Source of the DNA: Neobacillus piezotolerans
GTDB taxonomy: Bacteria; Bacillota; Bacilli; Bacillales; Cytobacillaceae
Direction of reading: 5' to 3'
DNA: 64,000 nucleotides
Assembly: GCF_003362805.1 (NCBI RefSeq)
Contig: NZ_QNQT01000001.1
Location: forward strand, 930,001 to 994,000
The notes under the pieces are model-generated. The model searched no databases and was not told where the DNA came from. It saw nothing but the letters and a program-made list of their open reading frames with translations. A program made the translations under genes and the position numbers. This document shows positions 1 to 64,000 of the stretch, one piece after another. Numbering within the stretch: position 1 is the first letter of the stretch; each line of letters opens with the position of its first letter.

Positions 1-358
1 TGAGTGACATTCTATCTTGATTTAGGCAGTAGTATGTCACGCAAATGAGGTTTGCGTGACATTCTTTCTTGATTTGGGCAGTAGAATGTCACGCAAGAGG
101 GGGTTGAGTGACATTCTATCTTGATTTAGGCAGTAGAAAGTCACGCAAATGGGGTTTGAATGACATTATTTCTTGATATAGGCAGTAGAATGTCACGCTA
201 GTGGGGTTTGAATGACATTCTATCTTGATTTAGGCAGTAGAATGTCACGCAAGTGGGGTTTGAATGACATTCTATCTTGATTTAGGCAGTAGAATGTCAC
301 GCAAATGGGATTTGAAAGACATTCTTTCTTGATTTGGGCCGTACAATGTTACTCATCC
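1..358. repeat. Tandem array of seven 52-bp palindromic units
   Basis: The core TGACATT recurs at 5, 57, 109, 161, 213 and 265, with a degenerate copy (AGACATT) at 317, giving an exact 52-bp period. Each unit has inverted arms TGACATTCTA and TAGAATGTCA around a conserved loop (ttgatttaggcag), extended in some copies to GCGTGACATTCT/AGAATGTCACGC, so each can fold as a hairpin. The last copy is degraded at its right edge. The array may continue left of the window. No open frame or gene is associated. Confidence 0.9.
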
Positions 359-390
359 GAAATTGCAGAACCCCAACACCCATCCTAAAA

Positions 391-420
391 CAAAAAACAC
401 CGGCTTCCATGCAGCCGGTG
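391..420 (-). terminator. Intrinsic terminator of the DUF3243 gene
   Basis: Arms caccggct/agccggtg lie just past the stop codon, followed on the minus strand by a run of six T. Confidence 0.85.
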
Positions 421-433
421 CTGAAAATCAATG

Positions 434-766
434 TTATTCCGCCCACTTAATGAGCATGTGGGCAAGCATATGGCGCTCCTGGTCATTTCCGACTTGCCAC
501 AGTTCCATCAGGAGCGCTTCCTCACGGTTCTGCGGTTCGGCATTTTTGGCAAGATAATTCGCGACCTTTTGGGCGGCGACCGCCAATTCTTCCTCATCCA
601 TCCCGATCCGCTTTCCAAGTTCAATCCGTTTGCTCAGGTAGGAACGGAATTCATTGAAGTCCTGGAGTTTGTCATACATTTTGCCTTCGTCAATCCTGTC
701 AACGACTTCATCAACTTTTGAAGGCTCAAAATCCCCATCCTTATGGACTGCATGATCCTTTTCCAT
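434..766 (-). CDS. DUF3243 family protein (YmfJ-like)
   Basis: Small soluble protein of 110 residues. Residues about 36-110 match the DUF3243 pattern: an FxxYLxKRIxLGKxIGMDEE segment, a VANYLAKNAEPxN segment, and a C-terminal LMELWQVGNDxExHMLAHM helix. The first 35 residues are a charged, likely disordered extension. I chose the ATG at 766 because GGAGGG sits about 8 bases upstream; an in-frame ATG two codons earlier overlaps that ribosome site. The family is widespread in Bacillaceae and its function is unknown. It is a single-gene unit with its own terminator. Confidence 0.85.
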   Translation of the reverse strand: MEKDHAVHKDGDFEPSKVDEVVDRIDEGKMYDKLQDFNEFRSYLSKRIELGKRIGMDEEELAVAAQKVANYLAKNAEPQNREEALLMELWQVGNDQERHMLAHMLIKWAE

Positions 767-943
767 TTTCATCACCCTCCGTTTAGTCAATTTCCTAGTA
801 CTATTACCCCTGGCTAATTCGGTCAAACATCAGAAATGGTCCGGATATTAAGTGAATATTCGCGAATTTGTCCCTCCACGCTTTGCATCAGGCGGGGAAC
901 ATGGTATTGTCAATTTAAGAAATTGATTAGGAGAAACTGCTAA

Positions 944-1771
944 ATGGAAATAGAACAATTAAAAAGCTACTTCAGTGAAAAAATTGAAGCCAACCTCGAA
1001 CGAATTACGGAAGAACTCATTTCGGAAATGCTCTCGTTCTACCACTTCCGCTTCCAGGATGAGGAGCAGAAAAAGATTACAACCGAAAAATTCAGAGAGC
1101 TTGTCCAAATTGTCCTGAAATGCCTGAAAGATGAGGATGTAAAGGACCATGCCTTCAAATGGGGGGAAATAATAGGAGCAAATTCCGTCCAAAACGGAGG
1201 GGATCTTGGAAGGACCATTAAGGGGGTTACTATTTATAAAAATGTCATTTGGTCCTTTTTGTTTGAAGAGGGGAGGAAAATTCAAATAAACCAGGAGGAG
1301 CTGCTGGACATCATTATTGAAACCGACCATATTTTTAACAATATGGTCCATGGCTTCAGCACCTCGTTTACAAACAATGCCGAAAAACTTCTCTTGGAAT
1401 CCAGGGAACTGTATCTGAAAATATCCGTCCCGATCGTGCCAATTTCGCAAAAGCTGGCTGTACTCCCGCTTATCGGGGATATAAATGAAATGCGGTCAGA
1501 AACCCTGATCGTCGATTCGCTGGATACGTGCGTGAAAAAGCGGATTGAAACGCTTGTCATCGACCTTTCCGGAGTCTACGAAGTCGATTTGATTGGAATT
1601 GAAGTTCTGTTCAAACTGATTCGCTCCTTAAATCTGCTGGGCGTGACGCCGGTGATTACCGGGATGAAAGGCGAGCTTAGCCAAACCTTCATCAATCTTG
1701 GCATTAATCTCAAAGGCATATCGATTTACAGCAATCTTGAACAGGCATTGAAGGAATTGCAGTTTTTTTAA
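944..1771 (+). CDS. RsbR-type STAS domain co-antagonist
   Basis: 275 residues. The N-terminal half (about 1-140) is helical, like the non-haem globin sensor domain of RsbR paralogues; residues about 159-275 form a STAS domain with IDLSGVYEVD (206-215) and ITGMKGELSQT. In the family these proteins build the stressosome with RsbS and release RsbT to activate sigma B, a role inferred here from homology only. The threonine that normally follows VD in the phosphorylatable VDT motif is Leu216, so regulation at that site would differ from RsbRA. Start ATG has a GGAG site upstream. It stands alone and ends at a bidirectional terminator. Confidence 0.85.
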   Translation: MEIEQLKSYFSEKIEANLERITEELISEMLSFYHFRFQDEEQKKITTEKFRELVQIVLKCLKDEDVKDHAFKWGEIIGANSVQNGGDLGRTIKGVTIYKNVIWSFLFEEGRKIQINQEELLDIIIETDHIFNNMVHGFSTSFTNNAEKLLLESRELYLKISVPIVPISQKLAVLPLIGDINEMRSETLIVDSLDTCVKKRIETLVIDLSGVYEVDLIGIEVLFKLIRSLNLLGVTPVITGMKGELSQTFINLGINLKGISIYSNLEQALKELQFF

Positions 1772-1869
1772 AGGATAATATTAAATTTTGTGTGCGTTAA
1801 ATTCCGATACCTGTGCTATTTTTCGGGTAAGTCCAATCGCTTCTTGGGTAATGCAACCGAAATTACTAA

Positions 1870-1918
1870 AAAACCAAGGCGTTCGCATGAGCTGTGTGCG
1901 TTGCCTTGGTTATTTTTT
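1870..1918. terminator. Bidirectional terminator between convergent genes
   Basis: Arms aaccaaggc/gccttggtt enclose a loop that itself contains gttcgca/tgtgcg pairing. T-rich tails follow on both strands, serving the STAS gene and the VanW gene. Confidence 0.85.
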
Positions 1919-1926
1919 ATGCGCTA

Positions 1927-2850
1927 CTATTTATCCGTCCTATGCATAAATGTCGTCTCTTCGGGGAGGATGGCGGGAGCTCCGGGGATGCTCCGTGGGC
2001 GAAATTCAATATTAGGAGCAGAGTAAAGGGTGACCGACAATTGGCTCCCATACGCATGGGCCCGGATTAAAACAGGCTGGCTGTAAGGGTTTTTAAAAAC
2101 AAAATCGGGGCCATACCAGCTGACCGTCGCATCGCGGCCTGAAGGGACATAGGTGACAGCCTTCGTATGCGAATACCGCTGGACAATCGACATGCCGGCG
2201 TTGTCCGCCGCGTTGAACAAGGTTGAGGATACCTGGCAAATCCCCCCGCCAATCCCTTCCGATAATTCACCGCGCACGATGACCGGGGCTTTCATGTACC
2301 CTCGCTTCGCTGTCCTTTTCCCAATCGCTTTATTAAAGGAAAACGTTTCACCCGGGAAAACGACTTTGCCGTTCAGCGTTTCAGTGGCAAGCTTGATATT
2401 ATGGGACCGCTCCTTGTTTCCTCCATTAAAAAAGGTTGTATAGCGGCCAATCAGCCTTGACCTGATATGGTCGAGCAGCTCGCTATCAACGTCCGGGTAG
2501 ATGATCCTAGTCGGTACCTCTGCCTTTAAAGGCGCTCCGGTATAAAAAAAGGAAAGCAAAGCCTCCTCCATTTTTTTGCGGTCAAGCTCGACGCCTGATT
2601 TTTCTGCAACAATTGCCCCTGAGGCACCTATTTTCGCATTTTCCGGGAGGCGCTGTACTTCTTTTGAAAGGCTGTCCAATAAATGGCTGATTTTATCCGG
2701 GTTTGGGAAAGTGCTGCCTGGAACAGGGAGAAGGGTAATATCCGCGCGGGGTATGGCCGCGAGAAGCTGGCCGCCAGATTCAATGGATAAAGTGTGTCCG
2801 TCAAATGGCAGTAAAGTTATAATGGCTGAAAGTATAAAGTGTCTCATCAT
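1927..2850 (-). CDS. VanW family protein, secreted
   Basis: 307 residues. A short hydrophobic N terminus (MMRHFILSAIITLLPF) suggests a signal peptide or anchor. Residues about 165-280 are a VanW domain: FPGETFSFN, GGGICQVSSTLFNAA, and a C-terminal beta-rich segment ending PVLIRAHAYG. VanW occurs in vancomycin-resistance clusters and in many spore formers, but has no proven enzymatic activity. Start is the first of two adjacent ATGs, with GAGGAGG upstream at longer than ideal spacing. It is convergent with the STAS gene. Confidence 0.85.
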   Translation of the reverse strand: MMRHFILSAIITLLPFDGHTLSIESGGQLLAAIPRADITLLPVPGSTFPNPDKISHLLDSLSKEVQRLPENAKIGASGAIVAEKSGVELDRKKMEEALLSFFYTGAPLKAEVPTRIIYPDVDSELLDHIRSRLIGRYTTFFNGGNKERSHNIKLATETLNGKVVFPGETFSFNKAIGKRTAKRGYMKAPVIVRGELSEGIGGGICQVSSTLFNAADNAGMSIVQRYSHTKAVTYVPSGRDATVSWYGPDFVFKNPYSQPVLIRAHAYGSQLSVTLYSAPNIEFRPRSIPGAPAILPEETTFMHRTDK

Positions 2851-2906
2851 TTTTGGGCAATCCTCCTCTTTTATTAGTATGGATGAACATACAGGAAATA
2901 ATGAAT

Positions 2907-2934
2907 GAAAAAAACCCGCAGCCAGTGCGGGTTT
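2907..2934 (-). terminator. Terminator of the DUF948 gene
   Basis: Arms aacccgca/tgcgggtt around gccag lie just beyond the stop, with a run of eight T on the minus strand. Confidence 0.85.
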
Positions 2935-2945
2935 CTAGAAAGACG

Positions 2946-3284
2946 TTAATAAGCGGGCGTCCTCGTCTTCTTCTTTCCTTTCAGCTTTATCGATGGGCGG
3001 ATTTTTACCAGCTTTTTAAAAGTGGAAAGGGTATCTTTAGCGGCATCCGCTGTAAAGGTAACGGCTTCTTTTTTGTAATCGATGTCTGCGATTAGTTCTT
3101 GCTGGCTTTTGGCCAGTTGGTCCGATTCCACCTTTAGCGTGTCCGCTTTTTGCTGCACCCTCGCAACTGTTTCGTTTAGCCTATTGATAGCCGGTTTCGC
3201 TTCCTTGAATGTTTTGAAGGCGGCAAACCCCAAGTAGGCCAAGGACAGGATGACGGCCGCTATACTCAAATAAACAATCCACAT
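2946..3284 (-). CDS. DUF948 family membrane-anchored protein (YtxG-like)
   Basis: 112 residues. One N-terminal membrane segment (WIVYLSIAAVILSLAYLGFAAF) precedes a long amphipathic helix, about residues 25-85, with heptad-like spacing (RLNETVARVQQKADTLK), then a basic tail rich in Lys and Arg. This is the DUF948 layout of B. subtilis YtxG, a general stress protein; the function is unknown. GGGAGGAATTT sits upstream of the ATG. No co-transcribed ytxH was found. Confidence 0.8.
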   Translation of the reverse strand: MWIVYLSIAAVILSLAYLGFAAFKTFKEAKPAINRLNETVARVQQKADTLKVESDQLAKSQQELIADIDYKKEAVTFTADAAKDTLSTFKKLVKIRPSIKLKGKKKTRTPAY

Positions 3285-3616
3285 ACATAAATTCCTCCCA
3301 CGAGTCGTTTTTTTATTTTTACCCGTAATACGGTATTTCTAACAGGAACGTTGAAATTCAATCGAAAAAACCGAGAATACAATTAAGGCTTCATAGAAGA
3401 TTTAGTGTTTCTGTCGCATTTCGCAAGGTACTTACATGATAACTCAAAGTTTGGGCGGTTTTTCTTGTTATGTCATACATATTGGCTCTTTTTGTATATA
3501 GATGTAGTTTGAAAATTTAAGTTATTTTTTGGAGGGTCGGGAAAAAACAGTTATAATGGGTAAGCGGCCCCATCTGCAAGGAAGGGCGGCAATTTTCAAA
3601 GGGGGGAAATTACCGG
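3285..3616. other. Intergenic region without recognised gene
   Basis: About 330 bases between divergent genes. Nothing coding was seen. AT-rich stretches around 3470-3540 could hold promoters for either side, but none is convincing. Confidence 0.6.
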
Positions 3617-5125
3617 ATGGATAAACAGAAAGCAATCCAGGATTTTAAAGCTCTTGACGAAAAGATTACCCATTTTCAAAGCATATCTGGCCTAGCTGAT
3701 TGGGATCAAAAAGTAATGGCGCCCAAAAAAGGGCGCGCGCAATTCGCCAAGGCGATTGGCACGTTGCGAACAGAAGCGTTCAAGATTTCGATCTCGGATG
3801 AAATGGGCAGGCTGATTGAAGAATTGAATTCGGATTCCGTGGAGCTCGATGAAATGGCTGCCGCGCAAGTCCGTGAACGGAAAGAACAGTATGACCGATT
3901 CAAGCGGATTCCCGCCGAGGATTTCAAGGAATTCGCCATCCTTACTGCCCAGGCGAATGACGCGTGGGAACACGCTAGGGAGCATAATGATTTCGACCAT
4001 TACGCGCCATATCTCGAGAAAATCGTAGGGTTCAGAAGGAAATTCGCCGAGTTGTACGGCTATGAGGCGCATCCGTATGATGCCGTCCTTAGTGAATTTG
4101 AACCTGGACTGATGGTTGCGAAGTTAGACCCGATCTTTGCGAAGCTTCGTGATACAAGCGTCACGCTGTTGGAGAGAATTAAAAAATCTCCAAACCAGAC
4201 GCCTTCAGAAATTTTCAATCAAAAATATCCGATTGATAAACAAAAGGAATTCAACCGCTACATATTGCCGATTATCGGATTTGACATGGAAGCTGGAAGG
4301 CTTGATGAAACAGTGCATCCTTTCGCCCAAACGATTACGATTGGCGATGTACGTTTGACGACAAGGTATCTTGAAGAAAATGTCCGGTCCGCGCTTTTCG
4401 GAACAATCCATGAAGCCGGCCATGGCATCTATGAACAAAACATTGACCCGAAATATGAAGGAACCGTATTGGCGGGAGGGACATCTTTTGGCATCCACGA
4501 GTCCCAGTCGCGGTTCCTGGAAAACATGGTCGGCCGCAGCAGGGCGTTCTGGAGTTATTTCTACCCAAGGCTTGTCGAGTATTTCCCCGAGCAGCTTGCA
4601 AATATCGGCGAGGAAGATTTTTACCGGGCTGTCAACACGGTTGAGCCTTCGTTTATCAGGATTGAAGCGGATGAACTCACCTATAACCTCCATATCATGG
4701 TCCGTTATGAAGTCGAAAAAGCGCTCATGGCTGGCGAATTGGAAGTTCACGAACTTCCTGCAGTCTGGAATAGGAAAATGGAAGAGTACCTGGGAATCAT
4801 CCCCGCCACAGACCGGGAAGGCGTGCTTCAGGATGTCCATTGGTCGTTTGGAGGAATCGGCTACTTCCCTTCCTATTCGCTTGGCAACCTTTACGCAGCG
4901 CAAATCCTGAATACACTCAAAAAGGAAGTACCTGGTTACGAAGCAGCGATTGCAGAGGGGAATTTCGCCCCTGTGATGGGATGGCTGAAAGAGAAAATCC
5001 ACAAATACGGTTCGCTTTACAGGCCAAATGAACTGATTGTCAAAGTAACCGGAGAAGAACTGAACGCCGACTACCTTGCTGAGTACCTAGAAGCGAAGTA
5101 TTCGGAAATTTATAAGTTATCTTAA
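3617..5125 (+). CDS. Carboxypeptidase M32 family (YpwA-like metallocarboxypeptidase)
   Basis: 502 residues, the usual full length for family M32. It removes C-terminal residues from peptides in the cytoplasm using one metal ion. Zinc ligands are visible as HEAGH at 265-269, with the downstream HESQSR (294-299) supplying the third ligand glutamate. Other M32 landmarks are GIGYFPSYSLGN and a C-terminal YRPNELI segment. The ATG follows GGGGGGAAA. It is monocistronic with a terminator directly after the stop codon. Confidence 0.93.
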   Translation: MDKQKAIQDFKALDEKITHFQSISGLADWDQKVMAPKKGRAQFAKAIGTLRTEAFKISISDEMGRLIEELNSDSVELDEMAAAQVRERKEQYDRFKRIPAEDFKEFAILTAQANDAWEHAREHNDFDHYAPYLEKIVGFRRKFAELYGYEAHPYDAVLSEFEPGLMVAKLDPIFAKLRDTSVTLLERIKKSPNQTPSEIFNQKYPIDKQKEFNRYILPIIGFDMEAGRLDETVHPFAQTITIGDVRLTTRYLEENVRSALFGTIHEAGHGIYEQNIDPKYEGTVLAGGTSFGIHESQSRFLENMVGRSRAFWSYFYPRLVEYFPEQLANIGEEDFYRAVNTVEPSFIRIEADELTYNLHIMVRYEVEKALMAGELEVHELPAVWNRKMEEYLGIIPATDREGVLQDVHWSFGGIGYFPSYSLGNLYAAQILNTLKKEVPGYEAAIAEGNFAPVMGWLKEKIHKYGSLYRPNELIVKVTGEELNADYLAEYLEAKYSEIYKLS

Positions 5126-5132
5126 CGGAAAA

Positions 5133-5165
5133 GAGGGCGCGCCGCTTGGTGTGCCTTCTTTTTTA
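5133..5165 (+). terminator. Terminator of the M32 carboxypeptidase gene
   Basis: An 11-bp stem gagggcgcgcc/ggtgtgccttc (three G-T pairs) is followed by TTTTTT. Confidence 0.85.
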
Positions 5166-5223
5166 ATCGATAAGGATTGAACGTATGCCTGTTATTCCCA
5201 ACTTTAAGATTGAACTCATCGGA

Positions 5224-5251
5224 TCGTTTAGTGTAAAATTACACTAAACGA
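5224..5251. promoter_or_regulatory. Perfect 13-bp inverted repeat, probable operator
   Basis: Arms TCGTTTAGTGTAA and TTACACTAAACGA are separated by AA. The site ends four bases before the ribosome site of the next gene, and the downstream sequence lacks a T tail, so an operator fits better than a terminator. The cognate repressor is not identifiable nearby. Confidence 0.75.
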
Positions 5252-5265
5252 ATTGAGAGGGTTGA

Positions 5266-6726
5266 GTGGCTGTGCGCAGAATTTTTTTTCTTGTGTCGAT
5301 TTTTTACATAGTGATTCCAGTTGTTCTATCGATGACTGTTGGGTATGTAGCAGTTTCAGCTGGAGAGGCGGGAGGAATAATCGGGGCGGCAGGATTTTTG
5401 GCGGGAGGAATTGGAGCCGGATGGTATTTTGCCAAACATGACCGAAACGAATTAAACGGTTACCGTAAATACTTCCCTGTCTTTCTGCCTTTGTTCCTTA
5501 CCGTTTTTTCAGCTGCCATCCTTATGGCTGCCACAAAAGGGCATTTTGGCAATGATTTGTGGGCGGTGTTTATCTTCTTGTTTTTCCCATTCCTGCCTAA
5601 CAGCTTTCTCAGTGTTTTAGGCGGCCAACTCATGCTCGCTTTCTTCGCGCCTTTTGCATATTTCCTTGGCTTCCAGGGAGCGTATTTGGCTGTGGATAAA
5701 CGGAATCGGCCAAAGTGGAAATCGGTTGTGGCGGGAGCGGTTTCCATTGCCCTTAGTCTGGCGATATCGGCCTTTGTCCTTTGGCAAAGAAGCCAGACGG
5801 TTTTGCCATCCTATGGGTTTAAGTACGAAAATGGCTATTCGAGTGTGGATTTAACCCCTTATTATGTCACTAACACATCGAATATATTGCCGAAGCTCAA
5901 TGAACCCGCCGACTTTTCGTTAGAAAAAAAGGAAGAAATGCCTATCCTGGACGGCGCTGAAGCTGCTTATCCAGTGTATGCGGCTTTCGCGAACTCTGTC
6001 TATAAAGACATTGGAGCAATCAATGACGGAAACGAGAAATATGGGGAAATTGTCAGTTTTACAAATACGATTTATGCGTTCGAACGGCTTCTCTCGGGCG
6101 AGGTTGATATTTTTTTCGGCGCCCAGCCATCGGAAGACCAGAAGCGGGTGGCGGAGTCGCAAGGCAAGGAATTGCTTCTGACGCCAATCGGAAAGGAAGC
6201 CTTTGTCTTTTTTGTAAATAGTAAAAATCCGGTCGATTCGCTTACCATCGACCAAATTAAAGGGATTTATTCAGGGCGGATAACAAATTGGAATGAAGCG
6301 GGCGGAGGGAATGACAAAATCAGGGCTTTTCAGCGGCCCGAAGGCTCAGGCTCGCAAACCATCATGCAAGTAATCATGAAAGGCACCCCGCTGATGGACC
6401 CATTAAAGGAAGAAGTCATGGGGATGGGGGATATCATGGAAGAGGTGGCGTCCTATAGGAATTATAAAAATTCCCTTGGGTACTCATTCCGCTTTTTTAC
6501 GACGGGAATGAACCCGAACAAAGATATTAAATTACTGGCAATTAATGATGTTTTACCAAATGCCGAAAATATTCAAACTGGCAGCTATCCGTATGTTGTC
6601 AACCTTTACGCTATTACATTGAAGGATAATCCAAAAAAAACTATCGAACCATTCCTCGGCTGGATGCAAGGTCCCCAGGGCCAAAAGCTCGTCGAAGAGG
6701 TTGGTTATATTCCGTTCAAAAAATAG
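5266..6726 (+). CDS. PstS-like substrate-binding domain fused to a polytopic membrane domain
   Basis: 486 residues. The first about 175 residues hold roughly six hydrophobic segments; the remaining about 310 form a periplasmic-binding-protein type II domain of the PstS class (ILDGAEAAYPVYAAF, DIFFGAQPS, SGRITNWNEAGG, RPEGSGSQT). The SGRITNWNE and EGSGS motifs are typical phosphate-binding elements, so phosphate or a related anion is a reasonable but unproven ligand. GTG at 5266 is preferred (GAGAGGG five bases upstream); GTG at 5272 is possible. No pstCAB genes follow. A 28-bp palindrome lies immediately upstream. Confidence 0.85.
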   Translation: MAVRRIFFLVSIFYIVIPVVLSMTVGYVAVSAGEAGGIIGAAGFLAGGIGAGWYFAKHDRNELNGYRKYFPVFLPLFLTVFSAAILMAATKGHFGNDLWAVFIFLFFPFLPNSFLSVLGGQLMLAFFAPFAYFLGFQGAYLAVDKRNRPKWKSVVAGAVSIALSLAISAFVLWQRSQTVLPSYGFKYENGYSSVDLTPYYVTNTSNILPKLNEPADFSLEKKEEMPILDGAEAAYPVYAAFANSVYKDIGAINDGNEKYGEIVSFTNTIYAFERLLSGEVDIFFGAQPSEDQKRVAESQGKELLLTPIGKEAFVFFVNSKNPVDSLTIDQIKGIYSGRITNWNEAGGGNDKIRAFQRPEGSGSQTIMQVIMKGTPLMDPLKEEVMGMGDIMEEVASYRNYKNSLGYSFRFFTTGMNPNKDIKLLAINDVLPNAENIQTGSYPYVVNLYAITLKDNPKKTIEPFLGWMQGPQGQKLVEEVGYIPFKK

Positions 6727-6867
6727 GAGAGAAACCATTCCTTTCTTTTGTATATCTTACAGGAAAATTTCCGGAAAAACATGGACGCATTCCCGATTTA
6801 TGTTACTATAAAATGAGACTTTAGACACAGTTTTGTCATTATATATTAGTTAATGGGGGAATGAAAA

Positions 6868-7068
6868 ATGGAAGTTGCGAACGGAATTGGAATGGGCTTA
6901 TTGCTGCCAATTATGTTGATTCAACTGGTACTGCTTGTCGTCGCGATTATTGACCTAATCCGGACGGAAGAAACGAACGGACCGAAGTGGTTATGGGCGC
7001 TCGTAATTTTATTCATTGGTTTTATCGGGCCAATTGTTTACTTTATTTTCGGAAGGAGAAATAATTGA
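6868..7068 (+). CDS. PLDc_N domain small membrane protein (YxlE-like)
   Basis: 66 residues with two membrane helices separated by the RTEETNGPKWLW loop, the signature of the phospholipase D N-terminal (PLDc_N) family. In B. subtilis the comparable YxlE is encoded in the sigY operon and helps to hold SigY inactive. Here it is the first gene of a three-gene unit with ABC transporter genes matching yxlF and yxlG. Its stop codon overlaps the next start codon. No sigY, yxlC or yxlD is present. Confidence 0.85.
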   Translation: MEVANGIGMGLLLPIMLIQLVLLVVAIIDLIRTEETNGPKWLWALVILFIGFIGPIVYFIFGRRNN

Positions 7069-7976
7069 TGCCCCTCGTCCAAATCAGAGGCCTTAGAAAG
7101 AATTTTAAAGGAAACGAGGTCATCAAGGGACTTGACTTTGTCCTTAAGAAAGGGAAATGCACCGCGTTGCTAGGCCCAAATGGCGCTGGAAAAACAACTA
7201 CCCTAAGAATGCTTTCCGGGCTGATGGAACCTAGTGGGGGCACGATTGATTTTACCGATGCGAAAAAAGGTGAAGACATCCGCAAATTCATTGGCTACCT
7301 GCCGCAATTTCCTGTTTATTACAACTGGATGACCGGCCAGGAATTCCTAAACTACGCGGGAAGGCTGGCAGGACTTTCAAAAAAGGAAGCAAAGGAGAGG
7401 ACCGAAGAACTCCTTGGATTGGTAGGGATTGCCGATGCGAAAAAGCGGCCGGTCGGGAAATACTCAGGCGGGATGAAACAGAGGCTAGGAATCGCACAGG
7501 CGCTTATCCACCGTCCAAAGCTCATTATGCTGGATGAGCCGGTTTCCGCGCTGGATCCGTTTGGCAGAAGGGAAGTCCTCGAACTTCTGGAAAAATTGAA
7601 AAACGAAACGACTGTCCTTTTTTCCACGCATATATTGAATGATGCCGAGGAAGTTTGCGATGAGATCCTCTTCCTTCATAACGGGGAAATCGTCGAAGCG
7701 GGAACGATGGATGAATTGCGTGACCGCCACAAACAATCGAGGGTTGAGCTGCAATTCAAAGGCCAGGCGGAAGAATTTAAGAAAGCTTTCGCATCAGCCG
7801 GGTATGTTCAAGGCATTGAAGTTGACGGCAGCCAAATGAAGATTTTTGCATCCGACCTTGATGAGGCAACAAAAGGTATCCTTAAGATTGTGGCTGATGG
7901 AGAGTTTCCCATTACCAAGATTGAATCAAGCAGGATGACGCTCGAAGATATTTTTATGAAGGTGGTGGGAAAATGA
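7068..7976 (+). CDS. ABC transporter ATP-binding protein (YxlF-like)
   Basis: 302 residues. Walker A GPNGAGKTT, signature YSGGMKQRLG, Walker B LIMLDEP and the H-loop histidine in FSTHIL are all intact, followed by a C-terminal extension of about 90 residues typical of drug or peptide export ATPases. The ATG at 7068 shares its A with the upstream stop codon, with GGAAGGAG ahead; a TTG one codon earlier is less likely. It should couple to the membrane protein encoded next. Confidence 0.9.
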   Translation: MPLVQIRGLRKNFKGNEVIKGLDFVLKKGKCTALLGPNGAGKTTTLRMLSGLMEPSGGTIDFTDAKKGEDIRKFIGYLPQFPVYYNWMTGQEFLNYAGRLAGLSKKEAKERTEELLGLVGIADAKKRPVGKYSGGMKQRLGIAQALIHRPKLIMLDEPVSALDPFGRREVLELLEKLKNETTVLFSTHILNDAEEVCDEILFLHNGEIVEAGTMDELRDRHKQSRVELQFKGQAEEFKKAFASAGYVQGIEVDGSQMKIFASDLDEATKGILKIVADGEFPITKIESSRMTLEDIFMKVVGK

Positions 7977-8752
7977 GCCAGTTTCTTACCCTTCTCCAGA
8001 AAGAAATTCTTGAAATGTGGCGGAACTTTAAATGGGTCTGGGTCCCGATTGTATTTATTATTCTCGGGGTACAGGAGCCGTTGTCAACCTATTACCTTCC
8101 TCAGATTATTGACTCAATTGGAGGGCTTCCGGAAGGAGCGGTAATTGAAATTCCAACCCCTGCTCCTGCCCAGGTGCTCGCCGGGGGCTTGGGTCAGTAC
8201 AATATGATGGGATTCATTATTATTATTCTGTTATGTGCAAGTCTCGTGGCTGGTGAGGTAAAAAACGGTACAGCCGCAATGATTCTAGTTAAGCCAGTTA
8301 AACATGGTAACTACATAGCAGCCAAGTGGGCAGGCGCCCTTTTGCTCGTTTGGACTTCATTCTTCATCGGGTTTCTTGTAACTTGGTATTATACTGGGCT
8401 CCTTTTTGACTGGGTCCCTTTTGACACATTTCTTGGCTCCTTTTTTATCGAAGGATTATGGTTATCATTCATCGTAACGATTACATTATTCTTCAGCTCA
8501 ATTTTCGTCGTTCCGGGAGCAGCGGGATTTTTAGCAGCCGCAGTAGCCATCATCCTCTCGCTCGCAAGCAGTTCGCTTTCCCATCTCCTGGAGTGGAGCC
8601 CGGGATTGCTGCCTTCATACGCTTCAAGCTATCTTGTTGAGGAAAGCCTGAAACGGGACGGGGTTATCGCGATTACGCTTACAGTTGTTCTGCTTTTCAT
8701 CCTGATTTTCGTGGCTATAAGGATTTTCAGGAAAAAGGAACTTGCAGCCTAA
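7973..8752 (+). CDS. ABC transporter permease (YxlG-like)
   Basis: 259 residues, ABC-2 type. Six hydrophobic segments are visible, with an extracellular loop after the first helix and the GEVKNGTAAMILVKPV cytoplasmic motif common to this class. It overlaps the ATPase gene by four bases (ATGA), so the two are translationally coupled. The substrate is unknown. The operon ends at a strong terminator. Confidence 0.88.
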   Translation: MSQFLTLLQKEILEMWRNFKWVWVPIVFIILGVQEPLSTYYLPQIIDSIGGLPEGAVIEIPTPAPAQVLAGGLGQYNMMGFIIIILLCASLVAGEVKNGTAAMILVKPVKHGNYIAAKWAGALLLVWTSFFIGFLVTWYYTGLLFDWVPFDTFLGSFFIEGLWLSFIVTITLFFSSIFVVPGAAGFLAAAVAIILSLASSSLSHLLEWSPGLLPSYASSYLVEESLKRDGVIAITLTVVLLFILIFVAIRIFRKKELAA

Positions 8753-8771
8753 TCCATTTTAATAATTTTCA

Positions 8772-8806
8772 TAAAATGCCGCCTCTCATACTGGGCGGCA
8801 TTTTTT
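8772..8806 (+). terminator. Terminator of the yxlEFG-like operon
   Basis: Arms aaatgccgcc/ggcggcattt are followed by TTTTTT. Confidence 0.9.
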
Positions 8807-9398
8807 AATTGAAAACCGCTTAAAACTTTACCAGTATAGCTACTGTTTTGGGTAAAAACAAAAATAGGGGAAGATACTTGTTGTTTAGTTGAGGGAAGGG
8901 GAGGGAAACTTAAAATTAACTTCGCGTGAACGTCAGCCAATTTTTCCTAAGTATAAAAGGCTATCACACCATTACAAACGGTTGGGATGTCGCCTGAAAA
9001 AGGTTTATTTTGTATCTCTCTGTCACATAATGTCCATATGTCAGAATGTTTTGAGTGAAAGGGGTGAGAGGATAATGAGTTGTGGAGATCCTTGATAAAT
9101 ATATGTTTTTAGAAAAAATGAATCGGTTTTTTTAAAAATAGGAGAAGATCGTTTTAATGTTTTTGTAATGCGGAGGCGTCTTTTTTTATGTTTTTTTAAT
9201 TTGATAGCAACAAACCTGAAAACTAAACTAAAACTACATAATTTTTGTTATTATGTCTCATTTTATATTGGACTGTTCCCATGCGGTACAGAGCCATGGA
9301 AGGATGGTTTAACCACACAATAGGTTCTGTAAGTTTTTTACAATTGTTTCATCCGTTTTTATTCATTAAATTAATCTTTTTACAACAAGGAGAAGATC
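8807..9398. other. Long leader or intergenic region before the transporter gene
   Basis: About 590 AT-rich bases without a convincing gene. The first part shows no recognisable element. The last 120 bases contain a hairpin described separately. Promoter hexamers cannot be fixed because of the low-complexity T runs. Confidence 0.5.
9287..9339 (+). promoter_or_regulatory. Candidate structured leader or attenuator hairpin
   Basis: Arms TACAGAGCC (9287-9295) and GGTTCTGTA (9323-9331) pair over nine positions with one G-T pair, enclosing a smaller GGTTTAACC dyad. GTTTTTTA follows at once, as in an intrinsic terminator, about 60 bases ahead of the transporter start. It does not match a riboswitch class I know. 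Confidence 0.45.
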
Positions 9399-10760
9399 AT
9401 GAAAAAATTTAGCAGAATTCTATCCATGCTTGCGGCTTTCCTGTTCGTAGTCGTTTCTGCCACCCAGGTGTTCGCGGCTGAACAGGTAGCTGAAATCAAA
9501 ACCCCTACTGGATTTTATGCGCTTGTAGTCATCATTCCGCTAATCGTTATCCTTGCGCTTCTGTTCATGAAAGTGGACATGATCGCGGCAGGTTTCGTCG
9601 GCGGCGTGCTCGCCATGCTCATTGGCGGCATCGGTCTTGCCCAGGCAAATGATCAGTTTCTGAAAACAATCCCTGGCATGCTTTCCATCACAGTTCCAAT
9701 CATTAACTCGGCAATCGCCATGGCAGTTTTCAAATCAGGCGGTTATACAGCGGCGCTTACCCTGGTTCGCCGTGGAATTAAAGGCAAAGTTGAATACTTC
9801 GCGGCATTTATCGTAATCCTACAGGCAGCGGCTACCTACATGTCCGGTATTGGCGGCGGTTCCGCGATGGTTATCGCTCCGCTTGCATTCGCGGCTGTTG
9901 GTGCGATTCCTGAATTGATCGCGGCTATGTCCATCGCGGCGGCTGTATCATTCACTACCTCTCCAGCATCTTTGGAGTCTGGTATCGTCTCGAAACTATC
10001 CGGTATCCCGGTTGCGCAATACGTTGATGAAATGCGTATTTTCTGGCTTGGATTTACCATCCTTGCAGTCATTCTTGGATTCTACGGAGCCAAAAAGCGT
10101 AAAGTTATTTTCAAAGGTGAAGAAGCAGCTGAATTTGCCGGCTTGACTACAGGCCAAATTTTCAAAGTAACAATACCTGTTATCTTCCTGCTTGGCGCGG
10201 TTATCTTCGGCCCATTCATTAACAAAGCCATTGACATGCCGCTGTTCACGCCATTGGTGTACACAGTGATTACATTGATCCTGATTTTCCTTTGCACGAA
10301 ATTCAATCTTAATGAATCCATCAACGCTATGGTCGATGGTTCGACTTACATCCTTACAAGATTGTTGGCAGTAGGTATCTTCCTTACCTTTATCAATATT
10401 ATCGGCGACACCGGCGCTTTCAAAGTAATCGCTGGAATCGCAGAAAAAGCACCGGCAACGCTAGTAGTACCTGCCGCGGTTCTTGCGGGTATCCTAGTTG
10501 GTATCCCTGCGGGAGCATATGTGGGCTCAATTCTTGGATTAGTATTGCCAGTCGCGGTTTCCCTGAACTTCTCGCCTGTCGCGCTTGGATTCGTTGCAAT
10601 GGGCGTTGGGCTTGGAAGCCAGCTGAGCTTTGTTAACATCACAATGCAGGCATTGTCTTCCGGATTCCAAATCCCGATCATTGAGGTTGTTAAAGGGAAC
10701 GCAAGATGGGTTGGCTTAGCAATGGCACTATTGTTAGTCCTTTCATTCTTCATGGGCTAA
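9399..10760 (+). CDS. Putative secondary transporter for the amidohydrolase cluster
   Basis: 453 residues, almost entirely membrane segments (about 11-12). The N terminus reads like a cleavable signal (MKKFSRILSMLAAFLFVVV ending VFAAE). Glycine-rich re-entrant-like stretches such as SGIGGGSAMV and GIPAGAYVGS resemble ion-transporter superfamily carriers, but I cannot assign a family with certainty. GGAG precedes the ATG. It opens a cluster with amide-hydrolysing enzymes, so uptake of a cyclic amide, ureido acid or N-acyl amino acid is the likely role, by inference only. Confidence 0.75.
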   Translation: MKKFSRILSMLAAFLFVVVSATQVFAAEQVAEIKTPTGFYALVVIIPLIVILALLFMKVDMIAAGFVGGVLAMLIGGIGLAQANDQFLKTIPGMLSITVPIINSAIAMAVFKSGGYTAALTLVRRGIKGKVEYFAAFIVILQAAATYMSGIGGGSAMVIAPLAFAAVGAIPELIAAMSIAAAVSFTTSPASLESGIVSKLSGIPVAQYVDEMRIFWLGFTILAVILGFYGAKKRKVIFKGEEAAEFAGLTTGQIFKVTIPVIFLLGAVIFGPFINKAIDMPLFTPLVYTVITLILIFLCTKFNLNESINAMVDGSTYILTRLLAVGIFLTFINIIGDTGAFKVIAGIAEKAPATLVVPAAVLAGILVGIPAGAYVGSILGLVLPVAVSLNFSPVALGFVAMGVGLGSQLSFVNITMQALSSGFQIPIIEVVKGNARWVGLAMALLLVLSFFMG

Positions 10761-10781
10761 AAGTAAATTCTGGAGGTTAGT

Positions 10782-12008
10782 ATGATGGATATTTTGTTCA
10801 AACAAGTAAGGCTTAAAGATGGCGAAGAGTTGAAAGACGTCGCCATCAAAGGCGGAAAAATTGAAGCAATTGAAAAAGAACTGAAAGTAGAAGCTGCCAG
10901 GGTAATCGAAGGCAACGGAAAAGTATTAATCCCAGGCCTTGTAGAAAGCCATATCCACTTGGATAAAGCGTTGATCGCCGACAGGCTGCCGAATAAATCA
11001 GGTACATTGCAGGAAGCTCTTAAAGTAACTGCCCAGCTGAAGCCTACTTTTTCAAAAGAAGATATTGTCGACCGGGCTGAGCGTACCCTTCAAATGCTGA
11101 TCAAGAATGGTACGACCCACATCCGTACACATTCCGAGTTCGATCCTTCCCAAGGCTTCACAGGTTTTGAAACTGTCATGGAGCTGAAGGAAAAGTACAA
11201 GGGCATCGTTGACGTTCAGGTCGTTGCATTCCCGCAGGAAGGGATTTTGAAAGCACCAGGAACAGAAAAAATGATGTACGAAGCAATGGATATGGGCGCG
11301 GACGTTGTCGGAGGAATCCCTTACAACGATACTCCATGGGATAAACATATTGACCTCGTATTTGAAATCGCGAAGAAATACGATAAGCCAATCGACTTCC
11401 ACCAGGACTTCAAAGACGGCCCTGAAGGAATGACAATCGAATACGTTTGCGAAAAAACAATTAAAGAAGGCTACCAGGGACGGGTTTCCGTGGGCCACTT
11501 GACTGCACTCGGCGCACTTCCAAAGGATCGCCTGCAGCCAATCATTGAAAAAATGGCTGAAGCACAAATCAGCGTCATGAGTTTGCCTGCTACAGACCTT
11601 CACCTTGGCGGAAGGCACGACGAGTACAACGTGCGCCGCGCATTGACTCCAATCCGCGCACTTCGCGACGGCGGCGTCAACATGTGTATCGCGACAAACA
11701 ACATCCGCAACGCCTTCACTCCATACGGAACAGGCGACGTGATGCTGACCGCGATGCTCGCAATCCCTGCCGGCCACCTTGGCGGAGCGGATGACCTGCC
11801 AACCGTATTGCCGATGATCACAACTAACCCTGCGAAAGCGATGCAGGTTTCCGGCTACGGCATCGAGGTAGGCAACAACGCTGACGTTGTCCTTTTGGAC
11901 ACTGAATCCGTAACCAATGCGGTCATCGACATGCCTGCCAAGCTTTTCGTTGTAAAGAGCGGCAAAGTGACTGTTGAAACGAAGAAATCCACTGAGTTTC
12001 TTTTCTAA
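10782..12008 (+). CDS. Amidohydrolase, cytosine-deaminase-like
   Basis: 408 residues, TIM-barrel amidohydrolase superfamily closest to CodA-like deaminases. HIHLDK supplies the first metal ligands, FHQDFKDG the strand-5 His and VGHLTALG the strand-6 His. At strand 8, where CodA has GHDD, this protein reads ATNNIRN, so the normally conserved Asp is Asn; the CodA catalytic Glu after HCD is Phe (HQDF). It is therefore unlikely to deaminate cytosine by the known mechanism. GGAGG lies upstream and the transporter stop is 21 bases away, so the two are likely co-transcribed. A terminator follows. Confidence 0.85.
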   Translation: MMDILFKQVRLKDGEELKDVAIKGGKIEAIEKELKVEAARVIEGNGKVLIPGLVESHIHLDKALIADRLPNKSGTLQEALKVTAQLKPTFSKEDIVDRAERTLQMLIKNGTTHIRTHSEFDPSQGFTGFETVMELKEKYKGIVDVQVVAFPQEGILKAPGTEKMMYEAMDMGADVVGGIPYNDTPWDKHIDLVFEIAKKYDKPIDFHQDFKDGPEGMTIEYVCEKTIKEGYQGRVSVGHLTALGALPKDRLQPIIEKMAEAQISVMSLPATDLHLGGRHDEYNVRRALTPIRALRDGGVNMCIATNNIRNAFTPYGTGDVMLTAMLAIPAGHLGGADDLPTVLPMITTNPAKAMQVSGYGIEVGNNADVVLLDTESVTNAVIDMPAKLFVVKSGKVTVETKKSTEFLF

Positions 12009-12026
12009 AATGTAGTGTTAATTGTG

Positions 12027-12053
12027 AAAAGACGGCGTAATGCCGTCTTTTTT
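12027..12053 (+). terminator. Terminator after the CodA-like gene
   Basis: Arms aaaagacggc/gccgtctttt with a five-base loop, then TT. Confidence 0.9.
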
Positions 12054-12182
12054 GCGTTGTTATGGGTGGTGGAAAATTTTTGAGTTTAGCCGGTAAATTA
12101 GCTGGAACGTTTTTGGGCCTACCCGGGTTTTGTGGCAGATAACTGTGTTTCATAATATAGCCGGTTATCGCAGCAGCAGAAG

Positions 12183-12285
12183 ATATCCGGGTTTTCGAGG
12201 CAGATATCCGGGTTTTCAAGGCAGATATCCGGGTTTTCGAGGAAGTTATCCGGGTTTTAAAGGCAATTATCCGGGTTTACCAATT
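12183..12285. repeat. Five tandem 21-bp repeats, TATCCGGGTTTT type
   Basis: TATCC starts at 12184, 12205, 12226, 12247 and 12268, an exact 21-bp period; the consensus is gcagatatccgggttttcgag. Because 21 is divisible by three, the array keeps a frame open with a YPGFRGR heptapeptide repeat, but there is no ribosome site or plausible protein context. A related partial unit (cccgggttttgtggcagat) lies at 12122-12140. Confidence 0.85.
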
Positions 12286-12359
12286 TTTAGACACAATTGG
12301 GCAGGCACGGAATAAACCTTCCCCTGTGAAACACATGTGTGAAACAAGAAAATTAGGGG

Positions 12360-12377
12360 AGTGACAGGCACTGTTCG
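12360..12377 (+). repeat. 18-bp dispersed motif, copy 1
   Basis: AGTGACAGGCACTGTTCG contains a small dyad (AGTG/CACT). An identical 18-mer occurs at 27557-27574, also upstream of a plus-strand gene. Confidence 0.6.
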
Positions 12378-12528
12378 CATAATTAGGTTAAAAGGTGGTC
12401 AATTTACGTTTAAAAGTTTTATAATTATAAGATAATTCATAAATTGGAGATGTTATGAATGGTGAATTCGAATCGGCTGTGGGAGAGGCTGCAACGTTAG
12501 TGAAATTGGGGCAACCCCGAACGGAGGG

Positions 12529-13680
12529 GTGACTCGGCTTTCTTTTACAAAGGAAGAGCGGCAGGCAAAGGATTTGGTTGCGGGATTTATGAAAGAGGCG
12601 GGCCTTTCGGTGAGGGAGGATGAAGCTGGCAACTTAATTGGCCGGAGGGAAGGCGCAGTTGAGGGCGCACCCGTGGTCATGACTGGTTCGCACATCGATT
12701 CCGTATTTGACGGCGGGAACTTCGACGGGCCGCTTGGGGTGTTGTCGGCAATCGAGGCACTGCAAACGATGGAGGAGAAAGGCGTATCAACCAGCCATCC
12801 AATCGAGGTAATCGCCTTTACGGATGAGGAAGGGGCGCGCTTTAGCTTCGGGATGATTGGAAGCCGCGCTATCGCTGGCCTGATTGAGGCGGAAGAACTG
12901 GAAAACAGGGACAAGGCCGGCGTGTCCATTGCCGAGGCGATGGCGGCAGCAGGGCTGGATCCGAAGGAAATCGGCAACGCCAAGCGAAAAAAAGAAGAGG
13001 TCAAAGCGTATATTGAATTACATATTGAGCAGGGAAAGGTTCTTGAAAAGGAAAACCTTCCTGTCGGAATCGTGTCCGGCATTGCCGGGCCGCTTTGGAT
13101 GAAATTTACGGTCGAGGGGGAGGCGGGCCATGCCGGCAACACGCCGATGGTCATGCGCCGAGACGCCATGACTGCCTCGGCCAGGATGATTTTAATGATT
13201 GAGCAGGAGGCACGCAAGAACGGAACGTCTGTCGGAACGGTCGGCCAGCTCAGTCTTTTTCCTGGTGGCATCAACATCATTCCGGGCAGGGTGGAATTTT
13301 CGCTGGATTTAAGGGATATTAATGAGGAAACACGGGATGAAGTCGAAAGGGCGATTTTAACAGAAGCGGAAAGAATCGCGGAGGAGAAGGGGGTTAAACT
13401 CTCTGTAGAAGACCTTCAGCGGATCCCGCCGGCGCATTGTGACGAAGAAATCCAGCAGGCGGTCCGTGACGCGGCAGCCGAAGCCGGTTTGCAGACGATG
13501 ACCCTGCCAAGCGGCGCGGGCCATGACGGGATGCAATTTACTGGATTATGGCCAATCGGGATGATTTTCGCCCGTTCTAAAAACGGCATCAGCCATGATC
13601 CGGCAGAATGGACCTCCCAGGAAGATTGCGCCGCTGGAGCGGAAGTACTTTACAGGACACTTTTAAAACTAGCTAACTAA
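12529..13680 (+). CDS. Zn-dependent hydrolase, hydantoinase/carbamoylase family, 5' end frameshifted
   Basis: The open frame gives 383 residues of an N-carbamoyl-L-amino-acid or allantoate amidohydrolase (M20-fold dimer, two metal ions). Ligand motifs are intact: [34 protein letters not shown]. The GTG at 12529 is not a true start: it corresponds to the internal GVTRLSF segment, and the ribosome site is abutting. The missing N terminus is present upstream in two other frames: [11 protein letters not shown] (from 12462) and [11 protein letters not shown] (to 12528), implying two single-base losses. It is either a real disruption or sequence error. It probably acts with the M20 gene 20 bases downstream. 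Confidence 0.85.
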
Positions 13681-13699
13681 ATAAAGGAGATGGGGAAAA

Positions 13700-14884
13700 T
13701 TGAATACAAGTGCAACTTTAAATTTGAACGGGCTTGCGGAGCAGATTTCATCCCAGGTTGTCGCGTGGAGAAGGCATCTTCACCAAAACCCTGAATTATC
13801 GTTCCATGAGGAAAAAACCGCCCAATTCGTGTACGAAACGCTTGAAGGATTCGGCGGATTGGAGCTGTCGCGGCCGACAAGGACGAGTGTAATGGCCAGG
13901 CTGATTGGCGGGCAGCCAGGCAAAGTGCTTGCCATCCGGGCCGATATGGACGCGCTTCCGATTACCGAGGAAAATGAGTTCGAATTCACATCGCAAAACC
14001 CTGGCGTTATGCACGCATGCGGGCACGACGGCCATACCGCGATGCTCCTAGGTACCGCGAAAGTACTGTCCGGCCTGAAGGACCAGATCAAAGGGGAAGT
14101 CCGCTTCCTGTTCCAGCACGCGGAGGAATTGTATCCAGGAGGCGCGGAAGAAATGGTATCGGCTGGAGTCATGGACGGCGTTGACCTTGTCATCGGCACC
14201 CACCTATGGTCACCGCTTGAGCTTGGAAAAATTGGCGTTGTATACGGTCCGATGATGGCCGCGCCTGATACATTCTGGATTACAGTAAAAGGAAAAGGCG
14301 GGCATGCGGCGCTTCCGCATCAGACCATCGACTCAATCGCGATTGCGGCGCAGGTTGTCACAAACCTCCAGCACGTTGTCTCACGTAATACTGATCCGCT
14401 TGACAATCTAGTCCTGTCCGTCACCCAGTTCATTGGAGGCACGACGCATAACGTCATCCCGGGCTCCGTGCAAATGTGCGGCACGGTCCGCAGCTTCGAT
14501 CCGAAATTGCGTGAAACCATGCCTGCGTTGATGGAACGGGTCATCAAAGGGATTACCGAAGCGCATGCCGCAACCTATGATTTCAAATATGAATTCGGCT
14601 ACCGCCCGGTCATCAATGACGCCGAGGTAACGAAGGTCATTGAAGAAACAGTACGCGAAGTTTTCGGCGAAGAAACACTCGACCTGATGCGCCCGAACAT
14701 GGGAGGCGAGGATTTCTCCGCATTCCAGCAAAAAGCTCCTGGCGCGTTCTTCTATGTCGGAGCCGGAAACAAAGATAAAGGAATCGTGTACCCGCACCAC
14801 CATGCAAAATTCACCATTGATGAAGACGCTCTTGAAATCGGAGTCAAGACGTTCCTGCATGCTACATTTAAGTTTTTGGGGTAA
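13700..14884 (+). CDS. M20 family amidohydrolase (N-acyl amino acid / hippurate hydrolase type)
   Basis: 394 residues, full length for the AmaA/HipO group. Metal-site motifs are ADMDALP, MHACGHDGHTAML and HAEELYPGGAEEM, with the dimerisation domain around residues 185-300 and a C-terminal GGEDFSAF. It would release an acyl or aryl group from an amino acid amide nitrogen in the cytoplasm. TTG start at 13700 follows AAAGGAGATGGGG; no ATG fits better. It is the last gene of the transporter-amidohydrolase cluster, and a terminator follows. Confidence 0.9.
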   Translation: MNTSATLNLNGLAEQISSQVVAWRRHLHQNPELSFHEEKTAQFVYETLEGFGGLELSRPTRTSVMARLIGGQPGKVLAIRADMDALPITEENEFEFTSQNPGVMHACGHDGHTAMLLGTAKVLSGLKDQIKGEVRFLFQHAEELYPGGAEEMVSAGVMDGVDLVIGTHLWSPLELGKIGVVYGPMMAAPDTFWITVKGKGGHAALPHQTIDSIAIAAQVVTNLQHVVSRNTDPLDNLVLSVTQFIGGTTHNVIPGSVQMCGTVRSFDPKLRETMPALMERVIKGITEAHAATYDFKYEFGYRPVINDAEVTKVIEETVREVFGEETLDLMRPNMGGEDFSAFQQKAPGAFFYVGAGNKDKGIVYPHHHAKFTIDEDALEIGVKTFLHATFKFLG

Positions 14885-14927
14885 ACACTGAAGGAAGTAA
14901 AATTTAAAAATCTGGGCAATAATTGTT

Positions 14928-14969
14928 AAGCCGTATGGGGATTTGAATCCCTGTGCGGTTTTCTTTTTT
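14928..14969 (+). terminator. Terminator of the amidohydrolase cluster
   Basis: An imperfect stem from aagccgtatgggg with ccctgtgcggtt is followed by TTCTTTTTT. Confidence 0.7.
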
Positions 14970-15383
14970 GAGGTGAGGTAAGCTTTTAAAAATGGACTTT
15001 GGTAAAAGTGGCTTTTCGTCACATGGTTTTGAGGAATGCTTACATGTGAGTGGGGTTCATTAGAAAGCGTAGGTAATTGTCATTTTGGGGTGCTTGAAAA
15101 TAGGAGAGCAGCCTCGAGGTATTAAACCAGCTCTCGTTTTGCGGAGGCAAAGGGTACTATTGAAAAATCGCCATGTGGAGGACGAAAAAGTAGTAGGTGT
15201 CAGACGCTAACTAGTGAATTTTCTCCAATTACTAGTGAAGTAGTACAAAGATGGACTAGTTAAATATCGCAATGCAGCGTTCTGCAAATCCCGTTTGTTG
15301 CATTCAACACCACGCAGTGGCAATATCTTAGTTGCAAGTAATATTGTGCGATTTTAACAGAAGACGTATGGGGAGGATTTAGG
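14970..15383. other. Intergenic region before the glyoxal reductase gene
   Basis: No gene was recognised. A hairpin gagagc/gctctc followed by gtttt lies at about 15103-15142. Two copies of actagtgaa occur near 15208 and 15231. Neither matches a known element. Confidence 0.45.
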
Positions 15384-16229
15384 ATGACCGCAAAAAATTT
15401 ACAGGATACAGTGACGTTGCATAACGGCGTGAAGATGCCATGGTTCGGGCTTGGTGTATACAAAGTAAAGGAAGGCGAGGAAGTAGTCCAGGCTGTCAAG
15501 GCCGCGATTAAAAATGGTTACCGCAGCATTGACACAGCCGCTGTCTACAAAAACGAAGAAGGCGTAGGAAAAGCAATCAAGGAAGCACTTGAGGAAAACG
15601 GTCTCAAAAGGGAGGAACTATTCATCACATCCAAGGTCTGGAACTCCGACCAAGGCTATGAATCCACACTCGAGGCCTACGAAACGAGCTTGAAAAAACT
15701 GAACCTTGACTACCTCGACCTGTACCTTATCCACTGGGCAGTAAAAGACAAATACAAGGAAACTTGGCGCGCCCTCGAAACCCTTTACAAAGATGGCCGC
15801 GTCAAGGCGATTGGCGTCAGCAATTTTCACATCCATCATCTGGAGGACCTTTTAAAAGACGCGGAAATCAAGCCAATGATCAACCAGGTTGAATACCATC
15901 CGCAATTAGCCCAGCGTGACCTCCGCGCGTTTTGTCGTGAGCTGGGCATCCAGCTTGAAGCTTGGTCCCCGCTTGCCCAAGGACAGCTTCTTGGCAATGA
16001 AACATTAAAGGAAATCGCCGCCAAATATGACAAATCCGTTGCCAAGGTCATTCTGCGCTGGGATTTGCAAAACGAAGTCGTCACCATCCCTAAATCGATC
16101 AACAAAAACCGCATCATTGAAAATGCCGCCATATTCGATTTTGAACTAACTCAAGATGATATGGAAAAAATCAACGGCCTGAATGAGGATCGCCGTGTCG
16201 GTCCCGATCCTGACAACTTCAATTTTTAA
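15384..16229 (+). CDS. yvgN: Aldo/keto reductase, glyoxal/methylglyoxal reductase (YvgN-like)
   Basis: 281 residues, the size of B. subtilis YvgN, which it resembles along its whole length (LHNGVKMPWFGLGV near the start, RRVGPDPDNF at the end). The AKR catalytic tetrad is visible: DTAAVYKNE (Asp, Tyr), ITSKVW (Lys) and YLIHWAV (His). The NADPH-binding segment is IPKSINKNRI. It reduces reactive aldehydes such as methylglyoxal in the cytoplasm. GGGAGGATTT precedes the ATG. It is a single-gene unit. Confidence 0.92.
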   Translation: MTAKNLQDTVTLHNGVKMPWFGLGVYKVKEGEEVVQAVKAAIKNGYRSIDTAAVYKNEEGVGKAIKEALEENGLKREELFITSKVWNSDQGYESTLEAYETSLKKLNLDYLDLYLIHWAVKDKYKETWRALETLYKDGRVKAIGVSNFHIHHLEDLLKDAEIKPMINQVEYHPQLAQRDLRAFCRELGIQLEAWSPLAQGQLLGNETLKEIAAKYDKSVAKVILRWDLQNEVVTIPKSINKNRIIENAAIFDFELTQDDMEKINGLNEDRRVGPDPDNFNF

Positions 16230-16239
16230 AAAGAAAAAA

Positions 16240-16275
16240 GCTGCTTTCCCCTCGGCGGGAAAGCCGTCTTCTTTT
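16240..16275 (+). terminator. Probable terminator of the yvgN-like gene
   Basis: Arms gctttccc/gggaaagc with a short loop and a T-rich but interrupted tail. Confidence 0.55.
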
Positions 16276-16366
16276 CCATAATCCAACTGAAGCAAGGTCT
16301 GCAGATAATCATAACCCATAACAAAACGAATTTAGCCTACATAATGGAGAGAAAAAAATTGCATAT

Positions 16367-17821
16367 CTAGTCAGCAAGCGCCCATACCGAAACGCTGCCG
16401 CCGTTGACGCGGAACGTTGCCCAGCCGTCTTCCTCAATCACCACTTCGTCATGGCGGTTGCCGGTGATGTCCTTCCACGATTGGCCAGCGCGCTCCTCAC
16501 CGACGAACATCCGTTTTTCGCCTTCGTCGCCATTCGAGATAATCACAGCGCACCCCGAATTCTCGTGTTCCGGAACGCCTCCGCGCACCCATCCTACTGT
16601 GTTCGGATGGTCGAAATAGTCTGTCTGCTCGCCGTAGGCCAAATGTTTCCGGGCGTAGAGAAGGGGATCAAGGGAGGCTTTTTTCCCCTTACAAGGCTCG
16701 GGTCCGCCGATTCCGAAATAGTCGCCGTAAAAAACGCATGGATAACCGGAGCCCCTTAGCAAAATCAACGCATACGCGCTTTGCTTGAACCAGTCTTCCA
16801 CCCACGATTCCAGCGCTTCGTGCGGCTGTGAGTCATGGTTGTCGACAAAGGTGACCGCATTGCGGCGGTGGGACTGGACAAGCGTATCATCGAATATCGT
16901 CGTCAAATCGAAGTCACGGCCTGCTTTTGAAGCATTGTGCAATTTATAATGAAGCGGCACGTCAAACAGTGCGATATTGTAGTCAACTATGTCAAGATAT
17001 TCGCGGCATTTTTGAAGATCGGATTTCCAGAACTCCCCGACGAAAAAAAAATCCTCGCCACGGTGGTCCATCATTGCATGCACGAAATCATTGATAAAAT
17101 TATGATTGATATGCTTAATCGCATCGAGCCGATAGCCGTCACAATTGGTGGTATCGGCGAGCCATTTTCCCCAGCGGATCATTTCTTCCCGCACCTCTGG
17201 GTGGTCGTAGTCATAATTGGCGAACATGAGGTAATCATAGTTGCCGAATTCGTCATCGACATGCTCGCTCCACGATTTATGCTCGCCAAGAATCCGGAAA
17301 ACGCCATTTTTTCCGGTTTTGACGTCATAGTCCGTGCCGTTGAAATGGTGGAAATTCCATTTGAATGGGGAATACGCATCGCCGCGTCCGGCAAAATTGA
17401 ACTTTGTCCAGCCTTCGATTTCAAAAGGTTTCGATATGTCCTCGGTACGGTCCATTTCGTCAACCTGGACCACCTGGAAAGTTTCCGTTTCATCCGCACC
17501 TGCCTTATGGTTCATCACCACATCAAGATAAACTTTGACTCCGTTGTCATGGCATGCCTGGATGGCTTCAAGCAACTCATCCTTCGTTCCGTATTTTGTC
17601 CGGACGCTGGTTTTTTGGTCGAATTCGCCCAGGTCGTAAAGGTCGTAAGGAGCATAGCCCACATCATCGGGCGAAATAGCCTTGGTGGGCGGCGGCAGCC
17701 AAATTGAATCAATACCAATCCGTTTCAGTTCGGGCGCTAGCTCCTTTAGCCGGTTCCAGTGGTTGCCGTCAGCTGGCAAATGCCATTCGAAAAATTGCAT
17801 CATTGTTTTATTTTCAACCAT
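16367..17821 (-). CDS. Cytoplasmic alpha-amylase, GH13
   Basis: 484 residues without a signal peptide. It begins MQFFEWH like the AmyS/intracellular alpha-amylase group. GH13 regions are intact: DVVMNHKAG (region I), GYRLDAIKHI (nucleophile Asp), FVGEFWKSD (acid/base Glu) and FVDNHDSQP (transition-state Asp). It would cleave alpha-1,4 bonds in maltodextrins or glycogen inside the cell. The ATG at 17821 is preferred because AAAGGAAAAGG lies ahead; an in-frame extension upstream lacks a site. No maltose transport genes are adjacent. Confidence 0.93.
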   Translation of the reverse strand: MVENKTMMQFFEWHLPADGNHWNRLKELAPELKRIGIDSIWLPPPTKAISPDDVGYAPYDLYDLGEFDQKTSVRTKYGTKDELLEAIQACHDNGVKVYLDVVMNHKAGADETETFQVVQVDEMDRTEDISKPFEIEGWTKFNFAGRGDAYSPFKWNFHHFNGTDYDVKTGKNGVFRILGEHKSWSEHVDDEFGNYDYLMFANYDYDHPEVREEMIRWGKWLADTTNCDGYRLDAIKHINHNFINDFVHAMMDHRGEDFFFVGEFWKSDLQKCREYLDIVDYNIALFDVPLHYKLHNASKAGRDFDLTTIFDDTLVQSHRRNAVTFVDNHDSQPHEALESWVEDWFKQSAYALILLRGSGYPCVFYGDYFGIGGPEPCKGKKASLDPLLYARKHLAYGEQTDYFDHPNTVGWVRGGVPEHENSGCAVIISNGDEGEKRMFVGEERAGQSWKDITGNRHDEVVIEEDGWATFRVNGGSVSVWALAD

Positions 17822-18011
17822 AAAACCTTTTCCTTTCTGAAAAAAATGCCGCATTGCCGGCTGAATGTACTTTTACCCTTAAGTCCGCTCAGTTAATCAC
17901 ATGCCGCTAGTGTTAAGAATGTTTGTTTTTCCACAGAACCGGGTTTAGTAACACAGAGGGAATCCAATTAGAGTCTTAGAGATGAAGTATTTGTACATAA
18001 GGAGGATTTTC

Positions 18012-18890
18012 ATGCAAAAAGAAGTTGAGCTAGTGGTAGATGCGAAAGCAGTGCTTGGGGAAGGACCCTGCTGGGACAGGAAATCGGGCGCGCTGTACTG
18101 GGTGGACATAGAAGGGAAGAAGGTCCATGTTTTTAATCCGGGAACCGGGGAGGACAGAGCGATAGAAGTTGGCCAAATGGTTGGCGCGATTGTTCCGCGT
18201 GAATCAGGCGGGGCGGTCGTCGCTCTTGAGAAGGGATTCCATTTTATGAATCTAGAAACAGGTGAACTCGAGCTGATTTGCGATCCGGAACCGGGCTTGG
18301 AGGTGAACCGTTTTAATGACGGAAAATGCGATCAGGCGGGACGCTTCTGGGCAGGCACGATGGATAGGAACGGTGCGGGGGAGCAGGGTTCCTTGTATTG
18401 CTTGGAGCCTTCTCTTTCTTTTAAAAAGAAGCTTGGCGGGCTTGGCATCTCGAACGGCCTTGCCTGGTCGCCTGACAACAGGTTCCTTTATTTTATCGAT
18501 ACGCCGACCGGAAAAGTCGTCCGCTACAAATATGACTTGGAATCAGGGCAAATCAGCGAGCCAAAGGATGTGGTCGTGGTGCCGGACGGCGAAGGTTATC
18601 CGGACGGAATGACGATTGACGAGGAAGGGTTTCTTTGGATCGCGCATTGGGCCGGGGGAAAGGTGAGCAGATGGAATCCGGAAACCGGTTATAAAGTTTC
18701 GGAAATCAAGGTTCCGGCTGTAAATGTAACGTCCTGCACGTTTGGCGGCAAGGATTTTGGTGAACTGTACATTACGACAGCGAGGAACGGCATGTCCGAT
18801 GAAGAACTCGACCGGTTCCCGCATGCTGGCGGAGTGTTTAAGGCTGTGCCTGGCGTCAAAGGGATGCCTGCAAACGAATTTAAAGGCTAA
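18012..18890 (+). CDS. SMP-30/gluconolactonase/LRE family lactonase
   Basis: 292 residues, a six-bladed beta-propeller of the regucalcin/gluconolactonase family. Metal-site segments are GEGPCWD (Glu near the N terminus), NRFNDGKCD (Asn, Asp), ISNGLAWSPD and GYPDGMTID (Asp). It likely opens a sugar lactone in the cytoplasm. The ATG at 18012 follows a near-perfect AAGGAGGATTTTC; an upstream in-frame ATG is not supported. It is divergent from the amylase gene. Confidence 0.9.
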   Translation: MQKEVELVVDAKAVLGEGPCWDRKSGALYWVDIEGKKVHVFNPGTGEDRAIEVGQMVGAIVPRESGGAVVALEKGFHFMNLETGELELICDPEPGLEVNRFNDGKCDQAGRFWAGTMDRNGAGEQGSLYCLEPSLSFKKKLGGLGISNGLAWSPDNRFLYFIDTPTGKVVRYKYDLESGQISEPKDVVVVPDGEGYPDGMTIDEEGFLWIAHWAGGKVSRWNPETGYKVSEIKVPAVNVTSCTFGGKDFGELYITTARNGMSDEELDRFPHAGGVFKAVPGVKGMPANEFKG

Positions 18891-19032
18891 TGACTAAACG
18901 AATAATCGGATATTAATCAATCCATAAGGCTATTCTGCCATGTCAAACAATCGAATTATGCCCCTGCACCGTTTAGGTTTGTCCTTTTGAGGTAAAGGAG
19001 AGGTAACGCCAAATCCAAAGAGGAGAATGCCT

Positions 19033-19890
19033 ATGCCCGCTTGGGTAATTGGTTCAGTTGTCGGGGCTTGGGTCTTATTATTCATTATCGAAGAGGCAGG
19101 ACAGTTTTTTTGGAAACGGTATGTGGAAGACGAACCGGTGAATTCAAGGCGCGGGAGGCACCGTGCGGCACGTATGCAATGGGCCGCTGGGTTGCTGGAA
19201 AGGGTGAAATCGGAAGGAGCGGCAAAAGCTGGCTGGGAAAGAAAACATATTTTACGGGAGAACGCCGCCCGTTTTATAGGGACCATACAGGGAAAAATAG
19301 CATCACTTTTAGGACGGGTGCGAAGCCATCCATTATGGCAGAGGCTGCTTCGGTCCGTAGGCCAATTTTTCAAGAAGAGGTCTGAGGCTATAGGAAATAT
19401 GCGAAGCCATCCATTCTGGGAGAGGCTAGCCCAGTCCGTAGGCCAATTTTTCCAAAAGGGGTCTGATGCTTTAAGAAAAGTGCGAACCCATCCAATCTGG
19501 CGAAAGCCGCGGCAGGACATGAGCCTGTTTTCCAGAAACACTGTTAAAAATGTGCGACCCCATCCGTACTGGGAGAGGCTGCCCCAGTTCGTGGGCCAAT
19601 TTTTCAAAAAGGCTTTTGAAAAAACACGAAGCCGCCAGCTTTGGCAAAGCCGTATGTTTTTTGTGAAAACAGCCCAGATCAAGGCACGGATATCCAAAAT
19701 CTTGACAACAGCTAAATCCGGATTTGCAACAGCCAAGGCATGGGGTATCGGCCTAAAAAATTGGACAAACGCCAAAATTCGCACCGGGCTGAAATCGTTG
19801 GAACTTCTTTTGGTTAAAGCTGTGAAGCTGTGCATTGCGGGTGCTTCCACAGTCATCCGGAAATACAGGAAAAGCTCGACGCATTTATAA
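19033..19890 (+). CDS. Membrane-anchored basic repeat protein, unknown function
   Basis: 285 residues; not recognised. An N-terminal hydrophobic segment (WVIGSVVGAWVLLFII) is followed by a highly basic protein. Residues about 96-205 hold four to five imperfect repeats of 24-27 residues of the form VRSHPLWQRL...SVGQFFKK; the DNA repeats start at 19318, 19399, 19480, 19552 and 19624 (81, 81, 72 and 72 bases apart). AAAGAGGAG precedes ATG 19033 by seven bases; ATG 19027 is an alternative. A long minus-strand frame overlaps it but has no ribosome site. It could be an envelope-associated structural protein; nothing shows a catalytic role. Confidence 0.65.
   Translation: MPAWVIGSVVGAWVLLFIIEEAGQFFWKRYVEDEPVNSRRGRHRAARMQWAAGLLERVKSEGAAKAGWERKHILRENAARFIGTIQGKIASLLGRVRSHPLWQRLLRSVGQFFKKRSEAIGNMRSHPFWERLAQSVGQFFQKGSDALRKVRTHPIWRKPRQDMSLFSRNTVKNVRPHPYWERLPQFVGQFFKKAFEKTRSRQLWQSRMFFVKTAQIKARISKILTTAKSGFATAKAWGIGLKNWTNAKIRTGLKSLELLLVKAVKLCIAGASTVIRKYRKSSTHL
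19318..19640 (+). repeat. Internal 72-81 bp coding repeats
   Basis: Units beginning gtgcgaagccatcc recur within the basic repeat protein gene. The first two are about 75% identical and the later ones more diverged, indicating tandem duplication within a gene. Confidence 0.75.
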
Positions 19891-19894
19891 CAAG

Positions 19895-19926
19895 AAAAGA
19901 CGTATGTGGCCCATACGTCTTTTTAA
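19895..19926. terminator. Bidirectional terminator, repeat protein gene and tgl
   Basis: Arms aagacgtatg/catacgtctt with a five-base loop; T or A tails on both sides serve the two convergent genes. Confidence 0.88.
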
Positions 19927-19928
19927 TT

Positions 19929-20759
19929 TTATATGAGATACGTTTTCGTGCCAATTTCCGAAACAATCAGATTGGAAGAATGGCAAAGATCCAGAAAGGG
20001 AACTGGGGTGCGTGCTTCCGTTGCTTTGAATTGGCTTAAATACTTGAAATTCGGGACCGCGATGACATCGGTAAGATAGGCTTCCCGCTCGGCATTTTTC
20101 TTCCTCTTCGAGTTAAGGAAATCAATGATGAACTGCCCGCGGACGATACCGATTCCATGGCCAAAGTAGATGTTCCGGGCAAGCAGAATCGCATTTTCGC
20201 CTTGCCAATGGCGCGTTTTAGGGTCGACGTCCGGGTTTTTGAAATAGACACAATCCCCCGGCACAAACTCAGTGCTGTTGAATATTTGCACGTCAAGATC
20301 CTCGTCATACTGCCAATCATATAGCTTCAGCCCCGAAAAAAGCCGGTTGAACACCGCATTATCGATCGAATCCAGCACGGCTTTATAAAAGATGATCAGC
20401 ATCGCCGTCGCGCATTCGAAAGCGTATTTCTTTCCATTCACAAAGATATCCTCGATTCCGGTTTCCGGCTGAACGTTGGGCTTAAGGACGATTGCGCCGT
20501 GTTCGGTCAGGACCCAATACTTTTCATTGCATCTTGTTGTCGCGAATGTCGCGAAACCGGCGCCGCTTTTATTCATCAAGATTGCAGCGCGCATGATCCT
20601 AACCCTCATTTCCAGTTCGAAATCTAGCTCCCGCAATGTTCCGAACTCAAAAATTCTCTTCGATTTCCCCATCCATTGAGCGATTTTGAATTTGCTGCCG
20701 GATGGTTTCCCCGGGTAAATTTGGTTAACCGCCACAATCTTTTGGTTGATAGTGATCAA
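19929..20759 (-). CDS. tgl: Protein-glutamine gamma-glutamyltransferase (spore coat transglutaminase)
   Basis: 276 residues. Tgl forms gamma-glutamyl-lysine cross-links between spore coat proteins. The catalytic Cys116 lies in AFECATA, with Glu188 in GENAI and His201 in FGHGIGIV, matching the Cys116/Glu187/His200 arrangement of B. subtilis Tgl. About 30 extra residues relative to the B. subtilis protein lie mainly at the C terminus. TTG is the likely start, with AAGGGGG seven bases upstream. Its presence marks the organism as a spore former. Confidence 0.94.
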   Translation of the reverse strand: MITINQKIVAVNQIYPGKPSGSKFKIAQWMGKSKRIFEFGTLRELDFELEMRVRIMRAAILMNKSGAGFATFATTRCNEKYWVLTEHGAIVLKPNVQPETGIEDIFVNGKKYAFECATAMLIIFYKAVLDSIDNAVFNRLFSGLKLYDWQYDEDLDVQIFNSTEFVPGDCVYFKNPDVDPKTRHWQGENAILLARNIYFGHGIGIVRGQFIIDFLNSKRKKNAEREAYLTDVIAVPNFKYLSQFKATEARTPVPFLDLCHSSNLIVSEIGTKTYLI

Positions 20760-20844
20760 TTCGGCACCCCCTTATGACCTTGTAAAAAAGTTGAAAACGA
20801 ATCACGATCAAGCAGCCCTCATAGAATGAAAACGAGGTGGTCCC

Positions 20845-21405
20845 ATGTATTTTTTAAAAGAAATAAACGAAGATATACGGCGCGCCCAAATAAAAATCAG
20901 CACCTACACGGCTGTGAGGAAACTCGTCCTTGGAGCGCTATTCGCCGGCATCGCTGCAGTGCTTCAATCGGCTGGCGGCGTTTTGCCGGGGGTGGGGTAT
21001 TTTATCAGCCCGTTCGCAACCGCCCCCATTTTATTTGGTTTTACTGTATCGCTTTGGACAGGGGCGCTTTCGTATTTCGTTGCCTGCCTATTGCTGCTCG
21101 TTCTTCAGCCAAGCGAACTTTTTGTTTATCCTTTTACAACAGGTTTGCTCGGGGCGGGCTTGGGAATTGCATTCGCCTTGTGCCGAAGAAGATTGGCCAT
21201 CATTTCGATTGGGGCGGCTTTTTTAACAGCCGGAATCCTAATTCTCCTGTACGCATTTCGCTTCCCGGTGCTTGGGCCGCTCGTATCCGGTTCGTTTTCA
21301 CCCGCCGCGGCAGGCGGCATTATGCTATTTTCCCTCCTGTACGCATGGATGTGGGTTGAGTCGGTTATTTTCTTTTTTAAAAAAACAGCAGACATCATCC
21401 CCTAG
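20845..21405 (+). CDS. Integral membrane protein, ECF-transporter S-component-like
   Basis: 186 residues with about five to six membrane helices after a short basic N-terminal helix. The VRKLVLGALFAGIAAVLQS opening and the glycine-rich core recall substrate-binding (S) components of ECF vitamin transporters, but the substrate cannot be read from the sequence. GAGGTGG sits four bases ahead of the ATG. It is divergent from tgl and convergent with the ThDP enzyme gene. Confidence 0.75.
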   Translation: MYFLKEINEDIRRAQIKISTYTAVRKLVLGALFAGIAAVLQSAGGVLPGVGYFISPFATAPILFGFTVSLWTGALSYFVACLLLLVLQPSELFVYPFTTGLLGAGLGIAFALCRRRLAIISIGAAFLTAGILILLYAFRFPVLGPLVSGSFSPAAAGGIMLFSLLYAWMWVESVIFFFKKTADIIP

Positions 21406-21524
21406 CCAAATTGCGCTTGCATTTGTATTTCAGTCCGGCCCACTTTGTAGGCGGAAATTATGCCTTGTTAACTTCTTATTCACGGAGGAGCTGTCCATAT
21501 TCCATGCGTTGGGGAAATGGTCGA

Positions 21525-23105
21525 TTACATCAATAATTCGATTAACGCAATGCCTTTCGGTTCGGAAAGATAGTGAGTCAGCGCGGTTTCGAACTCGGTC
21601 AAAGTGGCAACCCGCTTGCCATCGATGCCAAAGCTTTCGGCCAATTTTGTGTAGTCAGGGTTGTCAAACCGAACGCCATAGCTTTCTCCGAACTTTTTCT
21701 CCATTTGCTTGACTTCGAGTTTCAGCTTCAAATCGTTAATGACGATAACAAGGAAAGAAAGCCCGAGCCTTCTGGCGGTTTCTAGTTCTGCAAAGTGCAT
21801 CAGCGCGCCGCCGTCTCCCGTGACCGCGATGACCGGGGCATCCGGGCAGGCGAGTTTGGCGCCGATGCAGCCTGGTATGGCGATTCCCATCGTGGCAAGC
21901 CCGTTCGAAATAACAAGCCTGTTCGGCATTTTTGGCTGGTACGTCCTCGCGATTGCAACTTTATGGTCTCCCACGTCTGATATTAAAACCGTTTCATTCG
22001 GGGTGAGTTTTTCAATTGATTGAAGAACTTCCTCAATCGACATTTTTTCACTGTGCGGCTGCTTATTTAGTTTGAAGGCATCCATCATAGCAGCTTTAAG
22101 GTTGCCGGAAGGAACCCAAGCTTTTTTTGTGATTTCCGATTGATTGAGCAGTCGAAGAGTTTCTTTAATGTTACCGACGAGTTCCGCGGCCACTGGGTAA
22201 TACTCATTCGTTTCCGCGGGCAGGGAGTCGATGTGCAAAACAGGAAGTTGCTTCTTGTTCCAGTGTTCCGGCAGCTTTTCGGAAAAATCAAACCCGATTA
22301 CAATCAATAGATCAGCTTCGCCAATTCCGGAGAGCGCCTCGTCCTTTTCATTAAAACCAAATGTTAAGTAATTTTGCGGGTGGGAGGGTTCTAAAATCCC
22401 TTTGGCTTTAAAGCTATGCGAAACAGGCGCATTTAACGTATCGATAAATGTCCTAAGCTCACTTACGGCATCCTGCCTGACCAAGCCGTTTCCGATAAGA
22501 AGATAAGGTTTGGCATGTTTCTTAATAAGCTGGACAGCTGCATCGACGGATTCCCCGGTCGGTACGCTTCGGGGCGGGGGAGTGGCCGCCAAAGGCTGTT
22601 TGGTCAAATCGGTTGTTAATATGTCTTCAGGAATGACAATCGCCGCCGCGCCGGGCTTTTCCATTGCCGCAAATTTGAAAGCCTTGCGGATGACGGTCGG
22701 CAAGGTTTCAGGATTCACGATTTGCGTACAATCCTTCGTGACCGGTTCGAACAGTTTGACGAGGTCCACATATTGATGTGATTCCTCGTGGTGGCGTTTT
22801 GTGTCAGCCTGTCCGATAAGCGACACCAAAGGTGAATGGTCGAGCTGCGCGCTCGCCGTACCGGTTACAAGGTTCGTCGCGCCGGGGCCAAGTGTTGCGA
22901 GGCAAACGCCCGTTTTGCCCGATAGCCGTCCATACACATCCGCCATAAACGCGGCACCTTCTTCATGCCGGACATTAATAAACTGGATTAAGTCTGATTT
23001 TGACAAAGAATCAACGAGCGCGAGGACCTCCGTGCCGACAATCCCAAAGATGAATTCTACACCCTCGTTCTCCAGGCACTTCACTAACACATCAGCTGCT
23101 TTCAT
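21525..23105 (-). CDS. Thiamine diphosphate-dependent enzyme, acetolactate synthase-like
   Basis: 526 residues with the three-domain ThDP fold. The activating glutamate is in RHEEGAAFMA, the glycine-rich loop in LGPGATN, and the ThDP/Mg motif runs from GDGGALMHF to VINDLKLKL. It is shorter than AlsS (about 570), and the ThDP motif ends ND-LKLKL rather than the usual N..YG, so the product may not be acetolactate. AAAAGGAGGAGCC precedes the ATG. It is monocistronic; no decarboxylase gene (alsD) is adjacent. Confidence 0.88.
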   Translation of the reverse strand: MKAADVLVKCLENEGVEFIFGIVGTEVLALVDSLSKSDLIQFINVRHEEGAAFMADVYGRLSGKTGVCLATLGPGATNLVTGTASAQLDHSPLVSLIGQADTKRHHEESHQYVDLVKLFEPVTKDCTQIVNPETLPTVIRKAFKFAAMEKPGAAAIVIPEDILTTDLTKQPLAATPPPRSVPTGESVDAAVQLIKKHAKPYLLIGNGLVRQDAVSELRTFIDTLNAPVSHSFKAKGILEPSHPQNYLTFGFNEKDEALSGIGEADLLIVIGFDFSEKLPEHWNKKQLPVLHIDSLPAETNEYYPVAAELVGNIKETLRLLNQSEITKKAWVPSGNLKAAMMDAFKLNKQPHSEKMSIEEVLQSIEKLTPNETVLISDVGDHKVAIARTYQPKMPNRLVISNGLATMGIAIPGCIGAKLACPDAPVIAVTGDGGALMHFAELETARRLGLSFLVIVINDLKLKLEVKQMEKKFGESYGVRFDNPDYTKLAESFGIDGKRVATLTEFETALTHYLSEPKGIALIELLM

Positions 23106-23251
23106 GGCTCCTCCTTTTAAAAAACAATTTTATTTTTTTAGGCGAATAGTAAGTTCTTTCATTAGTTTGCTTTGATGCAAATCCCTTATGCAAAAGGGAT
23201 TGCAGTCCAAGTTGCGAAGCTCCGCCATATTACTATATCCTTTGAAAAATA

Positions 23252-23288
23252 AAGAAAACCCGCCGGATGTGATTCCGCGGGTTTTCCT
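23252..23288 (-). terminator. Terminator of the class A PBP gene
   Basis: Arms aaaacccgc/gcgggtttt around a 13-base loop, with a T-rich tail on the minus strand. Confidence 0.75.
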
Positions 23289-23317
23289 GCTATATGAATA
23301 TGGGAAGGTTTTCCTCC

Positions 23318-25408
23318 CTACCTTTCCTTAAGTTCCTGGATTTTTTCAGCCAGCCTGTCTAAACCGTCAAGCATTGCTCCTACGCCTGTATCAAGAGCTT
23401 TCTTCCATTTCGGGGCTTCCTGTTTGATCGTATCGGCGGCTTTGCCGACTTCTTCCCTCAGTTTCTCGGTCTGGGCAAGGATTTCTTTTTTCGAAATAAA
23501 CGACTCGGGTTCCTCGCCGGCAACGGCAATTCCAAACGAATCTTCTTTCAAGTACGGTTTTGCCTCTTGCATGATCGCCTTAAAAATTGGGGCGGTCCCT
23601 TGAGAAGCGTTCGTAGTCAAATAATGCTCGCGGTCGGTCCGGTCGTAACCAATCCAAATCGCTCCGGCCACTTCCGGTGTATAGCCGGCGAACCATTGAT
23701 CCTTCGTCCCGTTAATATCCGCGTAAGGAAGCTGGGTTGAACCGGTTTTACCGGCAATATCGAGCCCGCTGACCCTGGCCGCGCGCCCTGTGCCATTTTC
23801 CACAACGCCAAGCAGCATCGAAGTGATCTCACGCGCGACACGTTTTGACGTCACTTTCACGGTTTCTTCCTTATGGTTCGCAATTTCATTGCCGGTCGGG
23901 CCAACTATCCGGACGATGAAGTGCGGGTCATGCCGCTTTCCGTCGTTCGCGAAAGCCGAATAAGCGGAAGCCAGCTGAAGAGGGGAGATGCCGTGGTGCA
24001 TCCCGCCAAGCGCAAGGGCAAGGTTCCGGTCTTCCTTCTGAATCGGAATCCCGAACCTTTCGGCCGCATCCGCGCCTTTGCCGACGCCAATTTCATTTAA
24101 AAGCCAGACGGTCGGCACATTGATCGATTGTTCGGCCGCCTTGTACATCGGAACCTTTCCGGCATACCTCTTGGTCACATTTTCCGGCTTGTATTCACCG
24201 AAAGCCATCGGCTCGTCAACGAGCTCGGAATCCGGCGAGAAACCTTCCTCAAGCGCCGGAGTGTACACAGCGAGCGGCTTCATTGTTGATCCCGGCTGTG
24301 CCTTGAGCTGAGTCGCGCGGTTGAATCCGCGGAATACATACTCGCCTCGTCCGCCTATGACGGCCATTACACCGCCTGTCTTCGGCGAAATCAGCACAGC
24401 GCCGCTTTGCACGATTTCGCCGCCCCGGCCGCGCGGAAAGAGCCAGTTACGCTGATATACTTTTTCAAGCGAAGTCTGGAGACCGGGATTCAGTTCCGTA
24501 TAAATCCGATAGCCCCTTGTTAAAATTTCATCCTGTGTCAGTCCGTATGTTTTAATCGCTTCATTTATTACCGAATCCACATAGTAAGGATATTTCCGTT
24601 TAATCTTTGTGCCCTGGCCGTCACTGAGAGCGATTTTTTCCTTTACGGCGCGCTTGTACTCAGCATCGGAAATTTTATTCAGCTCATGCATTTTCGCAAG
24701 AACGACATTCCTGCGTTTCAGCGCCCGGTCGTAATGGCTGAACGGATCATAGGCGGAAGGCGCCTGAAGCAGTCCCGCAAGCATGGCCGCCTCGCTGATC
24801 GTCACATCTTTGATGTTCTTATTAAAATAGCGCTCCGACGCGGAACCGATTCCCCAGGCGCCGCTCCCAAAATAAACCTGGTTCAAATACATTTCGAGAA
24901 TTTCTTCTTTTTTATACGTGTCCTCAAGCTTTGCCGCGAGGAACAATTCTTCGGCCTTCCTGCGGTACGTTTGTTCAGGCGAAAGCAGCGCATTTTTTGC
25001 GAGCTGCTGGGTGATCGTGCTTCCGCCGCCCGTTATCCTTCCGGCAAACAAATTTCCGAAGAACGCACGCGCAATCCCCCGAACGTCAAAACCGTGGTGC
25101 TGGTAAAAGCGTTCGTCCTCAATTGAAACGACCGCATTTTTAACATGGTCGGGCAGGTTTTCGATCTTCGTCCCGCCAACCCGGTTTGCAGTCACTTCCG
25201 CCGCCTTATTGCCATCCCTGTCATAAATGACCGTAGACTGGCTGAGCCCCTCCTTAAGGGACTCCACATTCGCTCGGCTCGCAAGCCAGGCGAAAAACAG
25301 GATCGTTAAAAGAAATGTAATCAATGCTATCAGCAGAATAATCTGTGTCAAATGCCGCTTTTTCCAAAAACGGCGCACTTTTTCCCAATAAGGGTACAAT
25401 CTTTCCAT
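23318..25408 (-). CDS. Class A penicillin-binding protein (transglycosylase/transpeptidase)
   Basis: 696 residues. A cytoplasmic basic segment and one membrane helix (about 22-44) are followed by a GT51 domain (EDERFYQHHGFD with the catalytic Glu, GGGSTITQQLAKN) and a transpeptidase domain (PGSTMK with the acylated Ser, SINVP, GKTGST). A C-terminal coiled tail is rich in Lys and Glu. It polymerises and cross-links peptidoglycan outside the membrane. The size matches the spore-associated PbpF/PbpG class, but I cannot assign the orthologue. It is transcribed alone. Confidence 0.94.
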   Translation of the reverse strand: MERLYPYWEKVRRFWKKRHLTQIILLIALITFLLTILFFAWLASRANVESLKEGLSQSTVIYDRDGNKAAEVTANRVGGTKIENLPDHVKNAVVSIEDERFYQHHGFDVRGIARAFFGNLFAGRITGGGSTITQQLAKNALLSPEQTYRRKAEELFLAAKLEDTYKKEEILEMYLNQVYFGSGAWGIGSASERYFNKNIKDVTISEAAMLAGLLQAPSAYDPFSHYDRALKRRNVVLAKMHELNKISDAEYKRAVKEKIALSDGQGTKIKRKYPYYVDSVINEAIKTYGLTQDEILTRGYRIYTELNPGLQTSLEKVYQRNWLFPRGRGGEIVQSGAVLISPKTGGVMAVIGGRGEYVFRGFNRATQLKAQPGSTMKPLAVYTPALEEGFSPDSELVDEPMAFGEYKPENVTKRYAGKVPMYKAAEQSINVPTVWLLNEIGVGKGADAAERFGIPIQKEDRNLALALGGMHHGISPLQLASAYSAFANDGKRHDPHFIVRIVGPTGNEIANHKEETVKVTSKRVAREITSMLLGVVENGTGRAARVSGLDIAGKTGSTQLPYADINGTKDQWFAGYTPEVAGAIWIGYDRTDREHYLTTNASQGTAPIFKAIMQEAKPYLKEDSFGIAVAGEEPESFISKKEILAQTEKLREEVGKAADTIKQEAPKWKKALDTGVGAMLDGLDRLAEKIQELKER

Positions 25409-25643
25409 AAGAAATCAACCTTCAATCGATTTAGCTTATAGCAGAAGAATACCAAAACATCCGATAAAGTCAAAATGAATGGATGCCAGTACAGGGGGAT
25501 TTAGGCAGCATTTAGGAAGATTGTGGCAGGCGGGAGGGGAGTGAAAGGCAGGGTGACGGGATTCAGCCGCAAAATCAGCCAGCAGGCTATTTGTTCAATT
25601 TTAATGGCTCTGTTTCTAGGTTCCCGATGGTCTATTAGTGATC

Positions 25644-25740
25644 TTTCCAGGAATTTTCGTATAATATCCGGAACTTTTTTAAAGTTATCCAGTTTTATTA
25701 TTATTTATCCGCGTTTTTTTAATGGATATCCGGGACGGTT
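25644..25740. repeat. Degenerate 21-bp-period array, TATCCGG/TTTTTT type
   Basis: TATCC occurs at 25665, 25686, 25706 and 25727, with TTTCC at 25644, spaced 20 or 21 bases and followed by a T-rich stretch each time. The unit resembles the array at 12183-12285. Confidence 0.65.
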
Positions 25741-25839
25741 GCACTTCGGCTACATTTTCTAATGTAAAAATGCTCCGATTAACGCCGGGAGGGGGAAAGA
25801 TTTGAACTCCCGCAGAAATATCCCCCACTTTTCAGGAGT

Positions 25840-25915
25840 TATCGAAAGTTTCAGGCCGGATATCGAAAAAATTTTCAAGTTATCGAAAGTTTTAGGGCAC
25901 TTATCGAAAACTGTC
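25840..25915. repeat. 21-bp-period array, TATCGAAAG type
   Basis: TATCGAAA starts at 25840, 25861, 25881 and 25902 (21, 20 and 21 bases apart), usually followed by a TTT stretch. It is noncoding. Confidence 0.75.
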
Positions 25916-25961
25916 AAATTTCGGACACAATTTCGATTGGTAAACAGCACCTTCATGTGAG

Positions 25962-26068
25962 AAAAAGGTAGCTGAAAAACGCGACACCTTTCATTAAAAA
26001 GATAGCCGTACAAAAACATGACACCCAATTAAATAGAAGGCCGTACAAAAACTTGTCACTTCACTAAA
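25962..26068. repeat. Three imperfect 34-35 bp repeats
   Basis: Units of the form aaaaagatagccgtacaaaa followed by an acatgacaccc-like tail recur at 25962, 25996 and 26031. The two right-hand copies share gccgtacaaaaac exactly. No coding function. Confidence 0.6.
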
Positions 26069-26082
26069 AGTTTTCCCGCAAA

Positions 26083-26117
26083 CAAAAAAACAGCACCCCT
26101 CCATTAAAAAGGGGTGC
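26083..26117 (-). terminator. Terminator of the ypzG-like gene
   Basis: Arms gcacccc/ggggtgc with seven T on the minus strand. Confidence 0.82.
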
Positions 26118-26143
26118 CGCGCGTACGTTTCTCCTGCCAGCCA

Positions 26144-26296
26144 TCACCAGTGGTGCGCTTTCGCGTTGCTCCTCAGGATGATGTCTGTTTGTGACATTTT
26201 CGTTTGGCCGTTCAGCTGCGACTTGGTGTGCTTCCGGCTTTGAAATGCCTGGTGAAAAAGACCTGAACGCGGATCAAGATAATCCTTGTAGCTCAT
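26144..26296 (-). CDS. YpzG-like small protein
   Basis: A 50-residue basic peptide that begins MSYKDYLDPRSGLFHQAF and ends LRSNAKAHHW, with a central QLNGQTKMSQTDI. The DP...F..., NGQT and SNAKAHHW features fit the short YpzG-like family of Bacillaceae, whose function is unknown. AGAGGTGA lies ahead of the ATG and a terminator follows the stop, so it is a complete small transcription unit within what otherwise looks like a long noncoding gap. Confidence 0.75.
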   Translation of the reverse strand: MSYKDYLDPRSGLFHQAFQSRKHTKSQLNGQTKMSQTDIILRSNAKAHHW

Positions 26297-26432
26297 TTTA
26301 TCACCTCTATACAGGATTTTGGTGAAACGCTGGCATCACATGGGTGCCAGTCTTATCTTTTCTTGGAACCAGGTAATTTAAACAGGTCCGCTTCATAAAA
26401 GGGCCGGACAGTTGTTACCGCTACCCAGCGAT

Positions 26433-27377
26433 TTAACGGAGAATGTCCTCAATCGTGCCAACTACATCAGCAGAAAGCTTCACTCCGCTTGCTTTGACGT
26501 TTTCCTCGACCTGTGCCGGGCGGCTCGCGCCAATCAACGCGCTCGATACGCCTTCCTGGCGCAGGATCCATGCCAGGGCCAGTTGGGAGAGGCTTAAATC
26601 AAGCTCTGCAGCAACACCTTTCAGCTGCTCGACCTTATCAAGGTTTTCATCTGTTAACAGCCCGAAAAGGTTCGAATATCCTTCAACAGAAGCGCGGCTG
26701 CCTGCAGGAATGCCTTCACCTTTTTTGTATTTTCCGGTCAAAACTCCCTGTGCGAGAGGGGAGAACACAACCTGGCCAATGCCGTGCTTCATGCTGACCG
26801 GAAGCACTTCATTCTCGATATAGCGCTGCAGCATGCTGTACTTCGGCTGGTTTACGACAATCCGGTCAAGCAGTTTTTTATCGGCAAGGTGGACCGCTTC
26901 GGTAATTTGCTCGGCAGTCCATTCACTGACGCCGATATAAAGCACTTTACCCTGGCGGACAAGGTCATCCAGCGCGCGAAGCGTTTCCTCGAGCGGCGTT
27001 TCCTGGTCATAGCGGTGGCAATAGTACAGGTCGACATAATCGGTGCCGAGCCGCTTCAGGCTGGCGTTCGCCTGTTCGATAATGTGTTTCCGCGACAAGC
27101 CTTTATCATTCGGGCCTTCCCCCATTTTGCCAAACACTTTCGTGGCAAGCACATACGATTCACGTGGATACTTGCTCAGCGCCTTGCCGACCACTTTTTC
27201 AGCCGCGCCACGGATATAAACATTGGCCGTATCAAAAAAGTTGATTCCAAGCTCATACGCCTTGTCAATCGACGCCTCCGCGTTTTGTTCCTCAACGTAT
27301 CCTCCATACGTAAGCCAGCTCCCAAGGCTGATTTCACTAACTTTCAGCCCGGTTTTCCCCAACCTGCGGTATTCCAT
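26433..27377 (-). CDS. Aldo/keto reductase, K+-channel beta-subunit-like
   Basis: 314 residues beginning MEYRRLGKTGLKVSEISLGSW. Tetrad residues are in DTANVY (Asp, Tyr), LATKVFG (Lys) and YYCHRYD (His); the cofactor-binding end is ALIGASRPAQVEEN. This branch (KCAB/YghZ-like) reduces aldehydes such as methylglyoxal with NADPH. ATG 27377 is chosen over GTG 27386 because AAGGAG would abut the latter. It is a single gene with no obvious partner. Confidence 0.9.
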   Translation of the reverse strand: MEYRRLGKTGLKVSEISLGSWLTYGGYVEEQNAEASIDKAYELGINFFDTANVYIRGAAEKVVGKALSKYPRESYVLATKVFGKMGEGPNDKGLSRKHIIEQANASLKRLGTDYVDLYYCHRYDQETPLEETLRALDDLVRQGKVLYIGVSEWTAEQITEAVHLADKKLLDRIVVNQPKYSMLQRYIENEVLPVSMKHGIGQVVFSPLAQGVLTGKYKKGEGIPAGSRASVEGYSNLFGLLTDENLDKVEQLKGVAAELDLSLSQLALAWILRQEGVSSALIGASRPAQVEENVKASGVKLSADVVGTIEDILR

Positions 27378-27699
27378 CCCAATCACTCCTTATTTATTTC
27401 GATTTACGTAATAAACGTACTACATTGGAATTTTTATGTAAAGGAGGAAAGTTTTAAAAATAGAAGTTAAAGCATGTTAACATAATATCCTTATGGTGAA
27501 CATTTAAGGTCAAAACAGTCACTGGATCTCTAATGCAGTTTCGACAAAATTCGGGTAGTGACAGGCACTGTTCGTATTTTCACGTCAAAAGAGAACTGTC
27601 GCATTTTTGCTTGTCCACTTTAACCTGCAGGTGTTAGACTGAATGCGGAGCGTGAAAGTTGCAAATAAGCATTCATGATAGACAAAAGGGGGATTCGGC
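27378..27699. other. Intergenic region ahead of mtnA
   Basis: No gene. It contains the second copy of an 18-bp dispersed motif at 27557-27574. I looked for a SAM riboswitch, expected ahead of sulfur genes, and saw none. Confidence 0.5.
27557..27574 (+). repeat. 18-bp dispersed motif, copy 2
   Basis: AGTGACAGGCACTGTTCG, identical to 12360-12377, lies about 125 bases ahead of the mtnA start. Confidence 0.6.
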
Positions 27700-28746
27700 G
27701 TGGCTGAACCGTTGATTACGATTGAATGGAAAAATGATGGACTCACACTGATTGATCAAACTCTTTTACCAAATGAAATAGTATATGAAACATTTACAAC
27801 CGCTGAAGGCGTCTGGGACGCAATCCAGGTGATGAAAGTTCGCGGGGCACCGGCAATTGGAGTCGCCGCCGCATACGGTCTCTACATAGGAATCAAAGAT
27901 GCGTCCGAAGATTCCTATGATTCTTTTTCGAAAAAAGTAAAGGAAGTTTCCGCTTACCTCGCAACATCCCGCCCGACCGCGGTGAACCTGTTCTGGGCGC
28001 TGGAACGGATGGAGAACGCCGCTGAATCGCTAAAGAACCTGCCAATCCCCGAAATCAAGGCGAAACTGCTTGAAGAAGCGATTGCCATCCACAAGGAAGA
28101 TGAAGAAATCAACCGCAAAATCGGTGAATATGCACTTACTCTTATGAACGACGGAATGGGCCTCCTGACGCACTGCAACGCCGGTGCGCTTGCGACAACG
28201 AAGTACGGCACCGCAACCGCGCCAATGTACCTCGCGAAGGAAAAGGGCTGGGACATCAAGGTGTTTTCTGATGAAACTAGGCCGCGCCTCCAAGGGTCGA
28301 CTTTGACCGCGCTTGAACTGCAGCGAGCGGGGATTGATGTAACCGTCATCACCGACAGCATGGCTGCGGTTGTCATGTCACAGGGTAAGATCGACGCCGT
28401 CATCGTCGGCACCGACCGTGTCGCAGCGAACGGCGATGTTGCGAACAAAGTCGGTACGCTTGGCGTTTCCATCCTCGCCAAACACTACGGCATACCGTTC
28501 TATGTCGCCGCGCCGACACCGACAATCGACATGCGCACAGAGACCGGCAAGGACATCCCGATTGAGGAGCGCCATGCCCACGAAGTCATTAACCGTTTCG
28601 GGCAATTCTCCGCGCCGTATGACATACAGGTCTACAACCCTGCCTTCGACGTCACGCCGCACGAGAACGTAACGGCCATCATCACCGAAAAAGGCATTGT
28701 CCGCGCGCCGTACAAAGAAAACCTGAAAAAAATTTTTCAAGACTAA
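27700..28746 (+). CDS. mtnA: S-methyl-5-thioribose-1-phosphate isomerase family (MtnA/DrdI type)
   Basis: 348 residues, full length. It converts an aldose 1-phosphate (methylthioribose- or 5-deoxyribose-1-phosphate) to the ketose. The active-site Cys is in [10 protein letters not shown] and the Asp in [22 protein letters not shown] binds substrate. GTG start follows AAAAGGGGG. The next gene is a FucA-type aldolase rather than the mtnW/mtnX/mtnB enzymes of the classical methionine salvage pathway, so the shunt that splits the ketose phosphate into DHAP and an aldehyde is more likely. Confidence 0.92.
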
Positions 28747-28851
28747 ACCTTCTTTTGGGAAAATTGGCCCACACCAGCTGAAACCATCTTTAATCCCGCT
28801 GGGCCATGCAAAACGTTTATCTTATCCTATTAAAAAGGCGGTAGATTCCGC

Positions 28852-29493
28852 ATGCTGCTTCAAAATGAAAGAGAGCAAATCGTTGAATACGGAAAAAAAC
28901 TGATTACAAGCGGGCTGACAAAAGGGACAGGCGGCAACATCTCGATTTTTAACAGAGAAAAAAGCCTGGCAGCCATCAGCCCGAGCGGACTGGATTATTT
29001 TGAAACGAAGCCGGAAGATATCGTCGTTGTGGATCTTGATGGCAAAGTAGTCGATGGTGCCCGCAATCCGTCAAGCGAGCTGGAAATGCATTTAATTTTT
29101 TTCCGGAAACGGGATGACATTGACGCGCTTGTGCACACCCATTCGCCGTTCGCGAAAACAATTGCTTCGCTTAGATGGGAGCTGCCGGCTGTTTCCTATC
29201 TCGTTGCCTACGCGGGGCCAAATGTGCGCTGCTCGGAATACGCGACTTTCGGGACGAAGGAACTCGCCGAAGCGGCTTTCAAAGGGATGGAAGACCGTCG
29301 CGCGGTCCTGCTCGCAAACCACGGATTAATCGCCGGCGCGAACAATATCGCGACCGCGTTTACGATCGCTGAAGAAATTGAGTTTTGCGCCCAAATCTAC
29401 TACCAGACGAAAGCCATTGGCGAACCGGTCCTCTTGCCTGAAGAGGAAATGGCCGTACTCGCTGATAAGTTCAAAACGTACGGACAAAAGTAA
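28852..29493 (+). CDS. Class II aldolase, L-fuculose-phosphate aldolase family
   Basis: 213 residues with the zinc-aldolase fold: GTGGNIS phosphate loop, SPSGLDYF, SSELEMHL (catalytic Glu) and the HTHSPFA plus ANHGLI zinc histidines. It cleaves a ketose 1-phosphate to DHAP and an aldehyde. Position just after the MtnA-type isomerase (105-base gap) matches the DrdA or Ald2 role in 5-deoxyribose or methylthioribose disposal known from B. thuringiensis and some proteobacteria. The kinase or phosphorylase step is not in the window. A terminator closes the operon. Confidence 0.88.
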   Translation: MLLQNEREQIVEYGKKLITSGLTKGTGGNISIFNREKSLAAISPSGLDYFETKPEDIVVVDLDGKVVDGARNPSSELEMHLIFFRKRDDIDALVHTHSPFAKTIASLRWELPAVSYLVAYAGPNVRCSEYATFGTKELAEAAFKGMEDRRAVLLANHGLIAGANNIATAFTIAEEIEFCAQIYYQTKAIGEPVLLPEEEMAVLADKFKTYGQK

Positions 29494-29501
29494 GGCCATC
29501 G

Positions 29502-29539
29502 AAAAGGCAAGGAGTTTACAAGGCTCCTTGCCTTTTTAC
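29502..29539 (+). terminator. Terminator of the mtnA-aldolase operon
   Basis: A 13-bp perfect stem aaaaggcaaggag/ctccttgcctttt and TTT tail. Confidence 0.93.
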
Positions 29540-29658
29540 TATGCTAATTTATTGTTTCTAGGATTGAATACATATGATACCATTAAATTAACAAATATCG
29601 CCAAATGTCCGCGGGACAACTTTTCCCCTAGAGAGGGATTGGAATGAGGAGAGTTCCT

Positions 29659-29847
29659 ATGAAGAAAGACTCTAAAATCGCCTTATCTGTTTCCTTAATC
29701 GTTTTAATTGGCTTTCCATTATTATTCTTCTTCGTTTCACTTGTTACAGGACAATGGCATTATCTATTATGGAGCCTTCCGCCTTCCTTTACTGCAGGTT
29801 TTACCGGCTTGGTGCTGACACTTAATCAGATAAGGAAAAAAGGTTAA
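29659..29847 (+). CDS. Small two-helix membrane protein
   Basis: 62 residues starting MKKDSKIALSVSLIVLIG, with two hydrophobic helices (about 7-30 and 38-56) and a basic C-terminal tail (NQIRKKG). The ATG at 29659 follows GAGGAGAG. It is not recognised as any named family. It forms a unit with its own terminator between the aldolase gene and ppc. Confidence 0.65.
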   Translation: MKKDSKIALSVSLIVLIGFPLLFFFVSLVTGQWHYLLWSLPPSFTAGFTGLVLTLNQIRKKG

Positions 29848-29865
29848 AATTCGGCCTCATAAATA

Positions 29866-29898
29866 GGACTTTCAATGAATATTGAGAGTTCTTTTTTA
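29866..29898 (+). terminator. Terminator of the small membrane protein gene
   Basis: Stem ggactttcaat/attgagagttc (two G-T pairs) and TTTTTT tail. Confidence 0.82.
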
Positions 29899-29910
29899 TT
29901 TATTTAAAAA

Positions 29911-29956
29911 ATGTTCATTAACAAATCGTTCTAGTGATATGTTAATGAATGAACAA
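29911..29956. promoter_or_regulatory. Dyad upstream of ppc, candidate operator
   Basis: ATGTTCATTAACA and TGTTAATGAATGAACA are near-inverted copies (the right arm carries four extra bases) about 65 bases ahead of the ppc start. The A/T-rich dyad shows no T tail. Confidence 0.45.
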
Positions 29957-30021
29957 AAATGGACTTTCATGCTATAGTAATATAAAACTTTTTGTAATGC
30001 AGTGTGTAGGAAGGTGAGACG

Positions 30022-32778
30022 ATGGCAGATTTGAAAGCAAATGACAGCAGCCTTCCGCTAAGGCGGGATGTCAAAATGATGGGGAATATCCTTGGGGAAA
30101 TTCTTCTGTACAACGGCGGGCAGGAACTCTTTGAAACGGTTGAGAAACTCAGGCTAAAATTCAAGATGCTCCGCGAGTCGTTCGAGAATGAAATATATGA
30201 AGGCGTGAAACGGGAAATTTCCGGGTTGGATCCGAAATTGAGGAAGCAGGTAATCAGGGCCTTCTCCGTTTATTTTCATTTAATCAACATCGCTGAACAG
30301 AACCACCGGATCCGGAGGCGCCGCGAATATCAGTTGAAGGAAGATTCGAACAAGCAGCCGGGCTCGATTGAAAATGCAATCCATTCATTGAGGGAGCATA
30401 GCATCGGCGCCGAGGTCATTAAAAAGGTGCTCGACGGAATGTCGCTTGAACTCGTCATCACCGCGCACCCGACCGAAGCGACTAAGCGGTCCATCCTCGA
30501 AATCCAGAAGCGGATTGCCGACCTCCTTAAGAGCCTCGAAAATCCTCTATTGTCAAAAAAAGAGCGTAAAAAGATAGAAGGCAGCCTGTTTAACGAGGTG
30601 GCGGCCCTTTGGCAGACAGATGAACTCCGTGACAGGAAACCGACCGTCATCGATGAAGTGCGGAATGGCCTCTATTACTTCGATCATACACTTTTTAACG
30701 TACTCCCTGAAATCCATCAGGAGGTCGAGGAAAGCCTGGCGGAGCAATATCCTGAAGAAGTGTGGAAAGTTCCGACATTCCTCCGCTTTGGCTCATGGAT
30801 TGGCGGCGACCGTGACGGCAACCCGCATGTCACATCCGATGTGACGTGGGAAACGCTAATCAGGCAGCGGAAGCTTGTACTAAAAAAATACCGCGAAGTG
30901 CTGGTCGAATTAATGAGGCGCTTCAGCCAATCGACTTCCCGAGTTAATGTAAGCGATGAGTTAATACAATCGGTCGCTCGGGATGAAGAGGAATTTTTGC
31001 CGGAGGACAAACGCTGGAATGTCGCCGAGGAACAATACCGCAGGAAATTCGCGATCATAATTGAACGCGTCCGCCAGGTTGGCAAGGATGATACAGGCTA
31101 CAAACAGCCTGAGGAGCTGCTCGCCGACCTTGAAATGATCAGGCGCAGTATTTACCAGCACCACCCGGCAAACCATGAACTGAAGCTTTTGGAAAAATTG
31201 ATCAGGCAGGTGAAGCTATTTGGCTTCCATCTTGCGACACTTGATATCCGAAACCATAGCGGAGAGCACGAAGCCGCCATGACGGAAATTCTTCGGAAGG
31301 TCGGCATCGCGGAGGATTACAAATCGCTTACCGAAGAGGAAAAGCAGGAACTACTTCAGCGGCTGCTCGCAGACCCAAGGCCGGTTTTGCTTTTAAACGA
31401 AGATTATTCAAAAGAAACGCAAGAAATGGTCAATGTATTCCAATTAATTAAGAAGGCGCACGAAGAGTTCGGCAGGCAGGCGATCACTGTTTACCTTGTC
31501 AGCATGACCCAGTCTGTAAGCGACCTGCTTGAGGTGCTTGTCCTTGCAAAAGAAGCGGGCATTTATAGGCTGCATGCCGACGGTACAGTCGAGTCCTATT
31601 TAAATGTTGGGCCGTTGCTAGAAACAATCGATGACCTGACCGCGGGACCGAAAATCATTGAAACCTTGTTCAATATGCCGGTATACCGGAATCACTTAGC
31701 AATGCTAGGGAACCAACAGGAAATCATGCTTGGCTACTCGGACGGCAGCAAGGACGGCGGCACGTTAACCGCCAACTGGAAGCTGTACAAGGCCCAGCTT
31801 GAAATCCATGAAATGGCCAAGAAATATAACATCCGTCTGAAATTCTTCCATGGGCGCGGCGGTTCGCTTGGCCGTGGGGGCGGCCCGTTGAACAGAAGCT
31901 TGCTGTCGCAGCCAGCGGAAACGTTTGGCGATGGCATCAAGATTACCGAACAAGGGGAAGTGCTTTCCTCCCGTTACCTATTGGAGGACATCGCCTACAG
32001 GAGTCTTGAACAGGCAACGTCGACGATGCTCGAAGTCGCGGCCCACGTTTCAACAGAATCCGAACAGGAAATCCGGGATGCGCGCTTTGTCCGCGCGATT
32101 GAGGAAATATCTGCGGCATCGCTGTCGAAATACCAGGCGCTTGTTTTCAAGGACAAGGACTTCCTGACGTATTTCAATGAGGCGACGCCTCTACATGAAG
32201 TTGGCGAGCTGAACATCGGTTCGAGGCCAATGGCGAGGAAAAACAGCGCCAAATTCGAAAACCTGCGCGCCATCCCATGGGTATTCGCCTGGACACAAAG
32301 CCGGCAGCTACTGCCGGGCTGGTATGCGGCGGGCACGGGGCTGGAGAGCTTTGCAAGTAAAAGTGAAGAGAACCTGGCGTTGCTTCGTGAAATGTATGCA
32401 AAGTGGCCGTTTTTCCGTTCGACAATCGATAACCTCCAGATGGCGCTCATGAAGGCGGACATCACGACCGCCAGGCAATACGCGGCTCTTGTGGAGGATA
32501 CGGAAATTAGGGATCGGATTTTTGGCAACATTGAGGACGAGTACAACCGGACGAAAGAGATCCTGCTTGCGATCACGGAGGATGAAGAATTGCTAGACCA
32601 TTCCCCGAACATCCGCGACTCCGTCAAGCGACGCAATCCCTACGTTGACCCGCTCAACTTCATTCAGGTCGGACTGATTAAAGAACTTCGGAAAATGGAC
32701 GAGCCTGATGAGGAGCTTATGACCCAAGTGCTGCTCACAATAAGTGGAATCGCCGCGGGGCTAAGGAATACAGGTTGA
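30022..32778 (+). CDS. ppc: Phosphoenolpyruvate carboxylase
   Basis: 918 residues, full-length bacterial-type PEPC. It makes oxaloacetate from PEP and bicarbonate to refill the TCA cycle. Catalytic segments are all present: VITAHPTEATKRS (His), GSWIGGDRDGNPHVT, GYSDGSKDGG, FHGRGGSLGRGGGP (mobile loop) and the C-terminal ISGIAAGLRNTG. The ATG follows GGAAGGTGAG. B. subtilis relies on pyruvate carboxylase and lacks this gene, so it helps to place the organism outside that group. It is monocistronic. Confidence 0.97.
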   Translation: MADLKANDSSLPLRRDVKMMGNILGEILLYNGGQELFETVEKLRLKFKMLRESFENEIYEGVKREISGLDPKLRKQVIRAFSVYFHLINIAEQNHRIRRRREYQLKEDSNKQPGSIENAIHSLREHSIGAEVIKKVLDGMSLELVITAHPTEATKRSILEIQKRIADLLKSLENPLLSKKERKKIEGSLFNEVAALWQTDELRDRKPTVIDEVRNGLYYFDHTLFNVLPEIHQEVEESLAEQYPEEVWKVPTFLRFGSWIGGDRDGNPHVTSDVTWETLIRQRKLVLKKYREVLVELMRRFSQSTSRVNVSDELIQSVARDEEEFLPEDKRWNVAEEQYRRKFAIIIERVRQVGKDDTGYKQPEELLADLEMIRRSIYQHHPANHELKLLEKLIRQVKLFGFHLATLDIRNHSGEHEAAMTEILRKVGIAEDYKSLTEEEKQELLQRLLADPRPVLLLNEDYSKETQEMVNVFQLIKKAHEEFGRQAITVYLVSMTQSVSDLLEVLVLAKEAGIYRLHADGTVESYLNVGPLLETIDDLTAGPKIIETLFNMPVYRNHLAMLGNQQEIMLGYSDGSKDGGTLTANWKLYKAQLEIHEMAKKYNIRLKFFHGRGGSLGRGGGPLNRSLLSQPAETFGDGIKITEQGEVLSSRYLLEDIAYRSLEQATSTMLEVAAHVSTESEQEIRDARFVRAIEEISAASLSKYQALVFKDKDFLTYFNEATPLHEVGELNIGSRPMARKNSAKFENLRAIPWVFAWTQSRQLLPGWYAAGTGLESFASKSEENLALLREMYAKWPFFRSTIDNLQMALMKADITTARQYAALVEDTEIRDRIFGNIEDEYNRTKEILLAITEDEELLDHSPNIRDSVKRRNPYVDPLNFIQVGLIKELRKMDEPDEELMTQVLLTISGIAAGLRNTG

Positions 32779-32805
32779 TAAGTTAAGGCTGGCTGTTGTC
32801 GGTCA

Positions 32806-32842
32806 GAGGGAGGGGCACTTTTACAAGTGTCCCTTCCTTGCG
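32806..32842 (+). terminator. Hairpin after ppc, probable terminator
   Basis: A long stem gagggaggggcactt/aagtgtcccttcctt; the T tail is weak, so efficiency is uncertain. Confidence 0.55.
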
Positions 32843-33140
32843 TTCGGAATCAGGGGATTGGCGGGGTTTAAATTACATTGACTCCAAATAATATAGCAAA
32901 GCGATTCCCCCACACAGTCTCTACATTGCCAATACGAAAGAAACGGGCAATTTTACGAAAAGCCGGCTGGAAAAAGCTTTAGTTTGAAGAAATACAACGT
33001 TTTTTAATCAAAAAGGTTGATGCGCTAGGGTTGTGGATGTCTGGACTTTCGTTCACCTTGAAATTTAAAAAATGGGGTCGAATTCCAGTTTGCAAAGTTG
33101 CCAGCGTCGTTTATCTTGTGTTTCGGCACTAAAACTCAAT
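32843..33140. other. Intergenic region without recognised gene
   Basis: About 300 bases; no open frame with a ribosome site. It leads into the second 52-bp repeat array. Confidence 0.5.
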
Positions 33141-33345
33141 TTCGCGTGACATTTAAAGGGCAAAACCCGGTTTGAATGTCCGTCAACAACCATTTGCGTG
33201 ACATTTAAAGGGCAAAACCCGGTTCGAATGTCAGTCAAACTCAATTTGCGTGACATTTAAAGGTCCAAACCCGGTTTGAATGTCAGTCAAACTCAATTTG
33301 CGTGACATTTAAAGGTCCAAACCCGGTTTGAATGTCACGAATGCC
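33141..33345. repeat. Second 52-bp-period palindromic array, four units
   Basis: TGACATT starts at 33147, 33199, 33251 and 33303, an exact 52-bp period. Each unit carries GCGTGACATT and AATGTCA arms with an inner GGG/CCC pairing (aaagggcaaaacccggttt). Period and outer stem equal those of the array at 1-358, while the loop and linker differ. Confidence 0.88.
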
Positions 33346-33371
33346 CGGATTCCCGAAATCAATGGAAACTT

Positions 33372-33406
33372 AAAAAGAGAGGAAGCCGAACCAACGGCTT
33401 CCTCTT
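33372..33406 (-). terminator. Terminator of the VOC protein gene
   Basis: Stem agaggaagccg/cggcttcctct with a seven-base loop and a T-rich minus-strand tail. Confidence 0.88.
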
Positions 33407-33417
33407 TCTTCATCACC

Positions 33418-33834
33418 TTACTGCTGACCTTTTTCAAAGTTCAGATCCCAAATAATCCCGAATTCATCGCGAACTTTGCCGTATTTCGCGCCCCAGAAGG
33501 TGTCCTGCAATTCCATGTACACAGAGCCGCTTCTCGAAAGTGCTTCGTAGGCGCTGTTGATTTCTTCTTCGCTCTCGAATTCAAGGACAAGCGAAACATT
33601 GTTCCCTGCTGTTACATCGCGGCCAGGGCCCGCGTCTGAGACCATGATCACAAGCTCGCCGATCCGCAGGCGGCCATGGATCAGCAGGTCATCGGCGCCT
33701 GGCGGGGTTGGGAAATCTGCTTCCCCGTACGTTTTTAGCTGCTCAAGTTCACCGCCGAATATCTCTTGGTACCTTTCCAACGCGGCCCTTGCATTTCCAT
33801 TAAAGCTCAAATAAGGCGTAATCACCTGTTTCAT
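33418..33834 (-). CDS. VOC family protein, PhnB/glyoxalase-like
   Basis: 138 residues with the PhnB-like layout: ITPYLSFNGNARAALERYQEIFGGEL at the N terminus and a C-terminal VRDEFGIIWDLNFE repeat half. The usual metal ligands of glyoxalases are only partly present, as in most PhnB-like proteins, so a specific reaction cannot be named. AAAGGAGTGAG lies ahead of the ATG. It is a single gene. Confidence 0.87.
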   Translation of the reverse strand: MKQVITPYLSFNGNARAALERYQEIFGGELEQLKTYGEADFPTPPGADDLLIHGRLRIGELVIMVSDAGPGRDVTAGNNVSLVLEFESEEEINSAYEALSRSGSVYMELQDTFWGAKYGKVRDEFGIIWDLNFEKGQQ

Positions 33835-33937
33835 AAACGCTCACTCCTTTGAAAAATAGTTCTTTATATAGTTTCCCTAATAAGTTTTGGATTCCTGCAC
33901 AACACTAAATATTATTTGAAAAAAGGCGGGAATGCAT

Positions 33938-34672
33938 ATGAAAAAACGTATCCTGTTACTGACGGCTTGGCTGATGATTCTGTTTCCAGCAACGACACTT
34001 GCGCAAAAGAAAATCCCGATTCTTGTGTACCATTCGATCGCGGAGTTCAAAGGCACGGGGCAGAAGGAGCTATATGTGACGCCGGAAAACTTTCAAAAAC
34101 AAATGGAATACTTAAAAGCGAACAGTTTTACACCGCTAACGTTTGAACGCTGGGAAGAAGCGGGTCGGATTGCCAAACCAATCTTCATAACGATAGACGA
34201 CGGCTATAAGAACAACCTGAGTGTGGCAACCATTTTTTCAAAAATAAGTGGTGCAACGTTCCAGCCGGCAGCGACTTTGTTTATCATTTCGGACTTTGTT
34301 GGGAACAGGAATCGTTTGTCTGAAAAGGATTTGCGTCAGCTTGCGGCTTCCGGGATGTTCTCGGTCCAATCACATACGGCCACCCACCCGGATTTGACGA
34401 AAATTGCGAACTACGAGTATGAGCTTTGGGAATCGAAACGGAAAATCGAGCGGATCACCGGCAAGCCGGTGATTGCGATTTCGTATCCTTACGGAAATGC
34501 GAACCGTAAAGTGATCAACGAAACAAAAAAGTACTACCAATTTGGTTTGACGACAACGCCGGGGCCTTTTGTCAAAAGAAATAAGCCAAATGAGAATTAT
34601 GAGCTTCCGCGGACGTATGTGAAATATTCGACCACCCTGGAGGAGTTTGCAAGGATAGCTGCTGGGGAATAA
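33938..34672 (+). CDS. Secreted polysaccharide deacetylase (NodB domain)
   Basis: 244 residues with an N-terminal signal peptide (MKKRILLLTAWLMILFPATTLAQ). The NodB fold shows ITIDDGYKNN (catalytic Asp and metal Asp) and VQSHTATHPDL (metal His pair), with ISYPYGNAN as the third motif. Family members remove acetyl groups from peptidoglycan, chitin or biofilm glycans outside the cell. ATG 33938 fits the AAAAGGCGGG site better than the ATG two codons earlier. Confidence 0.9.
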   Translation: MKKRILLLTAWLMILFPATTLAQKKIPILVYHSIAEFKGTGQKELYVTPENFQKQMEYLKANSFTPLTFERWEEAGRIAKPIFITIDDGYKNNLSVATIFSKISGATFQPAATLFIISDFVGNRNRLSEKDLRQLAASGMFSVQSHTATHPDLTKIANYEYELWESKRKIERITGKPVIAISYPYGNANRKVINETKKYYQFGLTTTPGPFVKRNKPNENYELPRTYVKYSTTLEEFARIAAGE

Positions 34673-34769
34673 GGGGAGCAGCGGTCTACCTAGGCATAAC
34701 AATTTCATCGACTTTCGGAACGTGTTAAGATGGACACTAGAACAACAGAGAGAATTTGGGGTGTAAGAT

Positions 34770-35516
34770 ATGGAAAAGGGCAAAATGGACATCAAATTAA
34801 TAGCGTTGGATATGGACGGAACCCTTTTGAATGACGGCCATCAGGTTTCGGACGAAAATCAGAAGGCGATCCGGGAGGCGGAGGCGAAAGGGGTTAAGGT
34901 CGTCCTCAGCACAGGACGCAACTTGGCGACATGCCGGGACTATGCTGTTTCCCTTGAATTGTCTTCGTACCTTGTTACGATAAACGGAGCGGAAATCTGG
35001 AGCCCTGAGGGCGAGCTTGTCGAGCGAAATCCGGTAAGCCTGCCGCTGATGGAATGGATGTACGGGCTTTCGAAAAAGTATAATACGCATTTCTGGGCAA
35101 TCAGCACGGAGCGGGTTTACCGAAAGGAGATGCCGGAAAATTTGGCCGACCATGAGTGGCTGAAGTTCGGATTCGATATTCCTGATGATGAAGTGCGGGA
35201 AGTTGTTTTGAAGCTGCTTCGTGATAAAAAGGAACTGGAGATCAGCAACTCAGCCCCAACCAATATCGAGGTCAACGCAATCGGGATCAATAAAGCAGAA
35301 GCTCTTAAGAAGGTGTGCGGGTTCCTTGGAATCGGCATGGAAAATGTCATGGCGGTTGGCGACAGCATGAACGATATGATGATGATCAAGGAAGCCGGCC
35401 TCGGGGTCGCGATGGGGAACGCCCAGCCCGTCATCAAGGATGAAGCGGATTGGGTAACGGCCACGAACAATGAATCAGGGGTCGCGAAGGCAATCGAGGA
35501 ATGGGTTTTAAATTAG
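34770..35516 (+). CDS. Cof-type HAD-IIB phosphatase
   Basis: 248 residues. HAD motif I is ALDMDGTLL, motif II LSTGR, motif III around NKAEALKK and motif IV VAVGDSMNDMMMIKEAG. The C2B cap (about 85-170) is shorter than in most Cof proteins. It probably dephosphorylates a sugar or cofactor phosphate in the cytoplasm. GGGGTG stands ahead of ATG 34770; ATG 34785 is possible. Confidence 0.9.
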   Translation: MEKGKMDIKLIALDMDGTLLNDGHQVSDENQKAIREAEAKGVKVVLSTGRNLATCRDYAVSLELSSYLVTINGAEIWSPEGELVERNPVSLPLMEWMYGLSKKYNTHFWAISTERVYRKEMPENLADHEWLKFGFDIPDDEVREVVLKLLRDKKELEISNSAPTNIEVNAIGINKAEALKKVCGFLGIGMENVMAVGDSMNDMMMIKEAGLGVAMGNAQPVIKDEADWVTATNNESGVAKAIEEWVLN

Positions 35517-35662
35517 TAAATTGACATGTGCCCCTCGCCGTAAGCGGGGGGTTTGCTATTTGGTAAGAACGTTCCTGGCCCTAAGCATATTAAGGATGGA
35601 TTGTGCATAACGTATTTTCTGAATGTTAAAGTAAATCCACCACATAATAGGGGGCGTTAAGT

Positions 35663-36139
35663 TTGATAATGGCAAATGATGTTTTATTGGATCAATTAGC
35701 CGCGGCACATAAAGAATCCGGCTGGTTTACTTGCTTGGATGATGCGTTAAAAGGAATAACGTACGAACGGGTGTTTTGGTCTCCGAAAGATGAGGCGAAC
35801 TCGGTATTTGGAATCGTCCAGCACCTTGCGTATTGGAGCGAAGTGTATTTGGAAAGATATAAGCCAGGGGCAATCGGGGAAATTGCCAAACTTAAAAATA
35901 ATGAAACTTTCCAAATTCCTGATGGGGAAAAAACCGAGGAATTGTGGTTAAAAACGAGGGCCAGGTTTGAGAAGTCTTATACTGGCTGGAGGAAGGTAAT
36001 TGAAGAAGATCCGGAAAAACTCGTAGAGGATGACTGGTGGAAGCATGTCTCCCATTTTTCTCTCCATAACGCATACCATATCGGACAAATTGTGACGCTT
36101 CGCAAGCTTCAGGGAAGCTGGATCCCGCCGGAACAATAA
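35663..36139 (+). CDS. DinB family protein
   Basis: 158 residues, a four-helix bundle of the DinB/YfiT superfamily. Candidate metal-binding histidines are in FGIVQHLAYW and HNAYHIGQIV. The thiol-transferase or hydrolase roles known for some relatives cannot be assigned here. TTG 35663 lies eight bases after AGGGGG and is preferred to ATG 35669. The next gene begins 29 bases downstream, suggesting co-transcription. Confidence 0.85.
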   Translation: MIMANDVLLDQLAAAHKESGWFTCLDDALKGITYERVFWSPKDEANSVFGIVQHLAYWSEVYLERYKPGAIGEIAKLKNNETFQIPDGEKTEELWLKTRARFEKSYTGWRKVIEEDPEKLVEDDWWKHVSHFSLHNAYHIGQIVTLRKLQGSWIPPEQ

Positions 36140-36168
36140 GATGTTCAAACCATGGAAAGGGGATTGGG

Positions 36169-36912
36169 ATGGGGATTGTTGGCACATCAAAGTTTAATAC
36201 TTATAAGCAAAAAATCTTTTCATTGCCATCCCCTTTGCGGGACGAGGACTTAAGAAGCGGGCAATTCCTTTTGGAAAAAGACGAACAGCGGAAGCTTGAA
36301 ATCTATTACGCGCCATTTGAATACATAAACACGAATGCAAAAATCCTGATAGCTGGCATCACACCTGGCATGCATCAAATGCGGATCGCCTACCAAACTG
36401 TCCATAATTTTCGCGGCAAGGACACTCGGGATGAGGAAATCCTCCACGAAGTAAAGAAACGCTCAAGCTTTGAAGGGACGATGCGCAAGAATCTCGTTGC
36501 GATGCTTGACGAACTTGGCCTATCGGACCACCTCGGCATTCGAACGACTATGGACCTTTTCGGCGCGTCTAACCATTTGGTCCAAACCGCATCCATCCTG
36601 CCGCATGCTGTCTTTTTTGACAGGAAAAATTACAACGGTTCGAGGCCGGACCCTTGGAAAACAGAATTGCTCCGTTTCCAAATTGAAACCTATTTTGCAA
36701 AGGACCATTCTGTTTTAAAAGCGCCTCTCATCATCCCCCTCGGAGTGAACGTCTTGCGGGTGTCTGAGGAACTTGGCAAAAGCGGACAGCTTGATACCCG
36801 CCATTTAGTGGCAGGCTTTCCGCATCCGTCGGGCAGCAATGGCCACCGGCACAAACAATTCGCCGAAAACAAAGAAAAAATGCGCCGGGAAATCAGCCTC
36901 TTTTTCAAGTAG
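36169..36912 (+). CDS. Uracil-DNA-glycosylase-superfamily-like protein
   Basis: 247 residues. ILIAGITPG resembles motif 1 and GFPHPSGSNGHR motif 2 (HPS) of the UDG superfamily, spaced as expected for an alpha/beta fold. The catalytic Asp or Asn of classical UDGs is not evident in motif 1, so repair activity is uncertain. GGAAAGGGG precedes the ATG. It follows the DinB gene closely. Confidence 0.65.
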   Translation: MGIVGTSKFNTYKQKIFSLPSPLRDEDLRSGQFLLEKDEQRKLEIYYAPFEYINTNAKILIAGITPGMHQMRIAYQTVHNFRGKDTRDEEILHEVKKRSSFEGTMRKNLVAMLDELGLSDHLGIRTTMDLFGASNHLVQTASILPHAVFFDRKNYNGSRPDPWKTELLRFQIETYFAKDHSVLKAPLIIPLGVNVLRVSEELGKSGQLDTRHLVAGFPHPSGSNGHRHKQFAENKEKMRREISLFFK

Positions 36913-36958
36913 GCACAGTCCCGCCGCATTTTTTGTATGGCTTGTGCTTCGCGTATCA

Positions 36959-37420
36959 TTAACCGGTAATCCTCATCAGTCGCTCGCTCGTCATATCATC
37001 GAGCAGCTTATTATTGAGCGCCCTGGCCATTTTTTGCGTCATATCAAGGACACGACGCATACCTTCCTTGTATCCGCGCATGATTGCCAGCTCGTCGCAG
37101 CGGATTTCACATTCCACACTCAGCTGGTCTTTTTCGACGGGATTTTCGATATGCCCGAGTTCATGCCAGATGATCGCTTCTTTTACTTCCTGGTCCGCGC
37201 AAAATTGGTTATAATCGTAAACTACGATGAACCAGTCGATCCCCGGCATCATCGATTTATAAAACATGGTCAAAAGCCTCGTATCAATGCCGGCCAGCTC
37301 CAAATAGCGGCCGCTTTTCAGCCCATATGCCTGCAGGATCGTATCCCTGCCTTCCAAAATGACAACCTTCCCGCCAAGCCCGTATATCTCATCATCGAGC
37401 TCTTCGCAAAAACAAATCAT
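36959..37420 (-). CDS. Small HELGH zinc-metallopeptidase-like protein
   Basis: 153 residues. AIIWHELGHIENP carries an HExxH zinc motif and the following CEIRCDELAIMRGY offers a third ligand glutamate, as in minigluzincins or ImmA-like folds. It has no signal peptide or membrane segment. The start at 37420 is chosen because GGGGGAAAAC precedes it; an upstream ATG has no ribosome site. Substrate and partner are unknown. Confidence 0.7.
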   Translation of the reverse strand: MICFCEELDDEIYGLGGKVVILEGRDTILQAYGLKSGRYLELAGIDTRLLTMFYKSMMPGIDWFIVVYDYNQFCADQEVKEAIIWHELGHIENPVEKDQLSVECEIRCDELAIMRGYKEGMRRVLDMTQKMARALNNKLLDDMTSERLMRITG

Positions 37421-37526
37421 GATGTTTTCCCCCATTTGCTGTTTTTATCTGTTATCATTGTTAAATGTATATGCACTATTTAAACAATGTTTTATAGAAA
37501 TATTTATTTTTGTAAGTATACAACAG

Positions 37527-37540
37527 TGAAAACGCTTACC
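37527..37540. promoter_or_regulatory. cre-like site (CcpA box)
   Basis: TGAAAACGCTTACC matches the CcpA consensus TGWAANCGNTNWCA at all positions but the last. It lies between the HELGH gene and the glutaredoxin-like gene, so carbon regulation of either is possible. Confidence 0.5.
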
Positions 37541-37604
37541 AAAAGTGTAAATTTTGTGAATTTTCAAAATAAATTACTTGACAAATAGAACAGGAGTTGT
37601 TCCA

Positions 37605-37859
37605 ATGGTCGACAAGGTTCTCGTTTATACGACAAATGACTGCATCGAGTGCACAATGGTGAAAAGGGTGCTTGAGGAGGAAGGAGTGCTTTTTGAGGCG
37701 CGGAATATCTCCGAGGACCCTCTTTTTAAAAAGGAGGTCGAACAGTACGGCTACCTCGGCGTGCCTGTCACAGTATTTGGGGATAAAGCTGTTAAGGGCT
37801 TTACGAACGATTTGAAGGAGATCATTGAGCTGGCGAAAAGAAACAGCCCGCTGCCCTAG
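37605..37859 (+). CDS. Glutaredoxin/NrdH-like thiol-disulfide protein
   Basis: 84 residues with the thioredoxin fold in short form: VLVYTTNDCIECTMVKR contains a CxxC (CIEC) redox centre, then GVPVTVFGDKAVKGF with the cis-Pro. It would reduce disulfides in the cytoplasm. ATG 37605 has AGGAG eight bases upstream. It is convergent with the next operon, with only 18 bases between stop codons. Confidence 0.87.
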   Translation: MVDKVLVYTTNDCIECTMVKRVLEEEGVLFEARNISEDPLFKKEVEQYGYLGVPVTVFGDKAVKGFTNDLKEIIELAKRNSPLP

Positions 37860-37877
37860 GTGGGTGCGGACTGTATT

Positions 37878-38207
37878 TTACCTGAAAAGTTCTTTATTTA
37901 AATCAATCCATTTCATTATGATTGATTTCAAATCGACCGTATTAAAACACTCTGCCTGCACTTCGTCTGTAAACCCCAAACCTATATTGGTAAAATTCTT
38001 CCCAATCTCTAAGTACACCATGTTGCCTCCGATGGATTCCTTTTCACTCGACCCGTCAAGGACCTTATTAAAATACTCGTAAAAAATTGGGCTACTAAAG
38101 CTTTGCATATCGTCAAACATATATTCAATCAAACTATTTTCTTCTGAAAACCTGAACATCCGCCACTTTCCAACTTGTTTAATTGAAAAATCGTACTTAT
38201 AATCCAT
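37878..38207 (-). CDS. Hypothetical protein, 109 residues
   Basis: Soluble acidic protein, no membrane segment; not recognised. Aromatic-rich segments (GKWRMFRFSEENSLIEYMFDD) and an alternating beta-like pattern suggest a small alpha/beta fold. It is the last gene of a three-gene minus-strand operon, three bases after the preceding stop, so it is translationally linked to a membrane protein gene. An immunity-type role is conceivable but has no direct support. Confidence 0.65.
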   Translation of the reverse strand: MDYKYDFSIKQVGKWRMFRFSEENSLIEYMFDDMQSFSSPIFYEYFNKVLDGSSEKESIGGNMVYLEIGKNFTNIGLGFTDEVQAECFNTVDLKSIIMKWIDLNKELFR

Positions 38208-38210
38208 ATC

Positions 38211-38591
38211 TTATTCTCCAATTAAATCATGTTGCGCAACGTGATTTTCTCTCGCCCGAAGAATTTCATCCACACAAAAGTAAATCAGCGAGGCGCCGAG
38301 GCTGTATACGACCAAGAATTCACCGTTAATCAGGATGAGCCCGAACAGAGTGTGCATCAGGAACCTTGCCAGCAAGGCCATTTTTTTCGATGAAAGTTTG
38401 CTTGAAATATATTCTGCAAAGGAAGCAGCTGCTAGCCCATATGTCATAATGGCTGCGGCGAAGACGAGAAGAACCATCGACATAACGGCTATATCCATCT
38501 CTTTATAAAAATAAAACCAGACAGCAATGCTGGATAAAAGAATCGTCAGCAAGCCGGCTTTAACTTTCCGCATTACAGTTGCCCAAACCAT
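38211..38591 (-). CDS. Hypothetical membrane protein, 126 residues
   Basis: Four hydrophobic segments separated by short basic loops (SSKLSSKKMALL). The C-terminal soluble tail ends HVAQHDLIGE. Not recognised. ATG 38591 follows GGAGGTG; an upstream in-frame start is less likely. Middle gene of the three-gene operon. Confidence 0.68.
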   Translation of the reverse strand: MVWATVMRKVKAGLLTILLSSIAVWFYFYKEMDIAVMSMVLLVFAAAIMTYGLAAASFAEYISSKLSSKKMALLARFLMHTLFGLILINGEFLVVYSLGASLIYFCVDEILRARENHVAQHDLIGE

Positions 38592-38637
38592 GTTCGCACC
38601 TCCACACATTACGTTTTCAATTGCGCATGAACGATTA

Positions 38638-39102
38638 CTAAAAAGATAAATTTACATAGATAATGGAACCTGCCGCTGCAAATAGAGGGATAAAATATGC
38701 AAAAACTGCGGACTTTTTTAGAGGAATATACTTTCCCAATGAGAAAATCACGGCGCCAATCATGATTCCGTAAGTGCCCGGGAACGTCAGCAGACCTGTT
38801 AAGCTTTCTTCAAAAAGACCCAGCCCAAATAGCATCGAGAATAGAATTCCAGCCAGTAAACAATGGGTGATATAGTTCCAGCGGGGGATATATTTTTTCA
38901 AAAGTAAATATGTAAGCACGGTGGCAAGAGTAGTACCGTAAACGAACGGGATAGAATAAACGGATAAAACACTTAAGGAAAATACCCGGTAACCACTCGA
39001 TAAATAAAGCATGCTCAATACAAAATCAAGTAACGGAACAGAAAGCACAAAAGCCATAAAGCTCAACGAACTCCCAATGAAATACCTGTGCAATGTGACC
39101 AT
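38638..39102 (-). CDS. Hypothetical polytopic membrane protein, 154 residues
   Basis: About five hydrophobic segments cover most of the protein, joined by short loops (KKYIPRWNY). Not recognised. GGAGGAACCT precedes the ATG. First gene of the operon, 46 bases ahead of the next one. Confidence 0.68.
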   Translation of the reverse strand: MVTLHRYFIGSSLSFMAFVLSVPLLDFVLSMLYLSSGYRVFSLSVLSVYSIPFVYGTTLATVLTYLLLKKYIPRWNYITHCLLAGILFSMLFGLGLFEESLTGLLTFPGTYGIMIGAVIFSLGKYIPLKKSAVFAYFIPLFAAAGSIIYVNLSF

Positions 39103-39124
39103 AGGTTCCTCCTATAACGGAAGT

Positions 39125-39363
39125 GGAAAACCACATTCTTAAATGTATATTTCGACATTCAGTTTCTTATCCCTTTCAAATTGCGGGAAAATTAGTGGGG
39201 GTATTTAACATTATTTTAGAACCAAACCAACTTAGCAACGGCGATTCGGTTTTCAACGCTTTAAGCAATTTGGAAAGCCTGGAAATTAAAGTTTGAGGAT
39301 ATTTTGCCTTACAAGAATGAAGATGACTCAAGAATGATCATCATTGAGAGAAAGTTTTTTTAA
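39125..39363 (+). pseudogene. Possible decayed gene fragment
   Basis: One frame reads protein-like from about 39125 up to a stop at about 39295 (ending NALSNLESLEIKV); a one-base shift continues as EDILPYKNEDDSRMIIIERKFF to a stop at 39363. No start or ribosome site is evident. I read it as the 3' end of a lost gene with a frameshift, but cannot name the family. Confidence 0.3.
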
Positions 39364-39474
39364 ACATTACCCCGCCCCCCGAAGCAAAATGTTTCCTATT
39401 CCGCCAACTCTGGTATACTCTATCCTATGGGTTAAATGATTAACCTGCAATATTGTAATTTTAGGAGCATTGAG

Positions 39475-40848
39475 ATGTATCAGACTTTTACAACGAAAGA
39501 AAAAATCAAACTAATTTTTGTCATGCTGATTCCGATCCTGATTACCCAGCTTGGGATGTTTTCAATGGTGTTTTTCAGCACCATCATGTCGGGAAAATAC
39601 AATCCCGCGGACCTTGCCGGGGTGGCAATCGGTTCGTCGATCTGGAATCCGGTTTTCGTCGGCCTGAGCGGAATCCTGCTCGCGGTTTCGCCAATTGCCG
39701 CGCAAAAGTTCGGGGAAAAGAAAGGCCACGAGGTTTCCTCAATTCTTTCACACGGCATTTACCTTGCGATTGCGATCGCGCTGATTGTCATCGCAGCGGG
39801 GGCACTTGTTCTGAATCCGCTGTTAAACGCGATGGATCTTGATCCGCGTGTCCATGAAACAGCCCACAACTATTTGGTTAATCTAGGGTTTGGAATTATT
39901 CCTTTATTCATCTTCAACGTGCTGCGTTCATTCATTTATGCGCTTGGCAAAACGAGAATTGTCATGGTTATCCTGCTGATGTCGCTGCCGGTCAATTTCT
40001 TCCTGAACTATGTGCTTATTTTCGGGAATCTTGGCTTTCCGGAACTCGGTGGGGCTGGTGCAGGGATTGCGACTTCCGTGACGTTTTGGGTCATTACGGG
40101 AATAACCGCCTTTATCATAAAAACGAAGGAACCTTTTTCCGCCTATGTGTCTTTCGCCAATTTCAAGGAATTTTCACGGGAGCGGTTTGGGGAAATACTG
40201 AAAATCGGGATTCCAATGGGGTTTTCTCTCTTTTTTGAAACGAGCATGTTTGCCGTCGTAACGATTCTCATTTCAAAATTCAATGTCACAACGATCGCTG
40301 CGTACCAATCGGCTTTGAATATTGTTTCGTTCCTGTACATGATCCCGATTTCAATTTCGATGGCGCAAACCGTACTCGTCGGCTTTGAAGTCGGCGCGCG
40401 AAGGTACCGGGATGCGCGGGCATATAGCTGGCTTGGCATCATCCTTGCAATCATCTCGGCGGCTAGCACTGGAACCCTCGTCGTTCTCTTCCGCGATCAG
40501 GTCGCCGGCCTCTATTCGAATGATGCGGCTGTTATCGCCTTGACAGGTTCGTTCCTGATTTATGCGCTGTTCTTCCAGATTGCCGACGCAATCCAGGTAA
40601 CCGCTCTTGCCGCGCTCCGCGGTTATAAGGACGTGAACCTCGCTTTCATCATGACACTGATTGCCTATTGGCTAGTCTGTTTGCCGATCGGATACATTTT
40701 GGCGCATAACACTGGCCTAGGCGCACCAGGATACTGGATTGGCTTGACAACCGGCCTTTTGGCAGCCGGAATCGCGCTGTCCTTCAGGCTCCTTTATATT
40801 CAGAAACACAAATTTCCAAGCGAAGGCGCTGTGGCAAAAAGCATTTAA
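39475..40848 (+). CDS. MATE family multidrug efflux transporter
   Basis: 457 residues with 12 membrane segments in two homologous halves. MATE landmarks are ITQLGMFSMVFFSTIMSG in helix 1 and, in the second half, QSALNIVSFLYMIPISISMAQTV. It exports cationic drugs or metabolites against Na+ or H+. TTAGGAGC is six bases before ATG 39475. It is transcribed alone and ends at a strong terminator. It lies next to an AT-rich accessory region, but its own base composition matches the core genes. Confidence 0.93.
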   Translation: MYQTFTTKEKIKLIFVMLIPILITQLGMFSMVFFSTIMSGKYNPADLAGVAIGSSIWNPVFVGLSGILLAVSPIAAQKFGEKKGHEVSSILSHGIYLAIAIALIVIAAGALVLNPLLNAMDLDPRVHETAHNYLVNLGFGIIPLFIFNVLRSFIYALGKTRIVMVILLMSLPVNFFLNYVLIFGNLGFPELGGAGAGIATSVTFWVITGITAFIIKTKEPFSAYVSFANFKEFSRERFGEILKIGIPMGFSLFFETSMFAVVTILISKFNVTTIAAYQSALNIVSFLYMIPISISMAQTVLVGFEVGARRYRDARAYSWLGIILAIISAASTGTLVVLFRDQVAGLYSNDAAVIALTGSFLIYALFFQIADAIQVTALAALRGYKDVNLAFIMTLIAYWLVCLPIGYILAHNTGLGAPGYWIGLTTGLLAAGIALSFRLLYIQKHKFPSEGAVAKSI

Positions 40849-40901
40849 TCTGGAAGCTTTATAAATTTTAAATAATATAACTAGATTAAATGTAAAAAAG
40901 A

Positions 40902-40955
40902 GAGGATAGATGAACAGGACTGAAATACCTGTTTTCATCTATCCTTTTTGTATTT
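40902..40955 (+). terminator. Terminator of the MATE gene
   Basis: A long stem aggatagatgaa(cagg)/(cctg)ttttcatctatcct and TTTTT tail. Confidence 0.9.
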
Positions 40956-41063
40956 TAAAAAGATTTTCGGTTCCTACATCCTGTAATTTAGATGTATTTT
41001 TTAAACGTAATTTGTTTTTGTTTGTTACTTAACAGATTTTATAATAATTTGTTTGTTTTTTCG

Positions 41064-41092
41064 TTGACTGAATATAAACAATAATGTAATGT
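41064..41092 (+). promoter_or_regulatory. Sigma-A-type promoter of the DUF2087 gene
   Basis: TTGACT and TAATGT are 17 bases apart and end 64 bases ahead of the start codon. The surrounding sequence is very AT-rich. Confidence 0.6.
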
Positions 41093-41156
41093 GTTTGTAT
41101 ATATACAAACGAAATTTACATATGTTTATTTTTAGCGATAGGAAGTGCTTATTGCA

Positions 41157-41903
41157 ATGGAAGTATCAGATATCTTTTGGAGTGTCTCCTTGGAAGAGCT
41201 GAAAAGGGGGTTTATTCAAGAAAGTGATTCATTTACTTGTCTATTATGTGGTGAAAGAATAGAAAAAGGGATTGTTTATCCTTATGAAAATAGATTGTAC
41301 GAAGCCGAAAGGTATATGCGTATTCATATTGAAAATACTCACCAATCCGTGTTTGAATATTTACTTGGCATGGACAAGAAACTCACGGGTCTAACTGAAC
41401 ATCAAAAGAATCTATTATCCCTTTTTTATCAGGGCAAAAACGACAAAGAAATTCAAATGGAACTAGGCATTGGAAGCGCCTCTACTATTCGTCATCATCG
41501 TTTTGCCTTAAAAGAAAAGGAACGACAGGCAAAAACTTTTTTGGCTATGATGGAATTACTGAAAGAAAAAGATGAATATGCACCAGCTTTTGTACCCGTG
41601 CATAAAACCGCCACAATGGTAGATGAAAGATATGACATTACCCAAGATGAACAAGAGCAATTGGTTAATAAATACTTCTCCGATGGATTATTGACTAAGT
41701 TTCCCCAAAAGGAAAAACAAAGACTTGTGGTCTTAAGAGAAATATCTAACCAACTAAAAAGGGATTACACTTATGATGAGCAGGAATTAAATCAAATTTT
41801 AAAAGGCATTTATGAGGATTATGTTTTAATCAGGAGATATTTAGTCGAATACGGGTTTTTAGACCGTAAATCGGATGGGAGCAGTTATTGGTTAAAAAAG
41901 TAA
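41157..41903 (+). CDS. DUF2087 transcriptional regulator with LuxR-like HTH
   Basis: 248 residues in three parts: an N-terminal zinc-like segment (TCLLCGERIEKG with a further HIENTH), a helix-turn-helix (LTEHQKNLLSLFYQGKNDKEI), and a C-terminal DUF2087 domain (FPQKEKQRLVVLREI to SSYWLKK). A DNA-binding role is likely; the ligand is unknown. ATG 41157 is chosen with TAGGAAG upstream. The codon and base use is AT-rich relative to the flanks. A GIY-YIG gene follows 24 bases later. Confidence 0.85.
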   Translation: MEVSDIFWSVSLEELKRGFIQESDSFTCLLCGERIEKGIVYPYENRLYEAERYMRIHIENTHQSVFEYLLGMDKKLTGLTEHQKNLLSLFYQGKNDKEIQMELGIGSASTIRHHRFALKEKERQAKTFLAMMELLKEKDEYAPAFVPVHKTATMVDERYDITQDEQEQLVNKYFSDGLLTKFPQKEKQRLVVLREISNQLKRDYTYDEQELNQILKGIYEDYVLIRRYLVEYGFLDRKSDGSSYWLKK

Positions 41904-41927
41904 ATTGATAACAGTAGGTGAAAAAAC

Positions 41928-42278
41928 ATGGATCGTAAAAAAGAGTTGAAACAACAATACAAGGAAACATCCGTTGAACCAGGAATTTTTCAGATAAAGA
42001 ATACGATCAACGATAAAATATTTGTGGGAAGTACGAAAAACTTAAAAACCTTAAACGGAATAAAATTCATGCTTGATACAAATGGGTATACCCCCAACAA
42101 AGAACTGCAAAAGGAATGGAACCAGTACGGAAAAGATGCTTTCATGATAGACATACTGGAAAAATTGAAAAAGAATGATGATCCTTATTTTAACGACAAA
42201 GAAGCTTTAATGGCTCTTGAAGAAAAATGGCTAGAAAAGTTACAGCCATATGGAGAACGTGGTTATAACCAAAAATAA
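41928..42278 (+). CDS. GIY-YIG nuclease-like protein
   Basis: 116 residues. GIFQIKNTINDKIFVGS fits the GIY-YIG core (GIF and FVG in place of GIY and YIG), followed by the helix with NKELQKEWNQYG. The motif is degenerate, so cleavage activity is uncertain. It appears to form an operon with the DUF2087 regulator, an arrangement I have seen associated in Bacillaceae. AT-rich. Confidence 0.8.
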   Translation: MDRKKELKQQYKETSVEPGIFQIKNTINDKIFVGSTKNLKTLNGIKFMLDTNGYTPNKELQKEWNQYGKDAFMIDILEKLKKNDDPYFNDKEALMALEEKWLEKLQPYGERGYNQK

Positions 42279-42505
42279 TTAATTCTTTATTCAAACGGAT
42301 TCTAAATGGAGATAATATGACCATTTCCTGGAAAAGACAATAACTTTGTTTGGACAGCGACAAGGCTAATTGGCAATCCTATTGCATTATCAGGGCAGGC
42401 TAATTAACAAAGAATATTTTGACACTTGGAAGAATAACATATATAATTTTAGAAAATTCTATACTAATAGCATTGATGAGAAAAGTAGTTAAGAAAGAAT
42501 ATTTA

Positions 42506-42742
42506 CAGAGAGCTCCTAACTGCTGAAAAGGAGTATTATTCGTCTTAATGAATAAAGCCTCGGAGCTTCTTACCAAGCTAATGATAAATTAGGGATAGTA
42601 AGACGGGTTCTTCCGATATAAGGATAGGGTATGAATGTACCTGATAAGGTTGATATGGTGACATATCAACAAACTGAGGTGGTACCACGAAGTTATAACT
42701 CTCGTCCTCAAGAATTATTTCTTGAAGACGGGAGTTTTTTTA
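42506..42742 (+). promoter_or_regulatory. T-box leader (tRNA-sensing riboswitch) ahead of the methyltransferase
   Basis: GAGAG (42508-42512) opens stem I; its base pairs gagctcc with ggagctt. A perfect stem III gttgatatg/catatcaac ends at 42670. The T-box motif ctgaggtggtaccacg lies at 42674-42689, and the terminator aactctcgtc.../...gacgggagtt with TTTTTTT ends at 42742. TGGT would pair with ACCA, implying a tRNA with discriminator A. At the usual specifier site (after TGAA, 42549-42552) the triplet is TAA. The start codon of the gene is 33 bases after the terminator. Confidence 0.82.
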
Positions 42743-42774
42743 TTAGATAAATTAAATTAGAAAGGAGATTTAGT

Positions 42775-43578
42775 ATGGATAATTTAGAAAGTGTAAGGAA
42801 ATTTTATGATGAAACAGTAAATGATGAGTGGGAGCGACTCGAACGCCATAAAGTGGAGTTTGAACTTAGTAAACGCTTTATGAACCGTTATATTAAGCCT
42901 AATGAAAAAGTATTGGACCTCGGCGGCGGTCCTGGTAAGTATTCACTTTTTCTTGCTGAACTTGGTTGCGATGTGACATTGGCTGACCTTTCACAAAAGA
43001 ATGTAGATTTTGCATTGAATAAGGCAAAAGAAATTGGGCTCTCCCTTAAAGGTTTGCAAGCTGATAGTCGTGATTTGTCAAATATTGAGGATGGCCAATT
43101 TGACTATGTGCTATGTATGGGTCCTATGTATCATCTGAGAAGCGAGAATGATAGGGCAAAAACTATTAGGGAATGTTTAAAAAAGTTAAAGCCAAACGGA
43201 ATCATTTTTGTGGCATTTGTATCTTCTTATGCCTTTGTGTGGGACTATCTAATTCGTAACCCTGAATTTATTTTAGATAAAGAAAGAAAATCACAACTCT
43301 ATAAAATAGTCGAAGATGAAGATTTTGCTGGACAAGGGTTTTCAGATAACTTTTTTATTTCTCCTAAAAATGTACTTCAGTTTTTTAATCAATTTAACCT
43401 TAAGAAACTGCATTTACTGAACAGCGAAAGTTTTTTATATCTTCGTGAACCAGAACTACTTGAACAGCAACCTGAAGTTATAAATGCTTGGTTGGATCTA
43501 GCAGAAAAGGTATGTGAAAGAGAGGACTTTCTTAGTTTAGCTGAACATATTATGTATGTAGGAAAAAAAACTGAATAA
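42775..43578 (+). CDS. Class I SAM-dependent methyltransferase
   Basis: 267 residues. Motif I VLDLGGGPG is at 46-54, the acidic end of strand 2 in ADLS at 70-73, and motif IV-like DYVLCMGPMYHL near 110. The substrate is unknown. The C-terminal half is longer than in minimal UbiE-type enzymes. AAAGGAGATTT precedes the ATG. Expression appears controlled by the T-box leader, which is unusual because such leaders normally precede aminoacyl-tRNA synthetase or amino acid genes. AT-rich like its neighbours. Confidence 0.88.
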   Translation: MDNLESVRKFYDETVNDEWERLERHKVEFELSKRFMNRYIKPNEKVLDLGGGPGKYSLFLAELGCDVTLADLSQKNVDFALNKAKEIGLSLKGLQADSRDLSNIEDGQFDYVLCMGPMYHLRSENDRAKTIRECLKKLKPNGIIFVAFVSSYAFVWDYLIRNPEFILDKERKSQLYKIVEDEDFAGQGFSDNFFISPKNVLQFFNQFNLKKLHLLNSESFLYLREPELLEQQPEVINAWLDLAEKVCEREDFLSLAEHIMYVGKKTE

Positions 43579-43594
43579 ATCCTATTCAACTTAT

Positions 43595-43632
43595 AGGTGC
43601 TTTGATCCAAGAAGGATTAAGGCACCTTTTGT
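43595..43632 (+). terminator. Terminator of the methyltransferase gene
   Basis: Stem aggtgctttgatcc/ggattaaggcacct and TTTT tail. Confidence 0.82.
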
Positions 43633-43747
43633 TGAAATCCTTATTGAGCGAAAGGGGCAGCAGTTTAGTTCTATTTCAATGACAAAAAGAGGTATGTAGG
43701 AATTTATAGAATACTTTTAACCAGTTTATAAAATTAGGAGGACATGG

Positions 43748-44821
43748 ATGATTTATAACGAGGTTGTTAAAATCTGTGATACATATTTACTTCCGTTAGT
43801 ATCAGAGTTGTACGGTTTGAAAGGTTATGAAATCAAGCGGGTCAAGGCACATATTGGAGGGCGTAATGTTGTTTATACTTGTGAGAAAGAGGGCACCGAC
43901 TCAAAAATACTCAGAATCGCCTTCTTAAAGGACAGAAGCCTGGAAAATGTTCTGGGTGAAGTTGAGTATATCAGGTATTTGTTCGAACATGGCGGAAGTG
44001 TCTCGGATGTACTCAACTCCCGGAACGGGAATTTTCTGGAAGAGATAAATCATAATGATCATACCTTTTTTATCTGCTTATTTCAGAAGGCTAAAGGAAA
44101 AATGCTTGTAGAAAATAAGTATAGGTATCGGGAAGGAGTTCCAATTACCGAATATTATTATAATTGCGGTAAAGTCCTTGGGAAACTGCACCAAATATCA
44201 AAAGGATATACTCCTGTCCATAGTCGATATAGTTTTTTTGACAAATACAATGCTGAATATATCGAGAAACTGATACCTGGTTCGTTACCTCATCTGAAGG
44301 AGAAGCTGTTAGACCTCCTTAAAACCTTAAAAGGATTGGACATGAGCCGAGAGTCTTTCGGTATGGTCCATTTTGATTACAACGATGGGAATTATTCGAT
44401 AGATTTTGATAACGGGCAAATAACCGTATATGATTTTGATAATTCATGCTACTGTTGGTATATGTTTGACCTGGCAAGTCTCTGGACAAACGGAGTTGGC
44501 TGGATACAAAATGAACCAGACCCCGATAAACGGAAAAAGTTCATGGATGATTATTTTGAAACAGTCCTCGAGGGATACAAATCTGAGACCGGAATCGAAA
44601 AATCGATGTTGGATATGTTGCCCTTATTTATCGAAGTAAGTCTCATGGAAAGTATTGTAGATGCATTTGAGGTAATGCGGAACAATGGTGAAAACCCGGA
44701 GTGTGATGAGGAGTTGTCATATCTCATAAAATGTCTGGAAGACGATATCCCGTATTTAGGATTTTTCCATAATATTTATTCGAGTAAAGAACCCTTTGAA
44801 TCTGAGAAAAGAAAAGTTTAG
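43748..44821 (+). CDS. APH/choline-kinase-family phosphotransferase
   Basis: 357 residues. The catalytic loop is HFDYNDGN (208-215) with the Asp base and Asn, and the metal Asp follows in VYDFDNS (227-233). The protein kinase-like fold phosphorylates small molecules: aminoglycosides, homoserine, choline or sugars. No subfamily marker identifies the substrate. AGGAGG stands six bases from the ATG. AT-rich; its own unit, ending at a terminator. Confidence 0.88.
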   Translation: MIYNEVVKICDTYLLPLVSELYGLKGYEIKRVKAHIGGRNVVYTCEKEGTDSKILRIAFLKDRSLENVLGEVEYIRYLFEHGGSVSDVLNSRNGNFLEEINHNDHTFFICLFQKAKGKMLVENKYRYREGVPITEYYYNCGKVLGKLHQISKGYTPVHSRYSFFDKYNAEYIEKLIPGSLPHLKEKLLDLLKTLKGLDMSRESFGMVHFDYNDGNYSIDFDNGQITVYDFDNSCYCWYMFDLASLWTNGVGWIQNEPDPDKRKKFMDDYFETVLEGYKSETGIEKSMLDMLPLFIEVSLMESIVDAFEVMRNNGENPECDEELSYLIKCLEDDIPYLGFFHNIYSSKEPFESEKRKV

Positions 44822-44904
44822 TCTTTTTGTAGCAGCCTTTGCTTTGATAATAGTGTGAAAATATGTACTTAAGGTATCGGTGCTGATGTCTAACCCACTA
44901 CTAT

Positions 44905-44940
44905 AAAAAAGCTCTTAGCTTAATGGCTGGGAGCTTTTTT
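44905..44940 (+). terminator. Terminator of the APH-family gene
   Basis: Stem aaaaaagctcttagc/ggctgggagctttttt. Confidence 0.88.
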
Positions 44941-45032
44941 CGTGCTAATCTTACTGCTAAAGTGTCTGCTGATTTAGTTGTGTATTTCTGTGCGAAAAGC
45001 AAAGTTAATTAATAATTTATACTTCAAAATCG

Positions 45033-45067
45033 AACCCATTTTTCAAAGAGAAATAGGGGTTTTTTTA
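45033..45067 (+). terminator. Second terminator-like hairpin
   Basis: Arms aacccattt/aaataggggtt followed by TTTTTT, with no gene of its own; it may insulate the GntR operon. Confidence 0.6.
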
Positions 45068-45142
45068 ATGGAAAAAAAGTTTGGCAGAAAGCCTCCCAAA
45101 ATTTTTTTCCGCAAAATGCTTTTCTTTTTCCAAACCATCGAA

Positions 45143-45196
45143 TATAATCAACTGTATTAAGAGTAATAGTACACCTAGTACACATAGTACAGATAG
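45143..45196 (+). promoter_or_regulatory. Promoter -10 and triple 9-bp repeat operator of the GntR operon
   Basis: TATAAT at 45143-45148 is a good -10; the -35 is weak. Just downstream, TAGTACAC(C/A) repeats in tandem at 45167, 45176 and 45185 with a partial fourth TAG at 45194. Each copy includes the GTAC core. Position between promoter and ribosome site suggests autorepression by the YtrA-type regulator. Confidence 0.6.
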
Positions 45197-45205
45197 GGGG
45201 TCATC

Positions 45206-45583
45206 ATGTTCGATCTTGACCTTAGGAGCCGGAAGCCGATTTATGAGCAGCTCGTCGATAAGCTGAAGGAGCTGATTGTCAATGAAGTGCTGAAGCCTGA
45301 TGAGCAGCTGCCATCGGTCCGGACACTGGCGCAGGAATTGACAATTAATCCGAATACGATCCAGAAGGCGTACCGCGAGTTGGAGATTCAAGGGTTCATT
45401 TACTCGCTGAAGGGCAAGGGCAGTTTTGTCAACCCGATTGCAAAAGGGATGGATAAGGAGAAGATTTCACAGGTGAAGCAGGAACTGGAAAAACTTATCT
45501 TAGAAGCGTTGTATCTTGGCGTGACGGTGGAGGAACTGCAGGCCATGATTGTAGAGACAGATGCCAAAAAGGGGGCAGACTGA
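45206..45583 (+). CDS. GntR family transcriptional regulator, YtrA subfamily
   Basis: 125 residues. The winged helix (about 10-75) has IYEQLVDKLKELIV, QLPSVRTLAQEL, NPNTIQKAYRELE and the wing YSLKGKGSFV, and the short C-terminal helix pair is the YtrA hallmark. It is expected to repress its own ABC transporter operon, and to be released by cell-envelope stress in B. subtilis relatives. AGGGGG precedes the ATG; the next start is one base past the stop. Confidence 0.92.
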   Translation: MFDLDLRSRKPIYEQLVDKLKELIVNEVLKPDEQLPSVRTLAQELTINPNTIQKAYRELEIQGFIYSLKGKGSFVNPIAKGMDKEKISQVKQELEKLILEALYLGVTVEELQAMIVETDAKKGAD

Positions 45584-45584
45584 A

Positions 45585-46484
45585 ATGATTCAGGTAAAGC
45601 ATATTAGAAAAGCATTCAATAGCCAGCCTGCCGTCCAAAATGTGGACATGAACATTAGGCAGGGTTCGATATACGGATTGATTGGTTCGAACGGAGCGGG
45701 GAAGACGACACTCATCAAAATGCTGGCGGGGATATACAAGCAGGACAGCGGCGAAATGACGATGGACGGGGAGCCGGTTTTCGGAAACACTGCACTGAAG
45801 GACAGGATTTTCTTCATCCCGGACCAGCCGTACTTTTTGCCTCAGTACACAACGAAGCAGATGGCCCATTTTTACCGGAGCATGTACTCCCGCTGGAACG
45901 GGCAGCGTTTTGAAAAATTGAAGGAAGTTTTCGAGATTGATATGAACAAAAAAATCCATACCTTCTCAAAAGGGGTCCAGAGGCAGGTTGCGTTTTGGCT
46001 GGGGCTTTCGACGATGCCCGATTTCCTGATCCTCGATGAGCCGATGGATGGGCTTGATCCGGTTGTCCGCAGGAAGGTGAAGAACCTGCTCGTCCAGGAT
46101 GTCGCCGAAAGGGAAATGACGATTTTGGTTTCATCCCATAACCTGCGTGAGATTGAGGATTTTTGCGACCACATTGGGATTTTGCATAAAGGGCAACTCC
46201 TTCTCGAAAAAGACATTGATGACCTGAAATCGGACATCCACAAAGTCCAACTGGCATATAAGGACGGAATCCCGGAAGGCTTGACGGAACAATTGAGCGT
46301 GCTGCATTCCGAACGGCGGGGCAGCGTGCAGGTCCTGATTGTGAGGGGCAGCGAAGACGAAATAGTAGATTTGATCAAAAAGACCAGCCCGGTCATTTTC
46401 GATTGGCTTCCGCTTACCCTTGAAGAAATTTTCATCTATGAAATGGGGGATATCGGTTATGCCATCAAGAATGTCATTGTTTAA
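45585..46484 (+). CDS. ABC transporter ATP-binding protein, YtrB-like
   Basis: 299 residues. Walker A GSNGAGKTT, signature region FSKGVQRQVAFW (GVQ in place of SGGQ), Walker B FLILDEP and H-loop SSHNLRE. The degenerate signature is common in YtrB-type ATPases. The ATG follows AAAAAGGGGG across the regulator's stop. It pairs with the large permease gene, which overlaps its 3' end by 26 bases. Confidence 0.9.
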   Translation: MIQVKHIRKAFNSQPAVQNVDMNIRQGSIYGLIGSNGAGKTTLIKMLAGIYKQDSGEMTMDGEPVFGNTALKDRIFFIPDQPYFLPQYTTKQMAHFYRSMYSRWNGQRFEKLKEVFEIDMNKKIHTFSKGVQRQVAFWLGLSTMPDFLILDEPMDGLDPVVRRKVKNLLVQDVAEREMTILVSSHNLREIEDFCDHIGILHKGQLLLEKDIDDLKSDIHKVQLAYKDGIPEGLTEQLSVLHSERRGSVQVLIVRGSEDEIVDLIKKTSPVIFDWLPLTLEEIFIYEMGDIGYAIKNVIV

Positions 46485-48426
46485 TAAGGATTTGATCCTC
46501 CAGATTGGGCGAAGTGTCGGCTGGATTTCAATTGTGTATTTTCTCGTCCTGCTCTTTATCCTGCCAATCCGGATGATGATGCTGTACGCGGACAGGGAAA
46601 TGCACGTATGGACGCCGAGGGAAACTTTGTTCCTGTACGAATTTGGCATTCAATTCATCCTTATGGTCACCGCGCCTGTTTTGCTGTCGGTTTTCCTTTA
46701 CCGTTTCCTGCACGTCAGGCAATGGTCGGATCTCATGCACAGCTTGCCGGTAAAAAGAGCGCATATTTATAACTTCTATACTGTCGCGGGATTGGTTTTC
46801 CTGGCGCTTCCGATTATGCTGATCGCGGCAATTATTCTGGTCTTGCACACCATGTATGGCTGGAACTTGTATATGTCTGTCGAAGATATTGCAGCTTGGG
46901 CGGGGCTGACGCTTGTTTTCAACTTCGTCTTTTACCTAGCAGGTGTTTTTGTCGCAATGGTCACAGGAATTTCCGCGGTGCAGGCGGTACTAACGTATAT
47001 TTTCCTGCTGTTTCCGGCAGGGATATCTCTTTTGGTCATTTACAATCTTGGCGAGCTGTTGTACGGCTTTCCAAGCAGCTACTATAGAATCCGCAATATT
47101 GAATACTTATCGCCGCTTACGCATTTGACCGTCTTCGAAAATCCAACTGTGCATATCGGGTGGAAGCACGTGCTAATCTATCTGGCAGTATCGGCGGTTC
47201 TGTATGTGCTCGGCCTATTCATCTATCAAAAAAGGAAAAGTGAAGCCGCCTCGGAAGCGATCGCATTTGATTCGCTGAAAGTTGTTTTTAAATTCGGAGT
47301 GACCGTCTGCACAATGATGGTTGGTGGAATGTATTTCGGCAACTACCAGCATACGTTTGGATGGATGGCATTTGGCTATGCATTTGGGGCAATCATTGGG
47401 TACTTTGTCGCCGAAATGGTTCTTCAAAAAACATGGCGCGTCTTCAATAACCTTCGCGGATTTGCAATTTACGCTGGCGTAATCGCGTTAATGATTTTGG
47501 GTCTGCAGGCCTTTGGATCGTATGAAAAGCGCATTCCCGCTAAAAATGAGATTAAGAGCGTAATGGTTTCAAATTTTGTGGTCAGCTACCAGGATGAAAC
47601 GGATCAGCTGTATCGCCCGGTTCCTCTGAAGGGCGAAGAGTCGATTGAAATGGCGAGGAAACTTCATTCTGTAATTATTGAACGGAATAGAACCAACCGA
47701 AAGGATCCACGGATCACGCAGCCGTTTTTCTTTACGTACGAACTGAAAAATGGCGGAAAGCTTGTCCGTGAATACAACATAAACCCGGATGAATATGACT
47801 CTTGGCTCAGGCCTCTACAGTTAACAAGCGAATACAAGCATTCCATCAATCCGATTTTCAAAATAAAAGAATCATCGCTTAGGCAAATCGTTATTACCGA
47901 TGGTGTGGGATTAAACAAAAAAGTAATGATTTCCGACAGCCGTGAGGCCCAGGAAGCCCTGTCCATCCTAAAAAAGGAAGTCGAAAACGAGTCGTATAAA
48001 GAATGGAAAGACCCGGTCGGCACAAGGTCTTACATCGAAATCCAGTCGTACCAGGGAGTTGTCCAGATTGAATTTAAAAAATCCTATACCGAATTTGCCG
48101 CTTGGCTAGATGAGAAGGGGCTATTCGAGGAAGCAAGCATTTCTCCCGACGATGTAGACTATATTGCCGTTGTGGAAAATTCCCGGGAAGTGATGAGCCA
48201 ATTTGCGGGTGATTTGTTCGACGATCCGATGAAACAGGTCCTAAATAAGCTGATCATTAAAGAGAAAATGGACATCCGGGAGGCTCTAGACCAATCGGGT
48301 CGGGGCTGGGACGAGAATGATAGCTATGTAGCGGTTGTTGTTTATAAACACCACGGGGTGAAGGAAATGAGGTCCATTGATGAAAAAAATGTGCCGGATT
48401 TCATTAAGAAGCATTTTGATAAATGA
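46459..48426 (+). CDS. Large ABC-2-type permease, YtrC/D-like
   Basis: 655 residues: about eight to ten membrane helices in the first 355, then a soluble C-terminal region of about 300 residues with no recognised domain. This is longer than YtrC or YtrD and may represent their joint counterpart. ATG 46459 lies inside the ATPase gene with GGGGG nine bases before it. Substrate unknown. The ECF sigma gene follows 49 bases later. Confidence 0.8.
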   Translation: MPSRMSLFNKDLILQIGRSVGWISIVYFLVLLFILPIRMMMLYADREMHVWTPRETLFLYEFGIQFILMVTAPVLLSVFLYRFLHVRQWSDLMHSLPVKRAHIYNFYTVAGLVFLALPIMLIAAIILVLHTMYGWNLYMSVEDIAAWAGLTLVFNFVFYLAGVFVAMVTGISAVQAVLTYIFLLFPAGISLLVIYNLGELLYGFPSSYYRIRNIEYLSPLTHLTVFENPTVHIGWKHVLIYLAVSAVLYVLGLFIYQKRKSEAASEAIAFDSLKVVFKFGVTVCTMMVGGMYFGNYQHTFGWMAFGYAFGAIIGYFVAEMVLQKTWRVFNNLRGFAIYAGVIALMILGLQAFGSYEKRIPAKNEIKSVMVSNFVVSYQDETDQLYRPVPLKGEESIEMARKLHSVIIERNRTNRKDPRITQPFFFTYELKNGGKLVREYNINPDEYDSWLRPLQLTSEYKHSINPIFKIKESSLRQIVITDGVGLNKKVMISDSREAQEALSILKKEVENESYKEWKDPVGTRSYIEIQSYQGVVQIEFKKSYTEFAAWLDEKGLFEEASISPDDVDYIAVVENSREVMSQFAGDLFDDPMKQVLNKLIIKEKMDIREALDQSGRGWDENDSYVAVVVYKHHGVKEMRSIDEKNVPDFIKKHFDK

Positions 48427-48475
48427 TTTATAGGTTAAAGAGAATATTTTTAAAAACGGAAGGGGGTTCATCCGG

Positions 48476-48997
48476 ATGAGGGAGCTGGATTTTGAGCAAC
48501 TGTATTCCATGCATTCGGTGAAGCTGCAACAAATCGCATATAGCATCACCAGGGATTTGCACCTCGCCGAGGATGTTGTCCAGGAGAGTTTTTTAAAAGC
48601 ATACAAAAAGCTCGGTACCGTGCAGGATACCGGAAAAATTGCCGCATGGCTTTGTTCCGTCACGCGTAGGACCGCGATCGATTTCGTCCGTGGCGAAAAA
48701 CGGAAGCGATGGGTGCCTGCCGACCAGACGGTCATGGAGCAGCGGATATCCGAACAGGGAGCCGCTGAATCAACCGAGAAGAAAATCGAATTTCTCGCGC
48801 TTAGGGATGAGGTTCGGGGCGCCGTCTTCCGGATGGGCTTGGAGTACCAAAGCGTCCTTGTGCTCCGGTTCGATTACGGGTTGAAGGAGGACGAAATCGC
48901 TTCAAGGCTGAATCTTAAATCAGGGACAGTGAGGACGAGGCTGTACCGCGCCCGGCTCCATTTGAAAAAGACGGTGCTGGAAAAGCAGCCTGCATGA
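48476..48997 (+). CDS. ECF-type RNA polymerase sigma factor
   Basis: 173 residues. Region 2 is FEQLYSMHSVKLQQIAYSI...LAEDVVQESFLKAY, with AWLCSVTRRTAIDFVR, and region 4 is LRFDYGLKEDEIASRLNLKSGTVRTRLYRARLHLKK. No gene with an anti-sigma zinc motif is adjacent, so its control is unclear. GAAGGGGG lies ahead of the ATG. It sits between the two ABC modules of a Ytr-like operon; the next ATPase gene starts 30 bases downstream. Confidence 0.92.
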   Translation: MRELDFEQLYSMHSVKLQQIAYSITRDLHLAEDVVQESFLKAYKKLGTVQDTGKIAAWLCSVTRRTAIDFVRGEKRKRWVPADQTVMEQRISEQGAAESTEKKIEFLALRDEVRGAVFRMGLEYQSVLVLRFDYGLKEDEIASRLNLKSGTVRTRLYRARLHLKKTVLEKQPA

Positions 48998-49027
48998 TTT
49001 TTAAAAAAATTGACTAGGAGATTCATT

Positions 49028-49717
49028 ATGATAACAATCCGAAATTTGTCCCATGATTTCGAAATTGGGAAAAAAGGAAATAAAACGATAATCCCTGTCC
49101 TGAAGGATGTTTCGCTTACGGTTGGGGAAGGTGAAATCGTAACAATCGTCGGACGAAGCGGTTCAGGAAAATCGACGCTGCTGAACCTTGTGAGCGGGTT
49201 TATCCGGCCGAAGCAAGGTGAGATTATCATTAATGGAACCACGGTTTCCAGCTTGAATGAAGCGAAGTTCGCCGATTTCCGGATCAAGCATTTAGGCTTT
49301 ATTTTTCAAAGCTTTCAATTGATCCCGAGCATGACGGCATACGAGAACGTCGAATTGCCGCTCGTTCTGCAAGGGATGAGCGAATCGCGCCGGAAACAGA
49401 AAACCGAAGAGATGCTTGCGAAAGTCGGGCTGCTTGAGTACCGTGACCATTATCCGGGCGAATTGTCCGGAGGACAGCAGCAGCGTGTCAGCATCTCCAG
49501 GGCGCTCGTCGTCAATCCGCCGATCATCCTGGCCGACGAACCGACGGGCAGCCTGGACAGCGAAACGGAAAAGGAGCTTTTGGATTTCATCATACAATTG
49601 AACAAGGAACTCGGCATTACCTTCCTGATTATCACGCACGACGAACATGTGGCAAGGGTCGGGCATCGGACAATTGAATTGAGGGATGGCAGGGTTTTTG
49701 AGGGGGTTTACGCATGA
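49028..49717 (+). CDS. ABC transporter ATP-binding protein, YtrE/MacB type
   Basis: 229 residues. Walker A GRSGSGKST, signature LSGGQQQRVSI, Walker B IILADEP and H-loop THDEHVA are all canonical for the LolD/MacB family. The ATG 49028 follows TAGGAGA. It overlaps the FtsX-type permease gene by four bases (ATGA), so the two are a translationally coupled pair. Confidence 0.92.
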   Translation: MITIRNLSHDFEIGKKGNKTIIPVLKDVSLTVGEGEIVTIVGRSGSGKSTLLNLVSGFIRPKQGEIIINGTTVSSLNEAKFADFRIKHLGFIFQSFQLIPSMTAYENVELPLVLQGMSESRRKQKTEEMLAKVGLLEYRDHYPGELSGGQQQRVSISRALVVNPPIILADEPTGSLDSETEKELLDFIIQLNKELGITFLIITHDEHVARVGHRTIELRDGRVFEGVYA

Positions 49718-51063
49718 AACTGAAAGACCAATTCCGGTTCGTCCGGCAAAATATGAAAAAAAGCAAAACACGCGTGTTCATGACGATTTTGGCCGCTGCC
49801 ATGGGGAGCGCGTTCCTTATCGTCCTCGCCTCGGTCGGATTCGGGCTGCATAAATCAGTCGTGAAAGAAATCACCGAGAGGCAGATTGTCACCGAAATAC
49901 AGGTGCACGGAAAGTCGGAAAGCGAAGACGGGAACCATCATATAACCGATGCGGATGTTTCCAAGTTTGAAAAAATAGAAAACGTAAAGGCTGTAACAAA
50001 GCGGAAAAATCTCCAGCAGGACGGGTACTTTGAATATGGCAACCATGAAGCACATGCACAGACGGTGGTCACCGATATGCGAGCGGAGTTGAAAGCCGGC
50101 TTTGAATTGTCCGAAGGCAAGGTTGCCGAAAAAGACAATGAAATAATCCTTGGCTACAATTTCGTCGATGGGTTCGTCCCAAAGAATTTTGAAGGCGGCG
50201 ACTTGTACGACAATCAGGGGAAAATAAAGAAAAAGTACCAAGTTGGCGAATCATTGCTTGGCAAAACGCTGACGCTGACTGTCCGGAAGTTCGAGGATGG
50301 AAAAGAAGTGACGAAGCCGTTCGAGGTAAAAGTGGCCGGCATTAGGAAAGAGCCATCGAAACAATGGATGTTTGACAGGACCGTTTTCATTTCGGAAGGA
50401 CTCATGAAGCAAATTGAAGAATTCACCGGAACGCCTCGCGGAATGTTGACGGACCCGAACAATCCAAATGCGGAGATTGAGCCTTGGCCGGAGGATTCTT
50501 ACGATGAAGTGAAGCTCTATGCGAAAAATCTTGAAGCCGTAAAGGCGATATCAGACAAACTGGAGAAAGAGAATTATTTTGTCTATTCGGTCGTGAGTGA
50601 ACTGAAAAATGTAAACACAATGTTCACGATTGTAAAGGCCGGATTGATTTTCATCGGTACTATCGCAGTCCTGATAGCGTCCATTGGCATATACAACACA
50701 ATGACGATGGCCGTCACCGAGCGTTCGCAAGATATCGGCATCATGAAAGCAATTGGCGCGAATCCGAAGACCATTAAGAGCATTTTCCTTTTGGAGAGCA
50801 GCTACATCGGCATTATCGGCGCCGCGATTGGCACGGCGGTTGCCTACTTGATCAGCTTTGCCGTCAACTTCGGCCTGCCGCTCATCATTAAGCAGGCATT
50901 CGGAGAAACTCCGCCGGAAGGGCTGACGTTCAGCAGCATCCCATGGTCGCTGCCCGTAATAAGTTTTGTCATCTGCTATGTCGTGACCATCCTGTCGGGC
51001 ATGCGTCCTGCAAAGCGCGCGACTCAGGTTGATGTGTTGAGCGCGCTTAGGAGGGAAGTCTAG
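49714..51063 (+). CDS. FtsX/MacB-type ABC permease, YtrF-like
   Basis: 449 residues with the four-helix MacB layout: one N-terminal helix (about 20-45), a large extracellular domain (about 46-300), and three C-terminal helices ending MRPAKRATQVDVLSALR. MacB permeases act by mechanotransmission on extracellular substrates such as antimicrobial peptides or cell-wall compounds. Last gene of the operon, followed by a terminator. Confidence 0.92.
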   Translation: MKLKDQFRFVRQNMKKSKTRVFMTILAAAMGSAFLIVLASVGFGLHKSVVKEITERQIVTEIQVHGKSESEDGNHHITDADVSKFEKIENVKAVTKRKNLQQDGYFEYGNHEAHAQTVVTDMRAELKAGFELSEGKVAEKDNEIILGYNFVDGFVPKNFEGGDLYDNQGKIKKKYQVGESLLGKTLTLTVRKFEDGKEVTKPFEVKVAGIRKEPSKQWMFDRTVFISEGLMKQIEEFTGTPRGMLTDPNNPNAEIEPWPEDSYDEVKLYAKNLEAVKAISDKLEKENYFVYSVVSELKNVNTMFTIVKAGLIFIGTIAVLIASIGIYNTMTMAVTERSQDIGIMKAIGANPKTIKSIFLLESSYIGIIGAAIGTAVAYLISFAVNFGLPLIIKQAFGETPPEGLTFSSIPWSLPVISFVICYVVTILSGMRPAKRATQVDVLSALRREV

Positions 51064-51073
51064 TTTTTGATTT

Positions 51074-51113
51074 GAGGAGTATCCTGGCTTGGAGGGCCGG
51101 GGTGCTCTTTTTT
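51074..51113 (+). terminator. Terminator of the Ytr-like operon
   Basis: Stem gagtatcc/gggtgctc (G-T pairs) with TTTTTT tail. Confidence 0.82.
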
Positions 51114-51386
51114 AATAGTTTGCTGGAATGTTATTTGACTTTTCAGAACGTTTACCCTATGGTTAAATCAATAATCGAAAGGGTGAAAAAAGAACATGAT
51201 CATTTAATCCTAATTTAGAAGAAATCGATCGCTTACCTTTGGGTTCATTTTTCAAAATGGTTTAGAATGGACTCTATTTGTTATCGATTGTTTTTCTGAG
51301 ATAGGATTAATGGGATGTGCTTATTTGACTTTGGAATAGACTTTTGAACTCGTCAAATCTATTCAAGTCTTAAATAGCGCTACATT
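51114..51386. other. Intergenic region with possible decayed coding sequence
   Basis: AT-rich. One frame near 51205-51262 reads FNPNLEEIDRLPLGSFFKMV and then meets stops; it may be a gene remnant, but no start or family can be supported. Confidence 0.3.
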
Positions 51387-51427
51387 GCTTCCTGTCTCAA
51401 AAAACGAGATAAGAGGCTTTTTTTGTT
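51387..51427 (+). terminator. Terminator-like hairpin upstream of the streptogramin lyase gene
   Basis: Stem gcttcctgtctc/gagataagaggc with TTTTTTT tail ends 32 bases before the next start. It could end a lost gene or act as an attenuator of the lyase gene. Confidence 0.65.
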
Positions 51428-51458
51428 TTGAAATATAATTTAGCTTGGAGGGAACGGA

Positions 51459-52355
51459 ATGAAATTACAAGAAATAGAACTTACTAGTCTTGATACTGGA
51501 CCATATGGGGTAAGCGTTTCGGATAAAGGGGAAGTCTGGGTCACTCAACATAAGGCAAATAAGATAAGTTGTATCAATGTAGATGGAAAAATTAGAGAGT
51601 ACCCGTTGCCGACATCAGCTGCAAAAGTCATGTGTTTAACGGTATCTTCGGAAGGTGAAGTTTGGTTTACTGAGAATGCAGCCAACAAAATAGGAAGGCT
51701 TACAAAATCGGGCATAATTAAGGAATATACATTACCTAACCCAGATTCGGGACCGTATGGTATTACAGAAGGGGCAAGTGGGGATATATGGTTTACTGAA
51801 ATTAGTGGCAACCGTATTGGATGTATAACGAACGACGGTAAAATTCGTGAATATGAGCTGCCGAATAAAGGGTCCTTCCCTTCATTTATCACTTTGGGTC
51901 CTGATAATGCACTGTGGTTCACAGAGAATCAAAACAATGCCATTGGCAGAATCACAGTAAGCGGTGAAATTTCGGAGTTTAAAATACCCACACCTGCATC
52001 TGGTCCAGTAGGAATTACAAAAGGAAACGATGAAGCACTATGGTTTGTGGAAATTATCGGTAATAAGGTAGGGCGAATAACTACATCGGGGGAAATCACT
52101 GAATTCGACATTCCAACTCCAAACGCACGGCCTCACGCAATTACTGCTGGAGCAGGAACTGATCTATGGTTCACGGAATGGGGGGCTAATAAAATAGGAA
52201 GGCTTAAAAACAATAATAGTATTGAGGAATATCCCATTCACAGCGAAAATGCCGAACCACATGGTATTTCAAGTTTCGATGGTAAAACTATTTGGGCTGC
52301 ATTGGAATGCGGCAAGATTGCTAAATTAACTTACATCATTGAAAACAATGAGTGA
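51459..52355 (+). CDS. vgb: Virginiamycin B (streptogramin B) lyase
   Basis: 298 residues, seven-bladed beta-propeller. It linearises type B streptogramins by eliminating the ester bond, without hydrolysis. Active-site positions are kept: His226 in RPHAIT, Glu266 and His268 in AEPHGI, and Glu283 in ALECG, in close agreement with S. aureus Vgb. Repeats of the form WFTE..GNKIGRIT mark each blade. GGAGGGAACGG precedes the ATG. The AT-richer composition, relative to neighbours, hints at acquisition. Confidence 0.92.
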   Translation: MKLQEIELTSLDTGPYGVSVSDKGEVWVTQHKANKISCINVDGKIREYPLPTSAAKVMCLTVSSEGEVWFTENAANKIGRLTKSGIIKEYTLPNPDSGPYGITEGASGDIWFTEISGNRIGCITNDGKIREYELPNKGSFPSFITLGPDNALWFTENQNNAIGRITVSGEISEFKIPTPASGPVGITKGNDEALWFVEIIGNKVGRITTSGEITEFDIPTPNARPHAITAGAGTDLWFTEWGANKIGRLKNNNSIEEYPIHSENAEPHGISSFDGKTIWAALECGKIAKLTYIIENNE

Positions 52356-52743
52356 ACTTTTGAGTTCAAGCAAATACGGACCAGATTTGAAAAATTTATG
52401 CCTATGAAAGAAAATCGAGATATCCAGTTGACAAATATTAGTTTAAATACGGAAAGGTGTCAACAAAGGCACGAGAGGTTATATAGAAAGGCGAGGGAGC
52501 TCAAAACATTGCCGCAGCAAGGGATATCAACTGCTAGCTAAATAATATCAGTTGATAGCAATTTTAGAATTCCATGTAAAAGGCAGATTACCTTGCTATA
52601 GTAATGCCTAAAATTATAAGAATCAGGAGTAACGGACCCCTCATCAAGCAACGCAACTTCGATACAAGAGTAACCACGCCAATTCCAAAAACCCCGAGCC
52701 AAACCCGGCCCGGGGGATACACAAAACAACTTAAAATCTCATT
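52356..52743. other. Intergenic region with unexplained open frame
   Basis: One plus frame stays open from about 52361 to a TAA near 52541 (RFEKFMPMKENRDI...LPQQGISTAS) without a ribosome site or recognisable family. GC-rich cccggcccggg-like sequence lies near 52700. No gene called. Confidence 0.35.
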
Positions 52744-54318
52744 CTAGCAATACAGCTCAACAAAATATTGAGGATTCAACTTTTCGCCTGTTACGCGGGC
52801 GATTTTTTCGTTCCAGGAGTAAAGGGCGCCTGGCTTGAAATACTCTTCAATTAACAGCCTGCCGGTTTCCTCGGTGAAGAAATCCTCAGAAATGGTCCGC
52901 TCGATGTAACGCTGCAGCTGGGCAGCGGTCAACTCACCCAAAGCGTAATTATGGTAGTAAACCGGCGCAAGCGTGAAGTGGATTTTCGCCGCCCAATCAG
53001 GATTGTCCGCATCATCCGGCGGAGTGACTAGCTGGATTTCCTGGACGGTTTTCCACCATAGAGAATTCAAATCCTGGTCCGGATTGTCATAAAGCTCTTT
53101 TTCAAAAAAGACGAATGTAATAATCCAGCGCGCGGAAATCAGCATCTGCAACTGCTGGTATTTCTCAAGCTCGGGCGCGAGTCCGGAAACGGTCGCCTCA
53201 TCAAGGCCGAGAAAACGCTTAAGCCAGCGCTGGTCCTTGCCCATTTTTCCGAAAAGCATCGCGATTGCTTCGGTCGTCAGCGTGTGGCTGTATGACCGTA
53301 GGCTGAACGGAAGGCTTGAATCAATATACTTAAAGTAGGCGGCATGACCGAATTCATGGAGATTCGTCTCCATCCAGTACGCTGTCTCAGTCAGGTTGCA
53401 CAGAACGCGGACGTCGCCTGAGCGGTCAATGTCGGTGCAAAACGCGGTCGGGTTTTTCTTTTCGCGCGGGTAAAGGTCACTCTTTTCATAAAGGTCGGTA
53501 ATGTCGATTCCCATCGCGTTAAACGTGTCGGACGTCAACTGCACAAGATCCTTTCCCTTGTAAAAACGGTCAAGATTTGTCGCGTCGGAAGGTGGAGCTT
53601 CCTGGAAAAATGGATCGACATAATGCCACGGACGGATTTCTGATGCGTCAATCCCGAATTTCTCCGCCAGCCGGCCATCAAGTTCCGCTTTCATCGAACG
53701 GTAGGTAGCATCGGATTGCTCCACAAAGTCCTTGAAAATGCCCATCACTTCATTTTGGTCAAGCTCCTGGAGTTCGAACACCATTTCGTAATAATTGTTA
53801 TAGCCAAGCATGCGTGCGGATTCGTTCCGCTTTTTTACAAGCTCGATTAAATCTTTTACGACTTCACGGCCAACTTCCTTGCTCGCGAACCACACCTTTT
53901 TTCGGAGCTCCTGGTCTTCGCTGTTTGTCAGTACATCGCGGATGTCATTTGCTGAGTATGCTTTGCCATCAACTTCCGGCGAATATGTGTTGAAGCGCAA
54001 ATTCAATTCAGAAGAACGCTTCGACAGGTCGGCGAGGATTTCCTCTGGAAGCTGGTTCCGCTTCATGCTGTTCGTTAACAATTCAAGCTGCCGCTTCTGA
54101 ACATCGGTAAGTCCTTCTTCTTTTAAAAATTGCTGTGCTTTCTCGTATGTATCCTTGTTTGCGAAAAACAAGCTGAACGCCGTGCTTGCTTTTGTCAGCT
54201 TTTCTGCCCATTCCGGGTCTCCCGTCGTCTGGGCCATCCAGCTTGTTTCAGTGACATTTTTTAAAAGTGATTGCATTTCCCCGTTGAGCTCTTGCAAAAA
54301 AGTTTCCACACTAGCCAT
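52744..54318 (-). CDS. M2/M3-type zinc metallopeptidase
   Basis: 524 residues, all helical. NLHEFGHAAYF holds the HExxH zinc site, with TEAIAMLFGKMG downstream supplying the ligand Glu. The long N-terminal helical half resembles oligopeptidase or ACE-type gluzincins that close over short peptides. It has no signal peptide, so cytoplasmic peptide turnover is likely. ATG 54318 follows GGGGAGAG; upstream in-frame starts lack a site. Divergent from the GNAT gene. Confidence 0.9.
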   Translation of the reverse strand: MASVETFLQELNGEMQSLLKNVTETSWMAQTTGDPEWAEKLTKASTAFSLFFANKDTYEKAQQFLKEEGLTDVQKRQLELLTNSMKRNQLPEEILADLSKRSSELNLRFNTYSPEVDGKAYSANDIRDVLTNSEDQELRKKVWFASKEVGREVVKDLIELVKKRNESARMLGYNNYYEMVFELQELDQNEVMGIFKDFVEQSDATYRSMKAELDGRLAEKFGIDASEIRPWHYVDPFFQEAPPSDATNLDRFYKGKDLVQLTSDTFNAMGIDITDLYEKSDLYPREKKNPTAFCTDIDRSGDVRVLCNLTETAYWMETNLHEFGHAAYFKYIDSSLPFSLRSYSHTLTTEAIAMLFGKMGKDQRWLKRFLGLDEATVSGLAPELEKYQQLQMLISARWIITFVFFEKELYDNPDQDLNSLWWKTVQEIQLVTPPDDADNPDWAAKIHFTLAPVYYHNYALGELTAAQLQRYIERTISEDFFTEETGRLLIEEYFKPGALYSWNEKIARVTGEKLNPQYFVELYC

Positions 54319-54425
54319 TGTGCTCTCTCCCCATCTACCATAAAATTGTCTTAATACTAAAAATTGTATAACAATGGGATGTAAACTGCTAGATATATGT
54401 ATTTTTACGAAAAGAGGGCCTGTTA

Positions 54426-54923
54426 ATGGAGATAAGAAAATTAAACGCGCAAGATGCAAAAATGTACAGAACCCTTAGGCTGGAGGCGCTGCGCAACCAT
54501 CCGGATGCGTTTGGCTCCAGCTACGAGGAAGAACTGGAATATCCGCTTTCGTTATTTGAAGAACGATTCAGGAATGGCCCGGCTGTGACACTTGGAGCAT
54601 TTATCGACGGCGGATTGGCGGGAACGGTGACACTTTTCCCGGAGACGAAAAAGAAGTTTATGCACCGGGTGAACCTTGTTGCCATGTACGTTGACCCCAA
54701 ACAAAGGAGGTCGGGTGCGGGCAAAAAGCTTGTCAGCGCCGCACTTGATTTGGCCAGGGAGATGGAGGGGGTTACCCACGTCTATCTCGCCGTCACGTCC
54801 ACAAACATTCCTGCGAAAAAATTGTACGAGTCGATGGGTTTCGTTACGTATGGGGTCGACAAGTCGGCCTTGAACCTGGATGGAACGCTTTATAGTGAAG
54901 ACCTGATGGTACTTGTCCTATAA
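54426..54923 (+). CDS. GNAT family N-acetyltransferase
   Basis: 165 residues. The acetyl-CoA site is VNLVAMYVDPKQRRSGAGKKLV (motif A, Q/RxxGxG/A), with a C-terminal NIPAKKLYESMGFVTYG. The acceptor is unknown. AGAGGG is seven bases ahead of the ATG. The next gene begins 54 bases downstream, so they may share a transcript. Confidence 0.9.
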   Translation: MEIRKLNAQDAKMYRTLRLEALRNHPDAFGSSYEEELEYPLSLFEERFRNGPAVTLGAFIDGGLAGTVTLFPETKKKFMHRVNLVAMYVDPKQRRSGAGKKLVSAALDLAREMEGVTHVYLAVTSTNIPAKKLYESMGFVTYGVDKSALNLDGTLYSEDLMVLVL

Positions 54924-54977
54924 AAACGGAGGAATACAGAAGTCAATTGGTGAATAGTACGATAAGGAGTGAATTGA

Positions 54978-55469
54978 ATGCCAAATGGGGGGATTCTTTT
55001 GGGAAAAAGATCGTACCAAGGCAGTTTCCTGAACAAAAAATGGTTTGTGGTCCTTGTCGCTATTCTGATTGCGCTGCTGCTTTTTTTCATTGCCACAGGA
55101 AAAGCGGAAAATAAACAAATGTCCATTGAGGAAGCAACAGGGGAGGATATCGGCACCATCACAAAAATTATTTTCCGTGACGGAAGGGGAATGAATCAAC
55201 CATTTACCCTCGAAGAGGCAGGGAAAATAGACGTTTTTGTGAAAAAACTCAGCAGCTATGTCGTGAAAAAAGAGCAAGAACATGAGCCAAGTGTAGGCTG
55301 GCTCCAGGCTGCCGATTTTTATGAAGGAAAGAAGAAACTCATGACCATCACGTTCACCGATCCGCTTACAATAAATGAATCTTATTACGAAATCATCAAG
55401 GGGCAGCTCCAGCCAGACGAAATTGAACAATTCATCCAAGCCGCAAACCCCAATTGGAAAAAGAAATAA
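54978..55469 (+). CDS. Hypothetical membrane-anchored protein, 163 residues
   Basis: A single membrane segment (WFVVLVAILIALLLFFIATG, about 24-43) follows a basic N terminus; the rest is an extracellular domain of about 120 residues with an alternating beta pattern. Not recognised. AAGGAGTG precedes the ATG. Confidence 0.68.
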   Translation: MPNGGILLGKRSYQGSFLNKKWFVVLVAILIALLLFFIATGKAENKQMSIEEATGEDIGTITKIIFRDGRGMNQPFTLEEAGKIDVFVKKLSSYVVKKEQEHEPSVGWLQAADFYEGKKKLMTITFTDPLTINESYYEIIKGQLQPDEIEQFIQAANPNWKKK

Positions 55470-55545
55470 ACTTGCCAGGCGCCATATGTGGACGTAGTTG
55501 TCCACTATGGCGGCTGGCATTGAACATTCAAAGGGAGAGTCGTTA

Positions 55546-56496
55546 ATGAGTAATAAAAAGTTGGACTTGCCAGAGGATTTTATTAGGAAGATCACAGGGG
55601 CGTTCGGGGAAAAAGGGGAAAAATGGCTCGACGAACTAGAGGGTAAAATCAGCCATTACGCGGGAAAATGGAATCTTGCCATCGAAGGGCCCGTTCCGAA
55701 CCTCTCCTATAACTATGTTGCAAAGGCGAAGGACGCGCATGAAAATCCGGTCATCCTGAAGCTTGGCGTTCCTAATTCGGATTTCGAAAACGAAGTCCTG
55801 GCTGTGAAGGCATACAACGGGGAGTCCTTTGTAAACCTGCTCGCCGAAGATGCGGAAAACGGCGCCATGCTGCTTGAGCGGCTAATCCCTGGCCGTGATC
55901 TGTCCTCCATTGAGGACGAGGAACAGGTCACAAGGGAGTATATCAACGTATGGAAAAAAATCCGCAGACCAATTCCCGATGGAGGGAAATTCCCGTCAAT
56001 CATGGATTGGAAAAACGGGCTCGACAGGTACAAAGCAATGTTCCCGGAAGGCGGGGAGCCGATCCCGTTTGAAGCAGTCGACACCGCCAGAGATATTTTC
56101 AAGGAGTTCGCGGAATTAGGTGATGAGCAGCTTCTCCATGGCGACCTGCATCATGAGAACATCCTGTTTACTGAAGGCCGTGGCTGGGTGGCGATTGATC
56201 CGAAAGGCGTAATCGGGCACCCGTATTATGATATCATCTCCTTTCTTGTAAACTATGTAAATGAAAAGCCCGATCCAAAAGGCTTGTTAAAACGCAGAAT
56301 TGACTTGATTTGCAGCGAGGTTTCAATGGACCGGATACTGCTTTTAAAAGCAGCCGTTTCACTGGCGACCTTATACGCCTGCTGGGGAATCGAGGACAAA
56401 ACAGATTGGAAAAATACATATCAGTGTGTGCTTTGGTTCAGGGAACTGCTTGAAGAATACGTCTCTAACCAGAACACAAGGCAGGTGCGAAAATGA
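55546..56496 (+). CDS. APH(6)-like phosphotransferase
   Basis: 316 residues. The catalytic loop LLHGDLHHENIL and the metal Asp in WVAIDPKG are the pattern of the aminoglycoside/hydroxyurea phosphotransferase (StrB-like) family. Activity on streptomycin or another drug is possible but not shown. ATG 55546 has AAGGGAGAG ahead. Its stop overlaps the NUDIX gene start by four bases, so the two are coupled. Confidence 0.88.
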   Translation: MSNKKLDLPEDFIRKITGAFGEKGEKWLDELEGKISHYAGKWNLAIEGPVPNLSYNYVAKAKDAHENPVILKLGVPNSDFENEVLAVKAYNGESFVNLLAEDAENGAMLLERLIPGRDLSSIEDEEQVTREYINVWKKIRRPIPDGGKFPSIMDWKNGLDRYKAMFPEGGEPIPFEAVDTARDIFKEFAELGDEQLLHGDLHHENILFTEGRGWVAIDPKGVIGHPYYDIISFLVNYVNEKPDPKGLLKRRIDLICSEVSMDRILLLKAAVSLATLYACWGIEDKTDWKNTYQCVLWFRELLEEYVSNQNTRQVRK

Positions 56497-56855
56497 TTTC
56501 ACAATGTGTGATTTTAAAAAATGGACTAGTCCTCATGGTTAGGCAGTATGTCCAGCGCGGTGATATCGTCTGGAACTTCCCCGGCGGCGGTATTGAAGAA
56601 AATGAAACCCCCGAGCAGTCATGCATACGGGAAGTAAGGGAAGAAACGGGTTATGAAGTCGAGATTATTAAACTGCTCGCAAAGAATGGCTCGAAGTATA
56701 CTTACCAAGCCGAAGTGATCGGCGGCTGCCTTCAAGTGGACAAGGAGCTCGAGGCAAACACCGACATCCTGGAAGCCGCCTGGATCAGCCTCGATGATAA
56801 AGAAAAATTTGATAGTTATACAGCGCCGGGTGCTAGAGTTGGTGAGGAGGAATAG
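56493..56855 (+). CDS. NUDIX hydrolase
   Basis: 120 residues. The NUDIX box runs from GGGIEENETPEQS to REVREETGYEV, with all catalytic acids in place (REVREE). It hydrolyses a nucleoside-diphosphate-linked substrate; which one is unknown. It overlaps the APH(6)-like gene by four bases. Confidence 0.92.
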   Translation: MISQCVILKNGLVLMVRQYVQRGDIVWNFPGGGIEENETPEQSCIREVREETGYEVEIIKLLAKNGSKYTYQAEVIGGCLQVDKELEANTDILEAAWISLDDKEKFDSYTAPGARVGEEE

Positions 56856-56907
56856 CCAAAAACTCGGCATTTAAGGGGTCCGTATGTTAAAATAAGGAAA
56901 AACCGAG

Positions 56908-57351
56908 ATGGGGTCCATGATGAAAAGAGCTAGAGTGATAGCTGGTTTGGTTCTGGCCGTATTTGCACTATTGTTTTATACACAAATTGGTAAGACCCAT
57001 AATGTGAAGGTTACCATCGAAAAATCCGAAAAGTACACCACCACTGAAATAGAGGATGCCGTCAAAGCTGTTAAGCGCAAATTTTGGAACTTCAAGGGTG
57101 GCGAACTTATGGAATTATGGTATTCAGAGAAGGAATCCAATGCGCATATTGAAGGTTATATGAAAAGCGGCAGGGGAGCATCAAACGGTGTTGAACCGGA
57201 AAATGTTATTGTGCTGTTTTCAAATTTCAAAGTTAGGTCTTGGGGAGCCGATGCAACTCTTGAGCCTAATTCAACCCACACCGGTTGGAGCTGGATCGTA
57301 ATCAGGGACAGCAAAACCGATAAATGGCGAGTCGATGATTGGGGATATTGA
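56908..57351 (+). CDS. Small membrane-anchored protein, DUF4829-like
   Basis: 147 residues. An N-terminal hydrophobic helix (VIAGLVLAVFALLFY) precedes an extracellular domain with KYTTTEIEDAVKAVKRKF, ELWYSEKESN and the C-terminal SWIVIRDSKTDKWRVDDWGY, the pattern of DUF4829 proteins. Function unknown. The start may be any of ATG 56908, 56917 or 56920; GAGATGGGG favours the later ones. Confidence 0.7.
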   Translation: MGSMMKRARVIAGLVLAVFALLFYTQIGKTHNVKVTIEKSEKYTTTEIEDAVKAVKRKFWNFKGGELMELWYSEKESNAHIEGYMKSGRGASNGVEPENVIVLFSNFKVRSWGADATLEPNSTHTGWSWIVIRDSKTDKWRVDDWGY

Positions 57352-57367
57352 AATTAAAGCATTAATT

Positions 57368-57400
57368 GCCGCCCGGGACACTTTCACGGGCGGTTTTCTT
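57368..57400 (+). terminator. Terminator of the DUF4829-like gene
   Basis: Stem gccgcccg/cgggcggt with an 11-base loop and TTT tail. Confidence 0.82.
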
Positions 57401-57552
57401 GTCTAAATATGGAGCATCGTTTACGTCCCTGGATTCATTGAATATTTACTACTTAGGTAGTAGTGAAAAACTGCTATAGTTGTATAGGAACCTGCCCTTG
57501 TCCGGCTTATAATTGGGGTATAAAGCGATTTAGTATTGTGAGGGAGCCGGGC

Positions 57553-57882
57553 ATGGTACTCGAAGAAAAAGAGATTTACTTATATGAAAAATTCAGGCAT
57601 TCATCGCCTTTTGAGGTGCTCCACACCGTGACAGGCGGAAAAGTGCGCGGCCTTGATTTGCTTGCTCTAAGACGCGTGCTCGCCAAAAATCAGAAGCATC
57701 CGGAAATTATCAATGTACTCCTGATATATTTCTATAAAACGTTCGCGGGCAAACCATTTGACCGGAACGCATTGCTTAAGGTTTTTGATTTTTGGCAAAA
57801 GAACAACGTCCATACGTTTAAACAGGCAGTGGCAATGACGGAAAGGGACATCCGCACGATTTTGAAGGATGGCATGGCCTGA
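57553..57882 (+). CDS. DnaD-like domain protein
   Basis: 109 residues, helical. The KVFDFWQKNNVHTFKQAVAM segment is the DnaD/DnaB_2 C-terminal helical signature; the family includes replication initiation and phage replisome proteins. No winged-helix N terminus is present, so this is a stand-alone short form. ATG 57553 follows GAGGGAG. Confidence 0.72.
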   Translation: MVLEEKEIYLYEKFRHSSPFEVLHTVTGGKVRGLDLLALRRVLAKNQKHPEIINVLLIYFYKTFAGKPFDRNALLKVFDFWQKNNVHTFKQAVAMTERDIRTILKDGMA

Positions 57883-58003
57883 GTAGCCAATTTTTAAAAA
57901 TGCAGTTTAATGCATGATCATGGACCACGACGAACCACAAATAAGAAAACCGTATCCCTGGAATCGGGTTTTTAGGTTTTTCAATACAACTTAAAACAAA
58001 ACT

Positions 58004-58035
58004 AAAAAGGCCTCCCAAGTTGGAAAGCCTTTATT
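58004..58035 (-). terminator. Terminator of the zinc-ribbon gene
   Basis: Stem aaaggcc/agccttt around an eleven-base loop, T tail on the minus strand. Confidence 0.7.
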
Positions 58036-58055
58036 ATAAAAAAATGAATTTCAGG

Positions 58056-58262
58056 CTAACCGCCAAAGAATAGATCAAGGAGATTTGACCCCGTACTTGT
58101 ATTCATGTGATAAAACTCGGAATACCCGCAGTTTTGGCAATAAACAACGGTAAATGTGTTTTTTTGGATATCGAACATTTTTGAAAGCCCGGTGCCTGTC
58201 ATTGCAACATCCTTTGAAGCGGCGTTACGGCTCCCGCATTTAATGCATCCCTTATTTTCCAT
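58056..58262 (-). CDS. Zinc-ribbon nucleic-acid-binding-like protein
   Basis: 68 residues. CIKCGS and CQNCGY form a four-cysteine zinc ribbon; the tail HMNTSTGSNLLDLFFGG is characteristic of the COG3478-type family. Binding to nucleic acid is inferred from the family. The ATG follows AAGGAGGCGAG; an upstream in-frame start is not supported. Confidence 0.85.
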   Translation of the reverse strand: MENKGCIKCGSRNAASKDVAMTGTGLSKMFDIQKNTFTVVYCQNCGYSEFYHMNTSTGSNLLDLFFGG

Positions 58263-58365
58263 ACTATCTCGCCTCCTTGAATGTGATACGGGGAAAAGCG
58301 GCAAAGGTTTCAGCATGTTGAAGAAAAATCTGGTAAGATGGAGGAAAATGAAGGGAGGGATGGGG

Positions 58366-58710
58366 ATGCATCTTGAGCAGGAAGTGCCGGGGATGCTGGC
58401 AATTGGATTCTATGGCGTCATGGCCACAGCGATTGGTTTGCTTATCTTGTTAATGTTCCTTTACAAATCGGTTAATCTGCTTCCGTTCATTCTTTTTCTG
58501 ATCTTCTTTTTGCCCGCGGGCTATTATCTCCTGGAAGCAATTAATGTAGTGAGGAGCGATGTTCCGCCAGCGATGCAATCAGAGGAGGCGTCCCTGAATA
58601 TCGGGCTTGCCGGCGTTTTCTGGGCAATCGCGATGTCCGTGTTTCTATTTGGGGCATACAGGTCTGTGAAACCGGCAGGAAAAAAACAAATCGACCGTAT
58701 TGGCAGCTAA
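58366..58710 (+). CDS. Hypothetical membrane protein, 114 residues
   Basis: Three hydrophobic segments (LAIGFYGVMATAIGLLILLM, LLPFILFLIFFLPAGYYLL, AGVFWAIAMSVFLFGAY). Not recognised. ATG 58366 is chosen with GGAGGGATGGGG upstream; ATG 58348 is an alternative. Divergent from the zinc-ribbon gene. Confidence 0.7.
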   Translation: MHLEQEVPGMLAIGFYGVMATAIGLLILLMFLYKSVNLLPFILFLIFFLPAGYYLLEAINVVRSDVPPAMQSEEASLNIGLAGVFWAIAMSVFLFGAYRSVKPAGKKQIDRIGS

Positions 58711-58740
58711 AAAAAGAAAAATCCATTTTTCCACCCACAT

Positions 58741-58771
58741 AAAAAACTTGGCCGCTATCAGCCAAGTTTTG
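58741..58771 (-). terminator. Terminator of the small membrane protein gene at 58758
   Basis: Stem aaaacttggc/gccaagtttt overlaps the stop codon region; six T follow on the minus strand. Confidence 0.8.
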
Positions 58772-58994
58772 CTTTTGCTTTATGGAGATAGTATTTTTCA
58801 GCAACGAAGCTTGCGAGAAGCCCAATCAATACCGGAAGAAAAGAGCCTGCTGCCATGTTGAATCCGCCAGAATCCGAGGTGAAATCATAATGGAACATAA
58901 ACGGAGAAATTTCAAATATGTGACCGATTAAATACAGGATGCCTGCCGTACCTACAAGTGCCGATAATGCTACGATAAAGGATTTTAGTTTCAT
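58758..58994 (-). CDS. Small membrane protein, 78 residues
   Basis: Two hydrophobic segments (FIVALSALVGTAGILYLIGHIF and LPVLIGLLASFVAEKYYL) with a basic C-terminal tail (HKAKAKLG). Not recognised. GAAGGGG lies ahead of the ATG. Confidence 0.68.
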   Translation of the reverse strand: MKLKSFIVALSALVGTAGILYLIGHIFEISPFMFHYDFTSDSGGFNMAAGSFLPVLIGLLASFVAEKYYLHKAKAKLG

Positions 58995-59147
58995 TGAATC
59001 GACCCCTTCGCTTTTTTACTATTATAAACTTCTTTAGAAGGGAATGGAAATAAAAAAGGCCATTAGACTCAATTTGCTATTTGAATGTAACTTTAAAATG
59101 TCGCTTCCGTCTAACATAATATCAAACACATAAGGGTGGTAAATGAC

Positions 59148-59876
59148 ATGTTGAAAACAATTTTTAAAACAGCGGCTGTGGTACTTCTAGCAATCGGCGT
59201 GGCGGCCTGCGGATCAAAAGACGAAGGTTCCGAGAAGAAAGCTGTGAATACTGGAGGTTCTGTGAATAAAGAGGTTCCTGCCAACCCCGAAGAAGCTTTG
59301 GATGCTTCACTGAATCAGGAAAGCGGCTCTAAGGACGATTTGAAATACAAGCTTACTCTGAAAAATAAAAGCGACAAGGAAGTCGTTCTTGAACACGGCA
59401 CATCCCAATTTTTCGATTACAACATTAAGGACAGTTCCGGAAATGTAGTGTACACGTTCTCCCAAGATAAAATGTTCACTCAGGCCTTAACAGAAAAGAA
59501 AGTTAACCCATCCGACAGCCTTGAGGTCGAAGTCGATGCTTCGGAAGGCTTCAAAGGACTTGAAAAAGGGCAGTACACACTTGAAGTGTGGCCGGTAGCA
59601 AAGGGCACCCAGGAGCTTAAAACCGTGACAACAGTAGATTGGCCTGGCGACAGCAAAGCCGTATCCAAAGAACCGGTTACAGAAGACGTCACATATGTCG
59701 GCCTTGCGGATAACCATACAATTGAGGTAACGGACAAAAACGGTGAAGCGATCTCCCTGCAAATTGACGAAACCATTTTCAAGCAGCTTGAAAACACTGA
59801 GCCTGACCAGGAATTGACCGTAACTTACACAGATGACGGAGTAACCAAGACGGCAACTAAAGTCGTAGTGAAATAA
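59148..59876 (+). CDS. BsuPI-domain lipoprotein
   Basis: 242 residues. A lipoprotein signal with lipobox VAAC (Cys at residue 21) is followed by a Ser/Gly linker and a BsuPI-like domain (YKLTLKNKSDKEVVLEHGTSQ, FDYNIKDSSGNVVY). The family takes its name from an intracellular protease inhibitor, but lipoprotein forms are common and uncharacterised. A C-terminal extension of about 60 residues is unassigned. ATG 59148 has AAGGGTGG ahead. Confidence 0.83.
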   Translation: MLKTIFKTAAVVLLAIGVAACGSKDEGSEKKAVNTGGSVNKEVPANPEEALDASLNQESGSKDDLKYKLTLKNKSDKEVVLEHGTSQFFDYNIKDSSGNVVYTFSQDKMFTQALTEKKVNPSDSLEVEVDASEGFKGLEKGQYTLEVWPVAKGTQELKTVTTVDWPGDSKAVSKEPVTEDVTYVGLADNHTIEVTDKNGEAISLQIDETIFKQLENTEPDQELTVTYTDDGVTKTATKVVVK

Positions 59877-59931
59877 GGATTGAAAATTTAACGAGCATAA
59901 ATGCCCAAGAAGTTCCAATAACATTTTTTTT

Positions 59932-59968
59932 AGCAGACAAATTCGCATAGCGACTTGTCTGCTTTTTT
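59932..59968 (+). terminator. Terminator of the BsuPI lipoprotein gene
   Basis: Arms agcagacaa/ttgtctgct and TTTTTTT tail. Confidence 0.9.
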
Positions 59969-60125
59969 TATTAACAATGGTTATTATGAATTAATTTATA
60001 TTATTGGCATACAAAGCTATTGACCATGAAAGGGGGAAATATAAAAGTTTGAATTTTCAACTAACTAATATGATAAAATAAATACAAATAACATTTTTTA
60101 ACACTTTTTTAGAGGGGGAATTTAA

Positions 60126-60353
60126 TTGGCGAATAAGCTTAAAATTGCATCGAGTTCGTTTTTAACTCTTTCCATTTTATTGCTAGTAGCGATGCTAATA
60201 AAGATTTATATCGATTATCGGAACTTTATTAATCATCCGGAATGGTCGGCGCCTTTTTCTGCTTATTTGTTAACAACAGGCGTTTTTTTTGGTGTTCCAA
60301 CAATAGTTTCTTTCGTAATAGCATTATTTTTAAAAACCAAAGCTAGTAAATAA
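60126..60353 (+). CDS. Small two-helix membrane protein, 75 residues
   Basis: Two hydrophobic segments (FLTLSILLLVAMLIKIYI and FFGVPTIVSFVIALFL) joined by an acidic-aromatic loop. Not recognised. TTG start follows AGAGGGGG. Confidence 0.68.
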   Translation: MANKLKIASSSFLTLSILLLVAMLIKIYIDYRNFINHPEWSAPFSAYLLTTGVFFGVPTIVSFVIALFLKTKASK

Positions 60354-60388
60354 AAAATGGCTCAGTTCATACTGAACCATTTTTTTCT
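60353..60388 (+). terminator. Terminator of the small membrane protein gene at 60126
   Basis: Stem aaatggctcag/ctgaaccattt with one mismatch and TTTTTTT tail. Confidence 0.82.
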
Positions 60389-60498
60389 GCTATTTTTAAT
60401 GTTATTTTTTCGTCATTTTGGTTCCTAATACACCTGGTTTTTACATTCAAATATTACCCAAAATGCGACCCATTAGCACTCTCCAGGGGTTCTATTAA

Positions 60499-61260
60499 TC
60501 ACACCAACGCCTTTAAACGTTTCATCGCGGAATGGACCGTAAGCCGATGGAATGAAATGAACCGCTGTTTGAACACTACGCCATAGACGCCGTATGGGGT
60601 AGGGGAGAGCTTCAGCAACTCTTCACGGTTTTGCAAGTCGATGATATCCGCCCGGACGCCAAGCTTGGCTGCTGCTTGAACCAGGTTTTCAGTCGCGACG
60701 TCAATAAATGGGCACTGCTGCGTACGAAGGATTGTTAAGTTTTGAAAAGGTTTCAACCGTTCATCCCAATCATTTGGAAAATAAGGATCCGGGGAACGAT
60801 CGAATTTTAAAACGAGCAGTTCAAATCCAAATGGCGCATGGCCGATTTCCTTAAAGCCATTTTTTAAAAAAATTTCCTTGCTCGGAGTCCACGAGGTTTC
60901 CTGGTTCGTAACGACGATTATTCCGGCTTTTTGATTCCGCTTCGCATCCTGTATACAATTCTCAATCAGATCGCTTGCATAGCCTTTTCCAGAAATGGAA
61001 ACCCAAAGGCAATGGATGACGGTATAATTTTCGCCAAGGACAACCCTTGATGAAAATTCAATTGGAGCGTATTCGATAAAGCCCGCCGCCTTGCCATTTT
61101 CCAGCAGTTTTATGTATTTTAACCCTTCCTCAAACCTCCCCAAAAGCCATTCATACTTGTTTTGGTAACCCGCTGATGCAGGTTTGGAGCGAAGGCAGAA
61201 ACAGCCTTCATCTTGCAAATTCGCGCCGTCAACCTCGATTAGTTCAATTGTCTCCAACAT
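60499..61260 (-). CDS. GNAT acetyltransferase with YoaP-like C-terminal domain
   Basis: 253 residues. The N-terminal half is a GNAT domain (CLWVSISGKGYASDLIENCI, with G-K-G-Y-A), and the C-terminal half (about 165-253) is the YoaP-like domain (LTILRTQQCPFIDVATENL). Size and layout match B. subtilis YoaP. The acceptor is unknown. ATG 61260 is preferred to an upstream in-frame start, with GGTGGAAGAG ahead. Confidence 0.87.
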   Translation of the reverse strand: MLETIELIEVDGANLQDEGCFCLRSKPASAGYQNKYEWLLGRFEEGLKYIKLLENGKAAGFIEYAPIEFSSRVVLGENYTVIHCLWVSISGKGYASDLIENCIQDAKRNQKAGIIVVTNQETSWTPSKEIFLKNGFKEIGHAPFGFELLVLKFDRSPDPYFPNDWDERLKPFQNLTILRTQQCPFIDVATENLVQAAAKLGVRADIIDLQNREELLKLSPTPYGVYGVVFKQRFISFHRLTVHSAMKRLKALV

Positions 61261-61360
61261 TCTCTTCCACCCATTTCCCGGTATTCTCTGTGAAACATAT
61301 TTTACCATAGCCGAAAAACCCAGGTTCACAAAGGTCCTTATTTTTCAAAAATTCCCCAAT

Positions 61361-61391
61361 AAAAAACCAGCAAGCAAAAGCCAGCTGGTTT
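61361..61391 (-). terminator. Terminator of the YtkA lipoprotein gene
   Basis: Arms aaaccagc/gctggttt with six T on the minus strand. Confidence 0.85.
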
Positions 61392-61399
61392 TCAAAGTG

Positions 61400-62164
61400 C
61401 TATTTTACTGTAACGGTTTTTTCCTGATGTTCATGAAGGTCATTGCCTTTTTCAACATGAACATTGACAGTCCAAGCTCCCGCAGTAGGGAAGGCATGTT
61501 TCAATTCATATGTGCCCCCAACTGTTTCCTTGGCTGGGAGGAATTCATGCTTTTCAGCGCCATCCTTCCAGACTTCAAACCTTACCTGTGCGCCCGTAAG
61601 CGGCTTGTCATCATGCTTGACGGCCGCTGTTAAAAGAGTTTCCTGGCCGGCAGTAGCCGAAGTTGCTGGAAAGTCAATCGCAACTGAGCTATGACCATGC
61701 TCATGTCCTTCCGCAGATCCATGGTCATCGCCGGATTCATGTCCGGCATCATCGTTATCCTCGACTGGAGTACCTACGACAAATTCCTTTTTAGGCATAT
61801 TATGCATATCCCGTGCGGTAACGTGGCTGATGACCACATAATTGCCTTCCTCGGCAAACGTCTTCTTAATCGAATAAATGCCATCGGATGCATGCTTCGC
61901 CTCAATCATTTCATGCTCTTTATCGCCATTTTTAAAAATCTCGAACTTAACCTCATTCGCATCTTCGACGTTTTTCCCATCCTGGGTGACATGCGCCTTA
62001 ATTTCAGTCTCGACGTTCGGGTCAATTTTTTCCGGCACAACAATAGAAACCTCAACCATTTTCGGAAGATCATCGCCGGAACTTTCACTATTATCCTTTT
62101 CGCCCGAGCATCCCGCCAATGCAAGCGCGAATAAACCTATAAGTAAAAACAGTAGCTTTTTCAT
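61400..62164 (-). CDS. FixH/YtkA-type lipoprotein with His-rich linker
   Basis: 254 residues. The lipobox is ALAGC (Cys at about residue 19). Two YtkA-like beta domains follow (about 35-125 and 160-254), each with a KFEIFKNGDKEHE or RFEVWKDGAEKHE strand. Between them is a linker with many His, Asp and Gly (HESGDDHGS, GHEHGHSS) suited to binding Cu, Zn or Ni. It is exported and membrane-anchored. ATG 62164 follows AAAAGGGG. It lies downstream of a two-component system on the same strand but has a separate gap of about 230 bases. Confidence 0.83.
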   Translation of the reverse strand: MKKLLFLLIGLFALALAGCSGEKDNSESSGDDLPKMVEVSIVVPEKIDPNVETEIKAHVTQDGKNVEDANEVKFEIFKNGDKEHEMIEAKHASDGIYSIKKTFAEEGNYVVISHVTARDMHNMPKKEFVVGTPVEDNDDAGHESGDDHGSAEGHEHGHSSVAIDFPATSATAGQETLLTAAVKHDDKPLTGAQVRFEVWKDGAEKHEFLPAKETVGGTYELKHAFPTAGAWTVNVHVEKGNDLHEHQEKTVTVK

Positions 62165-62390
62165 AATTTTCCCCTTTTGCCCATAGTAGTTTGCCAAAGT
62201 ATAATCAAAAGTGCCGGTGACCAGGCTCTTTCTTGTTTAGGTCCTATTTTACACTATATCGGTAGAACCTTTAATGGCTCAACAGGGCTACAAGGGCTGC
62301 CCAAGTGTGGCGGATTTATGACAAATCACGCTCACCAGGTGGTTAAAGCCTTTTTTTGAAAAATTGGCCATCGATTGACGTTCCTGCCCT

Positions 62391-63029
62391 CTAAGTTATA
62401 TTGTGCCTTACGGCGTAGCCGGCAAGCTGAACCCGATTATCAAGTTCCAGCTTTTCCAACAGGTTTTTAATATGATTTTTAACCGTGTTTTCAGCTATTG
62501 ACAGCATTTCCGCGATTTCACGGTTTGTCAATCCTTCTTTTACTAGAAGAAGGATTTCTTTTTCCCTTGGAGTGAGGGAAGCCTCCAAATCAGCCGGCTC
62601 AACGCCCCGGAACTGTCCGAACAATTTCCCGGCGAGGCCGCGGGCGGCGTCATCTTTTCCTTCAATAAGCGCCTTCAGGTAATGGAGCCAGTCATCCGGA
62701 TCCATGCTTTTCAGAAGATAGCCTTGTGCCCCGTACTGGACGGCTGTAAACAAATCCGCCACGTCATCTGAAATACTCAGCATAATGACTTTTATTGAAG
62801 GGAACGCTCCCTTGATTCGTTTCGTTGCCTCGAGCCCATTGACTACCGGCATATTGATGTCCATCAGCACGAGGTCGGGTTTCAGTTCCCCGCAAAGCTC
62901 AATCGCTTCCTGGCCGTTTTTGGCATGGCCGGCAATCAAAAATCCATCTTCACCGTCAAGCATCGCGGTTATCGCCTCGCGGGCGTGGGGGTGGTCGTCG
63001 CAAATTAATACTCGGCAAACTTTATCCAT
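62391..63029 (-). CDS. LuxR/NarL-family response regulator
   Basis: 212 residues. A receiver domain with phospho-acceptor Asp in VLMDINMP and Lys in YLLKSMD is followed by a LuxR-type helix-turn-helix (LTPREKEILLLVKEG, ENTVKNHIKNL). It overlaps the upstream kinase gene by eight bases, so kinase and regulator are a coupled pair. Target genes are not evident. Confidence 0.93.
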   Translation of the reverse strand: MDKVCRVLICDDHPHAREAITAMLDGEDGFLIAGHAKNGQEAIELCGELKPDLVLMDINMPVVNGLEATKRIKGAFPSIKVIMLSISDDVADLFTAVQYGAQGYLLKSMDPDDWLHYLKALIEGKDDAARGLAGKLFGQFRGVEPADLEASLTPREKEILLLVKEGLTNREIAEMLSIAENTVKNHIKNLLEKLELDNRVQLAGYAVRHNIT

Positions 63030-63822
63030 TGTTTTTGTATCCTTTCAAATGAAACTTTGTGCCGGTGCCGGGCTCCGAACGAATGTCGAGGGACGCGGAG
63101 ATCGCCTCGGCACGCTCCTTTGCCATCGTAAGGCCATAATGGCCGTGCATCAGTTCGTCCGGCTTGAAGCCTTTGCCATTATCTTCAATTAGCAGTTCCC
63201 ACCCGCCATTCTGCCCGGTCAGCGTTAGGGAGGAAGAAGATGCAGCTGAATGCTTTTGTATATTTGTAAAAGCTTCCTGGACAATCCCGAACAAAATGAC
63301 TTCCTCGGATGCGGAGAAGAAATCTTCATCGATGTTGATTTCGGCGCTCGCATCGATACCGGAAACGATGCACCAGTTATCTAGCCAATGTTGGATCCTT
63401 TTGGCAAACGTGGTGCCTTCATCAGGGGTCAGCCGGAGATTGAATATCGCCTGCCTAAGCTGAGTGTCAATTGAATTCGTCAATGCGCCGGCTTCCTTGA
63501 GTTTGCCTTTTTTCATATGGACCTTCATCAAGAACAATGATTGCGCGATGCTGTCATGCAGTTCGCTGGCTAGCCGTTCACGTTCCTCGTAAATGGCGTG
63601 GATTTCTCGTTCCTTCGTAATTCGATTGTTTTTTACCTCAATCACGCGAAACAACCATACAGTATAAATGCAGGAAATAAGAAAAGTCAGAAGGGTAATG
63701 ATGTAATTTCCCGTCTCCATTGAAAAGTGGTCAAGGAATACGCCATGGCGCATAAACTCGAACCCGCCAATCAGGATTGTGGGAAGGAGGATGCTTGCAA
63801 GTTTCAAATAGCGGTACGACAT
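63022..63822 (-). CDS. HisKA_3-type sensor histidine kinase
   Basis: 266 residues. Two membrane segments at the N terminus (about 7-24 and 38-58) leave only a short external loop. The dimerisation and phosphoacceptor helix has ASELHDSIAQ; the ATPase domain follows with EAFTNIQKHS (N box) and DNGKGF (G1). The short external loop recalls intramembrane-sensing kinases of envelope stress. It transfers phosphate to the overlapping LuxR-type regulator. Confidence 0.92.
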   Translation of the reverse strand: MSYRYLKLASILLPTILIGGFEFMRHGVFLDHFSMETGNYIITLLTFLISCIYTVWLFRVIEVKNNRITKEREIHAIYEERERLASELHDSIAQSLFLMKVHMKKGKLKEAGALTNSIDTQLRQAIFNLRLTPDEGTTFAKRIQHWLDNWCIVSGIDASAEINIDEDFFSASEEVILFGIVQEAFTNIQKHSAASSSSLTLTGQNGGWELLIEDNGKGFKPDELMHGHYGLTMAKERAEAISASLDIRSEPGTGTKFHLKGYKNNG

Positions 63823-63905
63823 TGATATCTCTCCAAAAATAGCGTTCTTACCTAAGTTATATCATACTTATAGGAAGGATTAACAAATTGAATGGGGAGA
63901 AACGG

Positions 63906-64000
63906 ATGGAACGGGTCGATGTAGTTTATGGCTTAATCGTTAGCGAAGAAATGAAAGTATTAATGGTGAAAAATGAAGGAGCCGGCTGGACCCTTCCAGG
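63906..64000 (+). CDS. NUDIX hydrolase, truncated by the window end
   Basis: Only the first 31 codons are present, starting MERVDVVYGLIVSEE and reading VKNEGAGWTLPG at the window edge, which is the beginning of a NUDIX domain. GGGGAG precedes the ATG. Divergent from the kinase gene. Confidence 0.8.
   Translation, partial: MERVDVVYGLIVSEEMKVLMVKNEGAGWTLP

Follow-up and report, generated by a model that had tools for sequence, protein, structure and literature searches.

A lysine-specific T-box leader precedes a gene for a SAM-dependent methyltransferase in the window, the whole stretch of 64,000 nucleotides of Neobacillus piezotolerans DNA that was analyzed. We propose, with a confidence that stops somewhat short of even, that this transcriptional T-box controls the methyltransferase as an inducible self-protection against inhibition of lysyl-tRNA synthetase (LysRS). 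The leader, its lysine specificity, its family and the classes of genes that the family carries (its payloads) can be read directly from the DNA. The riboswitch itself belongs to a known family and has an ordinary specifier codon; what is unusual is the payload. Induction, the toxin, and the substrate of the methyltransferase are what we infer.

Leader structure and specifier codon

A sequence-only reading of this DNA had placed a T-box ahead of a SAM-dependent methyltransferase ORF. This arrangement was confirmed by a full-length match to the Rfam T-box family RF00230 (118.2 bits, E 1.5e-25, model positions 1-219; gathering cut-off 93 bits), which was the sole Rfam match at the gathering threshold in the whole 64 kb. 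The span then proposed, 42506-42742, does hold the T-box, but the true extent is larger, as the leader begins at 42464 and a candidate promoter at 42419. The following features were identified:

42419..42447, + strand: candidate sigma-A-type promoter, by eye (TTGACA 42419-42424, 17-nt spacer, TATAAT 42442-42447)
42464..42712, + strand: T-box leader, Stem I to antiterminator (RF00230 covariance match)
42550..42557, + strand: Stem I specifier bulge GAAUAAAG (frame rule, own-genome leaders, 43-leader alignment)
42554-42556, + strand: specifier codon AAA (Lys), within the bulge
42675..42710, + strand: antiterminator hairpin (folds at -8.3 kcal/mol)
42677..42689, + strand: T-box element AGGUGGUACCACG (from sequence; conserved among aligned relatives)
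42680-42683, + strand: UGGU, complementary to tRNA-Lys ACCA (from sequence and discriminator A)
42699..42741, + strand: intrinsic terminator, hairpin 42699-42734 and 7-T run to 42741 (-20.8 kcal/mol)
42762..42767, + strand: ribosome-binding site AAGGAG (from sequence)
42775..43578, + strand: methyltransferase gene, 267 aa, ATG at 42775 (Pfam Methyltransf_25)
43748-44821: APH-family protein, downstream of the methyltransferase, within an AT-rich stretch

The terminator and antiterminator overlap at 42699-42710 and are mutually exclusive (-20.8 vs. -8.3 kcal/mol). The region of the candidate promoter could be aligned upstream of the GNAT leaders L050 and L051. Compared with 28 relatives, the elements of the window leader are intact, whereas UAGU replaces UGGU in L064; given this conservation, the window leader does not resemble a relic in decay.

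The standard specifier frame takes nucleotides 2-4 counted from the 3' end of the bulge (as set out in an extract of PMC7778990), and on GAAUAAAG this rule gives AAA, with UAA in the -1 frame and AAG, also a lysine codon, in the +1 frame. The stop codon TAA, which the sequence-only reading had taken as the specifier, was a one-base misreading of AAA. The strain's own genome gave 30 T-box matches, and an amino acid could be assigned from the following gene in 27. These genes were named first by reading their translations; NCBIfam confirmed 25 of the 27, the two left out being L011 and L026, the upstream leaders of the tandem pairs L011/L017 and L024/L026. The right codon lay exactly six bases before GAG in 22 of the 27 leaders and seven bases before it in three (L019, L026, and L029), while two (L010 and L022) were unscorable. 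The window leader has AAA at six bases and TAA at seven, and because of the three exceptions the spacing to GAG alone would not settle the specifier. An alignment of 43 leaders showed AAA in all 15 leaders of LysRS genes and CAA in the same columns in all six leaders of glutaminyl-tRNA synthetase (GlnRS) genes. CAA was also present in L122, whose downstream gene was not found, and AAA was also present in the window leader, 19 GNAT-group leaders and L069. The base preceding AAA varied, being T, A, G, C or absent. Based on the frame rule, the own-genome leaders (22/27) and the homologue alignment, we assign the specifier as AAA (Lys). The shifted readings AAT (Asn) and ATA (Ile), which had been put forward as options, were ruled out by the same alignment.

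In the standard frame, AAA matches the anticodon of the host tRNA-Lys(UUU). Three copies of this tRNA were read and all had discriminator A, with 3' ends of ...GGCTC-A-(CCA) in two copies and ...GGCTC-A without an encoded CCA in the third. The sequence-only reading was right that TGGT requires a tRNA with discriminator A, which agrees with tRNA-Lys (...GGCTC-A-CCA). No tRNA with a UUA anticodon was found among the 29 tRNA loci scanned (30 fetched for 53 tRNA matches). A specifier that is really UAA, or any other codon that does not stand for lysine, might be suggested by the UAA that comes straight after GAA in the window and by the three of 27 gene-assigned own-genome leaders whose codon lies one base further from GAG. 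Set against the 43-leader alignment, the scanned tRNA loci and the published frame rule (PMC7778990, in the same extract), we consider it extremely improbable. The sequence-only reading had also envisaged a normal codon serving a nearby amino acid pathway. The codon is a normal one, but no lysine-pathway gene was found among the neighboring ORFs of the window, which were inspected by eye. The usual T-box target is a gene in the pathway of the sensed amino acid, and the methyltransferase is not such a gene.

Leader family, payloads and the host genome

DNA homology and the AAA specifier place the window leader in a Lys T-box family of LysRS and GNAT loci. DNA searches for related leaders gave matches in 60 of 193 genomes at the level of the taxonomic family (E 1e-3), many of these matches being short and lying at the terminator end. 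At the level of the order, such leaders were found in 119 of the 397 genomes sampled (E 1e-10). The downstream genes were read in four batches of leader loci, with the weaker places of the 397-genome search set aside. In the first batch (29 loci besides the window), a RimJ/RimL-type GNAT lay directly downstream in 16 (truncated in L061) and a further GNAT (L063) was placed by coordinates from the GNAT search. Class II LysRS followed in nine loci of this batch, no GNAT or payload was in reach in two (L064 and L066), and in one (L069:460-1416, minus strand) the gene under the Lys T-box of the family encodes a 318-aa protein that has no match in Pfam or NCBIfam. The second batch (15 loci) held class II LysRS in five, GlnRS in six, an MFS transporter in two (seen at L120 only as an 85-aa start), class I LysRS (LysK) in one and no payload found in one. 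In the third (13 loci), GNAT was present in five and class I LysRS in eight, with an interrupted start in L203 and L206. The fourth batch comprised 40 of the 44 strongest places in the 397-genome search without an earlier locus, and held class II LysRS (18), class I LysRS (6), GNAT (6), GlnRS (4), MFS (4) and DUF5662-like proteins (2; L242 by Pfam at 1e-33, L233 by its likeness to L242). Genes of the first three batches were classified mainly by reading translations, and those of the fourth by BLAST against reference LysK, GlnRS, LysRS-II, GNAT and MFS proteins named by NCBIfam or Pfam.

The closest leaders to that of the window were the GNAT leaders L050 and L197 (92% DNA identity); other full-length GNAT leaders were 73-90% identical and LysRS leaders at the loci read were 67-78% identical. 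In a midpoint-rooted maximum-likelihood tree, the window leader grouped with the GNAT leaders L050-L052, at a node without printed support below a node of 86. From the GNAT side, a leader was present at 16 of the 30 GNAT loci fetched, and no T-box was found upstream at the other 14, three of which were 84-90% identical. At L158, a T-box was found, but downstream of the GNAT. The GNAT copy L140 lacked the sensor part of the leader and kept a terminator piece directly before the gene. In comparisons of the GNAT with PDB, 1nsl and 2fck were followed by MccE 3r95, third of 20 matches (E 6.5e-10). Control of lysS by a T-box is described for only a few Firmicutes (in a passage of PMC2494555), and Lys, Glu and Gln leaders are given as the least common T-box classes (in a part of PMC7778990).

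Taken together, the LysRS (either class), GlnRS, MFS and RimJ/RimL-type GNAT payloads would form a coherent set of responses to a poisoned LysRS or GlnRS. The LysRS genes under these leaders are here called spare copies, a putative designation. On a broader reading, which we hold to be possible if doubtful, the family would form a T-box-inducible detoxification regulon in which uncharged tRNA serves as the alarm and interchangeable payloads are carried in one mobile leader. These payloads would be another LysRS or GlnRS, an acetyltransferase, an exporter, DUF5662, and an N-methyltransferase inactivating a LysRS inhibitor.

A search of the own genome for LysRS gave a single full-length match, with 41% identity to the LysRS-II found under these leaders. 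The GNAT has no close counterpart there: its best-scoring match reached 29% identity and no match exceeded 33%. The methyltransferase is thus the only payload that we saw under a Lys leader of this family in the genome. The other own-genome leader of the family is a Gln leader, L020 (C23:437574-437808), a CAA T-box before a GlnRS gene (NCBIfam glnS). Most bacilli make Gln-tRNA indirectly, without a glutaminyl-tRNA synthetase. In other genomes, an MFS transporter is also found under Gln leaders related to L020.

Several synthetases were doubled under the own-genome T-boxes, with two each of trpS, ileS, tyrS and thrS. One of the two ileS genes (L002) encodes a MupA/MupB-like IleRS, and serves as a precedent in which a resistance-type synthetase stands under a T-box. 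In addition, a Leu (CTC) T-box was located directly before a HIT-domain protein (L004:1501-2229, C36:172810; Pfam HIT 4.3e-10). Among the 19 HIT loci scanned, own included, a T-box lay upstream in five (33 HIT places found). HIT-type enzymes can cleave aminoacyl-nucleotide antibiotics, and the HIT protein under a Leu T-box is possibly a second detoxification payload that fits the same idea.

The GC content of the window is 0.32-0.37 at 41000-45000, compared with 0.44-0.48 at 39500-41000 and 45500-48000 and 0.36-0.41 again at 38000-39500. The AT-rich stretch holds a DUF2087 protein, a GIY-YIG protein, the T-box with the methyltransferase, and the APH-family protein. A repeat suspected upstream of several loci gave 0 matches in a pattern search of the window. 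The APH-family protein coming next within this stretch would suit resistance to a different drug class, such as an amino-acid-derived or ribosome-directed antibiotic, with the methyltransferase merely induced as lysine charging falls. We find this quite improbable, as leaders that most often drive LysRS have retained their specificity for Lys, an indication that LysRS itself is the target.

Methyltransferase and distribution of the pair

The controlled gene encodes a class I SAM-dependent methyltransferase (Pfam Methyltransf_25, E 6.7e-18). As the sequence-only reading had held, it is not an ordinary amino-acid gene, and neither Pfam nor NCBIfam gave it a specific family assignment. Among named N-methyltransferases, it matches glycine/sarcosine N-methyltransferase at 57.9 bits in NCBIfam, whose equivalog cut-off is 350 bits, and is not a member. 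In profile comparisons with PDB, the best match was 2avn, which is functionally vague, and the glycine/sarcosine N-methyltransferase 5gwx was matched at 5e-13. Structure prediction from the single sequence gave a pLDDT of 42. Compared with L045, the gene had a dN of 0.047 and a dS of 0.35.

Several of the class I methyltransferases matched in PDB act on small amines. Together with the account in an extract of PMC7778990 that T-boxes sense uncharged tRNA whatever the cause, this would be in keeping with a role in the metabolism of lysine starvation, in which the substrate of the methyltransferase would be lysine, a metabolite derived from it or a component of translation, and no drug is involved. 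Such a role seems distinctly unlikely to us. No lysine-pathway gene was seen adjoining, the sister payloads are synthetases, GNAT and an MFS transporter, and the gene is rare, being present in 8 of 397 order genomes including the own one (E 1e-60 or better). In the taxonomic family, it was found in 3 of 193 genomes, again with the own one (protein search, 1e-60).

For the pairing with the METHYLTRANSFERASE, ten distinct methyltransferase loci were found at at least 72% identity: the window, L045 (Bacillus timonensis AF060A6; L189 carries the same sequence), L046 (Neobacillus terrae, on a contig shared with L080), L079, and L190-L195. An intact T-box was present only in the window, a remnant of the leader terminator in two (L045 and L195), and no trace of the leader in the other seven (L046, L079, L190-L194). 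L045 is 90.6% identical in DNA from window position 42702 on, inside the terminator, and everything upstream differs; L195 retains window positions 42693-42774 at 78%. Two copies of the methyltransferase are broken, L046 by a frameshift and L195 by an internal stop, so the gene is dispensable in places. Protein-side search of genome contigs gave four methyltransferase loci, two of them close, and no second intact pair of leader and methyltransferase was found in the 193 family genomes, the 397 order genomes or the genome contigs. Thirteen distant homologues (L032-L044) gave no Rfam match at E 0.01. Loss of the sensor with a terminator piece kept directly before the gene was thus seen three times, at L140, L045 and L195.

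Part of this leader's terminator survives at L045 and L195, so the pairing probably arose before this strain. In our view, the leader and the methyltransferase were fused at an earlier time and the sensor was then lost on two occasions; alternatively, the two could have been joined at the terminator repeatedly. The sequence-only reading had allowed that the leader could be a relic of a deleted synthetase gene, unconserved with the methyltransferase, and half of this holds. The leader family does serve putatively spare LysRS genes and GNAT, and the pair is intact in one of ten loci, but the two other loci with terminator pieces speak against a lack of conservation. From these sequence comparisons, we conclude that the leader is recruited from the LysRS/GlnRS/GNAT/MFS/DUF5662 family and that the methyltransferase is a replacement payload.

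Recruitment could also have produced a working leader with an accidental payload, if recombination near the terminator placed the promoter and T-box of a GNAT gene ahead of the methyltransferase, whose expression would then respond to lysine without particular benefit. The nearness of the window leader to GNAT leaders, the AT-rich island at 41000-45000 (GC 0.32-0.37), the other methyltransferase copies without an intact leader, and the exchange or loss of leaders at the terminator region, also seen at the GNAT copy L140, are all consistent with such an event. We nevertheless judge it rather unlikely, as the elements of the window leader are intact, the terminator pieces at L045 and L195 suggest a pair that predates the strain and persisted, and the family's other payloads fit together in function.

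Proposed response to LysRS inhibition and known systems

In the self-protection that we propose, transcription would end at the terminator (42699-42741) as long as tRNA-Lys is charged. When uncharged tRNA-Lys accumulates, its UUU anticodon would pair with AAA (42554-42556) and its ACCA end with UGGU (42680-42683), so that the antiterminator would form and the methyltransferase would be made. A toxin that blocks LysRS would raise uncharged tRNA-Lys and switch on the protective gene, and the payload would either bypass the block (another LysRS) or remove it (an acetyltransferase, or here the methyltransferase). The methyltransferase may N-methylate the inhibitor, for example at the alpha-amine of a lysyl-nucleotide or lysine analogue. 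The earlier suggestion that it may modify an amino-acid-derived drug survives, with a putative substrate. We know of no N-methylation of a synthetase inhibitor as a resistance mechanism. The acetyltransferases MccE and RimL are reported to inactivate synthetase inhibitors of the aminoacyl-nucleotide type, whose vulnerable site is the alpha-amine (as described in a section of PMC7916415). N-methylated leucyl- and glycyl-sulfamoyladenosine showed no inhibition of the tested synthetases comparable to that of their parents (in the results given in an excerpt of PMC3817062), and for this reason a methyltransferase could do the job of the acetyltransferase.

The RF00230 match, the AAA specifier, discriminator A, the intact leader elements, the payload set, the low dN/dS and, among named N-methyltransferases, the match to the glycine/sarcosine enzyme count in favor of self-protection. 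Intact pairing at only one of ten methyltransferase loci, the patchy GNAT pairing (16/30), the glycine/sarcosine score far below the cut-off, the vague 2avn match and the two broken copies count against it. A limited literature search found no natural LysRS inhibitor acting on bacilli. In the literature searched, which covered sources other than T-box catalogues, we recognized no report of a T-box paired with a methyltransferase or a GNAT, or of the mixed payload set. If the proposal is true, T-boxes would be alarms for poisoned tRNA synthetases and not only nutrient sensors, and genes under rare Lys and Gln T-boxes would be candidate resistance enzymes whose leader reveals the target (LysRS or GlnRS). 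A further implication would be that natural inhibitors of bacterial LysRS and GlnRS await discovery where these bacteria live.

Compared with known systems, the T-box leaders of LysRS genes (class I lysK, class II lysS) are of the same RNA family as the window leader, with an AAA specifier, UGGU and 67-78% DNA identity, but their payload is a synthetase and not a methyltransferase. The Lys T-box with a RimJ/RimL-type GNAT has a leader of 92% DNA identity, and both payloads are small group-transfer enzymes; the GNAT, however, is an acetyltransferase and its pairing occurs in many genomes, whereas the methyltransferase pairing is intact in one. MccE and RimL offer the likeness of a proposed blocking of the inhibitor's alpha-amine (in the same section of PMC7916415), with the sister GNAT matching MccE 3r95. 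In contrast, the window methyltransferase belongs to an unrelated protein family, and its activity on inhibitors is presumed. To our knowledge, T-box control of MccE or RimL has no known example. Glycine/sarcosine N-methyltransferase (5gwx) is likewise a class I methyltransferase acting on a small amine, with a significant profile match, although the window enzyme scores 57.9 bits against 350 and lies outside that family. Finally, in resistance to mupirocin through IleRS2/MupA, a second gene answers a poisoned synthetase (as outlined in a part of PMC10485003), to which L002 of the own genome is comparable; that system, however, bypasses the target and does not modify the inhibitor.
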